Assembly (NCBI GenBank): GCA_002238505.1
Contig: MPMM01000001.1
Span: 558,001-622,000, forward strand
Origin: SAR202 cluster bacterium bin22
GTDB taxonomy: Bacteria; Chloroflexota; Dehalococcoidia; Lucifugimonadales; UBA3495
Length of the DNA: 64,000 nucleotides
Direction: 5' to 3'
In this document: in pieces, positions 1-64,000 of the stretch
Layout: every line of letters begins with the position of its first letter
Position numbering within the stretch: position 1 is the stretch's first letter
Made by a program: the position numbers and the translations under genes
Notes under the pieces: model-generated
Databases searched by the model: none
The model's input: the letters and a program-made list of their open reading frames with translations, nothing else
Told to the model about the DNA's origin: nothing

Positions 1-1
1 T

Positions 2-1555
2 AGCTTGAAGAGCGCCGAGGGTGTCGAGAAGATGATCTCCATTGGCGAAGAGATCAGTGACCTGGTCAAGGAGTTTGGCGGCTCCATGAGCGGGGAGCAC
101 GGCGACGGCATAGTACGCGGGGTGTGGACTGAGAAAATGTTTGGCCCCGATATCTACCAGGCATTCCGTGACCTGAAGAGCACATTTGATCCCCAGGGAA
201 TCATGAATCCTGGCAAGATTATTGACTGCCCCCCAATGCGGGAAAACCTTCGGTATGGGTCCGAATACAATGCCGACTCCCTGATACCTATCCTGGACTT
301 CTCCATGGACACCAACTACGCCGGCGCCGTAGAGATGTGCAATGGCATGGGCGCGTGCCGGAAGCTGACGGGTACCATGTGCCCCTCCTTCATGGCCACC
401 CGGGATGAGGAGCATTCCACCAGGGGTCGCGCCAATCTGCTGCGGGCCGCGTTGTCTGGAAAGTTGCCCGAGGGAACCATTACTGACCAGCGTCTCTACC
501 AGGCTATGGACCTTTGCCTGGAGTGCAAGGCCTGCAAGTCGGAGTGTGAGTCCGGCGTGGATATGGCCAAGCTCAAGTATGAATTCCTGGATAACTACTA
601 CAAGACCAATAAACGACCCTTCCGCAACAAGTTCTTTGCCCAGATTGCCCGCTACAGCCGCATGGGCAGCAGGTTCGCCCCCCTGGCGAATCTTGGTACG
701 TCTAATCCGGTAGGAAAGTTTCTTTCAAGCGCTATTCTGGGAGTGCATCCCAATCGTGAACTGCCCAAACTGGCAACTACGACTTTGACCCAGTGGTTCA
801 ACTACCGCCATACGTCGCGGGTACGCGGTACGCCCAAGGGGTCTGTTGCCCTGTTTAACGACACCTTTATGAATTACAACTATCCCGAAATTGGCATCGC
901 CGCGGTTGAGGTGCTGGAAGCGGCGGGCTACCGGGTGCAACTGGCCGAGGCCGAATGCTGCGGACGCCCCATGATATCCAAGGGAATGCTGGAAGACGCC
1001 GCCTCTTTTGCCAGGTACAACGTTGACCGCCTTTACCCCTTCGCCGACCAGGGAGTGCCCATTATTGGCTGCGAACCCAGTTGTCTCCTGACATTCCGAG
1101 ACGAATATCCGGAGTTTTGCCGCGACGAAAGGGCCGTAAAGGTTGCCGAACACAGTTTCCTGATAGACGAATTCCTGGCCATGCTGCACGAGCGGGGCGA
1201 ACTGGACCTGGAATTTACGGACCTGAAGAAGAAGGTACTGTTCCACGGCCATTGCCACCAGAAATCGCTGGTGGGCACTGCACCCTCCATGGCTGCACTG
1301 AAGCTGCCACCAGGTTACGAGGTTGAGTTGATCAACTCAGGTTGCTGCGGCATGGCCGGATCTTTCGGATTCGAAAAGGAACACTACGACATTTCAATGT
1401 CTATTGGCGAACAGGTGCTGTTTCCCACCATCCGCGAGCGGGGAGCCGACTGGGAGGTGGCCGTGATGGGCGTGTCCTGCCGCCAGCAGGTGGAGCACGG
1501 AACCGGACGTCCCGCCAGGCACCTGGTTGAGGTGCTCAGGGACGCCATTGTCTGA
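2..1555 (+). CDS. FAD-linked oxidase / Fe-S (GlcD-GlcF-like) fusion, 5' truncated
   Basis: The reading frame is open to the left edge, so this is the C-terminal part of a longer protein. It begins with the end of a FAD-binding oxidase domain (SGEHGDG motif, then FDPQGIMNPGKI). Two ferredoxin-like clusters follow (CNGMGACRK with a later C, then CLECKACKSEC near residues 165-180). Two CCG-type domains come last (AECCGRP near 318, NSGCCGMAGSFG near 445). This order is known from large D-lactate/glycolate-type dehydrogenases in which the GlcD-like flavoprotein and GlcF-like electron-transfer protein are one chain. The likely role is oxidation of a 2-hydroxyacid with electrons passed through the clusters to the membrane pool; the substrate cannot be told. 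It converges on the secreted-protein gene, with 16 bp between stops. Confidence 0.88.
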   Translation, partial: SLKSAEGVEKMISIGEEISDLVKEFGGSMSGEHGDGIVRGVWTEKMFGPDIYQAFRDLKSTFDPQGIMNPGKIIDCPPMRENLRYGSEYNADSLIPILDFSMDTNYAGAVEMCNGMGACRKLTGTMCPSFMATRDEEHSTRGRANLLRAALSGKLPEGTITDQRLYQAMDLCLECKACKSECESGVDMAKLKYEFLDNYYKTNKRPFRNKFFAQIARYSRMGSRFAPLANLGTSNPVGKFLSSAILGVHPNRELPKLATTTLTQWFNYRHTSRVRGTPKGSVALFNDTFMNYNYPEIGIAAVEVLEAAGYRVQLAEAECCGRPMISKGMLEDAASFARYNVDRLYPFADQGVPIIGCEPSCLLTFRDEYPEFCRDERAVKVAEHSFLIDEFLAMLHERGELDLEFTDLKKKVLFHGHCHQKSLVGTAPSMAALKLPPGYEVELINSGCCGMAGSFGFEKEHYDISMSIGEQVLFPTIRERGADWEVAVMGVSCRQQVEHGTGRPARHLVEVLRDAIV

Positions 1556-1571
1556 AGCCGGCAGCGAGCGG

Positions 1572-3362
1572 TCAAGGGAGTGAAACAATAAGTGCCGTCT
1601 GGCCGTAATTCCGGGCTACTACGGTGAGATCGTAGATGTCCACCACTTCGTCGCCATTAGAGTCGCCGAAGCTCAACGTAATCGTGGGAATCTCCAGTGT
1701 TTGTCCGGGCTCCACCTGGATGCCTTTTATTGCCGCGGACAGGTGGCCGGGCGCCCTCAGGTTAAGGTCGAATATCCCATCCGGGGCCCGCACCACAAAC
1801 AAGCCCTCTCTGTCCACGAAGGCTGCCTCTCCTTCAATTTCGACGTAGGCGCCGAGGCTGTTTTTACTGCCCTGCAACAATACTGTTCCCCTCACACCGC
1901 CTTCCTCGAAGGGCGCGGAAAGGGACTTTGCGGGTTGGTATGTTACTTCGCCGCCGCCCGAGAAGATTCCCACAAGCTCTTCCTTGGAGGCTGAGCCGCT
2001 CGGTATGGCCAAAGGTTCCTTATACAAGGAATGCGCAGTCCAGGCATTGATCCTGGTTGCAGGACTTCGTGAGGTTAAGATCGACTCTGGGGACAACGCA
2101 TGCGGTGAATCAGTTACGAAGGGGAAATGGTAAACCGTAGCATTTGATTCGGAGGGAGTCTCGATTTCCGGAGCCAAAGTTGCGGAATTGAGACTGGCTT
2201 GTTCGAAGAGGGTTAACGGACGGCCAGGTTCACCACCATCAGTGCCAATCTGCGGATTAGCAAGGTTGTGTTCCAGCCGCGCTTCCCTCGGTACCCCAAA
2301 GGGGGTTTTGAGTGGTTCCAATTCAGTCTTCAAGTTGGGTTCAGAAACGCCGGCGGCATCTGCTGGGAGGGATTGTCTGAAGTGCACTTGATCCAGGGCT
2401 TCCGCGCTGGTTTCCACTATGGGACCAGAAAGAGCCAGGTTGGAATGAGCATTGGTGTCGGAAAATCTTACCGGGATGTAAGCAGTCGCGATGGTTGAAA
2501 TGCCTGGTTGTGCCAATGCCGAGGAAGAGGGCTGAAGGGCCGGGGAAGCGAAGATGGTTTCCAGTCCCTGATGAGTAGTGGAAACGTTGGGACCAGAGGC
2601 TTCAAGGCTTTGCTTCGCGGCTATTGTGCTGCTAAATGGATATGTCAGGGATTCTGGCGACGTTGACAGGTCACTCAATACCAGAGAAGTGTAAGCGTCC
2701 GCTTCCTCTGAGGCCGCGAATAACTCAGTTAGGCCCTCATGGTCGGTCGTGACCGAAGGCTTTTCCATGGTGAAGCCGTCGCCAAAAGTTGATTGGGGAG
2801 ACTTTCCCGAAGCAAAGGTAATGCCGTCGGGTTCCGGAGCTGCAATTATCCAGATGCCGGGCAACAAACTCATGGAATTGTTGCTGGAGTTGGCATCTCC
2901 TTCCAGGGAGACCGTCGCGGTCAAGGCGTGAATAGTACCCGGGGTAGGAGGGCCCGGCGGCGGCGGACCTCCCGATGCGCCCTCCGTATTCCACTGCATA
3001 TTGACTGTCGAAGAAGCCATTCCATCCAGAGTGGTCGCCTGAGTCGCAATTGTCTCAGCGGCAGTGTCATCCACCAGTTGCACCTGGAAGGTCTCGGTTT
3101 CGTGCCCGTTATTGGCCACACCCACCTGAATGACGACGATATCTCCCTCATTGGCAAAGGGCGGCCCTGACTGAACGATGGAAGTTACCGCCACGTCTCG
3201 GGAGCTTTGCTGCCCTGCAAAGTATGGCGCCGAAGACGGTTCCGACACGTCCGCAGTAGCTGGGACCAACGAGGCAGAAACTCCGAAAGCGAGTAACCCA
3301 GCCGTCAGGGCCATCAAAACCTTTGCCGGAGGGCGTGTTCTGATACGCCCGACCCGATGCAT
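1572..3362 (-). CDS. secreted protein with CARDB-like and C-terminal dockerin-like region
   Basis: A 596-residue exported protein. The start is taken at the ATG whose A is also the last base of the upstream stop (TGATG), which implies translational coupling; an in-frame ATG 26 codons upstream lies inside the previous gene. The N-terminus is basic and followed by a hydrophobic stretch (VLMALTAGLLAFG), a signal peptide. Residues about 55-150 resemble a CARDB adhesion domain. A long Ser/Thr/Pro-rich low-complexity middle follows, then a carboxypeptidase-regulatory-like segment (VRGTVLLQG...AYVEIEG). The end, GDSNGDEVVDIYDL followed by VVARNYGQT, matches one calcium-binding dockerin-type repeat. 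Only one repeat is visible, so cohesin binding is doubtful. A surface-structural role is an inference. Confidence 0.75.
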   Translation of the reverse strand: MHRVGRIRTRPPAKVLMALTAGLLAFGVSASLVPATADVSEPSSAPYFAGQQSSRDVAVTSIVQSGPPFANEGDIVVIQVGVANNGHETETFQVQLVDDTAAETIATQATTLDGMASSTVNMQWNTEGASGGPPPPGPPTPGTIHALTATVSLEGDANSSNNSMSLLPGIWIIAAPEPDGITFASGKSPQSTFGDGFTMEKPSVTTDHEGLTELFAASEEADAYTSLVLSDLSTSPESLTYPFSSTIAAKQSLEASGPNVSTTHQGLETIFASPALQPSSSALAQPGISTIATAYIPVRFSDTNAHSNLALSGPIVETSAEALDQVHFRQSLPADAAGVSEPNLKTELEPLKTPFGVPREARLEHNLANPQIGTDGGEPGRPLTLFEQASLNSATLAPEIETPSESNATVYHFPFVTDSPHALSPESILTSRSPATRINAWTAHSLYKEPLAIPSGSASKEELVGIFSGGGEVTYQPAKSLSAPFEEGGVRGTVLLQGSKNSLGAYVEIEGEAAFVDREGLFVVRAPDGIFDLNLRAPGHLSAAIKGIQVEPGQTLEIPTITLSFGDSNGDEVVDIYDLTVVARNYGQTALIVSLP

Positions 3363-4354
3363 CAGCCTGCGCTCGAGTAGATAATCATGAGAAGCGCTCC
3401 GGATGCTCCCCCGTCCCTTTCGGACTGTATCAGCTTCCATGAATGAGTTGAAGTCCCTTCCGATTCTGTCAGGCTCGTGGTGGAGCTATAGATTCCCTTA
3501 ACGCACGTTTCTGCAAGAACGTCGGTTTCATCCAGGGTTACCTTTGCGCAGGGCGCCTGGGCATTATTGCCCTGGGAAATCCACATGGTGGTTGAAACCT
3601 CTTCGACAACAATGGAGTCCGGAACGGCTAACTGCACAGGGTACTCGCCCCGTTCATGTCTGGAGATTGCCAGCATCAGGAAGTTCGCTGCGTCGGTATG
3701 CTGCCAGTGGTAGTACCCCAGTCCAGAATCATCATGCTCAATAGCCGTTTCCTGCAGCGCTTCGCCGATTACTACATTAATGGCGTCCAGCAAGGTATTG
3801 TCGTTTATGTCAGTTATCAACGGGGTCTCCCAGTCAATGCCACTGGCCTGCCAGATTTGCGATGCGGGTTGGTCGAGGGGCAGGTAGGCCACAATCCAGC
3901 CTTCATCGTCGTAATAAAGATTGACCGAAGACGTAAGGGAATCAATATTTTTCAGTGACAGTGTCGCAACGGTAAAGTTGTTGCCTACGTCAACCAACTT
4001 TGCCGGGGAGGCAAGGGCGGTGACCACACCGGACTCAATTGGGCCAAATATGTGGTCATCCACCGCGTCCTTGTCGAGACTATTGGAACCGTCCTTCTCC
4101 CGGCGGTAGTAGGCAGAAAAGCCGGCAGAATCCGAGGGAAAAGCCAGTTCGGAACCTTGCAAGGCTGGCCGTGCCGCATGAGTCAGCCGGGAGACCAACA
4201 TATTCGGTTCCGGTTCCCATGATTCTGCTTCGACGGAGGCCGGGCTGACTAATAACTGCAGCGCCAGAATGAAGACGAGAAACCCAAGAGAGAATAAGTA
4301 GGGCCTCACCATTGGATAACGATGTATCGCACCACCAAATACTTTGTAACGCAT
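3362..4354 (-). CDS. hypothetical exported protein, coupled to the dockerin-like gene
   Basis: About 330 residues with an N-terminal signal or anchor (FSLGFLVFILALQLLV followed by SPASVEAES). No enzymatic motif is recognised. The middle has a globular alternation of the kind NNFTVATLSLKN...YYDDEGWIVAYLP, and two cysteines lie near the C-terminus (APCAKV, ETCVKG). The open frame extends to 4477, but a probable promoter lies at 4383-4411, so the start is placed at 4354 (next ATG 4312). The stop overlaps the start of the next gene by one base, so the two exported proteins are probably made together. The family is unknown to me, and a joint envelope function is inferred only from the coupling. 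Confidence 0.6.
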   Translation of the reverse strand: MRYKVFGGAIHRYPMVRPYLFSLGFLVFILALQLLVSPASVEAESWEPEPNMLVSRLTHAARPALQGSELAFPSDSAGFSAYYRREKDGSNSLDKDAVDDHIFGPIESGVVTALASPAKLVDVGNNFTVATLSLKNIDSLTSSVNLYYDDEGWIVAYLPLDQPASQIWQASGIDWETPLITDINDNTLLDAINVVIGEALQETAIEHDDSGLGYYHWQHTDAANFLMLAISRHERGEYPVQLAVPDSIVVEEVSTTMWISQGNNAQAPCAKVTLDETDVLAETCVKGIYSSTTSLTESEGTSTHSWKLIQSERDGGASGALLMIIYSSAG

Positions 4355-4382
4355 TGCACAATATCCAGTCAAAAAGTGCGTA

Positions 4383-4411
4383 TTTTTAACACATTGCTTT
4401 CGGACGGTCAA
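4383..4411 (-). promoter_or_regulatory. sigma-70-like promoter for the secreted-protein pair
   Basis: On the minus strand TTGACC (4411-4406), a 17-base spacer and TAAAAA (4388-4383). The predicted transcript start near 4376 leaves a short leader before the ATG at 4354 and rules out the longer open frame. Confidence 0.45.
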
Positions 4412-4491
4412 CTTTGCGAATCGAGGTAGAGGCCTGCACGTAAATGAAGGGACCCCGGGATTTGCTGGCAATCTCAATTGGAACGCAAATG

Positions 4492-4524
4492 AAAAAGCGC
4501 CACGGAAGAATTGTCCCGTGACGC
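4492..4524 (-). terminator. intrinsic terminator of the amidase gene
   Basis: Minus-strand hairpin with nine-base arms (4524-4516 and 4505-4497), one mismatch, followed directly by five T (4496-4492). It lies 30 bp after the amidase stop. Confidence 0.75.
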
Positions 4525-4554
4525 CAGCAATTTATTGGACTGGATTATATAGGG

Positions 4555-5982
4555 TCAGGATACCGGAGGCAGCTTGTCGCCCCAGGGTCTGGCCCGCTCA
4601 AAAGCGGCGCTGGCCTGTAGAATCCTGGCTTCCGATCCCCGGGGTCCTACCAGGTGCAGGCCGATGGGCATTCCGGCGTTTTCCGGCTCTGCAGAGAAGC
4701 CGCAGGGAATACTTGCCGCAGTCTGCCCGGTCATGTTTATGGGGAAGGTAAAGGGCAGGTAACCCCAGAAGGGGTCCACCTTCTTGCCGCCAATGACTTC
4801 CGGACGCTGCTCTATGGGGAACGCAGGTACCGCCATAGTAGGCGACAGCAAAAGGTCGTAATCGTCAAAAACCACTTCCATTTGCCGGCGTAGTTGGTCC
4901 ACCCTCAGAAGCGCCCGGGAGAGGTCCGCCCCGGTAACCTGCGCGCCATTATCGAAGGCCCTCAAGCCGTAGTAGGTGAACTCCTCCCGGTGTTCGTCAA
5001 GCAGGTGACCGTAGGAGGTATATGAAGCCGTGGAGAAAACGTTCCAAAACGCCTCAAAGGGGTCTTCAATGTCCAGATTCGGAGTCTCGATCCTTGCTCC
5101 CATATCTTCAAAGACTGTAGCCGCCGATTCGCATATCCTCACAACTTCCGGGTCCACTCCGGCATATCCGAAGTCTGGACTCCAGGCGATTCGCCAGCCT
5201 TCCACTCCTCTCTCCAATCCCTCAGAAAAATCTGGCGGGGTGTCCCGCATGGAAACCGGGTCCCGGGGATCAGGTCCGGCCAGCACCTGTAACAGCAACG
5301 CTGTATCAGCGACAGTTCGGGACATTGGCCCGGACTGGGAAAAGTGGTTGGCTGCCGGAAAGCCGTAACCACCATACCTCGGCACTCTGCCCTGGGACGG
5401 TTTGATCCCAAAAAGCCCGCTAAAGCTGGCGGGTATGCGAACTGAACCGCCTCCGTCGCTGCCCGTAGCCAGGGTGCAGAGTCCCGATGCAAGCGCGGCT
5501 GCCGCACCCCCGCTGGACCCACCTGGTGTCCTGTCAGTGTTCCACGGATTGCGGCAGGGCTCGCCCAGCTTGTTTTCCGTGGTTCCCGACAGCCCGAACT
5601 CGGGTGTGTTGGTTTTCCCCAGGATGATTGCTCCCGCTGCCTTTACTCGCTCCACAACCACTGAATCAACGTCGGGGACCCGGTCACGAAAGATGGCCGA
5701 ACCAAGGGTGGTTGGTACACCCTTCGTCATTTCCAGGTCCTTGATCGAAACCGGTATGCCATGGAGTGGCCCGAGGGAGGTACCCTGCTGCACTGCCTCC
5801 TGGGCTCTCCTGGCCTCCTCCATTGCCGGCTCGGGGCACCGGGCCAGGTAGGCGTTGAGCTTGGGATTCAAGCTTTCGATTCTGCTGAAGAACCCTTCCG
5901 TAAGTTCCACGCAGGAGACTTGGCCGGAATCAATCAGCTGCCTCAGTTCCGTTGCCGACTTGAACGCCAGTTCCTTGTCCAT
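4555..5982 (-). CDS. amidase signature family hydrolase
   Basis: A 475-residue member of the amidase signature family, which hydrolyses amide bonds with a Ser-cisSer-Lys triad. Visible signatures are the catalytic lysine in VSIKDLEMTKG, the Gly/Ser-rich block TPGGSSGGAAAA, and the two serines in GSDGGGSVRIPASFSG. The start at 5982 is chosen because AGGAGGTG (5998-5991) lies eight bases upstream; the open frame runs 16 codons further. The protein is cytoplasmic with no signal peptide. The substrate is unknown; aryl- or alkyl-amides are usual for such stand-alone members. It is not GatA, since no gatB or gatC adjoins. It is transcribed alone and closed by the hairpin at 4492-4524. Confidence 0.9.
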   Translation of the reverse strand: MDKELAFKSATELRQLIDSGQVSCVELTEGFFSRIESLNPKLNAYLARCPEPAMEEARRAQEAVQQGTSLGPLHGIPVSIKDLEMTKGVPTTLGSAIFRDRVPDVDSVVVERVKAAGAIILGKTNTPEFGLSGTTENKLGEPCRNPWNTDRTPGGSSGGAAAALASGLCTLATGSDGGGSVRIPASFSGLFGIKPSQGRVPRYGGYGFPAANHFSQSGPMSRTVADTALLLQVLAGPDPRDPVSMRDTPPDFSEGLERGVEGWRIAWSPDFGYAGVDPEVVRICESAATVFEDMGARIETPNLDIEDPFEAFWNVFSTASYTSYGHLLDEHREEFTYYGLRAFDNGAQVTGADLSRALLRVDQLRRQMEVVFDDYDLLLSPTMAVPAFPIEQRPEVIGGKKVDPFWGYLPFTFPINMTGQTAASIPCGFSAEPENAGMPIGLHLVGPRGSEARILQASAAFERARPWGDKLPPVS

Positions 5983-6150
5983 ACTTCCGTCACCTCCTGG
6001 AGACTTGGGCCAACCTTCAATTTTGGTCAATTCTCGAACATTTTTTAGATAGCCACCAAAAACAGTTTCTATCTACAATCCGGGTGATTATAGCAAAGCG
6101 GCGCCGGAAGACTGCGACGATCCTGGAATCCGGCGGGAAGGACAACCTGT

Positions 6151-7182
6151 TTGAGCGGGGTCGGCATCATCGCTAATCCGGCGGCCAGCAAGGACATTCG
6201 CCGGCTGGTAGCCCAGGGGAGAGTCATTCCCGACTGGGAAAAAGTGAACATAGTACGCCGGGTTATGGTGGGGCTGCAGTCAACGGGCATTGAGCAAGTT
6301 ATTGCCATGCCGGACAGCTCTCACCTTTGCCAGCGGGCCCGGGACGACTCGCATTTGTCCCTTGATGTTTCCCTGCTGGAGATGCCTTACTACTACACCG
6401 AAGGGGATACGATCCGGGCGGCCGAACTCATGGGGCAGCAGGGCGTATCCTGCCTGGTAACCCTGGGCGGTGACGGCACCAATCGCGCGGTCGCCTGCGG
6501 ATGTACGACTATTCCCATAATCCCTATCTCCACGGGCACCAACAATGTCTTCCCTCAGATGGTTGAAGGAACCCTGGCCGGACTGGTTGCAGGGCTGGTG
6601 GCGGATGGAAGGCTGCAGCCGGAGATGGTTTCGGTAGTCAGCAAGACTTTGTCAGTCTATGTGGATGACGAATTTCGGGACCTGGCGCTGGTGGATGTAG
6701 CCCTGTCCAGGGAACGCTATGTTGCTACCCGGGCAATCTGGGATCTGGGGACCCTGTTCGAAGTGTTTCTGACTCGCGCCGAACCGGCGTCCATCGGCCT
6801 CTCATCGGTAGGCGCAAGACTCCAGAGAGTCTCTTTGAACGATTCCGGGGGTCTCCGTTACGTATTGGCCGGCCCTGAAAGCCCGTCATCAGTGGCACAA
6901 GGAGGCCAGGATAGTGTAGTTGCCGAACCGGTCACCGTGTCGGCGCCGATTGCTCCTGGCATGGTCTCTGATGTCAACATAAGCCGGTGGGAGAGATTAA
7001 CCGAAGGTCATCGGGTCGAGCTGGAGCCAAGGTACAGTTCGGTGGCCCTGGATGGCGAGCGGGCCTTCACGGTCACGCCCGCGCAAAAGGTAGAGATTTC
7101 AGTCCAAAGGAATGGGCCTCCGGTAATCCAGGTGGAAAGAGCCCTCCAGGTGGCCTCCGAGCTTGGACTGTTCAGGAATTGA
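6151..7182 (+). CDS. ATP-NAD kinase / AcoX-like protein
   Basis: A 343-residue protein related to the NAD kinase/AcoX superfamily. The nucleotide-binding GGDGTNR (near residue 110) and the following STGTNNVFP are the hallmark GGDGT and downstream asparagine motifs. The N-terminus (VGIIANPAAS) is the first strand and loop of the kinase fold. AcoX proteins are often found with acetoin or 2-oxoacid catabolic genes and their reaction is not firmly known. A dedicated NAD kinase is less likely, given the loosely conserved C-terminal half. Translation probably starts at TTG 6151 with GGGAAGG upstream. It is divergent from the amidase and 52 bp ahead of the methyltransferase. Confidence 0.75.
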   Translation: MSGVGIIANPAASKDIRRLVAQGRVIPDWEKVNIVRRVMVGLQSTGIEQVIAMPDSSHLCQRARDDSHLSLDVSLLEMPYYYTEGDTIRAAELMGQQGVSCLVTLGGDGTNRAVACGCTTIPIIPISTGTNNVFPQMVEGTLAGLVAGLVADGRLQPEMVSVVSKTLSVYVDDEFRDLALVDVALSRERYVATRAIWDLGTLFEVFLTRAEPASIGLSSVGARLQRVSLNDSGGLRYVLAGPESPSSVAQGGQDSVVAEPVTVSAPIAPGMVSDVNISRWERLTEGHRVELEPRYSSVALDGERAFTVTPAQKVEISVQRNGPPVIQVERALQVASELGLFRN

Positions 7183-7234
7183 AGAAAGGCAAATGGTTGT
7201 GCCTTAAGGGTTAGTGAAGGGTGGTGAGGAATAT

Positions 7235-8119
7235 ATGGCAATGGTAATCGAACGGGGCAGAGCAGCGGTCAATCTTGGTAACGAGAGGATCTGCGACTGT
7301 CCTCCAAAGCACATCAACTGTATGACGGCAAAGGAGTGGATTAAGTCCCAGCTTGGAGTATGGCAATTTCACTACGAATCCAGGGACGTTCGGGATAAGA
7401 GCGCTCATCCCGCGACATACCCTATATCCCTGGCATCTCGCTGCATATCATTGTTTACCCACGAGGGAGAACTGGTGCTGGACCCCTTTGTGGGTAGTGG
7501 CACCACATTGGTGGCGGCCAGAGACCTGAACCGCAATGCTATTGGGTTCGATCTGAAGGACGAGTACATTGATCTCTGCCACGGACGACTTGACGATATG
7601 GCTGAATCGGACGGCTCAACCCAGTTGGCCCTGTGTGCCGATGCCAGGTCGATCGAAGCATATTTGGAGCCTGAGTCTGTCAGCCTGGTATTGACTTCGC
7701 CTCCATACGCCAATCTCCTGAATCGGCCGCGCCTCAACAAAAGCCGCAGGGGTGCGGAGCGGAAGAATGACCAGTACCTCAAGACCGAGCAATACAGCCA
7801 GGACGCCAGAGACCTGGGAATCCTTGACCTGGAAGCCTACCAGGAGGCCATGGCGGATATCTATGGCGGGCTATTCCCACTGCTGAAGGAACGGGGCCAT
7901 TGCGTAATCGACGTACCCGATATGTGGCTGGACAATCGGCGCATCACTATCCATACTGCGGTGGTTGAAGCGCTTCGGTCGGTTGGATATGAACTGCGCA
8001 ACACAATAATCTGGGACCGCACCAATATAGTAAATCGGGTTGGTATCTTCGGTTGGCCTTCCAACTACATCACCATGGGAACTACCTTCGAGTACTTGCT
8101 GGACTTCTGGAAGCCCTAG
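7235..8119 (+). CDS. DNA methyltransferase, N4-cytosine/N6-adenine type, orphan
   Basis: A 294-residue amino-methyltransferase. It has motif X (HPATYPISLA), the SAM-binding motif I (DPFVGSGTT) and then the catalytic motif IV TSPPY, giving an X-I-IV order. SPPY is common in N4-cytosine enzymes and also occurs in some N6-adenine enzymes. ATG 7235 is preferred over GTG 7214 because GGTGAGG lies just upstream. No restriction endonuclease or specificity subunit adjoins, so it is an orphan, perhaps regulatory or epigenetic. The target site cannot be read from sequence. It may be co-transcribed with the AcoX-like gene. Confidence 0.85.
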   Translation: MAMVIERGRAAVNLGNERICDCPPKHINCMTAKEWIKSQLGVWQFHYESRDVRDKSAHPATYPISLASRCISLFTHEGELVLDPFVGSGTTLVAARDLNRNAIGFDLKDEYIDLCHGRLDDMAESDGSTQLALCADARSIEAYLEPESVSLVLTSPPYANLLNRPRLNKSRRGAERKNDQYLKTEQYSQDARDLGILDLEAYQEAMADIYGGLFPLLKERGHCVIDVPDMWLDNRRITIHTAVVEALRSVGYELRNTIIWDRTNIVNRVGIFGWPSNYITMGTTFEYLLDFWKP

Positions 8120-8192
8120 CGCGGGCCCGGTCTTTGGTATCTACTCTTCAACAATCTGACTCCAGACATATCTCCCGCCCGCTGAGGGGCAC

Positions 8193-8942
8193 TTGTTAAC
8201 CGGGGTAGAACTCCTTATCGCCCTGTTGGCGGTGTTGGCAGGCGCGACCATTATGGGGACCGTCAGCTTTGGTATGGGGCTGGTCGTGGCGCCGGTGCTC
8301 CTGCTGTTCCTGGACCCCAAGGATGCCATTGTCACCGTCAATGCAATAATTCCCATCCTGCTTGCCTTTGTACTCCTGACAACCTGGCGTTACCTGCAGC
8401 TCAGTCGCCTTAAGGGAATGGCGCTGGGGGGCATCCTGGCAGTTCCCCTGGGGGTGCTGGTACTGGAATCCGCCAACCCCACCTTTCTGAGAATCACCAT
8501 TGGCGCGGCGATACTTTGCCTGGGCGTGTTGAACTTGCTGAACATTCAATTGCCCATGGCCAACCGCCGCGGCTCCGGCCTCTTCGTCGGGTTCCTCACT
8601 TCCCTGTCCATAACCACTCTGAGTATCGGCGGGCCGCTGGCTGCCGCTTATGTAGTCGCCCAGAACTGGGAACGAGAACAGATGCGGTCTGCCCTGGCCT
8701 TTTACTTCATTTGTACCTATGTGGTGGGGTTTGTGTTGTATTACGCAACCGGGCTGGTTGACCGAGAGACACTGATAAACATTGGGTTGATGGTGCCATC
8801 GCTGGTAGCAGGGTTCGGCATAGGGGCAGTGCTGGTGCGGCGCATGAATACGGCGGTGTTTCGCTACGTGGCTATAGGTGTAATCATTACCGGCAGCCTG
8901 GTTCTTCTGGGGCAGGAGGTATCGAAGGTATTGGCAGGCTAG
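8193..8942 (+). CDS. TauE/SafE family sulfite exporter-like permease
   Basis: A 249-residue integral membrane protein with about eight hydrophobic segments. It has the TauE/SafE-type N-terminus (LLIALLAVLAGATIMGTVSFGMG) and an internal repeat of the same type in the second half. The family exports sulfite, sulfoacetate or related organosulfur anions across the cytoplasmic membrane; the substrate here is unknown. TTG 8193 follows GAGGGG and gives a length normal for the family. No sulfur-metabolism gene is adjacent, so function rests on the family alone. Confidence 0.82.
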   Translation: MLTGVELLIALLAVLAGATIMGTVSFGMGLVVAPVLLLFLDPKDAIVTVNAIIPILLAFVLLTTWRYLQLSRLKGMALGGILAVPLGVLVLESANPTFLRITIGAAILCLGVLNLLNIQLPMANRRGSGLFVGFLTSLSITTLSIGGPLAAAYVVAQNWEREQMRSALAFYFICTYVVGFVLYYATGLVDRETLINIGLMVPSLVAGFGIGAVLVRRMNTAVFRYVAIGVIITGSLVLLGQEVSKVLAG

Positions 8943-9201
8943 TAGGCCAACCGGTTTGAAACGAATGATGGCTGCTAAATCTGTATAGTCATTCCGGCCT
9001 TGAGCCGGAAGCCAGACAGGTTGAGAAAGGGCAACTGCAGGGCTAAGAGGGACTCTGGATTCCCGCTTTCGCCGGCAATACGGTTAAACCCCAACCCTTC
9101 ATTGCAATGCAGTTGAACTATTGGGAACCGGATAATCGATTGCGCCCCTTCTGCGATGCCGGCTCTGCTGGCAGAGCTTCATCGGGTTAATCGCCAGTCG
9201 C
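8943..9201. other. gene-free spacer with degenerate palindromic repeats
   Basis: No gene is seen. It contains a perfect seven-base inverted repeat, TTCCGGC and GCCGGAA, around a five-base loop at 8992-9010. About 50 bp on, a second eroded palindrome lies near 9058-9080 (GGATTCCCGC, TTTC, then an imperfect complement). The ATTCC-palindrome-GGAAT layout resembles dispersed REP-like repeats of bacterial intergenic regions, but only these two are in the window. Confidence 0.4.
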
Positions 9202-9232
9202 AAAAAAGTGGGGCAGCCACAATGGCTGCCCC
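9202..9232 (-). terminator. intrinsic terminator downstream of trxB
   Basis: Minus-strand hairpin with perfect ten-base arms GGGGCAGCCA and TGGCTGCCCC (9232-9223 and 9219-9210), a three-base loop, then a run of six T (9207-9202). Confidence 0.88.
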
Positions 9233-9313
9233 TGCTCGATTTCCATCAGGACTCCCGGGAACCCCTGACGAGGGTCAAGGCGTTGTCCTGGGCGTCATAC
9301 GCCGCGCGCTTGA

Positions 9314-10234
9314 TCAGCCGCTCACGTCGTGATAGGCCGCCAGGGCGGCAGTAATGCCGTCGCCAACAGCGGCGCCCAACTGGCGGGTTGAGTCTGCCCT
9401 GGCGTCGCCGCAGGCATAAACACCCGGGGCCTTGGTGCGCATGTGGATATCCGTGTAAACGTGTCCCAGGGCATCCATGTCAACCAGTCCCTTGAGGTAT
9501 TCGGTGTTGGGGTGAAAACCTACATAAATGAATGCGGCCGCAGTGGGATACTCGTAAACCTCGCCGGTCTTCAGGTCCTTGACCCGCGCGTGTTCCAGGG
9601 CCTCGTTGCCGGTAAATTCTTCAACCACATGGCTCCAGAGCCACTTGTACTTGGGGTTGTTAAAGGCCCTCTCCTGGAGTACACGGGTCGCCCTGAGTTC
9701 GTCTCGTCGGTGGATAATCGTAACAGAATTGACTATGCCGCTGAGGTAAAGACTTTCGTCCATGGCGGCATCGCCGCCGCCGACCACTACGACGTCCTGG
9801 TCCCGGAAGAAGTTTCCGTCGCAAACTGCGCAGTAAGAGACACCCCTGCCGGCAAACTCGTCCTCCCCGGTGACACCCAGCTTATTGTGGGCGCCGCCCG
9901 TTGCGATGATGATGCTCTTGGCAGTGTAGTCCTTTTCGTAAGTCTTGATGAGCTTTATCGGCTGGTCCAGGTCCTCTACTGCCTCCACTTCGGCGTACTC
10001 GATGGCGGCGCCAAACCGTGTGGTCTGTTCCTCCATCATCATGGCAAGTTCCTGGCCCTTGACCCCCTGGGGAAACCCCGGGTAGTTTTCGATTTCGTCA
10101 GTAATAAGCAACTGTCCGCCAGGCCCCAGCGATTCCAGTATGAGGGTCTTCATCATGGCCCTCGTAGTGTAAAGGCCGGCGGCCAGCCCCGCCGCTCCTG
10201 CCCCCAGAATTATGGCATCGTATTCAGCTTCCAT
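9314..10234 (-). CDS. trxB: thioredoxin reductase
   Basis: A 306-residue low-molecular-weight thioredoxin reductase that passes electrons from NADPH through FAD to thioredoxin in the cytoplasm. FAD-binding GAGAAG is at residues 11-16, the redox-active pair is C135 and C138 in CAVCDG, and the NADPH motif GGGDAAMDE and the late FAD motif GVYACGDAR are present. Length is normal. The gene stands 67 bp downstream of the epimerase on the same strand, so the two may share a transcript, and a strong terminator follows. No thioredoxin gene is in the window. Confidence 0.96.
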   Translation of the reverse strand: MEAEYDAIILGAGAAGLAAGLYTTRAMMKTLILESLGPGGQLLITDEIENYPGFPQGVKGQELAMMMEEQTTRFGAAIEYAEVEAVEDLDQPIKLIKTYEKDYTAKSIIIATGGAHNKLGVTGEDEFAGRGVSYCAVCDGNFFRDQDVVVVGGGDAAMDESLYLSGIVNSVTIIHRRDELRATRVLQERAFNNPKYKWLWSHVVEEFTGNEALEHARVKDLKTGEVYEYPTAAAFIYVGFHPNTEYLKGLVDMDALGHVYTDIHMRTKAPGVYACGDARADSTRQLGAAVGDGITAALAAYHDVSG

Positions 10235-10301
10235 CTATTACTCGATCCTCCAAAATGTTGTCCTGTCTCCTCCGAGAGACGCCGAACCCAGGGGGTTGCC
10301 A

Positions 10302-11255
10302 TTAAGCCAGGCGTCTGCTCGGGGCAATTTCGCTGCCGTAATATTCTACAGTTTTAAGCAAGCCTTCCTCCAGCGACACCTGGGGAGCCCAGTTGAGGTG
10401 CTCCTGGGCGGCAGAGCAGTCCAGAGAAATCTGATGCACCTCGCCCGGGCGTCGTGGTCGGTGGTCAGCTTCCTGGTGGAAGTGCAGGTCTGCCTTCAGC
10501 AACTCAAACAGCCGATTGACGCTGGTTCCTTCTCCGGAACCTATGTTCATTGTCCGGTTGTGACCGCTGTCAATTGCCTTGATGTTAGCCTCGACTATGT
10601 CATCAACGTAAATGAAGTCCCTTTCCTGCGTACCATCTCCAAAAATGCGGGGACGGTGTCCGTCCCGCATAGCCTGTATGAAGATGGCGATCACGCCGGC
10701 TTCGCCGTATGGATCTTGCCGTGGACCGTACACGTTGCCGTAGCGAAGGTTGGCGTAATTCAAACGGTAAAGGCGGTGATATAGCTTGATGTAGTTTTCC
10801 GCCACCAACTTGGAGAGGCCATAAGGCGATATCGGGTCTGCCGGCGTTAGTTCGGTGCAGGGATTTTCCTCGGGGTTGCCGTAGATAGCCCCACCGGTAG
10901 AGGAAAAAATGAACTTGTCCACGCCGATGCGGCGCGCCGCTTCCAGCAACTTCAACGTTCCGATGATGTTCACCTCGGCATTGTCCAGTGGATTTTGTGC
11001 CGAGTGGGTAACGCTTACCCTGGCCGCCAGGTGAAAGACAACGTCGGGTTGTTCGCGGCTGAAAATCTCGTCCACCGAGGAATGGGCAATATCGGTGTGG
11101 TAAAAGGAGGCCGACGTATTCAGGTTTTGTATTTTGCCGGCGGTTAAGTCGTCGATGATAGCCACGTGGAAGCCTTCGGACAACAAACGGTCCACCAATT
11201 GTGAACCGATGAAACCTGCCCCGCCGGTTACAAGGGCCTTGCGCGATTCGGCCAT
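10302..11255 (-). CDS. NAD-dependent sugar-nucleotide epimerase/dehydratase (UDP-glucose 4-epimerase-like)
   Basis: A 317-residue extended short-chain dehydrogenase. It has the NAD-binding GGAGFIG (residues 11-17), the active-site segment FSSTGGAIYG, and the catalytic YGLSK. The closest class is UDP-glucose/UDP-glucuronate 4-epimerase, used for envelope polysaccharide precursors; a dTDP-glucose dehydratase is less likely because the usual SxDEVYG element is replaced by TGGAIYG. It may be co-transcribed with trxB. No other polysaccharide gene is nearby. Confidence 0.88.
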   Translation of the reverse strand: MAESRKALVTGGAGFIGSQLVDRLLSEGFHVAIIDDLTAGKIQNLNTSASFYHTDIAHSSVDEIFSREQPDVVFHLAARVSVTHSAQNPLDNAEVNIIGTLKLLEAARRIGVDKFIFSSTGGAIYGNPEENPCTELTPADPISPYGLSKLVAENYIKLYHRLYRLNYANLRYGNVYGPRQDPYGEAGVIAIFIQAMRDGHRPRIFGDGTQERDFIYVDDIVEANIKAIDSGHNRTMNIGSGEGTSVNRLFELLKADLHFHQEADHRPRRPGEVHQISLDCSAAQEHLNWAPQVSLEEGLLKTVEYYGSEIAPSRRLA

Positions 11256-11359
11256 GCTCCCCTCACTGAATTCTCTTCGGCAGACATAATACGCCTTGCC
11301 TCGGCCGGATACAACGGGTTACTGACAGTACGAAGGCTTACGAACACTCTCTTGATTCA

Positions 11360-11391
11360 ATTATAGCTTACAAGATCCGTGCTTTTGGCAA
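11360..11391 (-). promoter_or_regulatory. possible promoter of the epimerase-trxB unit
   Basis: On the minus strand a perfect TATAAT (11365-11360). The best upstream hexamer, TTGCCA (11391-11386), lies 20 bases away, longer than ideal. It sits in the divergent 258-bp spacer, about 105 bp before the epimerase ATG. Confidence 0.35.
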
Positions 11392-11513
11392 TGGCGTCCG
11401 CATTTCGGGCGTGAGACTGCACGTATGGTACGGGTAGAGACCAATGTGGTAGAGTTTCAACGGACTATCGAGAGCCTCTCTTGGGAAACAGAGGCCGCAA
11501 TTTGGAGAATGTT

Positions 11514-12410
11514 ATGGCTGAACACATTGGATTCATTGGCCTGGGAATCATGGGCAAACCCATGGCCCGTAACCTCATGAATGCTGGCTATGAGTTGACC
11601 GTTTACGACATCGTGGGCGAGCCGGTGGAAGAGCTGGCTACGGAGGGCGCCCACCCCGCATCTTCGAGCCTAGAAGTTGCGGCGGGGACCAAAAAAATCA
11701 TCACCATGCTGCCCGATTCGGCCGACTCAGAACGGGCTATCCTGGGCCCTGGTGGTGTATTGGAGGGTGCCGAACCGGGTTCCATTATCATGGATATGAG
11801 CTCTATCTCCCCGATCGTGTCCCAGAAAATTGCTGCCCAGTGCGCTCTTAAGGGAGTGGAAATGCTGGACGCGCCGGTGAGTGGGGGTGAACCCGGGGCG
11901 ATCAACGGTACCCTGGCGATCATGGTAGGCGGCAAGCAGGAAATCTACGACCAGTGCTACCCAATTTTCGATATCCTGGGTGGCACCGTTAACCTCACCG
12001 GCGACATTGGGGCGGGCAATACCACGAAGCTGGCCAACCAGATTATTGTCGCGCTCAACATTGAAGCTCTCAGCGAAGCTATGGTACTGGCTCAAAAGGC
12101 TGGGGTGGATCCGGAACGGGTTTTCCAGGCGATTCGCGGCGGCCTTGCCGGCAGCGCGGTCATGGAAGCCAAGGCGCCGATGATGCTGGACCGCAACTTC
12201 AGGGCAGGCTTCCGCATAAGGCTGCACCAGAAGGACCTGCGAAATGTGCTCCAGGCAGCCGATGAGCTTAACGTACCCTTGCCGGCCACGGCCCTGGTCC
12301 AACAGATGCTGGGAACCCTGGTTAACGACGGAGATCAGGAACTGGATCATTCGGCCATCGTTCACTTCGTAGAAAAGCTGTCTGGCATCGAAGTCCAAAA
12401 GGGCGGTTAA
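11514..12410 (+). CDS. 3-hydroxyacid dehydrogenase family oxidoreductase (tartronate semialdehyde reductase-like)
   Basis: A 298-residue NAD(P)-dependent enzyme. The N-terminal Rossmann motif is GFIGLGIMGKPMARNL; the substrate-binding DAPVSGGEPGA and the catalytic lysine in GAGNTTKLANQ follow the HIBADH/GarR order. Likely substrates are tartronate semialdehyde, 3-hydroxyisobutyrate or 3-hydroxypropionate. The ATG at 11514 has GGAG six bases before it and removes an 11-codon extension from a TTG. It converges on the RidA-like gene. In the 141-bp gap CCAAAC and GTTTGG could pair as a weak hairpin. Confidence 0.9.
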   Translation: MAEHIGFIGLGIMGKPMARNLMNAGYELTVYDIVGEPVEELATEGAHPASSSLEVAAGTKKIITMLPDSADSERAILGPGGVLEGAEPGSIIMDMSSISPIVSQKIAAQCALKGVEMLDAPVSGGEPGAINGTLAIMVGGKQEIYDQCYPIFDILGGTVNLTGDIGAGNTTKLANQIIVALNIEALSEAMVLAQKAGVDPERVFQAIRGGLAGSAVMEAKAPMMLDRNFRAGFRIRLHQKDLRNVLQAADELNVPLPATALVQQMLGTLVNDGDQELDHSAIVHFVEKLSGIEVQKGG

Positions 12411-12551
12411 GGGAGTTCCCCAAACGCCACCCTTGCTGCTGGGGGTTTGGTCACAAGCCAAACCGGCCGAATGGGCGCTAAGGACGGCTTGCCGCCGACT
12501 TTTCGCGATTTATTTGGACTGGAGACCCCTGGGATGAAGCAGGGGCTGGCT

Positions 12552-13025
12552 CTATTGGGCCGGCTCCTTTATTTCGACGACACATTCAACAATTACGGCA
12601 ATATTGCCCGGCAGGGCAGCCATTCCCGGGGCAGAACGGGCGTGACGGCCGTCATCGCCAAATAACTCCACAAACAAATCTGAAGCCCCGTCCAAAACCC
12701 TGGCCTGGCCTTCAAAGTCTGGGGCGCTGTTGATGAAGCCGACTACTTTCACAACTCTCTCGACCTGGTCCAGGTCCCCTAGCTCTGCCTTCATTCGGGA
12801 GAGGAGATTGAGGGCGCACCAGCGGGCCGCTTCGTACCCTTGATCGAGGGTAAGGTCCGTCCCAAGCTTCCCGGCAATTCTAGACCCGTCGGATGTGCGT
12901 GAGCCTACTCCCGCCAGCCAAAGCTGATTCCCGCTTCGGCTGGCAGGAAGGTAGTTGCCTGCCGGCTCGGGCGGCGCCGGCAGCTGTAATCCCATTTGTT
13001 CCAGCCGTTCTTCAATAATGGGCAT
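12552..13025 (-). CDS. RidA/YjgF family protein
   Basis: A 157-residue member of the RidA (YjgF/YER057c/UK114) superfamily. The fold is recognisable from GNQLWLAGVGSRT, NLLSRMKAELGDLDQVERVVKVVGF and the C-terminal VIVECVVEIK. The conserved arginine of true imine deaminases normally lies in the RSA..V segment; here HARSAPGMAALPGN retains it in a somewhat altered context. The length, over the usual 125-130, places it near the longer YjgH-like subgroups. The role may be clearance of reactive enamines/imines or an unknown ligand-binding function. It is transcribed alone. Confidence 0.85.
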   Translation of the reverse strand: MPIIEERLEQMGLQLPAPPEPAGNYLPASRSGNQLWLAGVGSRTSDGSRIAGKLGTDLTLDQGYEAARWCALNLLSRMKAELGDLDQVERVVKVVGFINSAPDFEGQARVLDGASDLFVELFGDDGRHARSAPGMAALPGNIAVIVECVVEIKEPAQ

Positions 13026-13287
13026 TGTCTGTCCTCACTCAAGCCTGGTTGGCCACAATATAGCCCTGATTGCTCCATTGGTAAATCGCCATGGGACTGG
13101 CAAGCATCCACAAACCACATGGCATGGCAACGAGCCATAGACAAGCCGATGGTTGAAGGGCGTGTGCCAGGACTATGTCGCGGCTGCCACGTTGGCGCTT
13201 CATGGTGGTGGTATAATCCACCAGGATTTCAGGGCAGGATACTTTTGCTCCCTCGGGCAGGGCCTCATAGGTGATTGAGGAGTTTTC

Positions 13288-13689
13288 TTGGGAATTGAGT
13301 TTGACCTGAGCCGTGCGCTCCTGCTCACCTACGTAGGGGTGGGAGCCGCGTTCCTGGTATTGGGTTCGCTGGTGGTTTTTACAGGACTGATTGGGTTCTG
13401 GGGCAGCTGGCGTCTGCGCAAGGCCCAGGCACGTGAAGAGCAGGCAGCAGACCTGCGGGCCCAGGAAACCGCCGTTGCTGTCGGCGACACGGAGACCCGT
13501 GGCCTTGATCCCCAGTTGGCCGCAGCCATTGGCGCTGCCGTAGCCCTGGCTACAGAAGAGTACAACCGGGAACAATCTGCCCGGGAGGACAATCAGTCGG
13601 ACGTTGTTCGGCCGGACGGTGGGGGCTGGCGCGAACAGGGCCGGATGGTCGCCTTTGACTCCCGCCGTGTGCGTGACCGGGACCGGTAA
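13288..13689 (+). CDS. sodium pump decarboxylase gamma subunit (OadG-like)
   Basis: A 133-residue protein with one N-terminal transmembrane helix (LLLTYVGVGAAFLVLGSLVVFTG, split by one Gly-rich kink) followed by a charged cytoplasmic tail, the layout of the gamma subunit of sodium-translocating decarboxylases. Residues 85-98 (LAAAIGAAVALATE) resemble the short helix often found in OadG-family tails. The start is TTG 13288, placed by GAGGAG at 13277-13282. The beta subunit follows after 48 bp, which strongly supports the assignment. The subunit anchors and assembles the complex at the membrane. Confidence 0.8.
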   Translation: MGIEFDLSRALLLTYVGVGAAFLVLGSLVVFTGLIGFWGSWRLRKAQAREEQAADLRAQETAVAVGDTETRGLDPQLAAAIGAAVALATEEYNREQSAREDNQSDVVRPDGGGWREQGRMVAFDSRRVRDRDR

Positions 13690-13737
13690 TTACTTGCCGG
13701 GGCGTTTCCCCCGTGACCCTTAACACTCAAGGTTAGA

Positions 13738-14886
13738 ATGGAGTTTCTTCTAGAATCCGGGTTCGCAAACCTCAGTTGGGGTAACGCTCTCCTGTTCTTG
13801 TTGGGGGGAGCGTTTATGCTGTTGGCCATAATCAAGGGCATGGAGCCTTACGTGCTCTTGCCCATTGGCCTGGGAATTATTCTCGGCAATTTGCCTGGAA
13901 CCGGTCTGGTGGACTTCGACCCATCCGGTGAATTGCAGTCATCGGGAATTTTCGGAATTATCTTTCACTTTACCCTTTCGTCGTGGAACATCCTGCCGCC
14001 CCTGATTTTCCTGGGGTTGGGGGCCCTGACTGATTTCGGTCCAATCATTGCCAACCCCAAGACGCTGCTGTTGGGCGCAGCAGCTCAACTGGGCATTTTC
14101 GTTGCCTTCTGGTTGGCTCTGGGGTTGGGAGTACTGACCTCGCCGGATATGTTCACGCTGGAAGAGGCCGGGGCCATTGGCATTATCGGGGGCGCCGACG
14201 GGCCCACCACAATTTTCGCATCGGCCAAGCTGGCGCCGGATCTGCTGGGAATCACGGCGGTGGTGGCCTACTCCTATATGGCCAGCGTCGTGTTCGTACA
14301 GCCGCCGTTGATGCGGCTGTTTACAACTCAGCGTGAACGGCGAATAGAGATGAAATCTCCCAGGGAGGTTTCCCGCACCGAGAAGCTGGTATTCCCTACC
14401 GGCGCAATGCTGATAATTATCCTTTTTGTTCCCGAGTCCGCTCCCCTGATCGCCATGTTCATGATTGGGAACATCTTCAGGGAAAGTGGGGTCGTGCCGC
14501 GACTGAGCAACGCCGCCTCCAACGAAGTCCTTAACATCGCCACGATATTCCTGATGATCACAATCGGCGGCGAACTGACAGCGGAAAGAGTCTTTGACCT
14601 GAAGACACTGGCCATTCTGGGGCTTGGGATTGTGGCCTTTTCCTGCGGTACAGTCGGGGGGCTGCTGTCTGCCAAGTTGATGAACCTCGTCGTTAAGGAC
14701 AAGGTTAACCCGTTAATTGGGTCGGCGGGGGTCTCGGCAGTGCCGATGGCAGCGAGGACGGCCCACAGCATGGGTCAGCAGGCCAATCCGGGCAATTACC
14801 TGCTTCCCCACGCCATGGGACCCAACGTGGCTGGGGTTATCGGGTCGGCGGTTGTGGCTGGAGTGTTTATCTCAATACTGGGCTAG
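13738..14886 (+). CDS. oadB: sodium ion-translocating decarboxylase beta subunit
   Basis: A 382-residue polytopic membrane protein of the OadB/GcdB/MmdB family. It couples decarboxylation of carboxybiotin to outward sodium pumping. The family-defining GGADGPTTIF, containing the aspartate linked to sodium and proton movement, lies near residue 155. The conserved C-terminal block GVSAVPMAARTAHSMGQ is intact, so the protein looks functional. The biotin-dependent carboxyltransferase (alpha) is not in the window, so whether oxaloacetate, methylmalonyl-CoA or glutaconyl-CoA is the substrate cannot be decided. The symbol is that of the family archetype. Confidence 0.93.
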   Translation: MEFLLESGFANLSWGNALLFLLGGAFMLLAIIKGMEPYVLLPIGLGIILGNLPGTGLVDFDPSGELQSSGIFGIIFHFTLSSWNILPPLIFLGLGALTDFGPIIANPKTLLLGAAAQLGIFVAFWLALGLGVLTSPDMFTLEEAGAIGIIGGADGPTTIFASAKLAPDLLGITAVVAYSYMASVVFVQPPLMRLFTTQRERRIEMKSPREVSRTEKLVFPTGAMLIIILFVPESAPLIAMFMIGNIFRESGVVPRLSNAASNEVLNIATIFLMITIGGELTAERVFDLKTLAILGLGIVAFSCGTVGGLLSAKLMNLVVKDKVNPLIGSAGVSAVPMAARTAHSMGQQANPGNYLLPHAMGPNVAGVIGSAVVAGVFISILG

Positions 14887-14953
14887 AAACTACCATGGCA
14901 AAGGAAAAAGGGCTGGGCTAAGAGATCAGAGCCACCCTGGCCGGAAAATGGCG

Positions 14954-15778
14954 CTAGCCCAACTCCTTGAACCTGGCGTCCCGCCAGTCCAGAGCGGCGC
15001 GCAAACCGCTTTCCAGCCGTATGGCATTGAACTCTTCCTGTTCCGGGGTGACGCTGGTGTCGAAGTGGGTCATCAGTTCCAGGTTGTGCTCGATTGCCGA
15101 GAGGAATCCCATCCCCTCCAGGGCCCGGTTCACCGCTATCTTCGTCATCTTCACGCCTACTTCCGAGATGAGGCAGATTTTCCGGGCAACTTTTTCGCAT
15201 TCGGACATCAGGTCGTCGTGTGGCACCACCCGGCTTACCAGTCCGATACGGGCGGCTTCTTGGGCATCAATGGTGTCCCCGGTCAGAAGCAACTCCTTGG
15301 CAGTGGCCAGGTTAACGCTGAAAGGTGTTATCAGCAGGGGAGGCCCGACCCCGGCTCTGATCTCTGGTTCACCCATAACTGCCCGGTCGGAAGCGATCTT
15401 GATGTCGCATACCTGCACTAGTTCGCAAGCACCCGCCAGGGCGTAACCATTCACTGCGGCAATCACCGGCTTGCTCAAGTGCCACACTTTCATGAAAGTG
15501 TCGATGTGGCTCTTTAGGTGTCCCCGCCACTGGTCAGGCTGCATATCCTGAGGGTCGGATTCACCGGGTTCTCGTGATATATCGAAACCGGCGGAAAATG
15601 CCCGCCCTGCCCCCGTCAGAATAACTACCCGTATATCCGGGTCATCCTCAACCACGTCCAGCGCTTCACGAAACTCCGCCAGCAATGCGGCATTCAGGGC
15701 ATTCAGCCGGTCGGGACGGTTCAGGGTCAAATAACCAATGGCGTCCCTTTTTTCATAGGTCAAGTTGTCGAAGGTCAC
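14954..15778 (-). CDS. enoyl-CoA hydratase/isomerase family protein
   Basis: A 274-residue crotonase-fold enzyme acting on acyl-CoA thioesters. The oxyanion-hole loops are AFSAGFDISRE (residues about 60-70) and the ALAGACELVQVCD block. The acidic residue usual for hydratases at the second catalytic position is present near MGEPEIRAGVGPP. The substrate is unknown; beta-oxidation or aromatic/isoprenoid acyl-CoA breakdown fits the acyl-CoA dehydrogenases elsewhere in the window. It stands alone between a convergent beta subunit and the cyclophilin gene, 27 bp after the latter on the same strand, so read-through is likely. Confidence 0.92.
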   Translation of the reverse strand: MTFDNLTYEKRDAIGYLTLNRPDRLNALNAALLAEFREALDVVEDDPDIRVVILTGAGRAFSAGFDISREPGESDPQDMQPDQWRGHLKSHIDTFMKVWHLSKPVIAAVNGYALAGACELVQVCDIKIASDRAVMGEPEIRAGVGPPLLITPFSVNLATAKELLLTGDTIDAQEAARIGLVSRVVPHDDLMSECEKVARKICLISEVGVKMTKIAVNRALEGMGFLSAIEHNLELMTHFDTSVTPEQEEFNAIRLESGLRAALDWRDARFKELG

Positions 15779-15805
15779 AACGGCTCTCCGCCGGGGACTA
15801 TGCCC

Positions 15806-16513
15806 CTAGCTTTCTTCCTTGATTTCGATGTGCTGAATCACCACCTCTTCCAGGGGACGGCTATTCCGGCCAGAGCGGGCAACCGAAATAGCGTCAGCAA
15901 CCTCCTGACCGGAAATTACGCGGCCGAAGATGGTGTGCTTGGTGGTCAGGTGAGGTGTGGGAGCCACCGTAATGAAGAACTGGCTGCCGTTGGTATTGGG
16001 GCCCTTGTTGGCCATTGCCAGGATACCGGCGCTGTCAAAGGACAGTGACGGCACGATTTCGTCCTGGAACTGATAACCTGGTCCCTCTGTTCCTGTGCCG
16101 GTAGGGTCGCCTCCCTGAATCATGAAGTTGGGGATAACCCGATGGAATATGGCGCCATCGTAGAAGCCCTGCCTGGCCAGGAAAACAAAGTTGTTCACCG
16201 TAATGGGCGCATCTTCAGCATACAGTTCAACCGAGATGGTGCCCTGGTTGGTCTGAATGTCCGCCGTGTAGTCTCCATCGGGATCAATTTCCATGAGGGG
16301 CGCCTGGGCATACTGCCGGAATGTGTCCCCACCGGACGTGGACAACGTGACCGGAGTCGGTGTGCCAATGACGGGAGGCGTGGGTGTGTCGGCGATACGG
16401 GGGGTGGGTATCACGTCCGGAATCGGGGTAGGCGTAGCCTCTTCCTGAGGCAGTTCGCAGGCTGTAACTGCAAGTATCAGGGCGATTAGTCCGAATATTA
16501 TTAGCGCTTTCAT
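15806..16513 (-). CDS. cyclophilin-type peptidyl-prolyl isomerase, lipoprotein
   Basis: A 235-residue protein with a lipoprotein signal (hydrophobic FGLIALILAV, then the lipobox around C19 in VTACELP). A Pro/Thr-rich linker with TPTP repeats spans residues about 25-60, and a cyclophilin domain follows. The conserved FHRVIPNFMIQGGDP and NTNGSQFFI signatures carry the active-site arginine and glutamine. It probably sits outside the membrane and assists folding of exported proteins such as the secreted pair at 1.5-4.4 kb; that link is inference. The next gene on the strand is the enoyl-CoA hydratase. Confidence 0.93.
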   Translation of the reverse strand: MKALIIFGLIALILAVTACELPQEEATPTPIPDVIPTPRIADTPTPPVIGTPTPVTLSTSGGDTFRQYAQAPLMEIDPDGDYTADIQTNQGTISVELYAEDAPITVNNFVFLARQGFYDGAIFHRVIPNFMIQGGDPTGTGTEGPGYQFQDEIVPSLSFDSAGILAMANKGPNTNGSQFFITVAPTPHLTTKHTIFGRVISGQEVADAISVARSGRNSRPLEEVVIQHIEIKEES

Positions 16514-16613
16514 CTGTTTAAGGGGCTCCCGACCTGTAGGATAAAGCGAATCTCAGTCAACCAGCAAAGTGAGAATATTTCGCCAGAGGCGGTCCTGGTT
16601 ACTCTAACGGAAG

Positions 16614-16654
16614 TGGCCCGGCGTTGCAGAAATCAAGCGTTTTACGCCGGGCCA
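16614..16654. other. inverted repeat after the RraA-family gene
   Basis: Perfect ten-base arms TGGCCCGGCG (16614-16623) and CGCCGGGCCA (16645-16654) with a 21-base loop. It lies just after the stop of the minus-strand RraA gene. There is no T-run, so it may be a rho-independent-like hairpin of weak activity or an RNA-stabilising structure. Confidence 0.5.
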
Positions 16655-16664
16655 GGGGCCGATA

Positions 16665-17357
16665 TTAATAAGGGCGGGTAATCTTCGCCACTTCCTTCAG
16701 CTTTTCCAGGGTAAAGTCTGGAGACTGGCAAAGGCTTATGGTCTTTTCCTCGTACTCGGCGATGGTCTGGACCATGTCCGGAATCTGTTCGGCGATTTCG
16801 AAGGGAATGTTGGTAACGCCATGCTTGTCTCCGTGAAGAAGGTCACCGGTCTTGACGGTCAAGCCACCGATGGTGACGGGAATGCCTATCTCCACCAGGT
16901 GAACGTAGGCGTGGGAAGCGGAAATTTCCTTGGCGAAGAACTGGAATCCCAAAGCTTCAACTTCGTCAATATCGCGTACCGTGCCGTCGGTGGCTACGCC
17001 CACTGCCCCAAGGGCCTTGTGGATGTTGCCCTGGACCTCGCCCCAGTAGGCGCCCAGGGGCGGATTGTCAATGTCATGCAGGACGATAAATCTCGGTTCG
17101 GGAACGGAGACTATCAGGTCCCACCAGTCTTCGCGGGACACGTTGCGGCCCTCGGGCTGGACCGCGCTGATAACGCCGGTAACAGCATAGCCCACGGCCG
17201 GAGGCAAATTTCGGAAGACACCCTTGATTTCCGGCAGCATGAAGCCTTCTTCCTTGCCGCGGACATTGAAGCCCTCAATAGCATTACAGATGCTGGGAGT
17301 ATCTATCTTTCCCAGGGCCTCCATTGTTTCCTTGCTAATGGACTGGTACACGTGCAA
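16665..17357 (-). CDS. RraA family protein (aldolase/oxaloacetate decarboxylase-like)
   Basis: A 230-residue member of the RraA/HMG-aldolase fold. Members include 4-hydroxy-4-methyl-2-oxoglutarate aldolase, oxaloacetate decarboxylase and the RNase E inhibitor RraA. Characteristic parts are the N-terminal DTPSICNAIEG, VATDGTVRDIDE (the Gly-x-x-RD motif that binds metal and substrate), and the late GDLLHGDKHGV. The RD pair is kept, so catalysis on an oxoacid is more likely than the RNase E role. The gene is monocistronic with a plausible GGAGG-type site just upstream of the start. Confidence 0.85.
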   Translation of the reverse strand: MHVYQSISKETMEALGKIDTPSICNAIEGFNVRGKEEGFMLPEIKGVFRNLPPAVGYAVTGVISAVQPEGRNVSREDWWDLIVSVPEPRFIVLHDIDNPPLGAYWGEVQGNIHKALGAVGVATDGTVRDIDEVEALGFQFFAKEISASHAYVHLVEIGIPVTIGGLTVKTGDLLHGDKHGVTNIPFEIAEQIPDMVQTIAEYEEKTISLCQSPDFTLEKLKEVAKITRPY

Positions 17358-17674
17358 ACCTCCTGATATTGTTGCCTATTTTATGGTATCCGGGAAACTG
17401 AAATAGCGTGCAAACCGTAAACGGTCCTTCGAATGAAGCCCAAAATTCCCTTTACAGTGGTTGTGACGCTGAATCGCTGGATGGCGCTCGATCAGAATTT
17501 TTCCGCCCATACTCTAACCTTTACGGGGCATAGTGGCAAGAATAATGGAGGCCGATTGCCAGCCAAGGGAAGGCCCCTTTCGCTGGCGAACTAACTTGGC
17601 AGCCATTCCCGGAAAGATTCAGGGGCACAAGTCTCTGTCAGCAGAACAGATTGACGGCAAGGGCCAACAAATGC
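17358..17674. other. 317-bp spacer without a recognisable gene
   Basis: The spacer lies between the RraA start and the end of the small membrane protein gene. I see no convincing coding frame, RNA or terminator; a short plus-strand frame from 17533 runs into the downstream gene antisense and lacks family features. Confidence 0.5.
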
Positions 17675-18070
17675 TTATCGTTCGTCGTCCGAATGGTCGT
17701 AGTCCGGATCTTCCCAGGGCTGCAGGCCTTCTGAAGGGTCCCTGTTGTCTGGTTGCAGGGCCTTCCAAAGGTACTTGAGCATGACCACCACCATTACCAG
17801 CAGAATCAGTCCACCGAAGAGCCAGATGTCCAGGTAAAGCAGGGGACTGGGAGGTTGCGGTTCTTGCTGCGCCTGTGGGGCCATGGATTCTTCCGTACCG
17901 GCTTGGACAGATAAGTCCAATGGACCTGGGAAGTGGGGCCCCGCGCTGGCAACAGGCGTTGGTTGCAGCAGCGCCATCCCCAGCGACAGGAGGACCAGAA
18001 CTATTGGCAGCCAGTGCAAGGCAGTTGACGTGGATGCCCTGGCTCGCCTCTGGGTTTCAGCAAGTCTCAT
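17675..18070 (-). CDS. small hypothetical membrane protein
   Basis: A 131-residue protein. A basic N-terminus precedes a hydrophobic signal or first helix (WLPIVLVLLSLGMALLQ), then a Pro/Gln-rich external segment, a second membrane helix (LDIWLFGGLILLVMVVVMLKYLW) and a short acidic tail ending in DPDYDHSDDER. The layout suggests two passes or a cleaved signal plus one anchor. No family is recognised. The ORF is credible from its membrane topology but has no functional neighbour; it is divergent from xerD. Confidence 0.55.
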   Translation of the reverse strand: MRLAETQRRARASTSTALHWLPIVLVLLSLGMALLQPTPVASAGPHFPGPLDLSVQAGTEESMAPQAQQEPQPPSPLLYLDIWLFGGLILLVMVVVMLKYLWKALQPDNRDPSEGLQPWEDPDYDHSDDER

Positions 18071-18383
18071 GGGGCGCTTACCTTACCTTTCTGGAGTTGG
18101 GAAAGCACGTTTGCGGGGCCGTGAGCACCGGTGAACAAACCTGATAATTGCCAAAACTTTCAGGAATTACATTAACACGGGACTGAATCAGGAGACAAAA
18201 CGGGACCGGTTACCGGGGACATGAAAAGTGCTCGATTAAGGAAATCACCATAATTCGCACGGACCGCAAAAGGTGGAAGTTAACGTAATCTTGCTAGAAT
18301 TCTGGCATCCCCTGGAAAACGGGGGACATCATTCTAACCTCGCCGTTTTGGCGGGCGTTATCGATACAGGGAGGACTAGCAGG
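18071..18383 (+). promoter_or_regulatory. divergent spacer with possible extended -10 promoter for xerD
   Basis: A 313-bp non-coding spacer. The only signal I can point to is TGCTAGAAT at 18292-18300, an extended -10 element without a good -35, about 80 bp before the recombinase start. The rest holds nothing I recognise. Confidence 0.3.
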
Positions 18384-19301
18384 ATGCAAAAGGCCATAGA
18401 GGATTTTCTGCAACACCTGGTGGTGGAAAGGGGGTTTTCCCAGCACACGCTGGACGCATACAAAAACGATCTTGGCCAGTTTTCAGACTTTTTGAAGGAG
18501 AAAATGAACGGAGCCAGCGAACGCAGCGATGTGTGGGAACGGGTGGACCTGGACTTGTTGAACGACTACATCGCTGACCTGCGAGGCAGGAAGGGCTACC
18601 GGGACACTACCACTGCCCGCAAGGTGGCGGCTATCAAGTCCTTCTTTACCTTTCTTGCTCAGAACGGAATCATCGAAGAGCCACCCACCGAATCACTGGG
18701 TTCACCCAGGGTCGGACGGGCCCTTCCCAAGTACTTGACCGAAGACGAGGTTGACCTCCTCCTGAGGGAAGCCGACAAGGCAGGCACTGCTGAAGCTCAG
18801 CGGGATGCGAACATTCTTGAGTTGCTCTATGCCACCGGCCTGCGGGTCAGCGAACTGGTATCCCTCAACGTTCAGGATGTTGATTTTGAAGAGTCGTACA
18901 TCCGGTGCTGGGGCAAGGGTTCCAAGGAGCGGATTGTTTACGCTCATGACAAGGCGTTGAACGGGCTACAGGACTACCTTTCCACCAGCCGAATGTCGCT
19001 GTTGGGGCAGAACAAGGAGGAGGCCGCCCTGTTCGTAAATCACCGGGGTGAGCGGCTTACCCGCCAGTGGGTCTGGAACATACTCAAGACCTACAGCAAG
19101 CGGGCAGGCATCGACCAGAAGATAACGCCCCACACCTTGCGGCACAGCTTCGCCACCCACCTGCTTCAGAAGGGGGCGTCCCTGCGTCACGTGCAGGAAT
19201 TGCTTGGTCACTCCAGCATCTCAACTACTCAGGTCTATACTCACCTGACCTCGGAGCACCTGAGAGACGAATACGAAAAGAGCCACCCGAGAGCCGTGTA
19301 A
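18384..19301 (+). CDS. xerD: tyrosine recombinase XerC/XerD-like
   Basis: A 305-residue site-specific tyrosine recombinase. XerC/D enzymes resolve chromosome dimers at dif. All catalytic residues are visible: R154 (ATGLRVSEL), K178 (GKGSK), H250 and R253 (HTLRHSFATH), H276 (LGHSSIS) and nucleophile Y285 (TTQVYTH). The N-terminal SAM-like core-binding domain spans residues 1-95. ATG 18384 is preceded by GGAGG at 18370-18374; the open frame 37 codons upstream has no such signal. No integrase-type neighbours or attachment repeats are seen, so this is the housekeeping enzyme rather than a phage integrase. XerD rather than XerC is a guess. Confidence 0.9.
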   Translation: MQKAIEDFLQHLVVERGFSQHTLDAYKNDLGQFSDFLKEKMNGASERSDVWERVDLDLLNDYIADLRGRKGYRDTTTARKVAAIKSFFTFLAQNGIIEEPPTESLGSPRVGRALPKYLTEDEVDLLLREADKAGTAEAQRDANILELLYATGLRVSELVSLNVQDVDFEESYIRCWGKGSKERIVYAHDKALNGLQDYLSTSRMSLLGQNKEEAALFVNHRGERLTRQWVWNILKTYSKRAGIDQKITPHTLRHSFATHLLQKGASLRHVQELLGHSSISTTQVYTHLTSEHLRDEYEKSHPRAV

Positions 19302-19325
19302 TTATCATTTTTTCAGGTTTCAGTT

Positions 19326-19357
19326 GGAACGCCGGTTAGGGTTAACCCCGGCGCTCC
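19326..19357 (+). terminator. possible terminator hairpin after xerD
   Basis: Ten-base arms GGAACGCCGG (19326-19335) and CCGGCGCTCC (19348-19357) with one mismatch, 24 bp after the recombinase stop. There is no clear T-run, so termination is uncertain. Confidence 0.4.
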
Positions 19358-19519
19358 ATTTGCGTTCGGCGTCCTGGCTGGGTGATAATGGAATGTGCCG
19401 GGTAGAGCCAAACTCTTCCCCAAATAATTTCGAAGCTGAAGCGATGGAACCGTTCTCCCTTGCGGGCAGCGTTCAAGAAACCGGGTTCAATCGCACCGAA
19501 AATCAGGAGGTATCTCACC

Positions 19520-19879
19520 ATGCCAGGAAAGGGTAAGAGAGTGGCGTCCCGCCAGGCCCAATTGAACCGCCGGAGAAGGCGGCAGGGCAGGGTGGGAGCC
19601 GATGCCGCTGTAGAAACTGCCGAAAGGGGTAGCGCCCCTGTTACTGCCAGCGTTGCTGCCCCTGCGCCAGCGGTCGCCGGAGTCCAGGAGAGTGTCACCT
19701 CAGGCAGCTCTTCGAGTCAGGGAGCGACGGTTGTGACGGTAACGCCAGAGCGTCCGGTTGCCGCTGCCCGTGGTATCCAATCCCTGGCCTACAACAACCT
19801 GGGACGGGAACTGCGCCGTATCCTGATACTGGCAGGAGTTCTCCTGGTTGCCCTGTTCGTAATTTCCTTCCTGATTTAG
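19520..19879 (+). CDS. small basic protein with C-terminal membrane anchor
   Basis: A 119-residue protein. The N-terminal part is highly basic (GKGKRVASRQAQLNRRRRR), the middle is Ala/Ser/Val-rich low complexity, and the end is a single helix (ILILAGVLLVALFVISFLI) that makes it tail-anchored. The ATG at 19520 has AGGAGG nine bases upstream; 20 further codons of open frame precede it. The function is unknown. The basic patch could bind nucleic acid or phospholipid, but that is speculation. It precedes uvrC by 76 bp on the same strand, and this may be the only clue. Confidence 0.65.
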   Translation: MPGKGKRVASRQAQLNRRRRRQGRVGADAAVETAERGSAPVTASVAAPAPAVAGVQESVTSGSSSSQGATVVTVTPERPVAAARGIQSLAYNNLGRELRRILILAGVLLVALFVISFLI

Positions 19880-19955
19880 AAGTCCACATTTTGCCCGCCT
19901 TGCCGGTGGCCGGTAACGCCACACTTGCCAGCCTCCGGCACATTGATTGCCACAT

Positions 19956-21830
19956 ATGCCGCTAGCCCAGTTTGAACATCGGTTGCGTGTCACACCGGAA
20001 AAGCCCGGCGTCTATCTGATGAAAGACGCCCGCAATGAGGTGCTGTATGTAGGCAAGGCCAGCGTGCTCCGTAACCGCCTCCGCTCCTATTTCGGTTCAC
20101 CCAGCGGACAACCCCCCAAGATACGCCGCATGATGTCGCGGATGACCGACTTCGAGTTCATCGTGACGGACACTGAGGCCGAGGCGCTGATTCTGGAAAA
20201 CACCCTGATTAAGCGTTACAAGCCCCACTTCAACGCCCGGCTGAAAGACGACAAAACCTACCCTTACCTGAAAATAGACCTGACCGAAGACTTCCCCCGG
20301 GTTTACATAACCCGACAGGTGGGCAACGACGGCGCCAGGTACTTTGGTCCCTTTGCCACGGCCAGCAGCGTGCGCAAGACCATGGACCTGATCAAGAAGC
20401 TGTTTCCCTACCGTTCCTGCACAAAGACCATCACCGGCCGTGACCCTCGTCCCTGCCTGGAGTATTACATTCACCGCTGCGTTGCACCCTGTGCCGGGCT
20501 GGCCACTGAGGAAGAGTACGCCCGCGTTATTCAACAGGTCATCATGTTTATGGAGGGCAACACTGAGGCAGTCACCCGCGAATTGAAAAAGAGGATGGAA
20601 GAGGCTGCCGAAGAGCTGGAGTTTGAACGGGCGGCCGTCCTGCGGGACCAGATAAGGGGTATCGACCAGGTGGCCGAGGAACAGCAGGTCAAGGTAGAGT
20701 CCAACCCCGGCGGCGATATGGATTTCATTGGCCTGTCCCAGGGCACCAATGAAACCTGGGTGGAAATATTCTTCATCCGAAGGGGCAAGCTTATTGGTCG
20801 TGACCACTTTTTCATGGAGGGTACCCAGGACGACTCTCCAGACGTAATTATGGGCCAGTTTGTGCGGCAGTTTTACCAGACTGCCCTGGTTATTCCGTCG
20901 GTCGTCTATATCCAGCACCCCATTGAAGACCAGGAACTCGTCCGGGGTTGGCTGCGCGAGAGGCGTGGCGGCGGCATACGCCTGGTTTGTCCGCAAAGGG
21001 GCCAGCAAAAGAAATTGATGGACGTGGTGGTGGAAAACGCAGTTCAGGGGCTAGCCCAGCACCGCATCAAGTGGCTGAACAACTCGGATGTCCTGCATCA
21101 GGCCATGTCGGAACTTGAGGAGGAATTAAGCCTCCCTGCCCTGCCCCTGAGGATGGAGTGTTACGACATTTCCCACGTTCAGGGCAGCAACCTGGTAGGC
21201 AGCATGGTGGTCTTCCAGGACGGACGCCCCAAGACGTCCCACTACCGTCGGTTCCAGATCAAGTCAGTGGAAGGCGTGGACGACTATGCCAGCATGCAGG
21301 AGATGCTGCGTCGACGGTTCAAGCGCCTGGCAGACGCACGGGCCCAAAAACAGGAGATAGCTGCTGCCAGTGGTGAAGAACAAAGGGACTTTTCGGTATG
21401 GGACATCGAGCCTGACCTGGTGATTATAGATGGTGGCAAAGGACACCTTTCAGCAGCCCTGGAAGTGTTGCTGGAACTGGGACTGGACGATATTCCCCTT
21501 TCTTCCCTGGCCAAGGAGAACGAGCTGCTGTTCGTTCCCCATACCTCGGAACCGATAGAACTTCCCCGCGCATCCCAGGGCCTGTACCTGGTCCAGCGGA
21601 TCAGGGATGAAGCGCACCGATTCGCCATCACCTATCACCGCAATCTCCGCAGCAAGTCCAGCCTGAAGTCTTCCATCGATATGGTTACGGGTATTGGCCC
21701 CAAGCGAAAGCGGATGCTGCTTCGCCGCTTCGGTTCCATCCAGGGCATCAAGGATGCTCCGGTGGATGACATTGCCGCCGTCCCGGGACTTACCCGTTCC
21801 CTGGCCGTCCGGCTGAAACAAACCCTGTAG
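19956..21830 (+). CDS. uvrC: excinuclease ABC subunit C
   Basis: A 624-residue UvrC, the nuclease that makes both incisions around UvrB-bound DNA damage in nucleotide excision repair. Domains in order: GIY-YIG nuclease for the 3' cut (GVYLMKD, YVGKA, residues about 12-90), a UVR helix pair that contacts UvrB (ERAAVLRDQI, near 225), an RNase H-like 5' nuclease (ECYDISHVQG near 400, later DGGKGHL), and C-terminal helix-hairpin-helix (TGIGPKRKRMLLRRFGS). ATG 19956 is preferred to TTG nine bases upstream. The length is normal. uvrA and uvrB are not in the window. Confidence 0.97.
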   Translation: MPLAQFEHRLRVTPEKPGVYLMKDARNEVLYVGKASVLRNRLRSYFGSPSGQPPKIRRMMSRMTDFEFIVTDTEAEALILENTLIKRYKPHFNARLKDDKTYPYLKIDLTEDFPRVYITRQVGNDGARYFGPFATASSVRKTMDLIKKLFPYRSCTKTITGRDPRPCLEYYIHRCVAPCAGLATEEEYARVIQQVIMFMEGNTEAVTRELKKRMEEAAEELEFERAAVLRDQIRGIDQVAEEQQVKVESNPGGDMDFIGLSQGTNETWVEIFFIRRGKLIGRDHFFMEGTQDDSPDVIMGQFVRQFYQTALVIPSVVYIQHPIEDQELVRGWLRERRGGGIRLVCPQRGQQKKLMDVVVENAVQGLAQHRIKWLNNSDVLHQAMSELEEELSLPALPLRMECYDISHVQGSNLVGSMVVFQDGRPKTSHYRRFQIKSVEGVDDYASMQEMLRRRFKRLADARAQKQEIAAASGEEQRDFSVWDIEPDLVIIDGGKGHLSAALEVLLELGLDDIPLSSLAKENELLFVPHTSEPIELPRASQGLYLVQRIRDEAHRFAITYHRNLRSKSSLKSSIDMVTGIGPKRKRMLLRRFGSIQGIKDAPVDDIAAVPGLTRSLAVRLKQTL

Positions 21831-21985
21831 GCCGGTTTCGCTGGTATCCCGGGTTCCCTACCCTGAAGTGCGGTCACTCTCCCAAACCCCCTTCGTAGTC
21901 ACCGCCGTATGGACAAACTTGATTAGCGGCAAACTGCCCGTTAACATAAAGACTGTAGTTATCGCCGGCGCGCCCCCCTTTGCCA

Positions 21986-22813
21986 ATGTTAAAGCTCTCG
22001 ATCACCCTGCCGAATAACGCTCAGATTAACCTGGAAACCGAAGATGACGTGGTCATCGACCGGATTCTGGGAATAGTCCTTACGGACGTAAGCCAGGCTA
22101 TCCTGGCCGGATTCTCCACTGCACCGTCCGGAACAAGCAGGCAACTGTCCACCGACCTTCCGGCGGCAGTCACACCCCCACCTGCGCCCGCGCCTCCGAT
22201 AGTAACGGTTGAAAACACTCCGCCCCCCGAGGAAGCGTCACCCGCCGAGACTGCCCCTCCATCCGATGCCCCGGCCCCGCCTGCTGCTGCTGCCGAGCAA
22301 ATCGGTCCGGCGAACAATACAGGTGCGGTTATCGAGTCCACCGTCCCGGCAACCGCGGAGCAGGCCACCGCTCCCCTGTTGAGCGACTGGGATGCGGCGC
22401 TGGAAGAACCTCCACCAGAACCCTGGCCACAGCTGGATGGACTGGGGAACGGAGGGCAAGCCACCAATGGGTCGCCGCAAGCCGCCGGCAATCACCTGGG
22501 CATGGCGAACCTGGTTCCAGCGGTTTCCGAGCAGGCATTTGTGGACTTCTGCCGCGCCGCCAATCCTCTTGGCGACATGCGGCGGGTGGTGGTGGCTGCC
22601 GAAGGCGCCAGCCGTTATCTGGCTGTTGACGGTGTGGATGCCGACGCTCTGGGACGTCTTTTCGACATCGTTGGCTGGCCCAGGGCCCACAATTTTGTTC
22701 AGACTCTCCGCAACGCCGCCCGCAGCAAGTTTGGCTGGCTGGAACGCGTCCCTGGCAGGGCCGGCCATTACACCGTCACTGACCTGGGCCGGGCCACAGC
22801 CCTGGGACGATAG
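21986..22813 (+). CDS. hypothetical protein with Pro/Ala-rich linker between two small domains
   Basis: A 275-residue protein of unknown family. Residues 1-45 form a compact domain with alternating strands and a helix (LSITLPNN...ILGIVLTDVSQAILAG). Residues about 50-165 are Pro/Ala/Glu low complexity. The last 95 residues (VSEQAFVDFCRAANPLGD ... FGWLERVPGRAGHYTVT) look like a helical or winged-helix domain that could bind nucleic acid. ATG 21986 is chosen over TTG 21980. No membrane segment is present. It lies 155 bp after uvrC on the same strand. The bipartite layout suggests an adaptor, but there is no direct evidence. Confidence 0.6.
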   Translation: MLKLSITLPNNAQINLETEDDVVIDRILGIVLTDVSQAILAGFSTAPSGTSRQLSTDLPAAVTPPPAPAPPIVTVENTPPPEEASPAETAPPSDAPAPPAAAAEQIGPANNTGAVIESTVPATAEQATAPLLSDWDAALEEPPPEPWPQLDGLGNGGQATNGSPQAAGNHLGMANLVPAVSEQAFVDFCRAANPLGDMRRVVVAAEGASRYLAVDGVDADALGRLFDIVGWPRAHNFVQTLRNAARSKFGWLERVPGRAGHYTVTDLGRATALGR

Positions 22814-22930
22814 GCACTGTCGGCAATCTTCCCCTTACTGGGTTTCCCACTTCAGTCCAAGCCAGTTCGCGGCAGGTAGCGTTATCGCCTGTTACGCCCA
22901 CGTTTGCGTGGATGTTCGCAATCCGAAATA

Positions 22931-22939
22931 TGCTAATAT
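22931..22939 (+). promoter_or_regulatory. possible extended -10 promoter of the aldehyde dehydrogenase gene
   Basis: TGCTAATAT at 22931-22939 fits an extended -10 element (TGn-TAATAT), about 75 bp before the ATG. No convincing -35 hexamer is seen at the normal distance. Confidence 0.35.
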
Positions 22940-23015
22940 AGGGCGCAATCACGTCGGCTTTGGCAAAGCTGTCTTGAATCTGGACAATCGAACTTAGCTC
23001 AAGGAGAAACCTGCA

Positions 23016-24428
23016 ATGAAAATGTACCTTAACGGTAACTGGGTGGACAGGGCGGAGACCATTCCGGTCTATAACCCTTTTGACCAGTCCGTAATTGACA
23101 CCGTACCCAGGGGAACTGCCGCTGACGTCGAAGCCGCCATATCCAGCGCGGTCCGTGGGGCCGAGGTAATGGCCAAGCTGCCCGCTTTCGAGCGTTACTC
23201 CATCCTGCGCCGTGCTGCCGACATTATGGCTGAACGAGTGGAAGACCTGGGCCGGACCATTACCATGGAAGAAGGCAAGGTTATATCCGAAGGTCGTGGG
23301 GAGGTCCTGAGGGCCATCCAGACTATTACCGGCTCCGCTGAAGAGGGCAAGCGCCTGCACGGCGAAACGATACCCCTGGACGCCGCTCCCGGCGCCACTT
23401 CCCAGTTTGGGTTCACTATCCGGGTTCCCGTGGGCGTGGTGGCAGCCATCGCCCCGTTCAACTTTCCGCTGAATCTGGTGTGCCACAAGGTGGGTCCTGC
23501 CCTGGCTGCGGGTAATGCCGTAGTCCTCAAACCTGCGGGTGACACTCCCCTGTCCGGCCTCAAGCTGGTGGAAATCCTTCTGGAAGCAGGCCTGCCGGCA
23601 GAGGCGATTCAGTGTGTGACTGGGTCAGGCGGGGAAATCGGGGATGCCCTGACGGGCGACCCGAGAGTCCGCAAGATCACCTTCACCGGCAGTATGGAAG
23701 TTGGAGACCGCATCTGCCGCAACGCCGGTATCAAGAAGGTAACCATGGAACTGGGTTCCAACAGCCCGCTGATCATCATGTCCGACGCCGACATTGAAAA
23801 GGTGGCGGCGGCCACGGTAGCCAGCGGATTCGCCAATGCCGGCCAGGTATGCATTTCCACCCAGCGAGTTCTGGCCGACCGTCGCATTTATGCTGACTTC
23901 CTGGACGCCATCAAGGTTCCGACCGAAGCCTTTGCCACCGGCGATCCACTGGATGAAGCAATGAAGATGGGGCCTATGATCCGCGAGTCAGACGCGACCA
24001 GGGTGAGCCGTTGGATAAACGAAGCGGTGGACCAGGGCGCCAGGGTTGTTGCGGGAGGTGACCAGGAAGGTACGATCCACGCTCCCACCGTGGTGGCCGA
24101 CGTCCAGCCGGAAATGAGAATTTCCCGGGAGGAACTGTTTGGCCCGGCCGTTGCAGTCAGCGCCTTCGAGGACATTGACGAAGCCATTGCCATGGCCAAC
24201 GACTCCAGATTTGGCCTGTCTGCGGGTATTTTCACACAGAACGTGGACTGGGCCATGCGCTTTGCCAGGGAAGTGCAGTCCGGAAACCTTCACATTAACT
24301 CCCACCCGCAGTGGCGCGCTGACCTGATGCCCTACGGGGGTCTGAAGGACAGTGGCATGGGGAAGGAAGGACCCGGTTACGCTATCGAGGAAATGACCGA
24401 ATTGAAGATGGTGGTATTCCACCTGTAA
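23016..24428 (+). CDS. NAD(P)-dependent aldehyde dehydrogenase
   Basis: A 470-residue aldehyde dehydrogenase oxidising an aldehyde to its acid. Catalytic C279 (GQVCIS), general base E245 (MELGSN), N149 (PFNFPLN) and the cofactor lysine K172 (LKPAG) are all present. Its resemblance is to the lactaldehyde/succinate-semialdehyde/non-phosphorylating glyceraldehyde-3-phosphate group, but the substrate is not assignable. The start at 23016 follows GGAG by nine bases. It is followed by a PIG-L deacetylase and a cupin on the same strand (95 and 62 bp apart), a possible loose operon. Confidence 0.94.
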   Translation: MKMYLNGNWVDRAETIPVYNPFDQSVIDTVPRGTAADVEAAISSAVRGAEVMAKLPAFERYSILRRAADIMAERVEDLGRTITMEEGKVISEGRGEVLRAIQTITGSAEEGKRLHGETIPLDAAPGATSQFGFTIRVPVGVVAAIAPFNFPLNLVCHKVGPALAAGNAVVLKPAGDTPLSGLKLVEILLEAGLPAEAIQCVTGSGGEIGDALTGDPRVRKITFTGSMEVGDRICRNAGIKKVTMELGSNSPLIIMSDADIEKVAAATVASGFANAGQVCISTQRVLADRRIYADFLDAIKVPTEAFATGDPLDEAMKMGPMIRESDATRVSRWINEAVDQGARVVAGGDQEGTIHAPTVVADVQPEMRISREELFGPAVAVSAFEDIDEAIAMANDSRFGLSAGIFTQNVDWAMRFAREVQSGNLHINSHPQWRADLMPYGGLKDSGMGKEGPGYAIEEMTELKMVVFHL

Positions 24429-24523
24429 GAGGGATACCTGCCAGGAAGTTAGCCGTCCGCCCGCAAAACGGTGGCGGATAACCGGCGCGCTGGCGCCTAA
24501 TTTGTCAGGAAGGTTAAGGTCTA

Positions 24524-25276
24524 TTGGGGATTGAAATAAACGACAACCCGCCACGCAGCGCCATGGTTGTGACACCGCATCCCGACGACGCCGAGGGTGG
24601 TTGTGGCGGGACCATGGCCAAGTGGATTGCGGAAGCGGGTACTGAAGTTGTGGTGGTGATGTGCACCAATGGAGACAAGGGAACCGGGGACCGGGAGATG
24701 TCTCCCGAGCGCCTGGCCAAGATTCGGGAGAAGGAGCAGCGAGACGCTTCGGGTTACCTGGGCGTCAAGGATGTGGTTTTCCTGGCTCATCCCGACGGAA
24801 CATTGAATGACGACCTGCAGTTTCGTGGTGAGGTAGTCCGGCAAATTCGCAAGTACAAGCCTGAGATTGTGTTCTGTATTGACCCCTTCCGCGTGGCCAG
24901 CCACACCCACCGGGACCACCGCATGAGCGGCCAAGTGGCGCTGGACGCAGCCTATACCTATGCCTGGAGTCCCCTGCACTTTCCGGAGCAGATTGCGGAA
25001 GAAGGGCTGGAGCCCCATCAGGTCAGGGAAGCCTTTCTTTGGGGAACCGAGGCCGCCGACGTTTACATCGATGTTGACGGTTACCTGGAGGCGAAGTCAA
25101 CGTCACTAAGCCTCCACGTAAGCCAAATGCGCCAGCGCACTCCTGCCGACCGGCTGGAACGCATTGAGCGTGGTTGCGCCCGCCAGGGAGAAGCGGCAGG
25201 CCTGGACTACGCAGAAGGATTCCGACGGGTCAGGTTCGACCTGGGCACGCTGGGCTGGCGCCTGCTCAATGCGTAG
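24524..25276 (+). CDS. PIG-L/LmbE family deacetylase
   Basis: A 250-residue zinc-dependent N-acetylglucosaminyl deacetylase-fold protein. The metal and catalytic motif PHPDDAE is at residues about 18-24, and the second metal ligand block HTHRDH lies near 130. Relatives include MshB (mycothiol), BshB (bacillithiol) and antibiotic-tailoring deacetylases. No glycosyltransferase or thiol-biosynthesis gene is adjacent, so the substrate is open. TTG 24524, with AGGAAGG upstream, is the likely start because the family motif requires a short N-terminus. A second family member is at 40389-41252. Confidence 0.9.
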   Translation: MGIEINDNPPRSAMVVTPHPDDAEGGCGGTMAKWIAEAGTEVVVVMCTNGDKGTGDREMSPERLAKIREKEQRDASGYLGVKDVVFLAHPDGTLNDDLQFRGEVVRQIRKYKPEIVFCIDPFRVASHTHRDHRMSGQVALDAAYTYAWSPLHFPEQIAEEGLEPHQVREAFLWGTEAADVYIDVDGYLEAKSTSLSLHVSQMRQRTPADRLERIERGCARQGEAAGLDYAEGFRRVRFDLGTLGWRLLNA

Positions 25277-25338
25277 GAGTCACCTGGACACTTTACTCGA
25301 ATCGGTTGGTTAAGAGTTCAGTAGAAAAGGAGGAGATT

Positions 25339-25692
25339 ATGCCATTTACGAGGCTATACACCGGCAGTGACGGTAAGTCCTACATCGAAGAAATGGACCC
25401 GGCAACACACCCCACTCTGCAGGAATTGCTGGGGGCTACCGGCATATCATTCAGTATCGCCCAGCCCGGCCATTTCAGCGACTGGCATACCGCTCCCCGC
25501 CGCCAGTTTGTGATCACCCTGTCAGGCGAAGGCGAAATCGGTTTGGCCGACGGGTCACTGCACAAGTTTGGGCCGGGCCACGTCAGCCTGGTGGAAGATG
25601 TTACGGGCGAGGGCCACACAACCCGCGTTTCCAGCGACGTTCCCCGGATTTCGGCAACGGTAAGGCTGGAAGACCAGAGTCCCTCAAGCTAA
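25339..25692 (+). CDS. cupin-domain protein
   Basis: A 117-residue single cupin barrel. Recognisable parts are the first motif remnant (FSDWHTAPRRQFVITLSGEGE) and the second motif (GHVSLVEDVTGEGHTTR). One metal-ligand histidine of the classical first motif is replaced, so metal binding may be weak. The start is fixed by AAGGAGGAG at 25327-25335; the longer open frame overlaps the deacetylase C-terminus and is not used. Roles in the family range from dioxygenase to sugar binding. It ends before a convergent hairpin shared with the nuclease gene. Confidence 0.82.
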   Translation: MPFTRLYTGSDGKSYIEEMDPATHPTLQELLGATGISFSIAQPGHFSDWHTAPRRQFVITLSGEGEIGLADGSLHKFGPGHVSLVEDVTGEGHTTRVSSDVPRISATVRLEDQSPSS

Positions 25693-25711
25693 TCGAGTAA
25701 GCGACATAGCG

Positions 25712-25739
25712 ACAGGCTGCCCAATGCGGGGCAGCCTGT
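25712..25739. terminator. hairpin between convergent genes
   Basis: Perfect eleven-base arms ACAGGCTGCCC and GGGCAGCCTGT with a six-base loop, 20 bp after the cupin stop and 9 bp before the nuclease-gene stop. No T-run is present on either side, so it may act as a factor-assisted or bidirectional terminator. Confidence 0.5.
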
Positions 25740-25747
25740 GATCTACT

Positions 25748-26548
25748 TCAGAATTCCTCGTCTAACTCCCCCGGGAAGACCGCCCCATCCTCGGTAAACA
25801 GGACCCCCTGGGCGCGCATGATTGATGTCGAGTTGCTGCGGGCTATGGCGCGCAGTATGTTCGAGACAATTCCGGAGGTCTTTCGCACCTCCTTTTGCGG
25901 AGCCCGAACTACCACCTCCGGAATCTCATTCAAGAGGCCCCACTGCGGGGGTACCGACTTCGCCGGCAGTAATTTTCGCGGCGCCATAACGTAATGATAG
26001 TCGGCAATGGCCAGGAATCGCGGGTCGTGGAATTTGACACTGAAGGTAGAGACCCGGTCCTGGTAGGTCTGCTCTTCTTTGCGCAGTCGCTGGTAATCGG
26101 CCAGGGCAAGCTGGTATGAGGGTTCTCTTTCCCAGTCGTGGCCTCTGGATTCCTTGGCGTAGCAGGTGGCCTGGGTAAGGGTGCGGCGGGCCAGCCGGCC
26201 CCTCCGAAGCAGGGGTTCATTGAGTTCCTTGAGGGCTTGCAAGTCAGAGTGGGTGTGGTTGTCCCGGGCAAAGTCGGCGCGGCTGGCCTTAACTTCGATT
26301 ATGTAGATGGTGTTCCCCGGCCCCACAGCCGCTAAGTCCACTATCCTCCCGCCGGGACCTTCAAGCTTGACCTCGAAGCCTATGCAACGGCAGCCGGCGA
26401 AAGTGTAAAGCCACTCCCAGGCCGCCCACTTGAGGGAATAAGTAAGTTTGCTTTCATTGCCCCTCTTGAATGCCAGGCCACTTGGCTGGGGTTCCTTTGG
26501 TCTTCTCCTCACGTCCGCTGCTGCCACCCGAATCCACCCTTCAACCAA
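25748..26548 (-). CDS. MmcB-like PD-(D/E)XK nuclease-fold protein
   Basis: A 266-residue protein whose core is a PD-(D/E)XK-type fold. Asp in RIVDLAAVG and the IIEVKAS motif (E-x-K), about 14 residues apart, are the metal-ligand pair. The context FEVKLEGPGGRIVDL resembles the MmcB family, linked to DNA repair in some bacteria. The C-terminal 130 residues are not recognised. Start at TTG 26548 is tentative; a GTG eight codons in is the alternative. It is not adjacent to the orphan methyltransferase at 7.2-8.1 kb (about 18 kb away), so no restriction system is claimed. Confidence 0.65.
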   Translation of the reverse strand: MVEGWIRVAAADVRRRPKEPQPSGLAFKRGNESKLTYSLKWAAWEWLYTFAGCRCIGFEVKLEGPGGRIVDLAAVGPGNTIYIIEVKASRADFARDNHTHSDLQALKELNEPLLRRGRLARRTLTQATCYAKESRGHDWEREPSYQLALADYQRLRKEEQTYQDRVSTFSVKFHDPRFLAIADYHYVMAPRKLLPAKSVPPQWGLLNEIPEVVVRAPQKEVRKTSGIVSNILRAIARSNSTSIMRAQGVLFTEDGAVFPGELDEEF

Positions 26549-26611
26549 TCCCTGGGGAAAAACTAAATCCGCTACCGGTTTTGCCCGACCAGGTCGCCAG
26601 GCGTGCGTCTC

Positions 26612-27634
26612 CTAGCTGCCGTCCTGTAGGTCACGTATGATACGCCTTACCTGGCGCTGCTCCGAATCGTCCTTCGTGGCTATGGTGAAGCTGACCTCGT
26701 CAACCAGCCCACCGTATCGTTCCAGAATTCTGGGAGCAATCTCGTCATACTCACCCACCACGGCGAAGGCATCCAGAATCTCGTCCGTGATCAAGTCTCC
26801 CATTTCGTCCCACTTGCCTTCTAGGGACATTTGGTGCAGCCTGGGACAAATTTCCTGGAATCCGTGGCACTCCAGCACTGGCAGATAGGTCCGAGTGGAG
26901 GCATAAAACGCAATGCGCTGGCGGGCGTCCAGTTTCGCCGCTTCAATGGCCTGCCGGTCCGGGCCCGTGACAATGAACCCGCCTCCGTTGATGGTCACAT
27001 CATCTGGACTACGGCCTGCCTTCCGCGCCCCGGCGACTATGTTGGGCCGGACAATCTGCCGCACATATTCAGCAGAAGTAAATGTGTGCAGAACCAGGCC
27101 GTCGCTGACCTCGCCTGCCACCCGGCAGTTGTAGGCGTTTACCGCTGCGTTAAAGATGGGTGGGTGCGGATTTGAGCCCGGCCCGGGGCTGAAGAAGGGA
27201 GTCATCAGCGAGAAATTGTAATGATCACCGGAAAAGCTGAGCCTGTCACCGCTGTCCCACGAGTTCCAGATCTTGCGCAATGACTGAATGTACTCTCGGA
27301 GCCTTGGCCCCGGCGATTTCCATTCAGTGGAAAATCGCCTCTCGATATGTCCCTTGACCTGTGTGCCCAGACCCAACCGAAAACGGCCGCCTGACAGGTC
27401 CTGCAGGTCCCGGGACGTATAGGCTACCACCATTGGTGACCGGGGAAAGGCGATGGCGACATGGGTTTCCAGGGTCACCCGCGAGGTCGCCGTCGCCGCC
27501 AGGGTCAATGCCAAAAAGGGGTCGTGGGCAGTCTCATTTGCGGACACGCCGTCATAGCCCATGGATTCGGCCCAGGCCGCCTCCGAGGGAACGGCTCGGA
27601 CGTCTCGAGAATTGAGGTGGTATATTACCCGCAT
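26612..27634 (-). CDS. LLM-class F420-dependent oxidoreductase
   Basis: A 340-residue luciferase-like monooxygenase-fold protein that uses flavin or F420. The TIM-barrel core is visible from the N-terminal strand through SRVTLETHVAIAFPRSP, LSGGRFRLGLGTQVKGHI and the later VAGEVSDGLVLHTF. The arrangement fits the F420-type subfamily with LGLGTQ. The substrate is unknown. The group is expanded in Chloroflexota; a second member of a different subgroup is at 41393-42484. It is 36 bp from the pterin dehydratase gene on the same strand. Confidence 0.88.
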   Translation of the reverse strand: MRVIYHLNSRDVRAVPSEAAWAESMGYDGVSANETAHDPFLALTLAATATSRVTLETHVAIAFPRSPMVVAYTSRDLQDLSGGRFRLGLGTQVKGHIERRFSTEWKSPGPRLREYIQSLRKIWNSWDSGDRLSFSGDHYNFSLMTPFFSPGPGSNPHPPIFNAAVNAYNCRVAGEVSDGLVLHTFTSAEYVRQIVRPNIVAGARKAGRSPDDVTINGGGFIVTGPDRQAIEAAKLDARQRIAFYASTRTYLPVLECHGFQEICPRLHQMSLEGKWDEMGDLITDEILDAFAVVGEYDEIAPRILERYGGLVDEVSFTIATKDDSEQRQVRRIIRDLQDGS

Positions 27635-27670
27635 TACAAACCTTTTCCAGCGCCCGACCCTTGTTCTTGC

Positions 27671-28024
27671 CTATTCAGCGGTGAGGTCCTGGTATAGCCG
27701 GTCCGTCTTGGCTGCCATAATGAAGTCGTTGCGGTGCAAATTGCGAATCTTATGGGTCCACCAGGTTACTCCAACCCTGCCCCATTCGGTAACGATCTTT
27801 GGATGGTGGCCTTCGGATTCGGCCAGGGTACCCACGGAGTTGGTGAAGTCCAGGGCCTGCTGAAAGTTCGAGAACTTGAACACCCGGTCCAGCTTGGGAA
27901 TGCCGGCGTCATCCAGCATTTCCCAATCGGACACCGTAGGCTGCAGTTCCCGTACCTCTGTATCTGTAACCGAGGGCGAATCCCTGCGGCAGGCGACGCA
28001 TTTTTCCTGGTAAAGCTCAGACAT
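27671..28024 (-). CDS. pterin-4a-carbinolamine dehydratase
   Basis: A 117-residue pterin-4a-carbinolamine dehydratase that recycles the oxidised pterin cofactor. The family signature EGHHPKI and the downstream TWWTH are clear. The start is placed at 28024 by AGGAGG five bases upstream; the open frame extends 24 codons further. The extra N-terminal 20 residues contain a C-x-x-C pair (EKCVACRRD), unusual for this family, perhaps a metal site. No aromatic amino-acid hydroxylase is in the window. A regulatory or moonlighting role is possible, as with many bacterial homologues. Confidence 0.9.
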   Translation of the reverse strand: MSELYQEKCVACRRDSPSVTDTEVRELQPTVSDWEMLDDAGIPKLDRVFKFSNFQQALDFTNSVGTLAESEGHHPKIVTEWGRVGVTWWTHKIRNLHRNDFIMAAKTDRLYQDLTAE

Positions 28025-28206
28025 GGCGGCCTCCTGCAAAATCATTGGCTCGCAACCTCTATGTGCTGCGACCACTGGAGATGATAATTCTAGCACAGGA
28101 AGGGAAACTTTCAGGCCATTTCAATGAGTTCTTGAGCTGCTGCGCTTCTGAGGCTTGAATGCCTATTTCCAAGGCTCTGGGTCAGGATACTCCTGATTCT
28201 CAATTC

Positions 28207-28236
28207 TTGAGGAACCGTTGGCTGCAGGAGTATAGT
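28207..28236 (+). promoter_or_regulatory. sigma-70-like promoter of the isomerase-argH-rpe cluster
   Basis: TTGAGG (28207-28212), an 18-base spacer and TATAGT (28231-28236), about 45 bp before the start codon at 28282. Confidence 0.45.
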
Positions 28237-28281
28237 CATCACATAGACCACCGGCGATAAAGAAGGTGGAGGTAAGTAGCA

Positions 28282-29109
28282 ATGCAATTTGGCGCAATAA
28301 CCAATTCGTGGCGCAACCACTTGATGGAACAGGGCCTGGTGGATTTGATCGCCGAAGCCGAGGCCCGTGGCTCACGACATATTGAGTTGCGGCAGACCTG
28401 CCTGGGCACCTGCGAAACCGGCCAGGGAGAAGACTGGCGCCCCAACCTGGAGGGTCTGCAGGCGGTGGCAGACCGGTTCACCGGCCTGAACTTTGACCTG
28501 GCCATGGCGCTTCCCTGCCTGACCCAGAATGTGGATCCGGAGGGTGAGCAGTTCCAGATGGCTCTTTCAGGAGCCAGGATTGTAGGCAGGGACAACCCGC
28601 ACCTGCGGCTGGTCGATCCCAGTCCCCTGGAGGGCCGGTGGGAGTCGCCGGCAGATATTCCCGCGCAGGCGTTGAATTTGGCCAACCTGGCCCGTGAAGC
28701 CGCGCGGCAGGGTGTCATACTGTCCCTGGAAAACTCGGGCCAGACCATCGGCAGCATGGCCATTCTGGTGGAGGAATGCCGGAAGCAACTGAGCGCCGAA
28801 GAGGGGGACTATCTGGGCTTGTGTCCCGACCCCACCAACCAGTTGCGTCGTTTTCCCGACAGCGATCCGCTGGGCGATCTGAACGCCCTTCCCCTGGACA
28901 TGTTGAAGATTGTCCACTTCAAGCAGGCCCGTGGTGGCGACCCGCATCCCTCGGTGGACACAGGCGACCTGGACTGCGGCGAAATGTTGCGCTTGCTGGA
29001 GGAGAAAGATTACCAGGGGCCGGCTATCATGGAAATTCCTCCCCACCCCGACGTCTTTGACAATTTGACCGCCAGCTATGATTTCCTGGTCGCCGCGTCC
29101 GGCCGCTAG
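28282..29109 (+). CDS. sugar phosphate isomerase/epimerase (xylose isomerase-like TIM barrel)
   Basis: A 275-residue AP-endonuclease-2-like TIM barrel. Metal-ligand acidic residues are visible in LSLENSGQT, LCPDPTNQ and AIMEIPPHPDV, and the HFK..RGGDPHPS block fits the usual strand 6-7 substrate side. The family isomerises keto/aldo sugars such as inosose or hydroxypyruvate/tagaturonate-type substrates. GGAGG is at the correct distance upstream. ArgH begins about 60 bp downstream, so it probably heads a transcript with argH and rpe, though the functional link to arginine synthesis is unclear. Confidence 0.82.
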   Translation: MQFGAITNSWRNHLMEQGLVDLIAEAEARGSRHIELRQTCLGTCETGQGEDWRPNLEGLQAVADRFTGLNFDLAMALPCLTQNVDPEGEQFQMALSGARIVGRDNPHLRLVDPSPLEGRWESPADIPAQALNLANLAREAARQGVILSLENSGQTIGSMAILVEECRKQLSAEEGDYLGLCPDPTNQLRRFPDSDPLGDLNALPLDMLKIVHFKQARGGDPHPSVDTGDLDCGEMLRLLEEKDYQGPAIMEIPPHPDVFDNLTASYDFLVAASGR

Positions 29110-29167
29110 AAGCCGTGGCAAATCTCCCCCGTGCTATACTGGAGTCCGCCATTTGGCGGGCTTCATT

Positions 29168-30550
29168 TTGGGTTCCAGGTCGGGCGAAACAGGCCATCCA
29201 GTGAACGACTTCAGCAGTTACACGGTTTCCATACATTACGATCGTCGCCTTTATCGGCAGGACATTGCCGGATCAATCGCCCACGCCAGAATGCTGGCCA
29301 GGCAGGGCATTATTCCGGCTGAAGACGCCGAGACCATCGTTTCCGGCCTGAAGTCGGTGGAACGGGAAATAGAGGCCGGGGAGTTCCCCTGGGACCCGTC
29401 GCTGGAAGACCTGCACATGAACATTGAGCGACGCCTGACCGAGATGGTGGGTTCCATAGGGGGCAGGCTACACACCGGCCGCTCTCGCAACGACCAGATT
29501 GCCCTGGATATGCGGCTTTACACCCGGGAGATCATACGCGAAACAATCTCCGAAATAAGGGGCCTGCAGCGGGTTCTACTGGACCTTGCGGAGAAACACC
29601 AGGACCTGCTTATGCCCGGCTATACCCACCTGCAGCGGGCCCAGCCAGTGCTGTTCGCCCACCACATGCTGGCCTATTTCGAGATGTTCCAGCGCGACGC
29701 GGGACGGTTCCGGGACTGCTATCGCCGCACCGACGTCCTTCCCCTGGGCAGCGGCGCGCTGGCTGGTGTGCCCTATCCTACGGACAGGGAGTTCGTGGCG
29801 CGGGAGCTTGGCTTCACCAGTATTTCTCCCAACAGCATGGATGCGGTATCCGACCGGGACTTTTTGCTGGAATACGAGGCGGCTGCCTCTGTGTGCATGA
29901 TGCACCTTTCCCGCTTTTCCGAGGAAATAGTCATCTGGTCCAGCCGCGAGTTCGATTTCATAAGGCTTTCGGACGAATTCACCACCGGCAGCAGCATAAT
30001 GCCCCAGAAGCGGAACCCCGATTTCGCCGAACTGGCCAGGGGCAAGACGGGAAGAGTGTACGGACACCTTATGGCGTTGTTGACGCTAATGAAGGGCCTG
30101 CCTCTGACTTATAACCGGGACTTGCAGGAGGACAAGGAGGGGTTCTTCGACAGCGTTGATACGCTCTTGACCACTCTCAAGGTGTTCCAGGGGATGCTTT
30201 CCGAGGTCAACGTTAACCGGGAGCACGTGGCACGCTTGGCGGGAGAAAGTTACATGCTTGCCACCGACCTTGCCGACTACCTGGTGGGCAAGGGTGTGCC
30301 CTTCCGGGAAGCTCATGGAGTGATGCGGCGACTCTGCGCCCATTGTGAACAGGAGGGCAAAGAGTTACAAGACCTGTCGGTGGATGAATACCGTCAATTC
30401 TCGGAGCAGTTTGACGAAGGCGTGTACGAAATCACTGCGCTGGCCTCGGTAACCGCGCGGGACAATCCTGGCGGGACAGCCCCTAACCGGGTAGCGGACG
30501 GACTGCGCCAGGCCAGGGAAACGCTGGAGGCGGCCACCGATGACTTCTGA
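29168..30550 (+). CDS. argH: argininosuccinate lyase
   Basis: The enzyme splits argininosuccinate to arginine and fumarate, the last step of arginine synthesis. It is a 460-residue member of the fumarase/aspartase superfamily with the signature GSSIMPQKRNPD near residue 280 and the catalytic histidine block TGRSRNDQIALDMR. The start is placed at TTG 29168 because GSRSGETGHPVNDF aligns with the conserved GGRF-type N-terminus of ArgH; the GTG at 29201 would remove it, and the ATG-like start at 29078 would overlap the previous gene. It overlaps rpe by 11 bp. argG and argF are not here. Confidence 0.93.
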   Translation: MGSRSGETGHPVNDFSSYTVSIHYDRRLYRQDIAGSIAHARMLARQGIIPAEDAETIVSGLKSVEREIEAGEFPWDPSLEDLHMNIERRLTEMVGSIGGRLHTGRSRNDQIALDMRLYTREIIRETISEIRGLQRVLLDLAEKHQDLLMPGYTHLQRAQPVLFAHHMLAYFEMFQRDAGRFRDCYRRTDVLPLGSGALAGVPYPTDREFVARELGFTSISPNSMDAVSDRDFLLEYEAAASVCMMHLSRFSEEIVIWSSREFDFIRLSDEFTTGSSIMPQKRNPDFAELARGKTGRVYGHLMALLTLMKGLPLTYNRDLQEDKEGFFDSVDTLLTTLKVFQGMLSEVNVNREHVARLAGESYMLATDLADYLVGKGVPFREAHGVMRRLCAHCEQEGKELQDLSVDEYRQFSEQFDEGVYEITALASVTARDNPGGTAPNRVADGLRQARETLEAATDDF

Positions 30551-31232
30551 GTCCCGAATACTGATTGCCCCGTCAATCCTGGCCGCCGACTTTGCCAGCC
30601 TCGGCAGGCAGGTGGAAGAGGCAACCGCAGCGGGCGCCGACCTAATTCACGTGGACGTTATGGACGGAAAGTTCGTCCCCAACATTTCCTTTGGCGAGGT
30701 GGTGATCGACGCCGTCCGCCGCCATACTGACTTGCCCCTGAACATTCACCTCATGGTCGAGGAACCTGGCAGTTTGATGTCCTCCTTTCTGAAAGCCACC
30801 AGTGACCAGGTCATCGTCCATGCCGAGGCCTGCACCCACCTGCACCGCACCGTGTTTCAGGTGAAGGAACAGGGCGCCGAGGTAGGAGTGGCCATCAATC
30901 CGGGCACTCCAATAGCCGCGGTGGAAGAAGTGCTGCCGTACCTGGATATCGTGCTGGTAATGACGGTCAATCCCGGGTTTGGCGGACAGAGTTTTATACC
31001 CGAGACCGTGGGCAAGATACGCCGGCTGCGCGAATTGATCGAGGAGAAAGGCTACAGCACGCAGGTCGAGGTGGATGGGGGTATCAAGGCAGACAACACC
31101 GCGCAGGACTCGGTAAGAGCCGGGGCCTCCATTCTGGTGGCAGGTACAGCCATCTTCAACCGAGATGATCCTGTTTCTGAAGCCATGGGACGAATGCGCG
31201 CCTGTGTTTGCGGCATAAGGCCGGGTGTTTAA
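30540..31232 (+). CDS. rpe: ribulose-phosphate 3-epimerase
   Basis: A 230-residue pentose-phosphate pathway enzyme interconverting ribulose-5-phosphate and xylulose-5-phosphate. Signature elements: SILAADFASLG, the metal-ligand histidines and aspartates of HVDVMDGKFVPN and LNIHLMVEEP, VMTVNPGFGGQSF, and EVDGGI. The start overlaps the end of argH by 11 bp, so they are translationally coupled. A strong terminator follows at 31271-31303. The residue count matches the family. Confidence 0.97.
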   Translation: MTSESRILIAPSILAADFASLGRQVEEATAAGADLIHVDVMDGKFVPNISFGEVVIDAVRRHTDLPLNIHLMVEEPGSLMSSFLKATSDQVIVHAEACTHLHRTVFQVKEQGAEVGVAINPGTPIAAVEEVLPYLDIVLVMTVNPGFGGQSFIPETVGKIRRLRELIEEKGYSTQVEVDGGIKADNTAQDSVRAGASILVAGTAIFNRDDPVSEAMGRMRACVCGIRPGV

Positions 31233-31270
31233 AGCATTCCAGCCAATTATGCAGAGCCCTTAACTATAAA

Positions 31271-31303
31271 GAGCCCAGAACTTTTCTGGGCTCATCTTCT
31301 TTC
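31271..31303 (+). terminator. intrinsic terminator of the argH-rpe transcript
   Basis: Perfect ten-base arms GAGCCCAGAA and TTCTGGGCTC with a three-base loop, followed by a T-rich tail (ATCTTCTTTCT). Confidence 0.9.
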
Positions 31304-31324
31304 TGATTCAACGATTGTATTGGG

Positions 31325-31531
31325 CTAGACGATCGCGGCCTTTCCCTTCAAGCGAGGGGGCTTGTGAAGGGTGCGGAGGCAACGGCTACAGATTTTGACC
31401 CGCTGAACCTTACCGTTCAGGGAGATGGTCTGCTTGTGGACGTTAGCCTTGAACCGCGTCTTGGTGTGGCGGTTGGAATGGCTGATATTGTTGCCGGACA
31501 TACCGGACTTCTTGCAAAGCTGGCACTGCAT
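31325..31531 (-). CDS. rpmB: 50S ribosomal protein L28
   Basis: A 68-residue ribosomal protein of the large subunit, recognised from the HSNRHTKTRFKANV block. Two Cys pairs (C3/C6 and C48/C51) make it the zinc-binding C+ version. The start is set at 31531; a longer open frame ten codons upstream has no support. It is encoded alone and convergent to the rpe terminator. Confidence 0.95.
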   Translation of the reverse strand: MQCQLCKKSGMSGNNISHSNRHTKTRFKANVHKQTISLNGKVQRVKICSRCLRTLHKPPRLKGKAAIV

Positions 31532-31755
31532 AAGCGAAATGTCATCCTTTAGGGGTGACAATCAGATTACCATACTTGGACTGTCCAAACAACCCGGTTC
31601 TGATCACGGTTAACGGCCATAAATGTTCCTCGGGACGAACAGTATGCCACCGGTGTGAAGTCTCCAGATGGCCGCCCCGCTGCATATCTCTTCATTCACT
31701 CCTCCTGGGTTCAGGAATAGCCTGAACTGGGCAGCCTATACGTTGGTGCAGTTTG

Positions 31756-31785
31756 TTGCCCGCTGGCCTTTTGTTCCGGCATAAT
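31756..31785 (+). promoter_or_regulatory. promoter of the cyclase-family gene
   Basis: TTGCCC (31756-31761), 18-base spacer, CATAAT (31780-31785). The transcript would start near 31792, 40 bp before the ATG at 31834; this supports that start over the longer open frame. Confidence 0.5.
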
Positions 31786-31833
31786 GCGCCGCAACCCAAG
31801 ACTGCTAATTTGAAGCATACCTGGAGGAACGAA

Positions 31834-32781
31834 ATGGCCGCACAGATTCCCACCGAAGAAGAGGTACTGTCCTATTTTCAGAAGTTTTCCAATTGGGGTC
31901 GCTGGGGAGACGACGATGAGCTGGGGACGCCCAACCTGATAACGCCTGAAAAGACCAAGCGGGCGCTGGCTACGGTTCAGGAGGGTACGACGGTTTCCCT
32001 GGCCCGCACCGTAATGTTCGAGCCCAGCCTGGACGCCCCGGCTCCTCCGGTGCACTTCATGGTTGAAAGCGGCGAGGGATGGGCCAGTGGTGACAAGGTC
32101 AGCAACCGGCCCAACGCCGCTGCCATCGACTACTTCGGCATGATTTTCCACGGCTATACCGTTACCCACGTGGATAGCCTGGCCCACTTCTTCTGGGAGG
32201 GCAAGACCTATAATGGCAAGCCTGCCCACCTGGTATCCACCAGCATGGGGGCCACTGTCTGCTCGGTGGAGGCCGCCAAGAACGGGTTCTTGACTCGCGG
32301 TGTGCTGGTTGACGTGCCCCTGGTTCGGGGTGTTGACTGGCTGGAACGGGGAGAGGGAGTAATGCCCGAAGATATTCTGGCTGCCGAGGAGAGGTGCGGC
32401 TTCAAGGTCGAAGAGGGCGACATCCTCCTGGTGCGCACGGGGCAGCTTCATCGCCGCAGCGTGGAAGGGCCCGTAGAGCGGTCTGCCGGCTCGACGGCCT
32501 GCCAGGCAGCCTGTCTTCCCCTGTTCCACGAAAGAGGCATCGCGGTGCTGGGGTCCGACACCGGCAACGACGTCAGTCCCGCCCAGTATTCGCGGGTCTT
32601 GCAGCCGATCCACCAGGTAGGAATAACCGCCATGGGTCTGTGGATTCTGGACAATGCCAACTTGGATGACGTGGCCGAGGCCTGCAAGCAGCGCAACCGG
32701 TGGGAGTTCATGGTGTCCGTAGGACCGCTGCGCCTGCACAATACCACCGGGTCTCCGGTTAACCCCATCGCAGTCTTTTAA
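31834..32781 (+). CDS. cyclase-family (kynurenine formamidase-like) metallohydrolase
   Basis: A 315-residue member of the cyclase family, whose fold includes bacterial arylformamidase. The metal-binding signature HxxxDxxxH is seen in THVDSLAHF. Later blocks GVLVDVPLV, EEGDILLVRTG and VLGSDTGNDV are conserved across the family. The start at 31834 is fixed by GGAGGA at 31823-31828 and the promoter. Substrates of relatives include N-formylkynurenine, isatin and cyclic amides; a use in xenobiotic breakdown with the nearby amidase is a guess. It converges on the FAD reductase gene. Confidence 0.85.
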   Translation: MAAQIPTEEEVLSYFQKFSNWGRWGDDDELGTPNLITPEKTKRALATVQEGTTVSLARTVMFEPSLDAPAPPVHFMVESGEGWASGDKVSNRPNAAAIDYFGMIFHGYTVTHVDSLAHFFWEGKTYNGKPAHLVSTSMGATVCSVEAAKNGFLTRGVLVDVPLVRGVDWLERGEGVMPEDILAAEERCGFKVEEGDILLVRTGQLHRRSVEGPVERSAGSTACQAACLPLFHERGIAVLGSDTGNDVSPAQYSRVLQPIHQVGITAMGLWILDNANLDDVAEACKQRNRWEFMVSVGPLRLHNTTGSPVNPIAVF

Positions 32782-32864
32782 GCCCCAGAGGGTCAAGAGA
32801 AGGTGATTTCAACGGCAAGGCGGTCTGAACCGAAGCTATCGCCAGGGAGCGGTCCCGTCGAGCG

Positions 32865-34259
32865 CTATGCTTTGAATCGGGATAGGGCTCGAACCACCTT
32901 GCCGCTGAAACCGGTCAGAAGACCCGTTACCGCCGCTTCAGCGGCCATTTGCTGGGTGGACATGGAGTAAGTAGGGTATATGTGGGGCGCCAGGGCCAGG
33001 TCTTTCAGCTTGGCCCCGTGGCTGATAGCGACCGTCCACTCGTGAACCATTTCTCCGGCCCTTGCCCCAACAATAGTCACCCCCAGCAACCGGCCCTTCT
33101 TCGTGGTTACGGCCTTGATAAATCCCGCTTCGCCCGAGTCGATTGCCGCCCGGTCACTCGATTCCAGCGGCCACATGGAAACCTGGACGGAATCTCCGTG
33201 GAGCTCCCGGGCGGTGGCTTCGGCAAGCCCCACGTGGGCAACTTCCGGTTCTGTGAATACTCCCCACGGTACGTTGTCCAGGAGGCCTCTGGCCTTGCCT
33301 GGCAGAAGGGCATTTCGGGTGGCCATAAACCCCTGCCAGCCTGCGTAGTGGGTGAATTGAGGCCCTCCGGTACAGTCTCCAGCTGCATAGATATGCTTCT
33401 TGGAAGTGCGAAGCGACCCATCTACCTGGATTCCACGGGTTGATGATGCCACTCCAGCGTTCTCCAGGCCCAGGGTCGCCATGTTGGCGACTCGGCCGGT
33501 GGCCACCAGCAGGGTGTCGGCAGTCCACTCCTGGCTGCCAGCTTGTACTATGGACTGTCCATTTCTCGCGCCGACGGAATCTATATTTGCGCCCAGCCTG
33601 ACATCCACGCCCTCTGTGGCCAGCACACGGGAGATCAAGTCGGAGACTTCCGGTTCGGCGTTTCCCAGAAGCCTGTTGGTGGCCTCAAGGATGGTCACGT
33701 GGGAGCCAAGCCGCTGGAAGGCCTGGGCCAGTTCGCATCCGATGGGTCCGCCGCCGATAATGAGCAGTTTCCCGGGCAGGTGTTCGAGACCCCAGATGGA
33801 TTCGTAGGTGAGGTAGTTCGTCTGGTCCAGGCCGGGGATGGACGGGATCGACGGGCGGGCGCCAGTGGCGAGCAGGAAACGCTCCCCCTGGATAAGTTCG
33901 TCGCCGGCGATGACGCTGTGTGGGTCAACGAAGGTTGCTGGGGCCAGGAAGGTATGGATGCCTTCGGCCTCTAATGCCTGAGGGGATTCAGCGGTATAGA
34001 TCTCGTCGATGACCGACCTGATTCGCGCCATGACCGCTGGCCACCTGGTCCGGGGTTCACTTGCTTCGATGCCGAAGAGGTGGGCGGTCTGGATATCGTG
34101 GGCGGCCCGGGCGGCGCGAAGCAGGGCCTTGCTGGGAACACAGCCCGTCCAGGTGCAGTCCCCGCCCAGGCGGTTGGCTTCCACAATAGCCACCCTTTTG
34201 CCCAGCCGGGCGGCGAATCTGGCGGCTGTCAGGCCCGCCGAACCGCCCCCTATTACCAC
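32865..34259 (-). CDS. FAD-dependent pyridine nucleotide-disulfide oxidoreductase (mercuric-reductase/Lpd-like)
   Basis: A 464-residue homodimer-type flavoprotein. FAD-binding GGGSAG is at residues 4-9, and the redox-active cysteine pair C35 and C40 lies in GGDCTWTGCVPSK. The NADH-binding GGGPIG, the late FAD motif YAAGDCTGG and the dimer-interface HIYPTYS are intact. The class includes mercuric reductase, glutathione reductase and dihydrolipoamide dehydrogenase; no lipoyl-enzyme gene adjoins, and the TGC tail suggests the mercuric/soluble branch. The start is GTG 34259, but YDF residues ahead of it look like the first strand of the fold, so the true start may be elsewhere. It lies 47 bp after the amidase. 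Confidence 0.86.
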   Translation of the reverse strand: MVIGGGSAGLTAARFAARLGKRVAIVEANRLGGDCTWTGCVPSKALLRAARAAHDIQTAHLFGIEASEPRTRWPAVMARIRSVIDEIYTAESPQALEAEGIHTFLAPATFVDPHSVIAGDELIQGERFLLATGARPSIPSIPGLDQTNYLTYESIWGLEHLPGKLLIIGGGPIGCELAQAFQRLGSHVTILEATNRLLGNAEPEVSDLISRVLATEGVDVRLGANIDSVGARNGQSIVQAGSQEWTADTLLVATGRVANMATLGLENAGVASSTRGIQVDGSLRTSKKHIYAAGDCTGGPQFTHYAGWQGFMATRNALLPGKARGLLDNVPWGVFTEPEVAHVGLAEATARELHGDSVQVSMWPLESSDRAAIDSGEAGFIKAVTTKKGRLLGVTIVGARAGEMVHEWTVAISHGAKLKDLALAPHIYPTYSMSTQQMAAEAAVTGLLTGFSGKVVRALSRFKA

Positions 34260-34306
34260 AAAGTCATAGCTATGACCTTGGGACTGGTGGAAGCCACGGG
34301 ACGCCT

Positions 34307-35668
34307 TCAGTTGTAGTCAGGGGGGCGAAGGTCCAGGTCGAGCGCCTGTTCACACCAGCGGGAAACGCCCAGGAGCCTGCCTTCGTCGAAGGGAGCAGCC
34401 GCAAACTGAACGCCGAGGGGCAGTCCGGACTCGCTGACTCCTGACGGAACCACCACGGTGGGCAGACCTGCCGAGGTCCAGGGCGCCTGGAAGGCTGCAT
34501 CACCCGTGGTGTCCAGGTCCCTGGGGGCTGGAGCGGGTGTGGCCGGCATCAGGAGAGCGTCCACCTGCTGGGCCACGGCGGTCAAGTCACGGCGAAACTC
34601 CCGGCGCAAGCGTTGGGCCTGGAGATAGGTCACGCTGGGGATCAGCATCCCCATTTCAATGTTGGCCCGAAGCCTGGGCCCATACTCATCTGCCCGATGC
34701 CGGAAGTATGGTTCGTGGAAGGCGGCGCACTCAACGTTCATAACAATGCGCTGAACGTCGGGCGCGGTGGAGAATGAGTCCGGCAGATCAATGTCTATTA
34801 CAGTTGCCCCTGCCTGGGCCAGTTGAGCGGCCACGGCCTCGGTATGCTGACGTACCTCGGGAGTAGAACGGTCAAAGAAGTAGCCGGTCTTCAGCAGACC
34901 AAGTCTGGGGGGACCCGCGTGGCGGTCCATCTGCTGGAGGAAGTCAGGAACAGGTTCTTCAGCCGAACCGGGGTCGTTTTCGTCGTAACCCGCCATGGCC
35001 TGGAGCAGGATAGCCGCGTCGGTCACCGTGCGTACCAGGATTCCCACGGTATCCAGTGACCAGCTAACCGGCACAACACCGTATCTGCTGATGCGGCCAT
35101 AGGTGGGCTTCAGTCCCACAATCCCGTTGTATGCGGCGGGACGGCAGGTAGAGCCACCAGTCTGCGATCCGAGGGCCGCCGGGCACATGCCGGCCGCTAC
35201 GGCGACAGAGGAGCCGCTGCTGGAGCCACCGGGGGTGTGCTCCCGATTCCAGGGATTACGTGAAGGAGAGGGATCGGACGTGGCAAACTCGGTGGTAACT
35301 GCCTTGCCCATTACGATGGCGCCGGCTTCCTTCAATTTGGTGACACAGGTGGCATCGTATTCGGGAACAAATTCGGCGTAAATGCGGGAGCAGGCGGTTG
35401 TTTTCATTCCGGCGGTGTAGAAAATGTCCTTCAGGCCCACTGGCACACCGGTCATGATCCTGGAGTCGCTGCCGGCTTCCAGTTCCTGTTCGCGCTGGCG
35501 GGCGTCGCTGATTACCGCTTCCCGGTCTATGGTTACCCAAGCCTGGAGGTCAGGCTCATGGGCATCGATACGTTCCAGCAGGGCATTGGCGTAATCGCTG
35601 GGAAGCAACTGCCCACCGCGCATCTGCTCCGCTGCCTGGCTGACGCTTAAAGTGTGAGGTTGTGCCAT
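34307..35668 (-). CDS. amidase signature family hydrolase (with small partner)
   Basis: A 453-residue amidase signature protein. Catalytic lysine is in VPVGLKDIFYT and the two serines lie in GSQTGGSTCRPAAYNG; the Gly/Ser block TPGGSSSGSSVAVAAG follows the rule. The start at 35668 is set by GGAGG five bases upstream. It is most similar in layout to AtzE/allophanate-type and GatA-type enzymes, which work with a GatC-like small subunit. Such a partner is encoded 50 bp upstream at 35719-35907. No gatB is present, so tRNA amidation is unlikely. The disulfide reductase gene follows. Confidence 0.88.
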   Translation of the reverse strand: MAQPHTLSVSQAAEQMRGGQLLPSDYANALLERIDAHEPDLQAWVTIDREAVISDARQREQELEAGSDSRIMTGVPVGLKDIFYTAGMKTTACSRIYAEFVPEYDATCVTKLKEAGAIVMGKAVTTEFATSDPSPSRNPWNREHTPGGSSSGSSVAVAAGMCPAALGSQTGGSTCRPAAYNGIVGLKPTYGRISRYGVVPVSWSLDTVGILVRTVTDAAILLQAMAGYDENDPGSAEEPVPDFLQQMDRHAGPPRLGLLKTGYFFDRSTPEVRQHTEAVAAQLAQAGATVIDIDLPDSFSTAPDVQRIVMNVECAAFHEPYFRHRADEYGPRLRANIEMGMLIPSVTYLQAQRLRREFRRDLTAVAQQVDALLMPATPAPAPRDLDTTGDAAFQAPWTSAGLPTVVVPSGVSESGLPLGVQFAAAPFDEGRLLGVSRWCEQALDLDLRPPDYN

Positions 35669-35718
35669 TCCGGCCTCCACGATTCTTGTCGGTTTCGCTG
35701 GACACCCGGCGGAAATTG

Positions 35719-35907
35719 CTATTGATAGAAACCGGGTTCCGTCTCCACGTCAGGTAGATTGTTGCCGACATTGACGACATAGCTGGCCGCCAATTCCAGC
35801 AAGTCCTGGCGCTCCTGAACATAATCGGCGCCCCAACGCGCTTCTGCCTGGCTTCGCAAGGTTTCCAGGGCTTCATCCATCGAAATATCAGGTGTAGGTT
35901 CAGGCAT
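35719..35907 (-). CDS. small AtzG/GatC-like partner of the amidase
   Basis: A 62-residue acidic protein (ATG 35907 with GGAG six bases before it; a GTG four codons upstream is less likely). The C-terminal ASYVVNVGNNLPDVETEPGFYQ, read as two adjoining segments, resembles the LPDEVEP ending of AtzG, the small subunit of 1-carboxybiuret hydrolase, and the wrapping tail of GatC. It is directly upstream of the amidase on the same strand. By analogy it should wrap and stabilise the amidase; similarity is short, so treat as moderate. Confidence 0.6.
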   Translation of the reverse strand: MPEPTPDISMDEALETLRSQAEARWGADYVQERQDLLELAASYVVNVGNNLPDVETEPGFYQ

Positions 35908-36581
35908 GGGATTCTCCACTCATGCAGGCTTGATTATGTCTTCGTTCAGATTCAGTTTAACCCAAAGTTGGTCTGATAGACACTCGAAAGGCTGACAAAC
36001 CAGGGCAAGATGAGAACCTCGCAGCCTCATCGAAATTCAGGAAAAGTGTGAATTTTCTTGCCAATTCGAGTCAATTGAGTTCATTTTGTATGTGGGGATG
36101 TGCCGGGAAGGGATGGAATTGGCCCCAGATGGAATGCTCGGTGGCCCTTGCTGTTACTACAGCTGAGCTTAAATGGGCGAAGAATGGCGAGTCAGGAAAT
36201 AAGGACGGCTCCGCCCTTGCGCATCCATTATCCAGTTTGTCTAGAGTCATTATATGCAGGGATTATCCAGTGGAGGTAGAGGGGATTGTCAGCAATGTGA
36301 GACTCCAGCAACAACCAAGCTTATGGAGCCGCCTGACCTTATGGTCCAGGCATATGCGCTTTCGAAAACATACTGTATGCAACTGTTCCCCTGGAAAGTT
36401 TTCCTCCTGAAGCCGTTAAACCTGCTTTAGGCGGGAAGACGGCTTTGGGCTCCAGCCTGGCCTGCCTGAGTGGGAACAGTTACGCTGAATTATGCTATTT
36501 GACCTGCTTATGCAACCTTGTCATAATCAGCCCAGATTGCCCCAAGAACGTATTTGAGCGTGATGCTCCAGGAGGGAAACC
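35908..36581. other. 674-bp spacer with promoter; no supported gene
   Basis: The divergent spacer before the NHL-repeat gene. A plus-strand open frame of about 120 codons (36048-36410) has no family resemblance, a biased composition and no ribosome site, so I do not call it. Near 36412-36445 AGCCGT and ACGGCT can pair around a smaller stem; no T-run follows. A good promoter is annotated separately at 36499-36527. Confidence 0.5.
36499..36527 (+). promoter_or_regulatory. sigma-70-like promoter of the NHL-repeat gene
   Basis: TTGACC (36499-36504), a 17-base spacer and CATAAT (36522-36527), about 55 bp before the GTG start at 36582. Confidence 0.6.
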
Positions 36582-37499
36582 GTGACAACCAGAGAAATCG
36601 TTGGCAGCGGTAAGTACACCTACGAAATGCATACCGATTGGGCCAAGGTGCCTGACGGCTGGTCCATGCCGGCCGCCGCCGTTTACGGAGATTCGCAGGA
36701 CAGAATCTATTGCTTTAACCGCGACCCGGAACATCCGGTCATGATTTTTGACCGCGAAGGAAACTATCTGAATTCGTGGGGAGCTGGACTGTTTCTTTTC
36801 CCCCACGCCATTATCATTGATTCCCAGGACAACGTTTGGCTGGTGGAACGCAATGGCGGACAGATAATGAAGTTCACGTCCGACGGCGAATTGTTGATGA
36901 CCATCGGCACCCAGGGCTACCGCTCTGATACGGGCGTGGACAACACGGTTTTCAGTTCCAACGCATGGCCGGACGTGGTGCGCGGCGCTGAGCCTTTCAA
37001 TCTCCCTGCCGGCATTGCCGTCAACGACGCTGGCGAGGTATTTATTGCCGACGGATACGCCAATGCGCGGGTGCACAAGTTTACTTCGGAAGGCGAACTG
37101 ATTAAGTCCTGGGGCGGTCCGGGCTCAGGCCCCGGCCAGTTCAACCTGCCCCACGGCGCCTGGATTGACCGACGTGGACGACTTTTGATTGCCGACCGGG
37201 AGAACGATCGCATCCAGGTGTTCGACCAGGAAGGAGATCACCTGACCGACTTCCCGGTGAAGCTTATTGGCCCGGCGGTAATGTACGTGGACGATGAGGA
37301 CATTGTCTATGTTGCCGAGCATAATGGCGGGTTGGTAAGCATTTTGAACCTGGAAGGGGAGATGCTTACCCAGTGGGGATCCCTTACTCACCGGTCCTGC
37401 CACGGAATCTGGGTGGACTCCAAAAAGGACGTTTACGTGGTTGAACCCTACGAGGGCAGCAACGGCCGCACGGTGGTGAAGTTCGTCCGACAGGGCTAG
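36582..37499 (+). CDS. NHL-repeat six-bladed beta-propeller protein
   Basis: A 305-residue propeller. Repeated blades read D..DNVWLVERN, NDAGEVFIADGYANARVHKF, DRRGRLLIADRENDRIQVF and SKKDVYVVEPYEG, the NHL pattern found in peptidylglycine lyase-like and environmental-sensing proteins. There is no signal peptide; it starts at GTG 36582 with AGGAGG before it, so it is cytoplasmic. The function is unknown; relatives serve as lyases, binding scaffolds or smoothened-type propellers. It is monocistronic, closed by two consecutive hairpins. Confidence 0.82.
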   Translation: MTTREIVGSGKYTYEMHTDWAKVPDGWSMPAAAVYGDSQDRIYCFNRDPEHPVMIFDREGNYLNSWGAGLFLFPHAIIIDSQDNVWLVERNGGQIMKFTSDGELLMTIGTQGYRSDTGVDNTVFSSNAWPDVVRGAEPFNLPAGIAVNDAGEVFIADGYANARVHKFTSEGELIKSWGGPGSGPGQFNLPHGAWIDRRGRLLIADRENDRIQVFDQEGDHLTDFPVKLIGPAVMYVDDEDIVYVAEHNGGLVSILNLEGEMLTQWGSLTHRSCHGIWVDSKKDVYVVEPYEGSNGRTVVKFVRQG

Positions 37500-37540
37500 G
37501 AACGTCTGACCTTTCCGATTTACTCCTACCAGCAACAGCG

Positions 37541-37570
37541 AACCCGGTTGCGGCAGCAGCCGGGTTTTGC
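37541..37570 (+). terminator. first hairpin after the NHL-repeat gene
   Basis: Arms AACCCGG (37541-37547) and CCGGGTT (37560-37566), twelve-base loop, then TTTGC. A moderate intrinsic terminator candidate 41 bp after the stop. Confidence 0.55.
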
Positions 37571-37576
37571 TATTCT
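37548..37576 (+). promoter_or_regulatory. possible tRNA-Ala promoter
   Basis: TTGCGG (37548-37553), 17-base spacer and TATTCT (37571-37576). The transcript would start near 37583, inside the hairpin that precedes the tRNA. It overlaps the first terminator hairpin. Confidence 0.4.
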
Positions 37577-37580
37577 GTAT

Positions 37581-37605
37581 GGACGTCTTCGGACGTCCTC
37601 TTTTT
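37581..37605 (+). terminator. UUCG-capped hairpin with T-run just before the tRNA
   Basis: Arms GGACGTC (37581-37587) and GACGTCC (37592-37598) around a TTCG loop, the very stable C(UUCG)G cap, followed by TCTTTTT. It looks like a terminator yet ends only three bases before the tRNA. Confidence 0.7.
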
Positions 37606-37608
37606 CGT

Positions 37609-37684
37609 GGGGCTGTAGCTCATCAGGGAGAGCGCTTCAATGGCATTGAAGAGGTAGCGGGTTCGAGTCCCGCCAGCTCCACCA
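37609..37684 (+). tRNA. tRNA-Ala (GGC anticodon)
   Basis: A 76-nucleotide cloverleaf with encoded CCA. The acceptor arm GGGGCTG pairs with CAGCTCC (one G-T wobble). The anticodon stem CTTCA/TGAAG holds the loop ATGGCAT with anticodon GGC, reading alanine GCC and GCU codons. The T-arm GCGGGTTCGAGTCCCGC is perfect. Confidence 0.97.
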
Positions 37685-38014
37685 CCACCGGGGATTTGCC
37701 TGGCAGGCCATTTCCTCCTCCCCCGCGTTCTCCACGTAATCTCATTGGCCCACTCTTGAAGCTTGAGTGGACTCCGAAAGGGACTTGCGATAACTTTCCC
37801 TGAATTTCCGGTGCATTCCCTTTGCGGTCCAACATTTGCACGATTGGCTACCCAGCCGGGAACCTGTCGCGAGTCATTGCTCTACTTGATTGACGTATGG
37901 AACCAGGCCAGTGTAGATTTGTGCCAGATGGAATGGGCAACTCCAGGGATATGTGCCCCGTGCGCCATTCGGACAATGAATCCCCTTATAGCTCTAAAGA
38001 AAGGAAGGCCAGCT
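37685..38014. other. 330-bp spacer after the tRNA
   Basis: No supported gene. A small hairpin, CCACTC with GAGTGG, lies at 37750-37770. The promoter of the MaoC pair is near the end. Confidence 0.5.
37890..37919 (+). promoter_or_regulatory. sigma-70-like promoter of the MaoC-MFS cluster
   Basis: TTGACG (37890-37895), 18-base spacer and TAGATT (37914-37919), about 95 bp before the start of the first MaoC-like gene. Confidence 0.45.
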
Positions 38015-38434
38015 ATGGTTGAAGCGGACGAACGTATATTGCTGGACTGGGACGCGCTGGAGGTTGGGGAAACCTTCGACTCGTATGAGTATGTGCTGAC
38101 CCAGGAGATGATCGACACCTACCGCAAGGGAGTTATGGATTCCGAGGCAAGCTTCCCCACCATTTCCCACAAGGTGGATGTGAAACAGTACAACGCGCGG
38201 TATCAGGACGCCGGCTCGGTCAATGCCCGTTGCGCCTTCCATTGCTACAACCCTCCTGTTGCCGGCAAGCGAATAACGGTTCGCGCCTGGATTGCCGACA
38301 AGTACCTGCGAAGGGGCAAGAACTACATCGTTACCGAGGCAGTCTCGGTGGACGAGGACGGAAGGCTTATAGACCGGGTAATAACCCACGAGCTTAAGCA
38401 GCCAACGGAGGTGGGTAAGAAATGGGGGGGCTAA
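38015..38434 (+). CDS. MaoC-like dehydratase N-terminal-type subunit
   Basis: A 139-residue hot-dog fold protein of the FAS1-like dehydratase/MaoC N-terminal family. It reads VGETFDSYEYVLTQEMIDTY ... PTISHKVDV in two parts and lacks the catalytic Asp-His of active MaoC units. The start at 38015 is set by AAGGAAGG at 38001-38008. It overlaps the next hot-dog gene by 13 bp. The pair resembles heterodimeric hydratases in which one subunit is catalytic; it may hydrate an enoyl-CoA (mesaconyl-CoA-type is a guess). Confidence 0.78.
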   Translation: MVEADERILLDWDALEVGETFDSYEYVLTQEMIDTYRKGVMDSEASFPTISHKVDVKQYNARYQDAGSVNARCAFHCYNPPVAGKRITVRAWIADKYLRRGKNYIVTEAVSVDEDGRLIDRVITHELKQPTEVGKKWGG

Positions 38435-38874
38435 ACCGTTCCTACACTGTAGATGATGAACTGCCGCCCCTGGTGAAGGAAATGACCCAGGAGGCCATCA
38501 ACCTGTTTGAGGGCAGCGCGGGTGACTCCGGGCCCTCCCAGTTCACCGACGAAGAGACAGCCCGGGAAACTCTGGGTACTGAGGGAACGGTGGCTTCCGG
38601 CAGGATGTCCCTGTCCTTTGCCATTGAACTGCTGCGCAGGTACTTCGGCAGCGATGTCTATAACCACACCGGCACGGTGGATCTGCGCTTCCTGCGGCCC
38701 GTCCGACCCGGGGATACCATCACTTTTACCGGAAGGATTACCGGGGTCTCCAGGGAAGTCAACGGCAGTCGGGTGTCTGTGGAGATAAAGGCGGAGAACC
38801 AGCGCGGCGACACCACCGGTGCAGGGCAGGGCAGCGCGGTTGTGCCCAATGCTTACCTGCCTTCCGAGGAATAG
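38422..38874 (+). CDS. MaoC-like dehydratase subunit (putative catalytic half)
   Basis: A 150-residue hot-dog protein with a MaoC-like core. NHTGTVDLRFLRPVRPGDTITFTGRI is the usual strand block of the family; the G-rich GTEGTVASGRMSLSFAIEL lies earlier. The canonical Asp-x-x-x-x-His catalytic pair is not obvious, so activity is uncertain. It is translationally coupled to the preceding subunit (13-bp overlap). The MFS gene follows after 109 bp. Confidence 0.75.
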   Translation: MGGLNRSYTVDDELPPLVKEMTQEAINLFEGSAGDSGPSQFTDEETARETLGTEGTVASGRMSLSFAIELLRRYFGSDVYNHTGTVDLRFLRPVRPGDTITFTGRITGVSREVNGSRVSVEIKAENQRGDTTGAGQGSAVVPNAYLPSEE

Positions 38875-38983
38875 TCGCTGCAAGGCGGGTCTAACCTCCT
38901 CTACTGAAGAGATTCCTGCCAGGCAAGGAGTTCTTGCTTCCAATAGTTAGCGTCCAGCGTCCATCGTTAGCCGAGTTGCCCTG

Positions 38984-40285
38984 ATGACTGTGTCTGGAAG
39001 GCGGATTCATTACGCCTGGGTGATTGTGGCCATAGCTGCGTCTATGGGCTTCATTACCTCGTCAATGCGGTTTGCGGCGGCAGCCCTGGTACCCTACCTG
39101 AGCGACCCCGTTAACGGGTTCGGCTGGAATTACGGGTCGATCAGCCTGGCGTTCAGCCTGCAGTGGATTGTCCTCGGGCTGGTGAGCCCTTACGTGGGCT
39201 GGCTGGGCGACAGGTACGGAGCCCGCCTGCTCCTGCTGCTGGGAGCCATCCTTTTTATAGTCGGGATGATGTTTACGGGCATTATGACCGACCTCTGGCA
39301 GTTCTACCTCTTCTTCGGCGTCGCGCTTGGCGTTTCCACCGCCATTTTCACGGTCTTGCCTGTCTCGGGAGTCAGCCTGTGGTTCCGGAGACGCCTGGGA
39401 GTTGCCATGGGAATGGTCTGGTCTTTCCAGGGATTCGGCACCATCGTGATCCTCCTCCTGATTGGTGTGGCCTTCGATCAATTGGGGATGAAGTGGATCT
39501 TCTGGCTTCCCGGCTTAGTCGGGGGCGCCCTCCTCCTGATGATGGTCAGGTTCTTCTACAACGTGCCCGGCGATATCGGGTTGCGGCCCCTGGGTGTGGC
39601 TGACAGCGAACCTGTTCAGGTTAATCGCAGGGATGAGGCTGCCAAGATCAGGGCCCGGGTTTTCATCCAGCAGGCGAGGCGCACCGCCACATTCTGGAAC
39701 CTGATTGGCATCCACTACTGGGGATGCATGGGCCACAACATAATCAATGTATTGCTGGTGGCCATTGCCGTGGACCGGGGATTGTCCCTTGGCGTTGCCG
39801 CCGGTGTGCTGGCAGCCCAGCAGGGCGCCGGCGTGGTTACGCGGGGAGTTATCCCTGTTGTGGCGGAGCGTGTGGGCTGCAGGACGGTGTGGATAGTGGG
39901 AATGTCCCTGCAGGTATTTCCCATGTTCATCATCCTGTTCACCCACGATGCCTGGGCCTTCTATCTGTTTGCCATCCTGTTTGGTATTGGGCAGGGTTGC
40001 GAAGTTCCCACGTTTCCCATCGCCAACCGGCAGTACTACGGAAACGTTCCCCAGGGCAGCCTGTTCGGGTGGCAGAATTTGGGCAACGGCCTGGGCATGG
40101 GCATTGCCCCGGTCTGCGCGGGGATTATGTGGGATCTGACCGGGACCTATTTGGCGCCCATTTTCATGTCCCTGGGTTTCAGCGCGATGGGCCTCTTGTC
40201 TTCGACCCTGCTTCCCTCCCCCCGTGTGAGGCAGATTCCCGACTGGGAGCAGCATTTGCCCGCCCGGCTCCAGGCCACCGAATAG
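38984..40285 (+). CDS. MFS transporter (OFA/monocarboxylate-type)
   Basis: A 433-residue major facilitator permease with twelve predicted membrane helices. The family motif between helices 2 and 3 is GWLGDRYGARLLL. The first helix YAWVIVAIAASMGF and the central loop are like the oxalate/formate-antiporter and monocarboxylate groups, suggesting uptake or export of an organic acid. It follows the MaoC pair, so it may move the corresponding carboxylate; that is inference. Confidence 0.9.
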   Translation: MTVSGRRIHYAWVIVAIAASMGFITSSMRFAAAALVPYLSDPVNGFGWNYGSISLAFSLQWIVLGLVSPYVGWLGDRYGARLLLLLGAILFIVGMMFTGIMTDLWQFYLFFGVALGVSTAIFTVLPVSGVSLWFRRRLGVAMGMVWSFQGFGTIVILLLIGVAFDQLGMKWIFWLPGLVGGALLLMMVRFFYNVPGDIGLRPLGVADSEPVQVNRRDEAAKIRARVFIQQARRTATFWNLIGIHYWGCMGHNIINVLLVAIAVDRGLSLGVAAGVLAAQQGAGVVTRGVIPVVAERVGCRTVWIVGMSLQVFPMFIILFTHDAWAFYLFAILFGIGQGCEVPTFPIANRQYYGNVPQGSLFGWQNLGNGLGMGIAPVCAGIMWDLTGTYLAPIFMSLGFSAMGLLSSTLLPSPRVRQIPDWEQHLPARLQATE

Positions 40286-40388
40286 CGCCACCTAAGAATT
40301 CGGGCGTTCACCCCGAGTCATTTGATAGAATCTGTCCTGAGACTCTTGCAGAATTCCTTTTCTCACAGTCAGGGGAGGTAATCCAGTT

Positions 40389-41252
40389 ATGGCCGGTCAC
40401 CGCCTGTTGGCATGTTTCGCTCATCCCGACGATGAAGCCTTTCCCGTTGGCGGCGCCCTGGCCGCGCACGCCGCCCGGGGTGTCCAGGTGAGGCTGATTA
40501 CCGCTACGCTGGGCGAGGAGGGAGAAATACGGCAGGCTGGGGCCGCCACCCCGGAGACGTTGGGGTCGGTGCGCCGAATAGAGCTGGCCAGGGCCGTCCG
40601 GATTCTGGGTCTGCACGACCATATTGTGCTCCACTACCGGGACTCGGGCATGGCTGGGACCCCTCCAAATGAGCACCAGCAGGCCTTCGTCAACGCGCCT
40701 TCTGAAGTTGTAATCGAGAGATTGGTGGAGGAGATTCGGCGGTTCAGGCCGCAGGTGGTGCTGACCTTCGACCCCGACGGCCTTTACGGTCACCCGGACC
40801 ACATCGCAATCCACAAGTACGCCGCCGAGGCGTTCCGGCGGGCCCCAAACCCTGATGCCTACCCTCAACACCTGGTAAACGGCGTCAAGCCGTATGCGCC
40901 GCAGCGTATTTTCTACAGCGCCCGCCCTCGCGGGTTCAGGATGGAGTGGGCCCAAACCCTACGCTCCCACGGAATTGACTTTCCCCTGCCTGACCCCAAC
41001 CGGATCAGCGATGGCGCGCCGCCTGAGAGCATTCACCTGGAGATGGATGTTGCAAGCCAGATGGAGGTCAAGATGGGCTGCATTCTCAGCCACCGGACTC
41101 AAGTGGCCCCGGACTGGCCGTACGACCGGGTTCCCCGCGAAGCAGCCAACCGAATTCTGGGGCGGGAGTATTACATACGGGGCTGGCCGTTGGTAAAGAG
41201 TGGTGAATTGGTACCGCCGGACTTTTTCGAGGGCATTGAACCTGAGGAGTAG
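40389..41252 (+). CDS. PIG-L/LmbE family deacetylase
   Basis: A 287-residue zinc deacetylase-fold protein with AHPDDEA near residue 11 and the second metal-ligand element YGHPDHIAIH near 137. The C-terminal half has an extra segment around VLHYRDSGMAGTPPN and is longer than the family member at 24524, so the two are different subgroups. The start follows GGGGAGG. It is monocistronic and closed by a bidirectional terminator. The substrate is unknown, likely an N-acetyl sugar or a modified thiol/antibiotic. Confidence 0.9.
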   Translation: MAGHRLLACFAHPDDEAFPVGGALAAHAARGVQVRLITATLGEEGEIRQAGAATPETLGSVRRIELARAVRILGLHDHIVLHYRDSGMAGTPPNEHQQAFVNAPSEVVIERLVEEIRRFRPQVVLTFDPDGLYGHPDHIAIHKYAAEAFRRAPNPDAYPQHLVNGVKPYAPQRIFYSARPRGFRMEWAQTLRSHGIDFPLPDPNRISDGAPPESIHLEMDVASQMEVKMGCILSHRTQVAPDWPYDRVPREAANRILGREYYIRGWPLVKSGELVPPDFFEGIEPEE

Positions 41253-41320
41253 GCGGCAGGTGTTCCGGGGTTTTCGCGACGGCACCCGATTCGACAAGGG
41301 TTTGCGAAACAGGTCAAGAA

Positions 41321-41369
41321 CATCAAAAAGAATGGGCGGACTGCATGTCCGCCCATTCTTTTTTTGATG
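41321..41369. terminator. bidirectional intrinsic terminator
   Basis: Near-perfect arms of about 20 bases (41321-41340 and 41348-41369) around a seven-base loop. The core AATGGGCGGA pairs with TCCGCCCATT, with seven T on the plus side and five T on the minus side. It serves both convergent genes. Confidence 0.92.
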
Positions 41370-41392
41370 TTCCGGGAGTGAATGGAAGCTGC

Positions 41393-42484
41393 TTAGGAAG
41401 ACTCCCGCATGCGGGGGGCAACTTCCTGGGCGTAAAGCCTGACGGAGTTGAGGACCTTTTCTACCGTGAGGCCGCCGCCAACGTTCGGCTCCATAATTAT
41501 TCCGTCCAGGCCCAGCCTGTCGCGAAGCTGGCAGAGCTTCTCCACAACGGTATCGGGACTGCCGTAGGCCAGGCGGTCTTTCAACAGGTCATCGTAGGTG
41601 ACGTTAGCCAGTCTCTCCGCCCGCTCCCGCCTTTCCTCGGAAACGGTGGTGCCGGCCTGTCCGGCGGAGGTGCCGAAGAGCCCGCCCAAGCGACGGTAGG
41701 AACGCATGGTGCTTTCCTCCGGGTCCGAGCGACCCAGGTCGTCGGTCTCCGCTACGTAAATTGGTACGCGGAGGAAGACTTCACCCTTACCCTCGTGTCC
41801 GGCTTCCTGCCTGCCCTGGTGGAACATTTCCATGTGCTGTTCCACTTCGTTGACGTCGAAGCCCCGCAGTCCCGAGATTACGTTGTGGCCGCTGCGTCCA
41901 ACCTGCGGGAAGGTGTCCCTGGTAGTGGCGGCGATACGGATGGGAGGGTATGGCTTCTGGTATGGCTTGGGCAGAACGCAGAGGTCGTTGAACTGGTAAA
42001 ACTCGCCTTCGTAGGAGAACCGCTCCTCTGACCAGGCTTTCAGGATAATATCCAGCGATTCCTGGAATCGAGCCCGGCTTTCCGCGTAGGGTATGCCGTA
42101 GCCATCATAGGAGCGGGCGAAACCGCTGCGGCCGACACCAAACTCCAGCCTGCCCTGGCTGACCTGGTCCACGGTGGCGGCTTCCTCGGCCAGCCTTACC
42201 GGGTGGCACAGCGGAAGGACGCTGACGCCCGTACCAATCCGCACCTGCTTTGTCCTCCCGGCAATGGCGCTGGCCATCACCAGGGGAACGGACACTACGG
42301 AGGGTATTCCGGCGCCCATTGGATCACCGGGCCGGCGGGGGGCGGCAAAGTGCCTTTCGGCCAGCCAAACGCCGTCCAGACCATACTGGTCAGCGGTGTC
42401 GGCCATGGCCAGGGCCTCGTCAAAGGCCTCTTCCTGGGTTACCCCCATCCGGAAATCGCATTCCATTACCAGTCCGACGTGCAT
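41393..42484 (-). CDS. luciferase-like flavin-dependent monooxygenase
   Basis: A 363-residue luciferase-like (LLM) protein, probably FMN-dependent. WLAERHFAAP, RTKQVRIGTGVSVLPLCHP, GRLEFGVGRSGF and RFQESLDIILKAW follow the bacterial luciferase-fold pattern. The start at 42484 is set by GAGGTG upstream; the long open frame from 42589 overlaps the YHS gene region and is not used. Members of this group oxygenate organosulfur or aromatic compounds, and the family is expanded in SAR202-type Chloroflexota. It follows the YHS protein and acyl-CoA dehydrogenases on the same strand. Confidence 0.9.
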   Translation of the reverse strand: MHVGLVMECDFRMGVTQEEAFDEALAMADTADQYGLDGVWLAERHFAAPRRPGDPMGAGIPSVVSVPLVMASAIAGRTKQVRIGTGVSVLPLCHPVRLAEEAATVDQVSQGRLEFGVGRSGFARSYDGYGIPYAESRARFQESLDIILKAWSEERFSYEGEFYQFNDLCVLPKPYQKPYPPIRIAATTRDTFPQVGRSGHNVISGLRGFDVNEVEQHMEMFHQGRQEAGHEGKGEVFLRVPIYVAETDDLGRSDPEESTMRSYRRLGGLFGTSAGQAGTTVSEERRERAERLANVTYDDLLKDRLAYGSPDTVVEKLCQLRDRLGLDGIIMEPNVGGGLTVEKVLNSVRLYAQEVAPRMRESS

Positions 42485-42601
42485 CTCTTGCACCTCACTC
42501 TTCCTGCATTCAGGAAACTGCCTTCGGGGTCTATGGGTTTTCAAGCAGCGACTTACGCCCGTGGCGCCGGTCCGCTGGTCCGCACCCAATTGGGCAAATG
42601 C

Positions 42602-42802
42602 TTACTGTTCCAGATAGGCCGCGGGGGTTGCCAGGAACTTGGTGCGGCAGTCCAGGCCGCAGAAGTAAAACCACTGGCCGTTGTGGAAGCTGCGGGTTCC
42701 CTGCTGTGGGTCAACCTCGGAAGCGCCGTGCATCGTCTGGCCCGTCTGGGCACGAGCTTCGGCCTCGTCTATTTCCTTACCGCATACCGGGTCTTTTGCC
42801 AT
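42602..42802 (-). CDS. YHS-domain metal-binding small protein
   Basis: A 66-residue single YHS domain. DPVCGKEID and FYFCGLDCRTKFLATPAAY, the Cys pattern seen in copper- and mercury-linked proteins and in toluene monooxygenase subunits, are intact. The start ATG at 42802 has AGGAG nine bases upstream. It lies between the acyl-CoA dehydrogenase gene (40 bp) and the monooxygenase gene (117 bp), so it may supply metal to, or pair with, an oxygenase; this is inference. Confidence 0.9.
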   Translation of the reverse strand: MAKDPVCGKEIDEAEARAQTGQTMHGASEVDPQQGTRSFHNGQWFYFCGLDCRTKFLATPAAYLEQ

Positions 42803-42842
42803 GTCCTTATACTCCTGAATATTGCTAACCGGGCTTGGTGGC

Positions 42843-44018
42843 TCAGGCGGGAACCTCGAGATTCATACCCAGCCTGACGTGCCCGGGCTGGTCCAGCAAC
42901 CCCCTGGCTATTCTGGACCTGTGCTCAAAGCTGGTGCCCAGGCGCATGGTCCAGGCGGTCACCCGCCGATACCACAGGTGCAGATCAAACTCCATCATGA
43001 AGCCCATGCCGCCGTGCAACACCTGGGATGACCGCACTACGGCCTCGCACTTGTCGTTGCAGAAGGACTTGGCCTGGGACACTTCCATAGAGGCTGGCAG
43101 ACCCTGGTCCATCTTCCACAGGGCTTCATAGGTCAGCAACTGGGCGCCGTCCACCCAAAGGATCATATCAGCGCAAATGTGCTGGATGGACTGGAAGCCG
43201 GCAATTGGGCGGCCAAAGGCAACCCGGTTCTTGGCGTAATCAATACCCATTTCGGCGTCTTTTCTGGCCGCCCCGACCATCTGGGCGCAAAGAAGTGCGG
43301 TTCCGCGATCGAGCATCTGCTGGGCTACGGGCCACCCCTGGTGAAGCTCACCCACCAGATTGGCCTTGGGGACTCGAACACTGTTGAAGTTAACCTTGCT
43401 CTGCTTGTCTTTGGCCAGGGTAGTCAGGGGAATCTGGCTGACACCGGTGCTGCCAGCATCAACCAGCAGGAGGGAAATGCCGGCGCCGGCGTCCGATGCG
43501 GGCGCCGTGCGGCAGGCCACCAGGCATTTCTCGGCGGCCACAAAATTGTCCACGAACATCTTGGTTCCAGACAGGATAAAGTTGTCGCCGTCCTCAACCG
43601 CCTGGCACTGGATTGTTTCAGGAAGCAACCGGGGATTCTCTTCGGAGAATGCCCAGGTCAGGACCAGGTCTCCCCGGCCGGCCCGGGGCAAAAGGTCCTG
43701 CTTCTGATCATCGCTGCCGGCAGCGGCAATGGTGAGGGCGGCAACCATGGTCGAGTGGAAGGGCACCGGCGCGATGGCCCGGCCCAGTTCCTCGGTAATC
43801 AGTCCCAGGTAAGTCAGGGGCAAGCCCTGGCCGCCATAACGTTCCGGCAGGGAAATGCCCAGCCAGCCCAGGTCAGCTAGCTGCTTCCATAGTTCAGGCG
43901 GATAGCCCAGGTCGTCCTTTTCCATGTCCCTGGCCAGCCGGGGCGGGCATTCCGCCTCCAGGAATTCCCTGGCCAGGTTCTTGACCATTTGTTCTTCTTC
44001 GTTAGGCAGTACGTCCAT
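42843..44018 (-). CDS. acyl-CoA dehydrogenase
   Basis: A 391-residue acyl-CoA dehydrogenase. The FAD and substrate parts are read in WAFSEENPRLLP, FILSGTKMFVDN, AYAKNRVAFGRPIAGFQ-type block, and VLHGGMGFMMEFDLHLWYRR. The catalytic base normally near the C-terminus is replaced by a hydrophobic residue in this segment, as in some members where the base is elsewhere. Adjacent to a second dehydrogenase (39 bp). The pair may form a heteromeric enzyme, as in some steroid side-chain dehydrogenases; that is inference. Confidence 0.9.
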   Translation of the reverse strand: MDVLPNEEEQMVKNLAREFLEAECPPRLARDMEKDDLGYPPELWKQLADLGWLGISLPERYGGQGLPLTYLGLITEELGRAIAPVPFHSTMVAALTIAAAGSDDQKQDLLPRAGRGDLVLTWAFSEENPRLLPETIQCQAVEDGDNFILSGTKMFVDNFVAAEKCLVACRTAPASDAGAGISLLLVDAGSTGVSQIPLTTLAKDKQSKVNFNSVRVPKANLVGELHQGWPVAQQMLDRGTALLCAQMVGAARKDAEMGIDYAKNRVAFGRPIAGFQSIQHICADMILWVDGAQLLTYEALWKMDQGLPASMEVSQAKSFCNDKCEAVVRSSQVLHGGMGFMMEFDLHLWYRRVTAWTMRLGTSFEHRSRIARGLLDQPGHVRLGMNLEVPA

Positions 44019-44057
44019 ATAAGTCCCTGGTAGCTTTCCTTTCTTCGATATTCGAGT

Positions 44058-45260
44058 TTAGGTTCGGGGCATGCCGAGCCCGCGACGGGCTATCTGGTCC
44101 CGCATCACCTGGGTACTGCCGTGGTTAATGCCGGACTGGAAAGAACCCATCAGGTTGTGGGCGAAAACGCCCTCTTCCACGGCATCTTCCGAACCGTTCA
44201 ACAGCTGGGCGTAGGGGCCCAGGATCTGGGCGATGGTCTCGGTGGTTCTGACGCCGTGTTCCGGCGCGAACACCTTTTCGGCGGAACCCTCGTAGGTGAA
44301 GTTGCCGCCCTTTTCCACCAGCGACATGCTGCGCATGGTCATGAGACGGCAAACCTGGGCCTCGGTCCAAAGTTCCGCGATGCGGTCCCGCACCGAGCTG
44401 TCCTCGGCCAGATTCATTCCGCCCAGGTCGTTCTCCTTGACATAATTGACAATGTCCTCGTCCCGCTGGACGGATATCAGGTAACGGCTGGCGCCAACCC
44501 GGTCGAGATTCAGGCCCATGGCTCCCACGTACCAGCCCGTGTTCTCTTCGCCCAGCAGGCAGGAGGCAGGAACGCGAACGTCCTCGAAGAAGACCTCGTT
44601 GGTGCGGGCGTCGCCGTAAGTGGTTCCCGCCGGCGCCTGGGGCTCGTTCTGGATAGTCCAAAGCGCACGAACAGTAATTCTTTCGGTGTCCATCGGGATG
44701 AGGAAAATCGAGATGCCCCGGTGCTTGGGAGCTTCAGGGTCGGTGCGGGCCATCAGGTAAATGTGGCTGGCGTAGTGGGCGGCAGTGGTGAACATCTTCT
44801 GGCCGTTAATAACGTACTCGTCGCCGTCGCGAACGGCGCGGCACTGGAGGCTGGCTAGGTCGGCGCCGGCCTGGGGTTCGGTGAAACCCAGCGCAAAGGA
44901 TATTTCGCCATTTATCAGGCCGGGGAGGTAGTACTTCTTTTGTTCCTCAGTCCCGGCGGCGAGGATTGCTGGAGCCCCGCTGCCGGCTCCGCCCACGGTG
45001 ATGCCGGCCCGGGCAAATTCTTCCTCGACGATGTACTGGTCTATGCGGCTGCCGTCCTGACCGCCGTACTCCCGGGGCCAGCTAATTCCTACCCAGCCCC
45101 GCTCGCCCAGTTTGGCGTACAACTCTCGCACCTTGGGTCCTCGACGCCGGATGCCCAGGTCTTCAATTTCCTGCCGGACCTCGTCGGTGACGTTTTCCTG
45201 GATGAATGTGCGAACATTGTCCCTTAGCGTTTCCTGTTCAGGGGTATATGCAAAATCCAT
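44058..45260 (-). CDS. acyl-CoA dehydrogenase
   Basis: A 400-residue acyl-CoA dehydrogenase. The substrate-binding GFTEPQAGADLASLQC and the FAD-related VINGQKMFTTAAHYA are conserved, as is the C-terminal NLMGSFQSGINHGSTQ. The start is set at 45260 by GAGG upstream, four codons inside the open frame. It precedes the other dehydrogenase gene (39-bp gap), suggesting an alpha/beta pair. Electron acceptor is probably the EtfBA fusion encoded 330 bp upstream on the same strand. Confidence 0.93.
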   Translation of the reverse strand: MDFAYTPEQETLRDNVRTFIQENVTDEVRQEIEDLGIRRRGPKVRELYAKLGERGWVGISWPREYGGQDGSRIDQYIVEEEFARAGITVGGAGSGAPAILAAGTEEQKKYYLPGLINGEISFALGFTEPQAGADLASLQCRAVRDGDEYVINGQKMFTTAAHYASHIYLMARTDPEAPKHRGISIFLIPMDTERITVRALWTIQNEPQAPAGTTYGDARTNEVFFEDVRVPASCLLGEENTGWYVGAMGLNLDRVGASRYLISVQRDEDIVNYVKENDLGGMNLAEDSSVRDRIAELWTEAQVCRLMTMRSMSLVEKGGNFTYEGSAEKVFAPEHGVRTTETIAQILGPYAQLLNGSEDAVEEGVFAHNLMGSFQSGINHGSTQVMRDQIARRGLGMPRT

Positions 45261-45590
45261 CTCTAACCTCATCGGACCGCGGCTTTGAAGGCGCGGTCGC
45301 CCTGGAAGCTTGGTTCATGTTGGAGGGCCGATTCAGACCCAACAACCGAGGCCATTATAGTACGCCTGTATGGGAGTGTCATCCGAATGCGGCGGCGTAA
45401 CCAGGGCAATCGCATTCGGAATTGTCCGCTAGTTTCTCTGCTTAAATGAAAGCTGAAGCGAGGCCACACTAATTTCGAGTGTCCAGCAACCTCAGTAACG
45501 ACAAATGCGATGGCCCGGGTTGCGCAACCCCGGCCGGAGGCTGCATCCAGCAGCGGACAGTAATAACCTTCTATTGGGGAGATGCCTGGA
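45261..45590. other. 330-bp spacer with two inverted repeats
   Basis: No supported gene. A perfect nine-base inverted repeat CCGAATGCG (45383-45391) and CGCATTCGG (45411-45419) and a GGGTTGCGCAACCC palindrome near 45518 lie between the end of etfBA and the dehydrogenase start. No T-run follows, so they may be protein-binding sites or weak hairpins. Confidence 0.45.
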
Positions 45591-47432
45591 CTACAGGGAA
45601 TCTTCCAAGACAGGCTTGATGGCTTCGACCAGGGCCGGGAGGTACTCCTCCCAGTCGCCAACGATGCCTACGTCGGCCGCCTTGAAAATGGGATGACGGC
45701 GGTTGCTGTTCAGGGCGATGATGACACCGGCCTTTTGAATGCCCACAGTGTGGTCGAATACCCCCCGGATGCCCACGGCCAGGTAAACCCGGGGGGCGAT
45801 GGTGCGGCCGCTGATACCCACCTGGACCTGGTGCGGAAGCCAGCCGGCGTGGACTACGTTCCGCGTGGTGGCCACCGTAGCGCCTATTTCGGATGCCAGG
45901 GACTGGACTCTGGGCAGGTTTTCCGGCCCGCCGACTCCCATGCCGGCGCCCAGGACAACTTCCGCCTGGGCCAGGGCGATGCCGCCAGGGTCATCCTCAA
46001 AGTGGGTCTCAAGAACAGTAATGTCAGCCCCCTCGAAGGGCGTGGTTGCCAGTTCCTCAACTGGGGCGCCTGCTCCAGTCTGCGGTTCGATGGGGGACAG
46101 AAGGCCGGGCCGCAACGTCACCAGATTTGGCAAGGTCTTGGACAGGATGGGGGCAATGACGTTTCCGCCGAGGGCCGGCTTCAACTGGACCAGCCTTCCA
46201 TTCTCGTCAATCTCCAGGTCTATGGCGTCCCCGGTAAGGCCCAGCCCCAGGCGGGCGGCGATGCGGGATGCCAGGTCCCGACCGTCGGCGGTGGCGGCGA
46301 ACAGGACGGCGTAAGGCCGCTCGGAGTCAAGGACGCTGGCCAGGGCATTGGCAACGCCACGGCCGCAAACCGGGCCCAGGTTCGAATTGTCCAGGGTAAG
46401 GAGTCGGTCGGCTCCGCAGGCAACCAGGGTTTCGGCGGCGTCTGCTCCGCCATCGCCAATAAGGACCGCAACAACCTGGCTGCGCGTCGTTTCGGTTAGC
46501 TGCCGCGCCTTCCCCAGCAGTTCCAGGGTTACCCTGCGAAGTCCCGTTTGCGCGGTTTCAGCGACCACCCAGATGGCCCGGCCCTTTTCATCCGGATAAC
46601 GGGTGGTGTCGGGCGCAAGGGATTGACTGTCGCTCTGGGCTTCGGAGGAGGCCAGTCCTTCGAGGAGCAGCTTGACGACCTGCTGGGCGGCATCCGCGGG
46701 CGTCTGTTCTTCAATCATTATGCCCTGGCGGGTTGGTTCCACCAGGCGAATGTCTTCCACCCAGGTAGGCGAACCCTCCAGGCCGAACTGGGACAGGTCA
46801 TCGGTCAACTGGCCGCAGGTCAATTCTTCCACCGGCTTTTCCTGGGCCTCGGCCATTTGCTGGCGGTTGGCAAAGGTTTCTTCAGCCACGCCCTCCGTGA
46901 CGCATACCACGGCCGGCAGCGGGCATTCTATGACCTGGTAGCCCTCGTCGGTGATCCGTTCCGCTACGACTGTGTTGGTGTCCGAGCGATAATCCAGCTT
47001 CCTGACCTGGCTGATGTGAGGCAGGCCCAGAAGCTCGGCCAGTTCGGGCCCCACCTGTCCGGTCTCCGCGTCGGCGCTGTTGCGCCCGCAGACGATCAGG
47101 TCGGGTTGTTCCCGCTGCAGCGCCATGCCCAGGGCCCGGGCGGTTGCCAGGGTGTCAGAACCGGCGAGGGCCCGGTCAGTCAACAGAATGCTGCGGTCTG
47201 CGCCCAGGGCCATGCAGGTTACCAGCCCGTCCCTGGCCTGGGGTGGACCCATGGAGACGGCGACCACCTCATCGTCCGGCCCTGACTTCAGCTCCACTGC
47301 CCGTACCAGACCCAATACGTCGAAGGGGTTAACTTCGGAGGGCACACCATCCCTGACGATGGTCTTTTTCTCGTAATCGAAAGTAATTCGAGAGACGACG
47401 GGGACGTATTTGACACAGACGGCCGTCTTCAT
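45591..47432 (-). CDS. electron transfer flavoprotein beta-alpha fusion
   Basis: A 613-residue single chain joining EtfB (residues 1-262) and EtfA (about 284-613) by a short linker. The beta half has NPFDVLGLVRAVELK and CGRNSADAETGQVGPELAE, the latter resembling beta subunits of bifurcating ETFs. In the alpha half the FAD region GISGRTIAPRVYLAVGIRG lacks the usual GISGAIQH form (it reads GIRGVFDH), and the NKDPDAPIF segment reads NSNRRHPIF. ETFs carry electrons from acyl-CoA dehydrogenases to the quinone pool. The start has GGAG seven bases upstream. pncB precedes it by 55 bp. Confidence 0.9.
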   Translation of the reverse strand: MKTAVCVKYVPVVSRITFDYEKKTIVRDGVPSEVNPFDVLGLVRAVELKSGPDDEVVAVSMGPPQARDGLVTCMALGADRSILLTDRALAGSDTLATARALGMALQREQPDLIVCGRNSADAETGQVGPELAELLGLPHISQVRKLDYRSDTNTVVAERITDEGYQVIECPLPAVVCVTEGVAEETFANRQQMAEAQEKPVEELTCGQLTDDLSQFGLEGSPTWVEDIRLVEPTRQGIMIEEQTPADAAQQVVKLLLEGLASSEAQSDSQSLAPDTTRYPDEKGRAIWVVAETAQTGLRRVTLELLGKARQLTETTRSQVVAVLIGDGGADAAETLVACGADRLLTLDNSNLGPVCGRGVANALASVLDSERPYAVLFAATADGRDLASRIAARLGLGLTGDAIDLEIDENGRLVQLKPALGGNVIAPILSKTLPNLVTLRPGLLSPIEPQTGAGAPVEELATTPFEGADITVLETHFEDDPGGIALAQAEVVLGAGMGVGGPENLPRVQSLASEIGATVATTRNVVHAGWLPHQVQVGISGRTIAPRVYLAVGIRGVFDHTVGIQKAGVIIALNSNRRHPIFKAADVGIVGDWEEYLPALVEAIKPVLEDSL

Positions 47433-47487
47433 TCAGTTTCTCCTTGCCGGCTAAACCGGTCGCGGTGTCAGCCGGAATAGCATTGCG

Positions 47488-48873
47488 TTAGTGGTCAGCG
47501 ATTCCCTGCTGCTCTATCAGGCTGCCCTGTACCTGGCTGGTTAGCCGCTGCAGCGCGGGGCTCAAGGTTACCGGATAACGGGGCGGATTCACAATTTGCT
47601 TGAAGTGCTCGTCCAGGCGGTCAAAATCGGCAGTGAACCGGTCGCGCATTTCTGACAGGGCGGGTTCTGGTCTGTTCTTTTCGCCAGCTTCCATTACCGT
47701 TTCCAGGAGAGGTTCCCCCGCCGGAAGTTGTTCATCGAGCAAGGTAACTACATCCCTTTCGAAGCAGCCACTGCCATCCTTTAGCCGGTAAATCTGCTTG
47801 GCGCCGGGGGGTGAGATCTTGTCCGGGCTGAGTTTCATCACCGGCCTGCCGTCGTAACAGGCCAGCTTGTAGGACATGTCGGTGTAGGGGGCGTCGGCTG
47901 AGGTTCCAACCCTGGTGCCTACGCCAAAGATGTCTATGGGCGCTCCCGACTGGACCAGGCGGTGAATCTCGTACTCGTCCAGCCCGCCGCTGGCAACTAT
48001 TTGCACATAGGGCAGACCGGCGTCGTCAAGTATCCGGCGTACCTGGCGGCTCAATTCACCGTAGTCGCCTGAATCCAGCCTGACTGCTACCAGGCGATGG
48101 CCCAGGTCCTCCATTTCCCTGCCTACCTGGGCGGCGTTGTGGGCTCCCTCGATAGTGTCGTACGTGTCCAGCAACAGGATGGTGCGGTGGGGGAAGGCGC
48201 TGGCGTAGGCGCGGAAGGCTTCCAACTCGGTGGGGAAGGAAGTGATCATGGAATGGGCCATAGTGCCGGCTGGCGGTATGCCGTAGCGCCGGGCCGCCAG
48301 GACATTGCTGGTTGACTGGAAACCGGCGATATAGCCCGATCGGGCCATGGTCAGGGCGCCGTCCACACCAGGCGCGCGGCGGGCGCCGAAGTCTGACAGG
48401 ACTCGTCCCCGGGCGGACCAGGCGCAACGGGCGGCCTTGGTAGTCTGCAGGCTCTGCAAATTCAGGCGATTGATTATCAGGGTCTCCACCAGTTGGCCCT
48501 CAATTATGGGAGCGGTGACCTCCAGGATGGGATCGTTGGTAAAAAAGACGCGCCCCTCCGGCAGGGCCCGCACACTGCCGGTGAACCGCAAGTCTCCCAG
48601 ATAGGCCAGGAAGTCCTCGGTAAACATGCCCGTCTCTTTAAGATACTGCCGGGTACCGTCTCCAAAGCTGACTCCCTGGAGGAAATCCAGGACGTCCTCC
48701 AGCCCGGCGCAAACCATGTAACCCCGGTTGGGAGGATAGCTGCGCATAAAGAGGTCGAAGGTGGCCTCGGCCGTCATGCCCTGGGCAAAGTAGGTCTGGG
48801 CCATGGTCAGCTCGTACAGGTCGGTGAACAGGCCCAGGTCAGCGCGGGTTGTGTGGTATGCCCTTTGATTCAT
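47488..48873 (-). CDS. pncB: nicotinate phosphoribosyltransferase
   Basis: A 461-residue NAPRTase that converts nicotinate and PRPP to nicotinate mononucleotide in the NAD salvage path. Signature elements: LFTDLYELTMAQTYF at the N-terminus, TMAHSMITSFPTE with the phosphate-accepting histidine, LLLDTYDTIEGA and VRLDSGDYGEL for PRPP binding, and VASGGLDEYEIHRL. It is the first gene of the minus-strand set with etfBA. Co-transcription with a redox protein would match NAD supply; that is inference. Confidence 0.95.
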   Translation of the reverse strand: MNQRAYHTTRADLGLFTDLYELTMAQTYFAQGMTAEATFDLFMRSYPPNRGYMVCAGLEDVLDFLQGVSFGDGTRQYLKETGMFTEDFLAYLGDLRFTGSVRALPEGRVFFTNDPILEVTAPIIEGQLVETLIINRLNLQSLQTTKAARCAWSARGRVLSDFGARRAPGVDGALTMARSGYIAGFQSTSNVLAARRYGIPPAGTMAHSMITSFPTELEAFRAYASAFPHRTILLLDTYDTIEGAHNAAQVGREMEDLGHRLVAVRLDSGDYGELSRQVRRILDDAGLPYVQIVASGGLDEYEIHRLVQSGAPIDIFGVGTRVGTSADAPYTDMSYKLACYDGRPVMKLSPDKISPPGAKQIYRLKDGSGCFERDVVTLLDEQLPAGEPLLETVMEAGEKNRPEPALSEMRDRFTADFDRLDEHFKQIVNPPRYPVTLSPALQRLTSQVQGSLIEQQGIADH

Positions 48874-49198
48874 TTTCTAGCCATGCTGGCGTTGGAAAAA
48901 CGAGGTTCAGGTAGCATTTCGGGCTATTATGTTTGGGCCTTCCCAGGTATGTCAAACAATTTGCAGGGATACGGCAGGCCCGGTACATATTGGGTTGCTG
49001 GGTGGATGAGGTCTATTCCCCATTCCTGATAAGGTAACCCTCTTCTTTAATTGATTTAGACGCGTTTATAACGATATTCGTAACAAATTGAGTCCCGTGG
49101 TCTGGACATAGTGCATTGGCCGCATTTGACACTCGTCCTGTCCTTGTTTATTATAGCCCTGCGCAAATGGGTTAAAAACTTAATACTAATATCTGGGA
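48874..49198 (+). other. upstream spacer of the SAM operon
   Basis: A 325-bp AT-rich spacer between pncB and the riboswitch. It holds the promoter at 49126-49154 and no coding frame of substance. Confidence 0.5.
49126..49154 (+). promoter_or_regulatory. strong sigma-70 promoter of the SAM-cycle operon
   Basis: Perfect TTGACA (49126-49131), 17-base spacer and TATTAT (49149-49154). Predicted start near 49161, about 38 bases before the riboswitch. Confidence 0.8.
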
Positions 49199-49328
49199 CC
49201 CTTATCCAGATCGGCAGAGGGAACGGCCCGATGAAGCCAGGCAACCGGCCCCGGTGGCACAGTCACCAATGGGCGAGGTGCTAAATCCGGCCTCTCCCCG
49301 GTTTTGTGGGGAAGAGGAAAGATGAGGG
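49199..49328 (+). promoter_or_regulatory. SAM-I (S-box) riboswitch aptamer
   Basis: The conserved core is unmistakable: AGAGGGAACGGCCCGATGAA, then GCCAGGCAACC, and GAGGTGCTAAATCC. P1 closes perfectly between CCCTTATC (49199-49206) and GATGAGGG (49321-49328). P2 carries the kink-turn region and P3/P4 follow the S-box order. SAM binding stabilises P1 and lets the downstream terminator form, shutting off mtnA and the rest of the sulfur operon when SAM is plentiful. Confidence 0.95.
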
Positions 49329-49347
49329 AGCGGAACTACATTTCTGT

Positions 49348-49373
49348 GCTTCTCTCAACGGGAAGCTTTTTTT
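49348..49373 (+). terminator. riboswitch-controlled attenuator terminator
   Basis: Arms GCTTCTC (49348-49354) and GGGAAGC (49360-49366) with one G-T pair and a five-base loop, then seven T. It sits 20 bases after P1 and 33 bases before mtnA, the normal place for an S-box expression platform. Confidence 0.85.
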
Positions 49374-49405
49374 GTGCCCGGAAATTTCCGGCGGAGTAAC
49401 CGGCC

Positions 49406-50446
49406 TTGAACGAAATTCGCCCAATACTGTGGGACGACGGCACCCTGAAACTGCTGGACCAGACGCGGTTGCCCGCGGCAGAGGAGGTAGTCGAAATCAA
49501 CGACTACCGTGGTGCCGTGGCTGCCATTCGCGATATGCAGGTGCGCGGCGCGCCCGCCATCGGAGTCACCGCCGCCTACGCCGTAGTCATGGCCGCAACC
49601 GAACTGTGGACCAGTGACCGGGACAGCTTCCTGTCTGGTCTGAGGGAAGCGGGAACAGTGATAAACGCTGCCCGGCCCACGGCCGTCAATTTGCAGTGGG
49701 CTGTCCGCCGGATGCTGGAAGTAGCCGAGTCTGAGCCGGACCTGGCGCAGGTGAACGCCCGACTACTGGCTGAAGCCCGGGCAATCCAGGTAGAGGATGA
49801 AGAAATCAACCGGCGGATGGGTGATAACGGCAGGGAACTGATGCCTGACGGGGGCGCCGTACTGACCCACTGCAACACCGGGGCGTTGGCCACATCTGCC
49901 TTTGGCACGGCCTTGGGTGTTATCCGGGCCGGGTGGGAGTCGGGCCGCCGCTTCCAGGTGTTCAACACGGAAACCCGCCCCTTCTTGCAGGGCGCGCGGC
50001 TGACTTCCTGGGAGTTTCAGCAACTGGGGATTCCAGCGACGCTGATCGTGGATTCCGCGGCCGGGATAATGATGCAGCGCGGCCAGATCAGTTGCGTGAT
50101 TACCGGCGCCGACCGGATTGCAGCCAACGGGGATACGGCCAACAAGATCGGCACCTATTCTCTTGCCGTGCTGGCCAGGGAGAATGGCATTCCTTTCTAC
50201 GTGGCCGCTCCTACCAGCACCGTTGACTTGAGCCTGGACTCCGGGGAAGAAATTGAAATTGAACAGCGGGCGGGATCGGAAGTGACGCATTTCCAGGGAA
50301 CGCCCACGGCGCCTTTGGGTGTGGAAGCGTTGAATCCCGCGTTTGACGTGACGCCCCATCGCTACATAACCGCCATCGTCACGGAAAACGGGGTGGCCCG
50401 ACCTCCCTTCGTGGAGAGTCTCAAGCTGGCGGCTGGCAATTCATAG
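49406..50446 (+). CDS. mtnA: methylthioribose-1-phosphate isomerase
   Basis: A 346-residue isomerase converting 5-methylthioribose-1-phosphate to the ribulose form in methylthioadenosine salvage. RGAPAIGVTAAYA, the NTGALATSAFGTALG block and the catalytic-aspartate segment TGADRIAANGDTANKIGTY are typical of MtnA and its eIF2B-alpha relatives. It starts at TTG 49406 with GGAG nine bases before. It is the first gene after the SAM-I riboswitch. Later salvage enzymes (mtnB, C, D, E or the DHAP-shunt aldolase) are absent from the window. Confidence 0.94.
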   Translation: MNEIRPILWDDGTLKLLDQTRLPAAEEVVEINDYRGAVAAIRDMQVRGAPAIGVTAAYAVVMAATELWTSDRDSFLSGLREAGTVINAARPTAVNLQWAVRRMLEVAESEPDLAQVNARLLAEARAIQVEDEEINRRMGDNGRELMPDGGAVLTHCNTGALATSAFGTALGVIRAGWESGRRFQVFNTETRPFLQGARLTSWEFQQLGIPATLIVDSAAGIMMQRGQISCVITGADRIAANGDTANKIGTYSLAVLARENGIPFYVAAPTSTVDLSLDSGEEIEIEQRAGSEVTHFQGTPTAPLGVEALNPAFDVTPHRYITAIVTENGVARPPFVESLKLAAGNS

Positions 50447-50485
50447 GTATCTGTTAATTCAGTTCTGGCAGGAAATGACAAGCAT

Positions 50486-51577
50486 ATGACTACTCCCGAC
50501 CAGCAAACCCGACGTCGCATGGCCCGCACCGGCCTGACTGTGTACGATGCGGACAAGGCCTGCGAAGGCTACCTCCTGTATGCCCCTATGGCCGGTGGTG
50601 GCGGAGTGTACCTGGTGGACAATCATGGTCAGGAAGCTCACCGCTGGGACATGCCTCATCCTCCCGGGCTGTACGGTTACCTGTTGCCTGCCGGCAACCT
50701 GTTTTACGGCGGCAAAACCCGGGACGAGACCTGGGACCGGTTTCCTTCCTGGAAACGGTTCAAGGGTGGTGTGATGCTGGAGGCCGACTGGAACGGAAAC
50801 GTGGTTTGGGAACATACTGACGCCGACCATCACCACGATGCCCGGCGCACGCCGGAAGGTGGCGCCCTCTACATGACTGTGGAGTTAATGGACCCGGCCC
50901 TGGCCGCCAAAGTCAAGGGTGGCGTACCGGGTACCGACGCGGAAGGCATGTGGGCCGACGTGCTGGTGGAAGTTGACAGCGCCGGCAATCGGGTCTGGGA
51001 ATGGCATGCCGCCGAACACCTGGAACCGGAGCAGCATGTCATTACGTTCAACGACCTGAGGGATGAATGGAGCCACGGCAACACTGTCGCGCCCCTCGAC
51101 GGCGACCGGGTGATGTTCAGCTTCCGCAATATTTCTACAGTCGGAATTATCGACAAGAAGTCGGGAGAGATAGTCTGGCAACTGGGCGATACGGTCCTGG
51201 CGCAGCAGCACGACCCGAACCTCCTGCCCAATGGGAATGTCCTGATATACGACAACGGTTCTCATCGCAAGAACGTCGGCCTTCCCTTTTCACGGGTGCT
51301 AGAGGTGAATCCGGCGACCAATGAAATAGTCTGGCATTACCAGGACTCGCCCCCGTACAACTTTTTCAGCGCGTATATTTCGGGCGCCCGGCGGCTGCCC
51401 AACGGCAATACCCTGATTACCGAGGGTATGTTTGGCCGCATGTTCCAGGTCACTGCCGAGGGTGAAGTGGTCTGGGAGTACATCAACCCCTATTTCTATG
51501 AAGATGCCGAAGGCCAGGTGGTCAACCGCGTGTTCCGCTCGACCTTCTACACCCCGGACCAGGTACCTCACCTGTAG
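50486..51577 (+). CDS. arylsulfotransferase-like beta-propeller protein
   Basis: A 363-residue ASST-family propeller. The typical blades are visible: GGGGVYLVDNHGQEAHRW, HHDARRTPEGGALY, SGEIVWQLGD and QQHDPNLLPNGNVLIYDNG, then RRLPNGNTLITEG. In true arylsulfate sulfotransferases a histidine in such blades takes the sulfate; no signal peptide is present here, so it is cytosolic and probably not the periplasmic enzyme. It stands between mtnA and mtnP (39 and 8 bp), so under the SAM riboswitch. A role in sulfur-compound processing is likely but not defined. Confidence 0.82.
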   Translation: MTTPDQQTRRRMARTGLTVYDADKACEGYLLYAPMAGGGGVYLVDNHGQEAHRWDMPHPPGLYGYLLPAGNLFYGGKTRDETWDRFPSWKRFKGGVMLEADWNGNVVWEHTDADHHHDARRTPEGGALYMTVELMDPALAAKVKGGVPGTDAEGMWADVLVEVDSAGNRVWEWHAAEHLEPEQHVITFNDLRDEWSHGNTVAPLDGDRVMFSFRNISTVGIIDKKSGEIVWQLGDTVLAQQHDPNLLPNGNVLIYDNGSHRKNVGLPFSRVLEVNPATNEIVWHYQDSPPYNFFSAYISGARRLPNGNTLITEGMFGRMFQVTAEGEVVWEYINPYFYEDAEGQVVNRVFRSTFYTPDQVPHL

Positions 51578-51585
51578 GAGCGGCC

Positions 51586-52455
51586 ATGGCTGACCAGGAA
51601 GCAACCATAGGTGTAATCGGCGGTAGTGGCCTCTATGACATGGAGGGTATGACCCATGTCGATTACATCGATGTGGACACTCCCTTTGGCCGGCCCAGCG
51701 ACAGCGTAGTTGTAGGTACGCTGGAAGACACCCGGGTGGCATTTCTTCCCCGGCATGGGCGGGGGCACCGGATTAACCCCTCGGGAATTCCGGCCCGAGC
51801 CAACATTTACGCCATGAAGGTTCTGGGCGTCCAGAGGCTCATTTCGGTCAGCGCGGTCGGCAGCCTCAAGGAGGACTTTGCCCCGCTGGACCTGGTGGTG
51901 CCCGACCAGATAATCGACCGAACCAGACATCGGGTTAATACCTTTTTTGATGAGGGTATTGTTGCCCACGTAGGGTTTGCCGATCCCTTCTGTCCCGAGG
52001 CCAGCAAGGTCATCGAGGGCGCGGGCAAGGAGGTCGGAGTCAATACCCACTTGGGCGGCACCATGATTGTAATGGAGGGCCCCGCCTTCTCGACTAAGGC
52101 GGAGTCTCATATGTACCGGTCATGGGGGGCTGGAATTATCGGCATGACCGCATTGCCCGAGGCCAAGCTGGCCCGGGAAGCTGAAATGTGCTACGCCACC
52201 ATGGCCTGGATAACCGACTACGACTGCTGGCACGAATCTGAAGAGACGGTGACCGTGGAGATGGTCGTGCAGAATCTCCTGCACAATGTTGCCCACTCCA
52301 AGGAAATGCTCCGCCTGGTAATCCCCAGGCTGGGCAAGGCTGAGGCGTGTGGCTGCAATTCAGCATTGAAGGACGCCATCATTACAGATCCTCGCGGAAT
52401 ATCGGAAGAGACCAGGCACAAGCTGTCCCCCATCGTGGGACGCTACATCAGCTAG
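51586..52455 (+). CDS. mtnP: S-methyl-5'-thioadenosine phosphorylase
   Basis: A 289-residue purine-nucleoside phosphorylase fold enzyme splitting methylthioadenosine into adenine and methylthioribose-1-phosphate, the substrate of MtnA. GVIGGSGLYDMEG, the phosphate-binding RHGRGHRINPSGIP, GGTMIVMEGPAFSTKAES and the purine-site TDYDCW are all present. GGAG lies five bases before the ATG. The gene follows the propeller by 8 bp, so co-translation is likely. Confidence 0.95.
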   Translation: MADQEATIGVIGGSGLYDMEGMTHVDYIDVDTPFGRPSDSVVVGTLEDTRVAFLPRHGRGHRINPSGIPARANIYAMKVLGVQRLISVSAVGSLKEDFAPLDLVVPDQIIDRTRHRVNTFFDEGIVAHVGFADPFCPEASKVIEGAGKEVGVNTHLGGTMIVMEGPAFSTKAESHMYRSWGAGIIGMTALPEAKLAREAEMCYATMAWITDYDCWHESEETVTVEMVVQNLLHNVAHSKEMLRLVIPRLGKAEACGCNSALKDAIITDPRGISEETRHKLSPIVGRYIS

Positions 52456-52518
52456 TCCGAAAGTGACGGGCTGAAATCTGGGTGAACAGGGTTTTCATCA
52501 GGTAAGGAGGTAACAATC

Positions 52519-52875
52519 ATGCCCAGGCAGGAACCCGGCGAGCCTTATTTCCGGGTAGATTCCAACGAAGCTAATGCCATCCTCAACGAGGATGCGGAAG
52601 GCACCGTCGTGGTGGACGTCCGCCGCGACGACGAATGGATAGGCGGCCACATAACCGGGGCCGTTCACATTCCCATAGATGACCTGCCCGACCGCATAGA
52701 CGAGGTACCCCGGGACAAGAGGGTGCTTTTCATCTGCGCCATGGGTGTCCGCAGTGGTCTGGCGTGCGAAGTGGCTTTTTCCATGGGTTACGAAACCGAC
52801 AATCTGTACAACATCGACGATGGCACTCCGGCCTGGATTGCCGCAGGACACCCCACGACCTACCCGGGCCGGTAA
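52519..52875 (+). CDS. rhodanese-like sulfurtransferase
   Basis: A 118-residue single rhodanese domain. The active-site loop FICAMGVRSG contains the catalytic cysteine that accepts sulfane sulfur, and VVDVRRDDEWIGGHITGAVHIP is the N-terminal signature. The start follows AAGGAGGT closely. It sits in the SAM operon between mtnP and ahcY, so it may carry sulfur in methionine or thiol metabolism; the partner is unknown. Confidence 0.92.
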   Translation: MPRQEPGEPYFRVDSNEANAILNEDAEGTVVVDVRRDDEWIGGHITGAVHIPIDDLPDRIDEVPRDKRVLFICAMGVRSGLACEVAFSMGYETDNLYNIDDGTPAWIAAGHPTTYPGR

Positions 52876-52918
52876 CAAGCTGCCAAAGGCAGCAAATCTG
52901 GTGACAAAAAGGAGTTAA

Positions 52919-54193
<1,275 letters not shown>

Positions 54194-54232
54194 CCCTTAG
54201 GGCTGCGGTCCCATCCCGTCGAATATCAGAAA

Positions 54233-54287
54233 GTGGCGTCCCTGTAGCCAGCCATCCCCTTGCCGGACAGCACAACGGAGACGCCAC
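54233..54287 (+). promoter_or_regulatory. unassigned structured leader before metK
   Basis: Perfect eight-base arms GTGGCGTC (54233-54240) and GACGCCAC (54280-54287) enclose a second helix CTGT/ACAG (54242-54245 and 54267-54270). It is 24 bases upstream of the metK ATG and just ahead of its GGAGG site. It matches no riboswitch consensus I know; an RNA control element or internal processing site is possible. Confidence 0.45.
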
Positions 54288-54310
54288 CCAGGAAAATGGA
54301 GGATTAACCG

Positions 54311-55528
54311 ATGCCAATACAGTTTATGACTTCCCCCAAGTACCTTCTGACTTCCGAGTCGGTAACGGAAGGCCATCCCGACAAGCTTTGCGACCAGATT
54401 TCCGATGCGGTTCTGGACGCCGCTCTTTCCGGCGACAACATGAGCCGCGTGGCCTGCGAGACCGTGGCCACCAAGAATCTGGTAATGGTCACCGGCGAAA
54501 TTACCACCGGCTCGGACCTGGACTTCAATGAGATTGCCCGCCAGGTAATGCAGGAAATCGGCTACACCGACGTGAAGTACGGTCTGGACGGTAACTCCTG
54601 TGGCGTGGTAGCCCACGTCAGCAAACAGTCGCCGGACATCAGCAGCGGCGTGACCACTTCTCTGGAGCACCGGGGCGACGAGGCGGCAGACGCCCGGCGG
54701 GCCACCGGCGCCGGTGACCAGGGTATGATGGTCGGCTTTGCCTGCAATGAGACCGAGAGTCTCATGCCCCTTACCGTTGACCTTTCCCACCGTCTGGTGG
54801 AGAGGCTCTCCAAGGTACGCAAGGATGGCGTGCTTCCTTATTTGGGGCCCGACGGCAAGTCTCAGGTTACCGTTGAGTACCGTCACGGCCGCCCCCACCG
54901 GGTGGATGCGGTAGTAATCAGCACCCAGCATGAAGACCAGGAAGACCGGGAGGCCTTCACCAAGCAGCTGCGCAAGGACATCAAGGAGCACGTAATCGAT
55001 CCCATCGCCGGTGAGTTGATGGACGACGACACCAACATTTACGTGAACCCCAGCGGCTGGTTCGTGGTTGGCGGACCCCAGGGCGACACCGGTTTGACCG
55101 GCCGCAAGATCCTGGTGGACACCTACGGCGGAATCGCCCGGCACGGCGGTGGAGCCTTCTCGGGCAAGGACCCCACGAAGGTTGACCGCTCGGGAGCATA
55201 TGCGGCCCGCTACGTGGCCAAGAACCTGGTGGCCGCCGGCCTGGCCGACCGGGTGGAGGTCATAGTCTCCTACGCCATTGGCGTTGCCGAGCCCATTTCA
55301 GTGTCGGTGGAAACTTTTGATACCAACCACCTGGACAACGACAAGATAGAAGATCTGGTTCGTGATAACTTCGACCTGCGCCCCGGCGCAATCATCGAAG
55401 ATCTGAATCTTCGACAGCCCATTTACCGCAACACGGCGGCCTACGGCCACTTTGGTCGCAATGATGTGGACCTGCCCTGGGAACGCACCGACAAGGCGGA
55501 CATGCTTCGAAAGAAGGCCGGACTGTAA
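54311..55528 (+). CDS. metK: S-adenosylmethionine synthetase
   Basis: A 405-residue enzyme making SAM from methionine and [33 protein letters not shown], the phosphate-loop-like [19 protein letters not shown] and the late DLPWERTD are all conserved. The start has GGAGG eight bases upstream. It is the last gene of the SAM-riboswitch unit, or heads its own message if the leader at 54233-54287 carries a promoter. Product and regulator are the same molecule, closing the feedback loop. Confidence 0.97.
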
Positions 55529-55575
55529 CCCAGGTCAAACGTCGCAGGTCTGACTCTTCAATCCAATAGAATTCG

Positions 55576-55620
55576 GTCCCTCGCCCAGCCCGTTGATCAC
55601 ACGAGGCCACGGCGAGGGAC
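55576..55620 (+). terminator. inverted repeat after metK
   Basis: Perfect ten-base arms GTCCCTCGCC (55576-55585) and GGCGAGGGAC (55611-55620) with a 25-base loop, 48 bp after the stop. The following TCTGCTGTT is only weakly T-rich, so it may be a terminator or a spacer element before the phosphomutase. Confidence 0.5.
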
Positions 55621-55645
55621 TCTGCTGTTAAGGGGGCAAATTCCG

Positions 55646-57061
55646 ATGACTTCTGAGATACGGTTTGGTACCGATGGATGGCGGGCGATTATTGCCCGCG
55701 ACTTTACCTTTGCCAACGTAGCCCGCTGCTCCCAGGGCCTGGTGGATTACCTGAAGGAAAACGGGACTGCGGAACGGGGGCTGGTTGTGGGTTATGATAC
55801 CCGTTTCCTGTCCAGGGAATTTGCGGAAACGGTTGCCTCCGTCTGTGCCGGCAATGGCATCAAGTCTTACCTGGCCCGGGAAGCAGCGCCAACGCCGGTG
55901 GTGAGCCTCAGCGTACTGACCCAGGAATCCGCCGGAGCCGCCATCATTACGGCCAGCCACAATCCCGGTATCTGGAACGGGTTCAAGTTCAAGCCCGAAT
56001 ATGCGGGAAGCGCCACCGATGAAATAACCGGCCGGCTGGAAAACAAGATTGATGCCGTTGCTGAACCGTCAACCATGCCTCTCTCCGAAGGAATCGAGCG
56101 TGGCCTGGTTGTAGAGTTCGACCCCAGGCAGGGTTACATGGAACGCATTGAATCCCTGGTGGACTTGCCTGCGATTAGGAATGCCGGATACCACATCATG
56201 GTGGATTCCATGTTCGGCGCCGGAGCGGGTTATATATCAGACCTGTTGTCGGGGGGAGACTCCCTTGTATCCGAGCTGAATGGCTACAGAAATCCCGCCT
56301 TTCCCGGTATGGAACAGCCCGAGCCCATCGCCCACAACCTGTCGGCCCTGATGGCACGTGTGCCGACCGAGGGCGCATCTGTGGGCATCGCTCTGGACGG
56401 CGATGCTGACCGGGTGGGTATTGTTGACGAAAGGGGACGCTTCATCAGCACCCTGGAGGTATTTTCGCTGTTGGCCTTCTATCTCCTTGAGTACAAGGAA
56501 ATGAGGGGCGCGATAGTCAAGGGTGTGACCTCTTCAATAATGCTGGACAAGCTGGCTCAGCGATACGGCGTGGACGTCCACGATATGCGGGTGGGATTTA
56601 AGCATATTGGGCCCAGGTTCAGCGAGGTGGACGCGATCATGGGGGGAGAAGAAAGTGGCGGTTTTGCCTTCCGGGGCCACATTCCCGAGCGGGACGGCAT
56701 CCTGAGCGGCCTCTACCTTCTCGAATTCATGGCAAAGACGGGAAAGACTCCCTCGCAACTATTGGAAGAGCTTTTTTCCCTGGTGGGACCTCACTACTAC
56801 CAGCGGCGGGACGTCGTATTTGCTCCCGCCCAAAGGGAAGAAATACAGTCCCGCATCCAGACCGACCGGTTAACCGAACTGGCCGGGCAGCCAATTCAAC
56901 GCTCCGACGACATAGACGGCAAACGCCTGTTCTTTGACGACGCCTGGCTGGCCTACCGCTTTTCCGGGACCGAACCCCTGCTGCGAATTTACTGCGAAGC
57001 CGAAAGCACGGAAAATGTAAGCGCCCTCCTGGATGCCGCCGCCGGCTATTTGGGAGTGTAA
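55646..57061 (+). CDS. phosphoglucomutase/phosphomannomutase
   Basis: A 471-residue alpha-D-phosphohexomutase, interconverting 1- and 6-phosphates of glucose or mannose. The phosphoserine S104 is in ITASHNPGIWNG, the metal loop is LDGDADRVGI, the sugar-binding loop is GGEESGGFAF, and the phosphate-binding loop is RFSGTEPLLRIY. The sugar-binding EESGG form is typical of the PMM/PGM type. It supplies precursors for glycogen, envelope polysaccharide or the UDP-sugar used by the epimerase at 10.3 kb. The upstream site is GGGGG, nine bases away. Confidence 0.93.
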   Translation: MTSEIRFGTDGWRAIIARDFTFANVARCSQGLVDYLKENGTAERGLVVGYDTRFLSREFAETVASVCAGNGIKSYLAREAAPTPVVSLSVLTQESAGAAIITASHNPGIWNGFKFKPEYAGSATDEITGRLENKIDAVAEPSTMPLSEGIERGLVVEFDPRQGYMERIESLVDLPAIRNAGYHIMVDSMFGAGAGYISDLLSGGDSLVSELNGYRNPAFPGMEQPEPIAHNLSALMARVPTEGASVGIALDGDADRVGIVDERGRFISTLEVFSLLAFYLLEYKEMRGAIVKGVTSSIMLDKLAQRYGVDVHDMRVGFKHIGPRFSEVDAIMGGEESGGFAFRGHIPERDGILSGLYLLEFMAKTGKTPSQLLEELFSLVGPHYYQRRDVVFAPAQREEIQSRIQTDRLTELAGQPIQRSDDIDGKRLFFDDAWLAYRFSGTEPLLRIYCEAESTENVSALLDAAAGYLGV

Positions 57062-57365
57062 TTCCCCAAGAATCTCGATGCGATGGGGTGGGGTTGGCCA
57101 CTCGCCCTTTTGTCTTTGCAAGCAGTAACGCTATCGACATGCTCTGGTGTGTTCGACACACTTATTTTGATATGTTCGAATACGAGGTGATCTAGCTGGT
57201 TCAGTGGCAGCACGGAGTTCCAGTCCAGTGTCATGGGCCAGGCGCGACTCGCTCCTGAGGCACAGTCCGCCTGGAAGGATACGATGCCAGGAAATTACAG
57301 GCTTTCTCAATTGGCAAAGCGCCAGATATAATTGAACTAGCGATACTTATTGAGAAGGAATTACC
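57062..57365. other. 304-bp spacer; weak promoter for ccdA-like gene
   Basis: No supported gene. A perfect TATAAT lies at 57327-57332 without a good -35. The small palindrome GTGTGTTCGACACAC (57147-57161) might bind a regulator. Confidence 0.4.
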
Positions 57366-58326
57366 TTGTCTGTCACAGCTGAAGGAAGCAAATATCGGAG
57401 TTACCTCGTAACAGGGCTGGTGGCTGCCGGGGCCATTCTGGTGGCCGTCATCGCCTCTATCACCATCGGTAGCGACACCGACATCGACTTCATAAACCTC
57501 TTCGTGGAACGTCTTTCCGGCCGATCAGGCAGCTTCCTGGGCGGTCTGGTGGGCACGACCTCCCTCTTTGCCTTCGCGGCGGGGGTGGGGTCCCCCCGTA
57601 ATTCCCTCCGGCTTTGCCAGCCTCCCCCCCCTCCTGGGTGTTTACCTGGTTTCGGGGGGGGCGGGGCTGGCTTCCGCCGTAAATCCCTGCGGATTTGCCA
57701 TGCTCCCCGCCTATCTGGGTCTATACCTGGGTTCGGGGGTGTCGGGGGAGGGCGCCGGACCTGCCAGGCAACTGGTTCAGGCCCTTCTGGTTGGAGGTGC
57801 GGTGACCGCCGGCTTTGTGGTGCTTTTTGGCTTCACCGGCTCGATAATAGGGCTGGGTGCATCCTTTGTGGTTAGTTATATTCCCTGGATCGGCCTGATA
57901 ATCGGGATTGTTCTGACAATCACCGGCGCCTGGCTGGTGGGTGGAGGCAAGGTGTACACCGGTATTGCCGCCCAGGCTGCCTCCAGAATAGGCGACCCGG
58001 GACAGGTGAGTGTTAAGGGTTACTTCCTGTTCGGCATCAGCTATGGAGTCGCATCCCTCAGCTGCACCCTTCCCATTTTCCTGGCTGTCCTGGGCCTGAC
58101 GGCGGCGGATGCCGGTGTGTTGAACACCCTGACCAATTTCCTGCTGTTTGCCCTGGGCATGGGCCTGGTGATCATGGCGCTAACCCTGGGAATTGCCTTC
58201 TTCCGCACCGCCATGGTGGGAGGACTGAGGAAGGCTCTGCCCTACATCCAACCAATTGGGTATTGGCTGATGGTCGTTGCCGGGGCTTACATAATCTTCT
58301 ACTGGCTGACTATAGGTGGTCTGTAG
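57366..58326 (+). CDS. ccdA: CcdA-like cytochrome c biogenesis protein, frameshifted
   Basis: A thiol-disulfide membrane carrier of the CcdA/DsbD family, moving electrons from cytoplasmic thioredoxin to exported proteins. Conserved cysteines lie in AVNPCGFAMLPAYL and LSCTLPIF. The frame shifts after TTSLFAFAA because an 82-base duplicate (57579-57660) adds one base beyond a multiple of three; deleting it gives an intact 292-residue protein in which LFAFAA runs straight into GLASAVNPCG. As written, the two halves are 57366-57875 and 57568-58326. TTG start with AAGGAA upstream. TrxB at 9.3 kb is the likely electron source. Confidence 0.85.
57579..57741 (+). repeat. imperfect tandem duplication inside the ccdA-like gene
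   Basis: Unit one at 57579-57660 and unit two at about 57661-57741. Matching landmarks (CCGTAA, TTTGCC, CTGGGT, ACCTGG) are 81 bases apart, and GCGGGG is 82 apart, so unit one holds a single-base insertion. Most differences in unit one create or extend C or G runs, as noisy sequencing would. Confidence 0.8.
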
Positions 58327-58347
58327 ATCAGTTGAAGCGATCTCCGA

Positions 58348-58388
58348 GAAAAACAAAAGCGAGGGGCAGTCGATACGACTGCCCCTCG
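58348..58388 (-). terminator. intrinsic terminator of the ribosomal operon
   Basis: Minus-strand hairpin with perfect thirteen-base arms (58388-58376 and 58372-58360) and a three-base loop, then CTTTTGTTTTTC. It lies 25 bp after the rpsI stop and may also serve the convergent ccdA-like gene. Confidence 0.9.
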
Positions 58389-58413
58389 GTCTTGTCTCGC
58401 AAAGTGAGAAAGG

Positions 58414-58827
58414 TTACCGCTTGGTGTACTGCGGCGCCCGGCGGGCCCGCTTCAGGCCGTACTTCTTGCTTTCCTTGATTCGGGAGTCCCTCGTTACCAG
58501 GCCGTTGCGACGAAGGGTAGCCTTCAGTCCCGCGTCGTACTCGATGAGGGCGCGGGCAATGCCGTGGCGAATCGCTTCTGCCTGGGCGTTTACGCCGCCA
58601 CCGGTAACCCGGGCCACCAGTTGAAACTGGTTGCCGGTATTGGTCACCCGGAAGGGCTCGTTAATTACAGTCTGCCAGGGCAGCCAGTTGAAGTACTCCT
58701 CAACCAGCTTACCATTGACCAGCATTGGGCCGCCGTCATTAGTTGGGTATAGCCGCACCCGGGCGATGGCCGTCTTGCGCTTTCCGGTTCCGTAAAAATA
58801 CTGCTGTTGTGTTTCAGCCTGCACCAA
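58414..58827 (-). CDS. rpsI: 30S ribosomal protein S9
   Basis: A 137-residue small-subunit protein. FYGTGKRKTAIARVRL, GGGVNAQAEAIRHGIARAL and the C-terminal basic tail RRAPQYTKR, which reaches the P-site tRNA, are typical. The start is either TTG 58827 or GTG 58824; both lack a strong ribosome site, but the gene overlaps no neighbour and lies 15 bp after rplM. rplM-rpsI is the usual pair. The last gene of the operon. Confidence 0.97.
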   Translation of the reverse strand: MVQAETQQQYFYGTGKRKTAIARVRLYPTNDGGPMLVNGKLVEEYFNWLPWQTVINEPFRVTNTGNQFQLVARVTGGGVNAQAEAIRHGIARALIEYDAGLKATLRRNGLVTRDSRIKESKKYGLKRARRAPQYTKR

Positions 58828-58842
58828 AGCTTGTAACCGTCC

Positions 58843-59292
58843 TTAATTTCCTTCAGTCTGTTCTGAGAGCTGGCCTACCTGGGCCTCGTGAGGGTGAGTA
58901 TCGCCGGCATATACCTTTAGTCGCTTCAGCATTTCCCGGCCCATCTTGTTGCGGGGCAGCATCCCCTTGACCGCAAGCTGCAGTACCCGATCCGGGTGGT
59001 CGTCCAGCATGTCCCGGAGGATAAAGGACTTCAGGTTCCCCACATAACCGCTGTGGCGGTAGTAGGTCTTCTGCAACAGCTTGTTGCCGGTGATCCTGAC
59101 CTTTTCCATGTTCACCACTACCACATGGTCTCCGGTCATAACGTGCGGTGTGTAGGTGGGCTTGTCCTTGCCCTGCAGGGCCACCGCCACGTCCCGGGCC
59201 AGTCTGCCCAGGGATTGGCCGGTAGCGTCTATGAGTCTCCAGTTCTGCGGGACCTCGCCCGTCTTTGGGAAGTAAGTGCTGGTTCGCTTCAT
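58843..59292 (-). CDS. rplM: 50S ribosomal protein L13
   Basis: A 149-residue early-assembly large-subunit protein. WRLIDATGQSLGRLA, the KPTYTPHVMTGDHVVVVN block and KGMLPRNKMGREMLKRLKVY are typical. The gene is 16 bp from truA and 15 bp from rpsI. It has a normal length with a slightly extended C-terminus. Confidence 0.97.
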   Translation of the reverse strand: MKRTSTYFPKTGEVPQNWRLIDATGQSLGRLARDVAVALQGKDKPTYTPHVMTGDHVVVVNMEKVRITGNKLLQKTYYRHSGYVGNLKSFILRDMLDDHPDRVLQLAVKGMLPRNKMGREMLKRLKVYAGDTHPHEAQVGQLSEQTEGN

Positions 59293-59308
59293 AATTTTGT
59301 TTGACCTG

Positions 59309-60136
59309 TTACCAAGGATTTGGATACTTGACCTCCATCAGGCAAAGGCCCTTTGCCGGGAGGGTCGGTATCGCATCTACATTTATTCTTCCGGTGCAGT
59401 CCTGTCCTTTGTCCAGGATTGCCTTTACCGAGTCTGCAGGCAGGTTGCCCTTGCCTACCTCAACCAGGACGGCGTTTGTACGCCGGATCTGGTGGCGCAT
59501 GAACCCATTGGCCTCGCACTCAATTATCACCGAGGAGTGTTGCTCCGTCGCAAGGGTTACCTCCCAGCGGAAGACCTGCCGGATGCTGCTTCTGTCGGCG
59601 GGATGACTCGGTGCGAAAACGCGAAAGTCATGTATGCCAGTCAAATGCTGAGCAGCCAGGTTCATTTCTTCTATTTTTAAGGGCGCTGGGATCCAGCAAT
59701 GATGCTGACGGTACAGGGAAGCAGGCCTGGGCCGATTCAATATACTGTACCGATACGTGCGGCTCAGCGCATCTCTTCGGGAATTAAAGCCACTCCTTAC
59801 CTTGCGGGACTCCAGTACCCGAATGTCGTGGGGGAGGTAGTGATTCAGGGCCCGGATGAACGTCTCCGTATCATGCCGGCTTGCCGTTTCGAAGTCCACC
59901 ACCTGTCCGGCCGCGTGAGCGCCCGAATCAGTCCGGCTGGCCCCTCTTATCCGGATCGCTTCTCCCGTAAATTTGTAAAGAGCCTTTTCCAGTTCCCCTT
60001 GAATGGTCGGTTCGGTTGCCTGGAGCTGGAAGCCCGCGTATTCAGTTCCCTCGTATTCAACCAGCAGGGCCAGCCGCTTCGTCGCTGACTCTCTTGCGGT
60101 GCTGGGGTTGCTGCTGCTGACCGTTTCCTGAAGCAA
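59309..60136 (-). CDS. truA: tRNA pseudouridine synthase A
   Basis: A 275-residue synthase that modifies uridines 38-40 in tRNA. The catalytic aspartate is in the block ASRTDSGAHAAGQV, preceded by YEGTEYAGFQLQ, and RNAVL-type region appears as RHQIRRTNAVLVEVG. The usual motif is GRTDAGVHA; here the Ser/Ala changes are mild. Start is TTG 60136, 21 bp after rplQ. truA between rplQ and rplM is a known bacterial gene order. Confidence 0.93.
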   Translation of the reverse strand: MLQETVSSSNPSTARESATKRLALLVEYEGTEYAGFQLQATEPTIQGELEKALYKFTGEAIRIRGASRTDSGAHAAGQVVDFETASRHDTETFIRALNHYLPHDIRVLESRKVRSGFNSRRDALSRTYRYSILNRPRPASLYRQHHCWIPAPLKIEEMNLAAQHLTGIHDFRVFAPSHPADRSSIRQVFRWEVTLATEQHSSVIIECEANGFMRHQIRRTNAVLVEVGKGNLPADSVKAILDKGQDCTGRINVDAIPTLPAKGLCLMEVKYPNPW

Positions 60137-60157
60137 TCCCTTGAGATGCTGACTGAG

Positions 60158-60511
60158 CTAAACCAGCTCGATTACTGCCATCTGGGCGCCGTCGCCCTGG
60201 CGGGGGCCCAGCTTCACTATCCTGGTATAACCGCCGGGGCGGGTCTCATAGCGGTCTGCCAAGTCGTCGAATACCTTCTTGACAACCTGCTTGTTGGGGA
60301 CCTGCGCCAGGGCCAGGCGGCGGTGGTGCAGAGTACCCTTCTTGCCGTGGGTGATTAACTTTTCGGCCACGATGCGGGTTTCCTTGGCCTTGGCCAGGGT
60401 AGTGGTAATGCGCTCGTGACGAATCAACTCACAGGTCAAACCCCGCAACAGGGCTTTCCTGTGGTCCTTATACCGGCTGAGATTGCGGCCGGCTACTCGG
60501 TGCGAAGCCAT
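60158..60511 (-). CDS. rplQ: 50S ribosomal protein L17
   Basis: A 117-residue large-subunit protein near the exit tunnel. [22 protein letters not shown] and the closing [15 protein letters not shown] are the family signature. It follows rpoA by three bases, the classical alpha-operon order. Confidence 0.97.
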
Positions 60512-60514
60512 GGC

Positions 60515-61702
60515 CTAGCACTCCTCCTCATCGTCGTCGAAATCATACTCCAAGTCGTCGTCCAATTCTTCGTCGTCCGTATCTGCGGCCGTGGCAACAC
60601 TGTCGCCGGCGGCCAGCAATTCGGCGGCCTGGATCAGGGAAATTCCTTCCATACCGCGTTCTTCCGAGTCTTCCGCTGCGCCAGCCATTAGGCCTGCGCC
60701 CACAGCAGCCAATGCGCCTTCGGCCCCATCGGCTCCTTCTCCGACACCTTGCTCTGCCAGGCGGGTGCGCAGTTCACTCAAGGACTTCTCGCCAAAATTC
60801 CGAATCTTGAGCAAGTCCTCGTCGGACATTTCCAGCACTTCGCCCACCCGGGTAATGTGGGCACGCTTGAGACAATTCAGGGTCCTGTGAGATAGTTCGA
60901 GCCTCTCAATGGGCATTTGGTATATCTCAGGGGACAGGTTAAGCCCGGGGCGGGTGGTGGTGACCGGCCCGCCTGTGGCCAGGTTCTTGAACAGGAAAAA
61001 GTCGTCCACCAGGGCGCTCGCTGCTTCGCCAAGGGCTTCCAGTGGCGCGATGGTCCCGTCCGTCCACAGTTCCAGCACCAGGCGCTCGTAGTCGGTACGC
61101 TGGCCCACTCGGGTAGGTTCCCTGGTGTAGTTGACCTTTCGTACCGGATTGAATATGGCGTCAACGGGCAGCACGCCCACCTGCATACCGGAACTTCCAT
61201 CTGCCTGAGTAGCAGGCCGGTAGCCCAGGCCAGATTCTACGTTGAACTCAATGGACAGGTTGGCTTCAGAGCCATCTAGGGTGGCCAGGTGCAATTCCGG
61301 ATTGACGATCTCAAAGTCACTGGACGTAGCAATATCTCCGGCGCAAACCCTGCCTTCGCCCTGTACATCCAGGCGCATCTTTCCGGTACGTTCGCTCTGG
61401 GCGTGTATCCGGATGCGCTTGACGTTCAGAAGGAGGTCCATTACCTCTTCCTTGACACCTTCAATGGCGGTGTATTCGTGCACTACATTGTCGATCTTCA
61501 CCCAGGTTATGGCGCTGCCCCGTATAGAGCTAAGCAGGAACCGGCGCAGCGGATTTCCAATTGTGTGGGCAAAGCCCGGAACCAGGGGTTCCAGGGCTAC
61601 GCTGGCATACTCATCTGTCGATTCCAGCACCGTAATGCCGGGTTTAATGGTCTCAGTTGGCCCTTCGGGAGGGGCCGTGGGGAGGATATAAGTTTCCAGC
61701 AT
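60515..61702 (-). CDS. rpoA: RNA polymerase alpha subunit with acidic C-terminal tail
   Basis: A 395-residue alpha subunit. The N-terminal domain carries VPGFAHTIGNPLRRFLLSS for dimerisation, and the C-terminal domain ends near residue 321 with IRNFGEKSLSELRTRLAEQG, the DNA- and activator-binding part. After it come about 74 extra residues: an Ala/Gly-rich linker, a short helix (GISLIQAAELLAAG), then an acidic stretch with runs of Asp and Glu. Usual alpha chains are about 310-340 residues. It lies 3 bp before rplQ and 8 bp after rpsD. Confidence 0.96.
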   Translation of the reverse strand: MLETYILPTAPPEGPTETIKPGITVLESTDEYASVALEPLVPGFAHTIGNPLRRFLLSSIRGSAITWVKIDNVVHEYTAIEGVKEEVMDLLLNVKRIRIHAQSERTGKMRLDVQGEGRVCAGDIATSSDFEIVNPELHLATLDGSEANLSIEFNVESGLGYRPATQADGSSGMQVGVLPVDAIFNPVRKVNYTREPTRVGQRTDYERLVLELWTDGTIAPLEALGEAASALVDDFFLFKNLATGGPVTTTRPGLNLSPEIYQMPIERLELSHRTLNCLKRAHITRVGEVLEMSDEDLLKIRNFGEKSLSELRTRLAEQGVGEGADGAEGALAAVGAGLMAGAAEDSEERGMEGISLIQAAELLAAGDSVATAADTDDEELDDDLEYDFDDDEEEC

Positions 61703-61710
61703 GAGACTTA

Positions 61711-62337
61711 CTACCTCGAATAGAACTCGACTATCAACCTGGAGTTAATGGTCTGAGTCAGGTCCTCGTCTGAAGGGAGGGCCACAACTTCGCCGACCAT
61801 GTCATTTATGTCCAGCGACAGCCAAGCAGGAATGGGACGCTTGGGTATGCCGTCGGTACGCTCCTTGTAGAAGTCACTGTTCTTGGATGTTTCCTTCCAG
61901 CCAATGGTGTCGCCGGCTTTGACCAGAAAGGAGGGAATGTCTGTTTTGACGCCCCTTACCGTTATGTGTCCGTGCCGAACCAATTGTCGGGCCTGCTTGC
62001 GGGAGTCGGCAAAGCCAAGCAGGTAAACGATGTTGTCGAGCCTGCGTTCCAGGGTACGGAGCAGATTGAAACCGCTGATTCCGGGCGAGCTGAACGCTTC
62101 GCTCATGTACCGGCGGAACTGTCCTTCCATAACCCCGTAAATCTGTCGAGCCTTTTGCTTCTCGCGCAGATGGACCCCGTAGTCCGAAGGGCGCCGTCGG
62201 CGGTTGTTTTGGTTGCCGGGAGGCGAGTGGCGTCGTTCTACCGCACAGCGGGGTGTGAAGCATCGGTCTCCCTTTAGGAAAAGCTTTTCGCCTGCCCTTC
62301 GACAGAGCCGGCAGGATGGTCCTGTGTATCTTCCCAT
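61711..62337 (-). CDS. rpsD: 30S ribosomal protein S4
   Basis: A 208-residue protein that starts 30S assembly. The N-terminal zinc-type cysteines are C9, C12, C26 and C31 (CRLCRRAG, CFTPRC). The S4 RNA-binding domain is LERRLDNIVYLLGFADSRKQARQLVRHGHITVRG. It lies between rpsK and rpoA as in the alpha operon; S4 often represses this operon by binding its mRNA, but the site is not visible. Confidence 0.97.
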   Translation of the reverse strand: MGRYTGPSCRLCRRAGEKLFLKGDRCFTPRCAVERRHSPPGNQNNRRRRPSDYGVHLREKQKARQIYGVMEGQFRRYMSEAFSSPGISGFNLLRTLERRLDNIVYLLGFADSRKQARQLVRHGHITVRGVKTDIPSFLVKAGDTIGWKETSKNSDFYKERTDGIPKRPIPAWLSLDINDMVGEVVALPSDEDLTQTINSRLIVEFYSR

Positions 62338-62346
62338 ATTCCCTTT

Positions 62347-62730
62347 CTACACCCTTCGTCGTTTCGGCGGCCTGCAGCCGTTATGCGGTATCGGAGTCAC
62401 ATCCCGAATGCTGGTGACCGTCAGCCCAGCCCCCTGCAGGGAGCGTATGGCGGCTTCCCGACCAGCCCCGGGGCCCTTGATATAGACGTCGATCATTCGC
62501 ATGCCCATGTCCATACCCCTGCGGGCTGCCTGTTCGGCGGCGCGCTGGGCGGCAAAGGCCGTGCCCTTCCGGGAACCCTTGAACCCGACAGTTCCCGCGC
62601 TGGCTGATGCCAGGACATTGCCGTCGGAATCGGTGATGCTGACCAACGTATTGTTAAAGGTCGAATATATGTAGGCTCGCCCTTGCGGAACGGAACGCCG
62701 CTCTCGCCGACGAGTTCTTGGTCTGGGCAT
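62347..62730 (-). CDS. rpsK: 30S ribosomal protein S11
   Basis: A 127-residue platform protein with [38 protein letters not shown] and the end [20 protein letters not shown]. It is 26 bp after rpsM. Confidence 0.98.
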
Positions 62731-62756
62731 AAATTTCCCTCAATTTAGTTAGGGGT

Positions 62757-63149
62757 TTACTTCTTGCCACCGGTGCGGCGTCCACGTCCGGCAACGGTCC
62801 GGCGGGGACCCTTGCGGGAGCGGGCATTGGTCCGGGTTCGCTGCCCGTTCACCGGCAACCCCCTGCGGTGGCGAAGACCCCGGTAGGAACCGATTTCAAT
62901 CAGGCGGCGAATGTTCTGGTTGACATCCCGCCGCAGATCGCCCTCGGTCATATACTCGCGGTCCACGATTTCGCGGATCCGATCCACTTGGCCCTCGTCC
63001 AGTTCGTTCATCCTGGGGGACATGTCCGGGTCGATACCTGCCTTCTGCAGAATCTCCGCAGCTATAACCGGCCCCACACCGTAAATGCTCCGCAGGGCTA
63101 TGTGCGCCCGCTTTCGGTCGGGCACGTCAACTCCGGCAATACGTACCAT
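62757..63149 (-). CDS. rpsM: 30S ribosomal protein S13
   Basis: A 130-residue head protein contacting the t[20 protein letters not shown] and [19 protein letters not shown] are typical. It is 27 bp after rpmJ. Confidence 0.98.
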
Positions 63150-63176
63150 TTCCTAACCTCCAGAATCTCCGGTCTG

Positions 63177-63290
63177 TTAACCCTGCCGCTGGGCGTGACG
63201 CGCGTTAGTACAAATTATCCTTACCACGCCCTTGCGCTTGATTACCCGGCACTTGTCGCACCGGGGCTTCACTGATGCTGTTACTTTCAT
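63177..63290 (-). CDS. rpmJ: 50S ribosomal protein L36
   Basis: A 37-residue zinc-ribbon protein between infA and rpsM. It reads [20 protein letters not shown] and ends [12 protein letters not shown]; the zinc ligands C11, C14, C27 and H32 are all present. It is short enough to be missed by gene finders with a length limit. Confidence 0.97.
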
Positions 63291-63335
63291 GGTTTATCTC
63301 CTGGCGGCCGAAGCGAAGGGCAACCAAGGTTTCTA

Positions 63336-63554
63336 CTACTTGAAGCGATAGGTGATTCTGCCCCGGCTCAGGTCATAGGGGGACAGTTCCACGAGCACGC
63401 GATCTCCAGGCAATACCCGAATAAAATGCATCCGAATCTTTCCCGATACGTGGGCTAATACCTGATGGTCGTTGGGAAGTTCTACCCTGAACATCCCGTT
63501 TGGCAGCGCTTCGGTTACCTTGGCTTCTACTTCAATAGCTTCTTTCTTCGGCAT
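63336..63554 (-). CDS. infA: translation initiation factor IF-1
   Basis: A 72-residue OB-fold protein binding the ribosomal A site. [37 protein letters not shown] and [15 protein letters not shown] are conserved. It is 45 bp before rpmJ and 58 bp after map. Confidence 0.98.
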
Positions 63555-63612
63555 AACCCTCCTCGTTCCGGGTTGGGCGCCGCCCTTTCCGTTCGGCGCA
63601 GTTGCTAACGGA

Positions 63613-64000
63613 TTAGCTGTGCTTGGTCAAGATTTCAGGGCCATCTTCAGTGATGGCAATGGTATGCTCAAAGTGCGAGGACAACAAACCATCTGCCGTT
63701 ACCACGGTCCAGTCGTCATCCAGAATCCTGGTATGCCAGTCCCCGAGGTTGAGCATGGGTTCAATGGCGATGCACATGCCGGCGCGCAGCAGTTGGCCCC
63801 GTCCCGGCTGACCATAATTGGGAACCTGGGGGTCCTCGTGGAGAAAACGTCCAACTCCGTGGCCCACAAACTCCCGAACCACGGCATAACCCCTGGCCTC
63901 ACTGTAGGTCTGCACAGCAGCACCTATGTCTCCAATGCGGTTGCCAGGCCGGGCAGCCTTGATTCCTTCTTCCAGGCTGAGACGGGTCGCATCCATCAGG
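63613..64000 (-). CDS. map: methionine aminopeptidase, C-terminal part
   Basis: The frame is open to the right edge, so only the last 129 codons are seen. The metal ligands HGVG (in [14 protein letters not shown]) and E in AIEPML and the final FEHTIAI are typical of the type I enzyme, which removes the initiator methionine. It heads the operon with infA, as usual. Confidence 0.95.

Follow-up and report, generated by a model that had tools for sequence, protein, structure and literature searches.

A conserved fused EtfB-EtfA protein with a predicted bifurcating-type site in SAR202-type Chloroflexota

The window, the whole 64,000-nucleotide stretch of SAR202 cluster bacterium bin22 DNA that was analysed, encodes EtfB and EtfA as one fused protein, and the SAR202-type Chloroflexota family to which the genome belongs shares this fusion as a fixed character. 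The protein is a member of the ETF superfamily, with an ETF domain in both halves and an alpha FAD-binding domain. The reading that we favour, and consider moderately probable, is a single-chain, two-FAD ETF of bifurcating-type architecture, probably NAD(H)-capable, that would work for the dehydrogenases encoded downstream and beside a quinone-linked split ETF. The literature searched yielded no description of a fused ETF in SAR202.

The fused gene (positions 45591 to 47432, minus strand; the motifs and neighbouring genes located below lie on the same strand) is a single uninterrupted ORF of 613 codons without an internal stop, encoding 613 residues, which begins with ATG and is preceded by the purine-rich AAGGAGAAACTGA. 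Pfam places two PF01012 matches and one PF00766 match on the chain, all over the cut-off and in the order B then A, and the orthologue loci and the family search support the assignment. The EtfB half (residues 1 to 255; 46668 to 47432; Pfam ETF) has 5ol2_B, 4kpu_B, and 7qh2_B as its best solved matches, and the EtfA half (residues 286 to 613 plus stop; 45591 to 46577; Pfam ETF and ETF_alpha) has 6fah_A, 5ol2_A, and 7qh2_A, the closest solved relatives of both halves being bifurcating ETFs. Alignment and model place a linker of variable sequence between them at residues 261 to 285 (46578 to 46652), close to the 263 to 283 given in the earlier note, whose description of a B-A fusion on one ORF is borne out. 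The linker is 24 to 28 residues long in 36 of the 38 chains compared, and 33 and 45 in the remaining two.

The structure model of the fused chain, built from 28 homologues, has a mean pLDDT of 87 and a pTM of 0.88, with pLDDT values below 50 only at residues 268 to 272, inside the linker. It matches solved ETFs with Z values of 22 to 27, superposing with EtfB chains over about residues 1 to 225 and with EtfA chains over residues 285 to 605. The linker would join the C-terminal arm of the beta half to the N-terminus of the alpha half and appears long enough for movement of the shuttle domain.

The bifurcating site of ETFs is defined by the RXGV, DGDTAQVGP, RxFxG, and SPT motifs together with an EtfA Arg at the N5 of the b-FAD (PMC10734219, PMC9232219). 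Furthermore, FAD-binding ETFs are told apart from AMP-binding ones by a glycine in EtfB, where the latter have a bulkier residue (PMC12630350); we take this position to be the second in DGDT. In the beta half, the motif RDGV (residues 27 to 30; 47343 to 47354) corresponds to RXGV (PMC10734219), with the Arg invariant in 37/37 family chains. RALAG (residues 87 to 91; 47160 to 47174) is the counterpart of the NAD-site RxFxG (PMC9232219) with Leu for Phe, and GSPT (residues 220 to 223; 46764 to 46775) contains the SPT motif; RxGV, RxLxG, and SPT are each found in 37/37. The b-FAD motif DGDTAQVGP aligns to DAETGQVGP (residues 121 to 129; 47046 to 47072), which is D[A/G/S]ETGQVGP in all 37 family chains. 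Its GQVGP block (residues 125 to 129), from which a bifurcating-type beta half had already been proposed, is thus accompanied by the other b-FAD and NAD motifs throughout the family; TmEtf likewise reads T-G-QVGP.

Residue 122 at the discriminating site is small in every fused chain (in the 37 family chains, Ala in 26, Gly in 8, and Ser in 3), unlike the bulky residue of AMP-type ETFs. The beta half therefore carries the marks of a Group 2 bifurcating EtfB, a small-residue b-FAD motif, RxLxG, RxGV, and SPT, while departing from bifurcating ETFs by Gly to Ala or Ser, Asp to Glu, and Phe to Leu in RxFxG. From these motifs we infer a FAD in the beta half: instead of AMP, the site would probably hold a second FAD, next to which NAD(H) could bind. 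Among the 11 chains of the wider fused clade, 7 have lost the NAD-site Arg and 5 have Leu at the alpha position of human R249, so that NAD binding does not extend to that clade as a whole.

A further departure lies in the alpha half and was missed by the earlier note. The motif KPALGG (residues 418 to 423; 46164 to 46181) aligns to RPxFGG, placing a Lys at the Arg that contacts the N5 of the b-FAD, and this Arg-to-Lys change is a stronger one than that in the alpha FAD motif discussed below. All 39 SAR202-type chains and all 11 wider fused chains have the Lys, whereas the 7 reference bifurcating and Fix ETFs all have Arg, so that the fused family lacks the EtfA Arg of Group 2 bifurcating ETFs. 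Replacing this Arg by Ala, Gln, or Met abolishes bifurcation (PMC10734219, PMC9232219); no Lys variant was among the published variants that we found.

This residue bears on a stronger form of the favoured reading, overlapping with it, in which the protein is a true bifurcating or confurcating enzyme working with a dehydrogenase, ferredoxin, and NAD(H) as Bcd-EtfAB does, with Lys replacing the N5 Arg. Every other motif of the bifurcating site is kept, other bifurcating enzymes have Lys or Arg at N5 (PMC9232219, PMC10734219), and the gene is steadily linked to one of NAD synthesis. Set against this are the loss of bifurcation in the published N5 Arg variants, the absence of FixCX, and the fact that the N5 Lys is not unique to the fused chains, being shared by a few uncharacterised split ETFs, among them the L. 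sakei plasmid pair. We regard this alternative as possible but rather unlikely, and the specific version in which a single-chain bifurcating ETF with Lys for Arg would couple acyl-CoA oxidation to both NAD(H) and ferredoxin beside a quinone-linked ETF as somewhat less likely still.

The comparison with Group 2 bifurcating EtfAB (CarDE, C. difficile Bcd-Etf, A. woodii Ldh-Etf, T. maritima EtfABCX, and A. fermentans Etf) shows the same fold in both halves at about 30 to 38% identity, with RXGV, DxxT[A/G]QVGP, SPT, and the NAD-site R and G in common. The fused ETF differs from them in being one chain, in the Lys for the b-FAD N5 Arg, in the Leu of RxFxG, in D[A/G/S]E for DGD, in Arg for alpha S281 and Asn or Asp for alpha Q285, and in having no FixCX. 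In the trees, the fused clade falls within a larger clade with the solved bifurcating ETFs, with weak support (UFBoot 79 and 55), and outside the clade of the solved proteins themselves.

The two changed a-FAD loops, GIRGVFDH (residues 554 to 561; 45750 to 45773) and NSNRRHP (residues 575 to 581; 45690 to 45710), had been described as a departure of this protein that might change its flavin potential. The family alignment rejects the view of an oddity of the window's protein, as the motif is the family consensus: GIRGAFNH for the first loop, where GIRG is nearly invariant and followed by F[N/D]H (family form GIRG[A/V]F[N/D]H), and NxN[R/H]R[A/H]x for the second. Human alpha R249, T266, and H286 are contacts of the flavin ring (PMC5827430). 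At the positions aligned to them, all 39 family members have R, S, and H, respectively, residue roles being transferred to the fused ETF by alignment. The altered positions are, in human numbering, S281 to Arg, Q285 to Asn or Asp, and the loop 301 to 306, which we take to lie nearer to the FAD phosphates and ribityl chain than to the ring. Since the motif is typical of the subgroup, an outcome that the earlier note had named as refuting, and the ring contacts are kept, the motif gives no ground for a changed potential; such a change is possible, but the altered positions do not mainly point there.

The gene neighbourhood is operon-like and suggests electron donors. A nicotinate phosphoribosyltransferase gene (47488 to 48873; NCBIfam above the cut-off) lies directly upstream with a 55-bp gap. 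All 37 loci whose flank was long enough have this gene upstream and on the same strand, at a median gap of 55 bp, the extremes being two 4-bp overlaps and gaps of 706 and 2060 bp at two loci. Downstream, Pfam identifies two acyl-CoA dehydrogenases. The first (44058 to 45272), a candidate donor, has Tcur3483 and 4x28_A as its best solved matches, and the second (42843 to 44018), a candidate partner subunit or donor, has 5ol2_C, 6wy8_A (Tcur3481), and 4x28_D. Both thus resemble subunits of heteromeric acyl-CoA dehydrogenases of the steroid type (6wy8, Tcur3483/Tcur3481; 4x28), which makes them natural donors. By eye, the C-terminal YEGT motif lacks its usual catalytic Glu in both.

The tandem pair follows the fused gene in most SAR202-type loci, while at about eleven of them no acyl-CoA dehydrogenase was found within the flank examined. 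The proposal that the neighbouring dehydrogenases are donors is strengthened by the conserved pair, with the identity of the donor drawn from gene position. The neighbours of the wider fused clade are variable and show no shared partner, a few having enoyl-CoA hydratase and CoA-transferase-like ORFs. Taken together, two FADs, NAD(H) binding, dehydrogenase donors, and the linker role are what we infer for the favoured reading, in which electrons from the downstream-encoded acyl-CoA dehydrogenases would pass to the shuttle domain and its a-FAD.

The same genome encodes a second, split etfBA on contig C39, which the earlier note also missed. Its EtfB lacks SPT and carries a Trp at the site that discriminates AMP from FAD, features shared by most of its 13-member clade, and the discriminating site is W, Y, or D in 13/13 EMO-type split ETFs, so that the C39 protein is classed by its motifs as AMP type. 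The search for a membrane quinone oxidoreductase, suggested in the earlier note, found one EMO/EtfD-like protein on contig C40 with about five predicted TM segments, two 4Fe-4S motifs, and CCG domains. Elsewhere in the class, the gene neighbours of such proteins are split ETFs in many genomes (e.g., G003, G004, G040, G061, and G119) and not fused ETFs, so that EMO is not supported as a gene-linked partner of the fused form. ETF-QO or FixCX was rejected as partner, as the own genome has no ETF-QO/FixX domain (PF05187) and hence lacks the ferredoxin partner of a FixABCX system; the domain is found in 1/50 family genomes and in none of the other 49. A 998-aa protein with FAD-oxidase, 4Fe-4S, and CCG parts (full length at L061:6560-9556), whose C-terminal part is encoded at positions 5 to 1555 of the window, is possibly a further ETF partner of Ldh type.

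The EMO/EtfD-like protein opens the alternative of a conventional ETF, in which dehydrogenase electrons would reach menaquinone via EMO/EtfD, the beta site would be a relic or bind AMP, and the fusion would only fix the stoichiometry. Such a protein is present in this genome and in 47/50 family genomes and might act for both ETFs; neither ETF-QO nor FixX is encoded in this genome as an alternative partner, and Mtb EtfD serves EtfBA and acyl-CoA dehydrogenases (PMC8593149). The fused ETF shares the fold and the a-FAD ring contacts with the canonical AMP-type M. tuberculosis EtfBA-EtfD system, and the SAR202 genome resembles that system in encoding an EMO/EtfD-like protein. However, the fused form differs in its small beta-site residue and SPT in place of a bulky residue, its FAD and NAD motifs are invariant in the family, and the EMO genes adjoin the split ETF clade. 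In two fused-ETF genomes, G405 and G406 of genus g271, no EMO was detected; the CCG proteins that they encode have lengths of about 300 and 980 residues, and, one of the genomes being 77% complete, the retention of the fused ETF without EMO is suggestive. We therefore consider a purely conventional role unlikely, and favour the single-chain, bifurcating-type ETF as a specialised second ETF that would act beside the canonical AMP-type, quinone-linked split ETF (C39, with EMO on C40).

The fusion itself is well conserved. The scan of GTDB genomes gave 41 loci, all but L042 being single frames; 38 come from Chloroflexota records, which in many cases bear the name SAR202 or Dehalococcoidia. The 37 SAR202-type loci have the same single ORF, full or contig-truncated, and in the window's own family 49/50 genomes match, nearly all with one fused ORF, some cut at contig ends; in this family search G383 has only a split ETF and G398 has none. 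Two relatives look split: in G406 a stretch of Ns falls on the junction, its congener G405 being intact, and in L042/G380 the frame changes within the linker and the alpha half is not preceded by a visible start codon. With one frame in 37 independent loci and nearly all of the 50 family genomes, a missed stop or mis-assembly of two genes, which the earlier note had named as a concern, is almost certainly not the explanation, even with these two apparent splits.

Single-ORF relatives with about 33 to 46% identity occur in 7 other sampled genomes of the class and 7 more of the phylum sample, and the GTDB scan found fused relatives in Acidimicrobiia and other Actinomycetes MAGs; nearly all sequences compared come from MAGs. 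The cultured strain Rhodococcus jostii RHA1 carries a fused EtfBA with 42% identity at 788509 to 790320 of plasmid pRHL1 (L092:7851-9866), which has no annotation in the record used. Fused single-chain ETFs with both domains exist in some archaea, whereas the fused clade described here comprises Chloroflexota and Actinomycetota.

Trees of the alpha half, the beta half, and their concatenation, the first two as proposed in the earlier note, place all sampled fused members in one clade (UFBoot 87, 85, and 95, respectively), well away from the split EMO-type clade. As both halves recover the same fused clade, a chimera of unrelated halves is rejected and a single fusion event is likely, being the simplest reading of the trees. 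Class genomes with the fused ETF have two PF00766 matches each, which suggests that the fused form is an additional paralogue. Other fusions were also observed: L069 (G039:C7:281569-283455) and L070 (G040:C97:1784-3670) are a separate B-A fusion adjoining an ETF-QO gene, which branches with LctC and not with the window's fused clade, and two other Dehalococcoidia loci, L086 (G034:C8) and L089 (G108:C13), are single ORFs in the reverse order, EtfA then EtfB.

The natural Arg-to-Lys change offers a ready test of whether bifurcation requires Arg as such or just its charge, and part of this is already open to experiment with the fused homologue of the cultured R. jostii RHA1. SAR202-type Chloroflexota are abundant, mostly uncultured, and largely marine and sponge-associated. 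In these bacteria, a conserved fused bifurcating-type ETF beside an AMP-type ETF suggests two separate routes for the electrons of acyl-CoA oxidation, and the fused ETF may handle energy differently from the ordinary ETF of the same cells.
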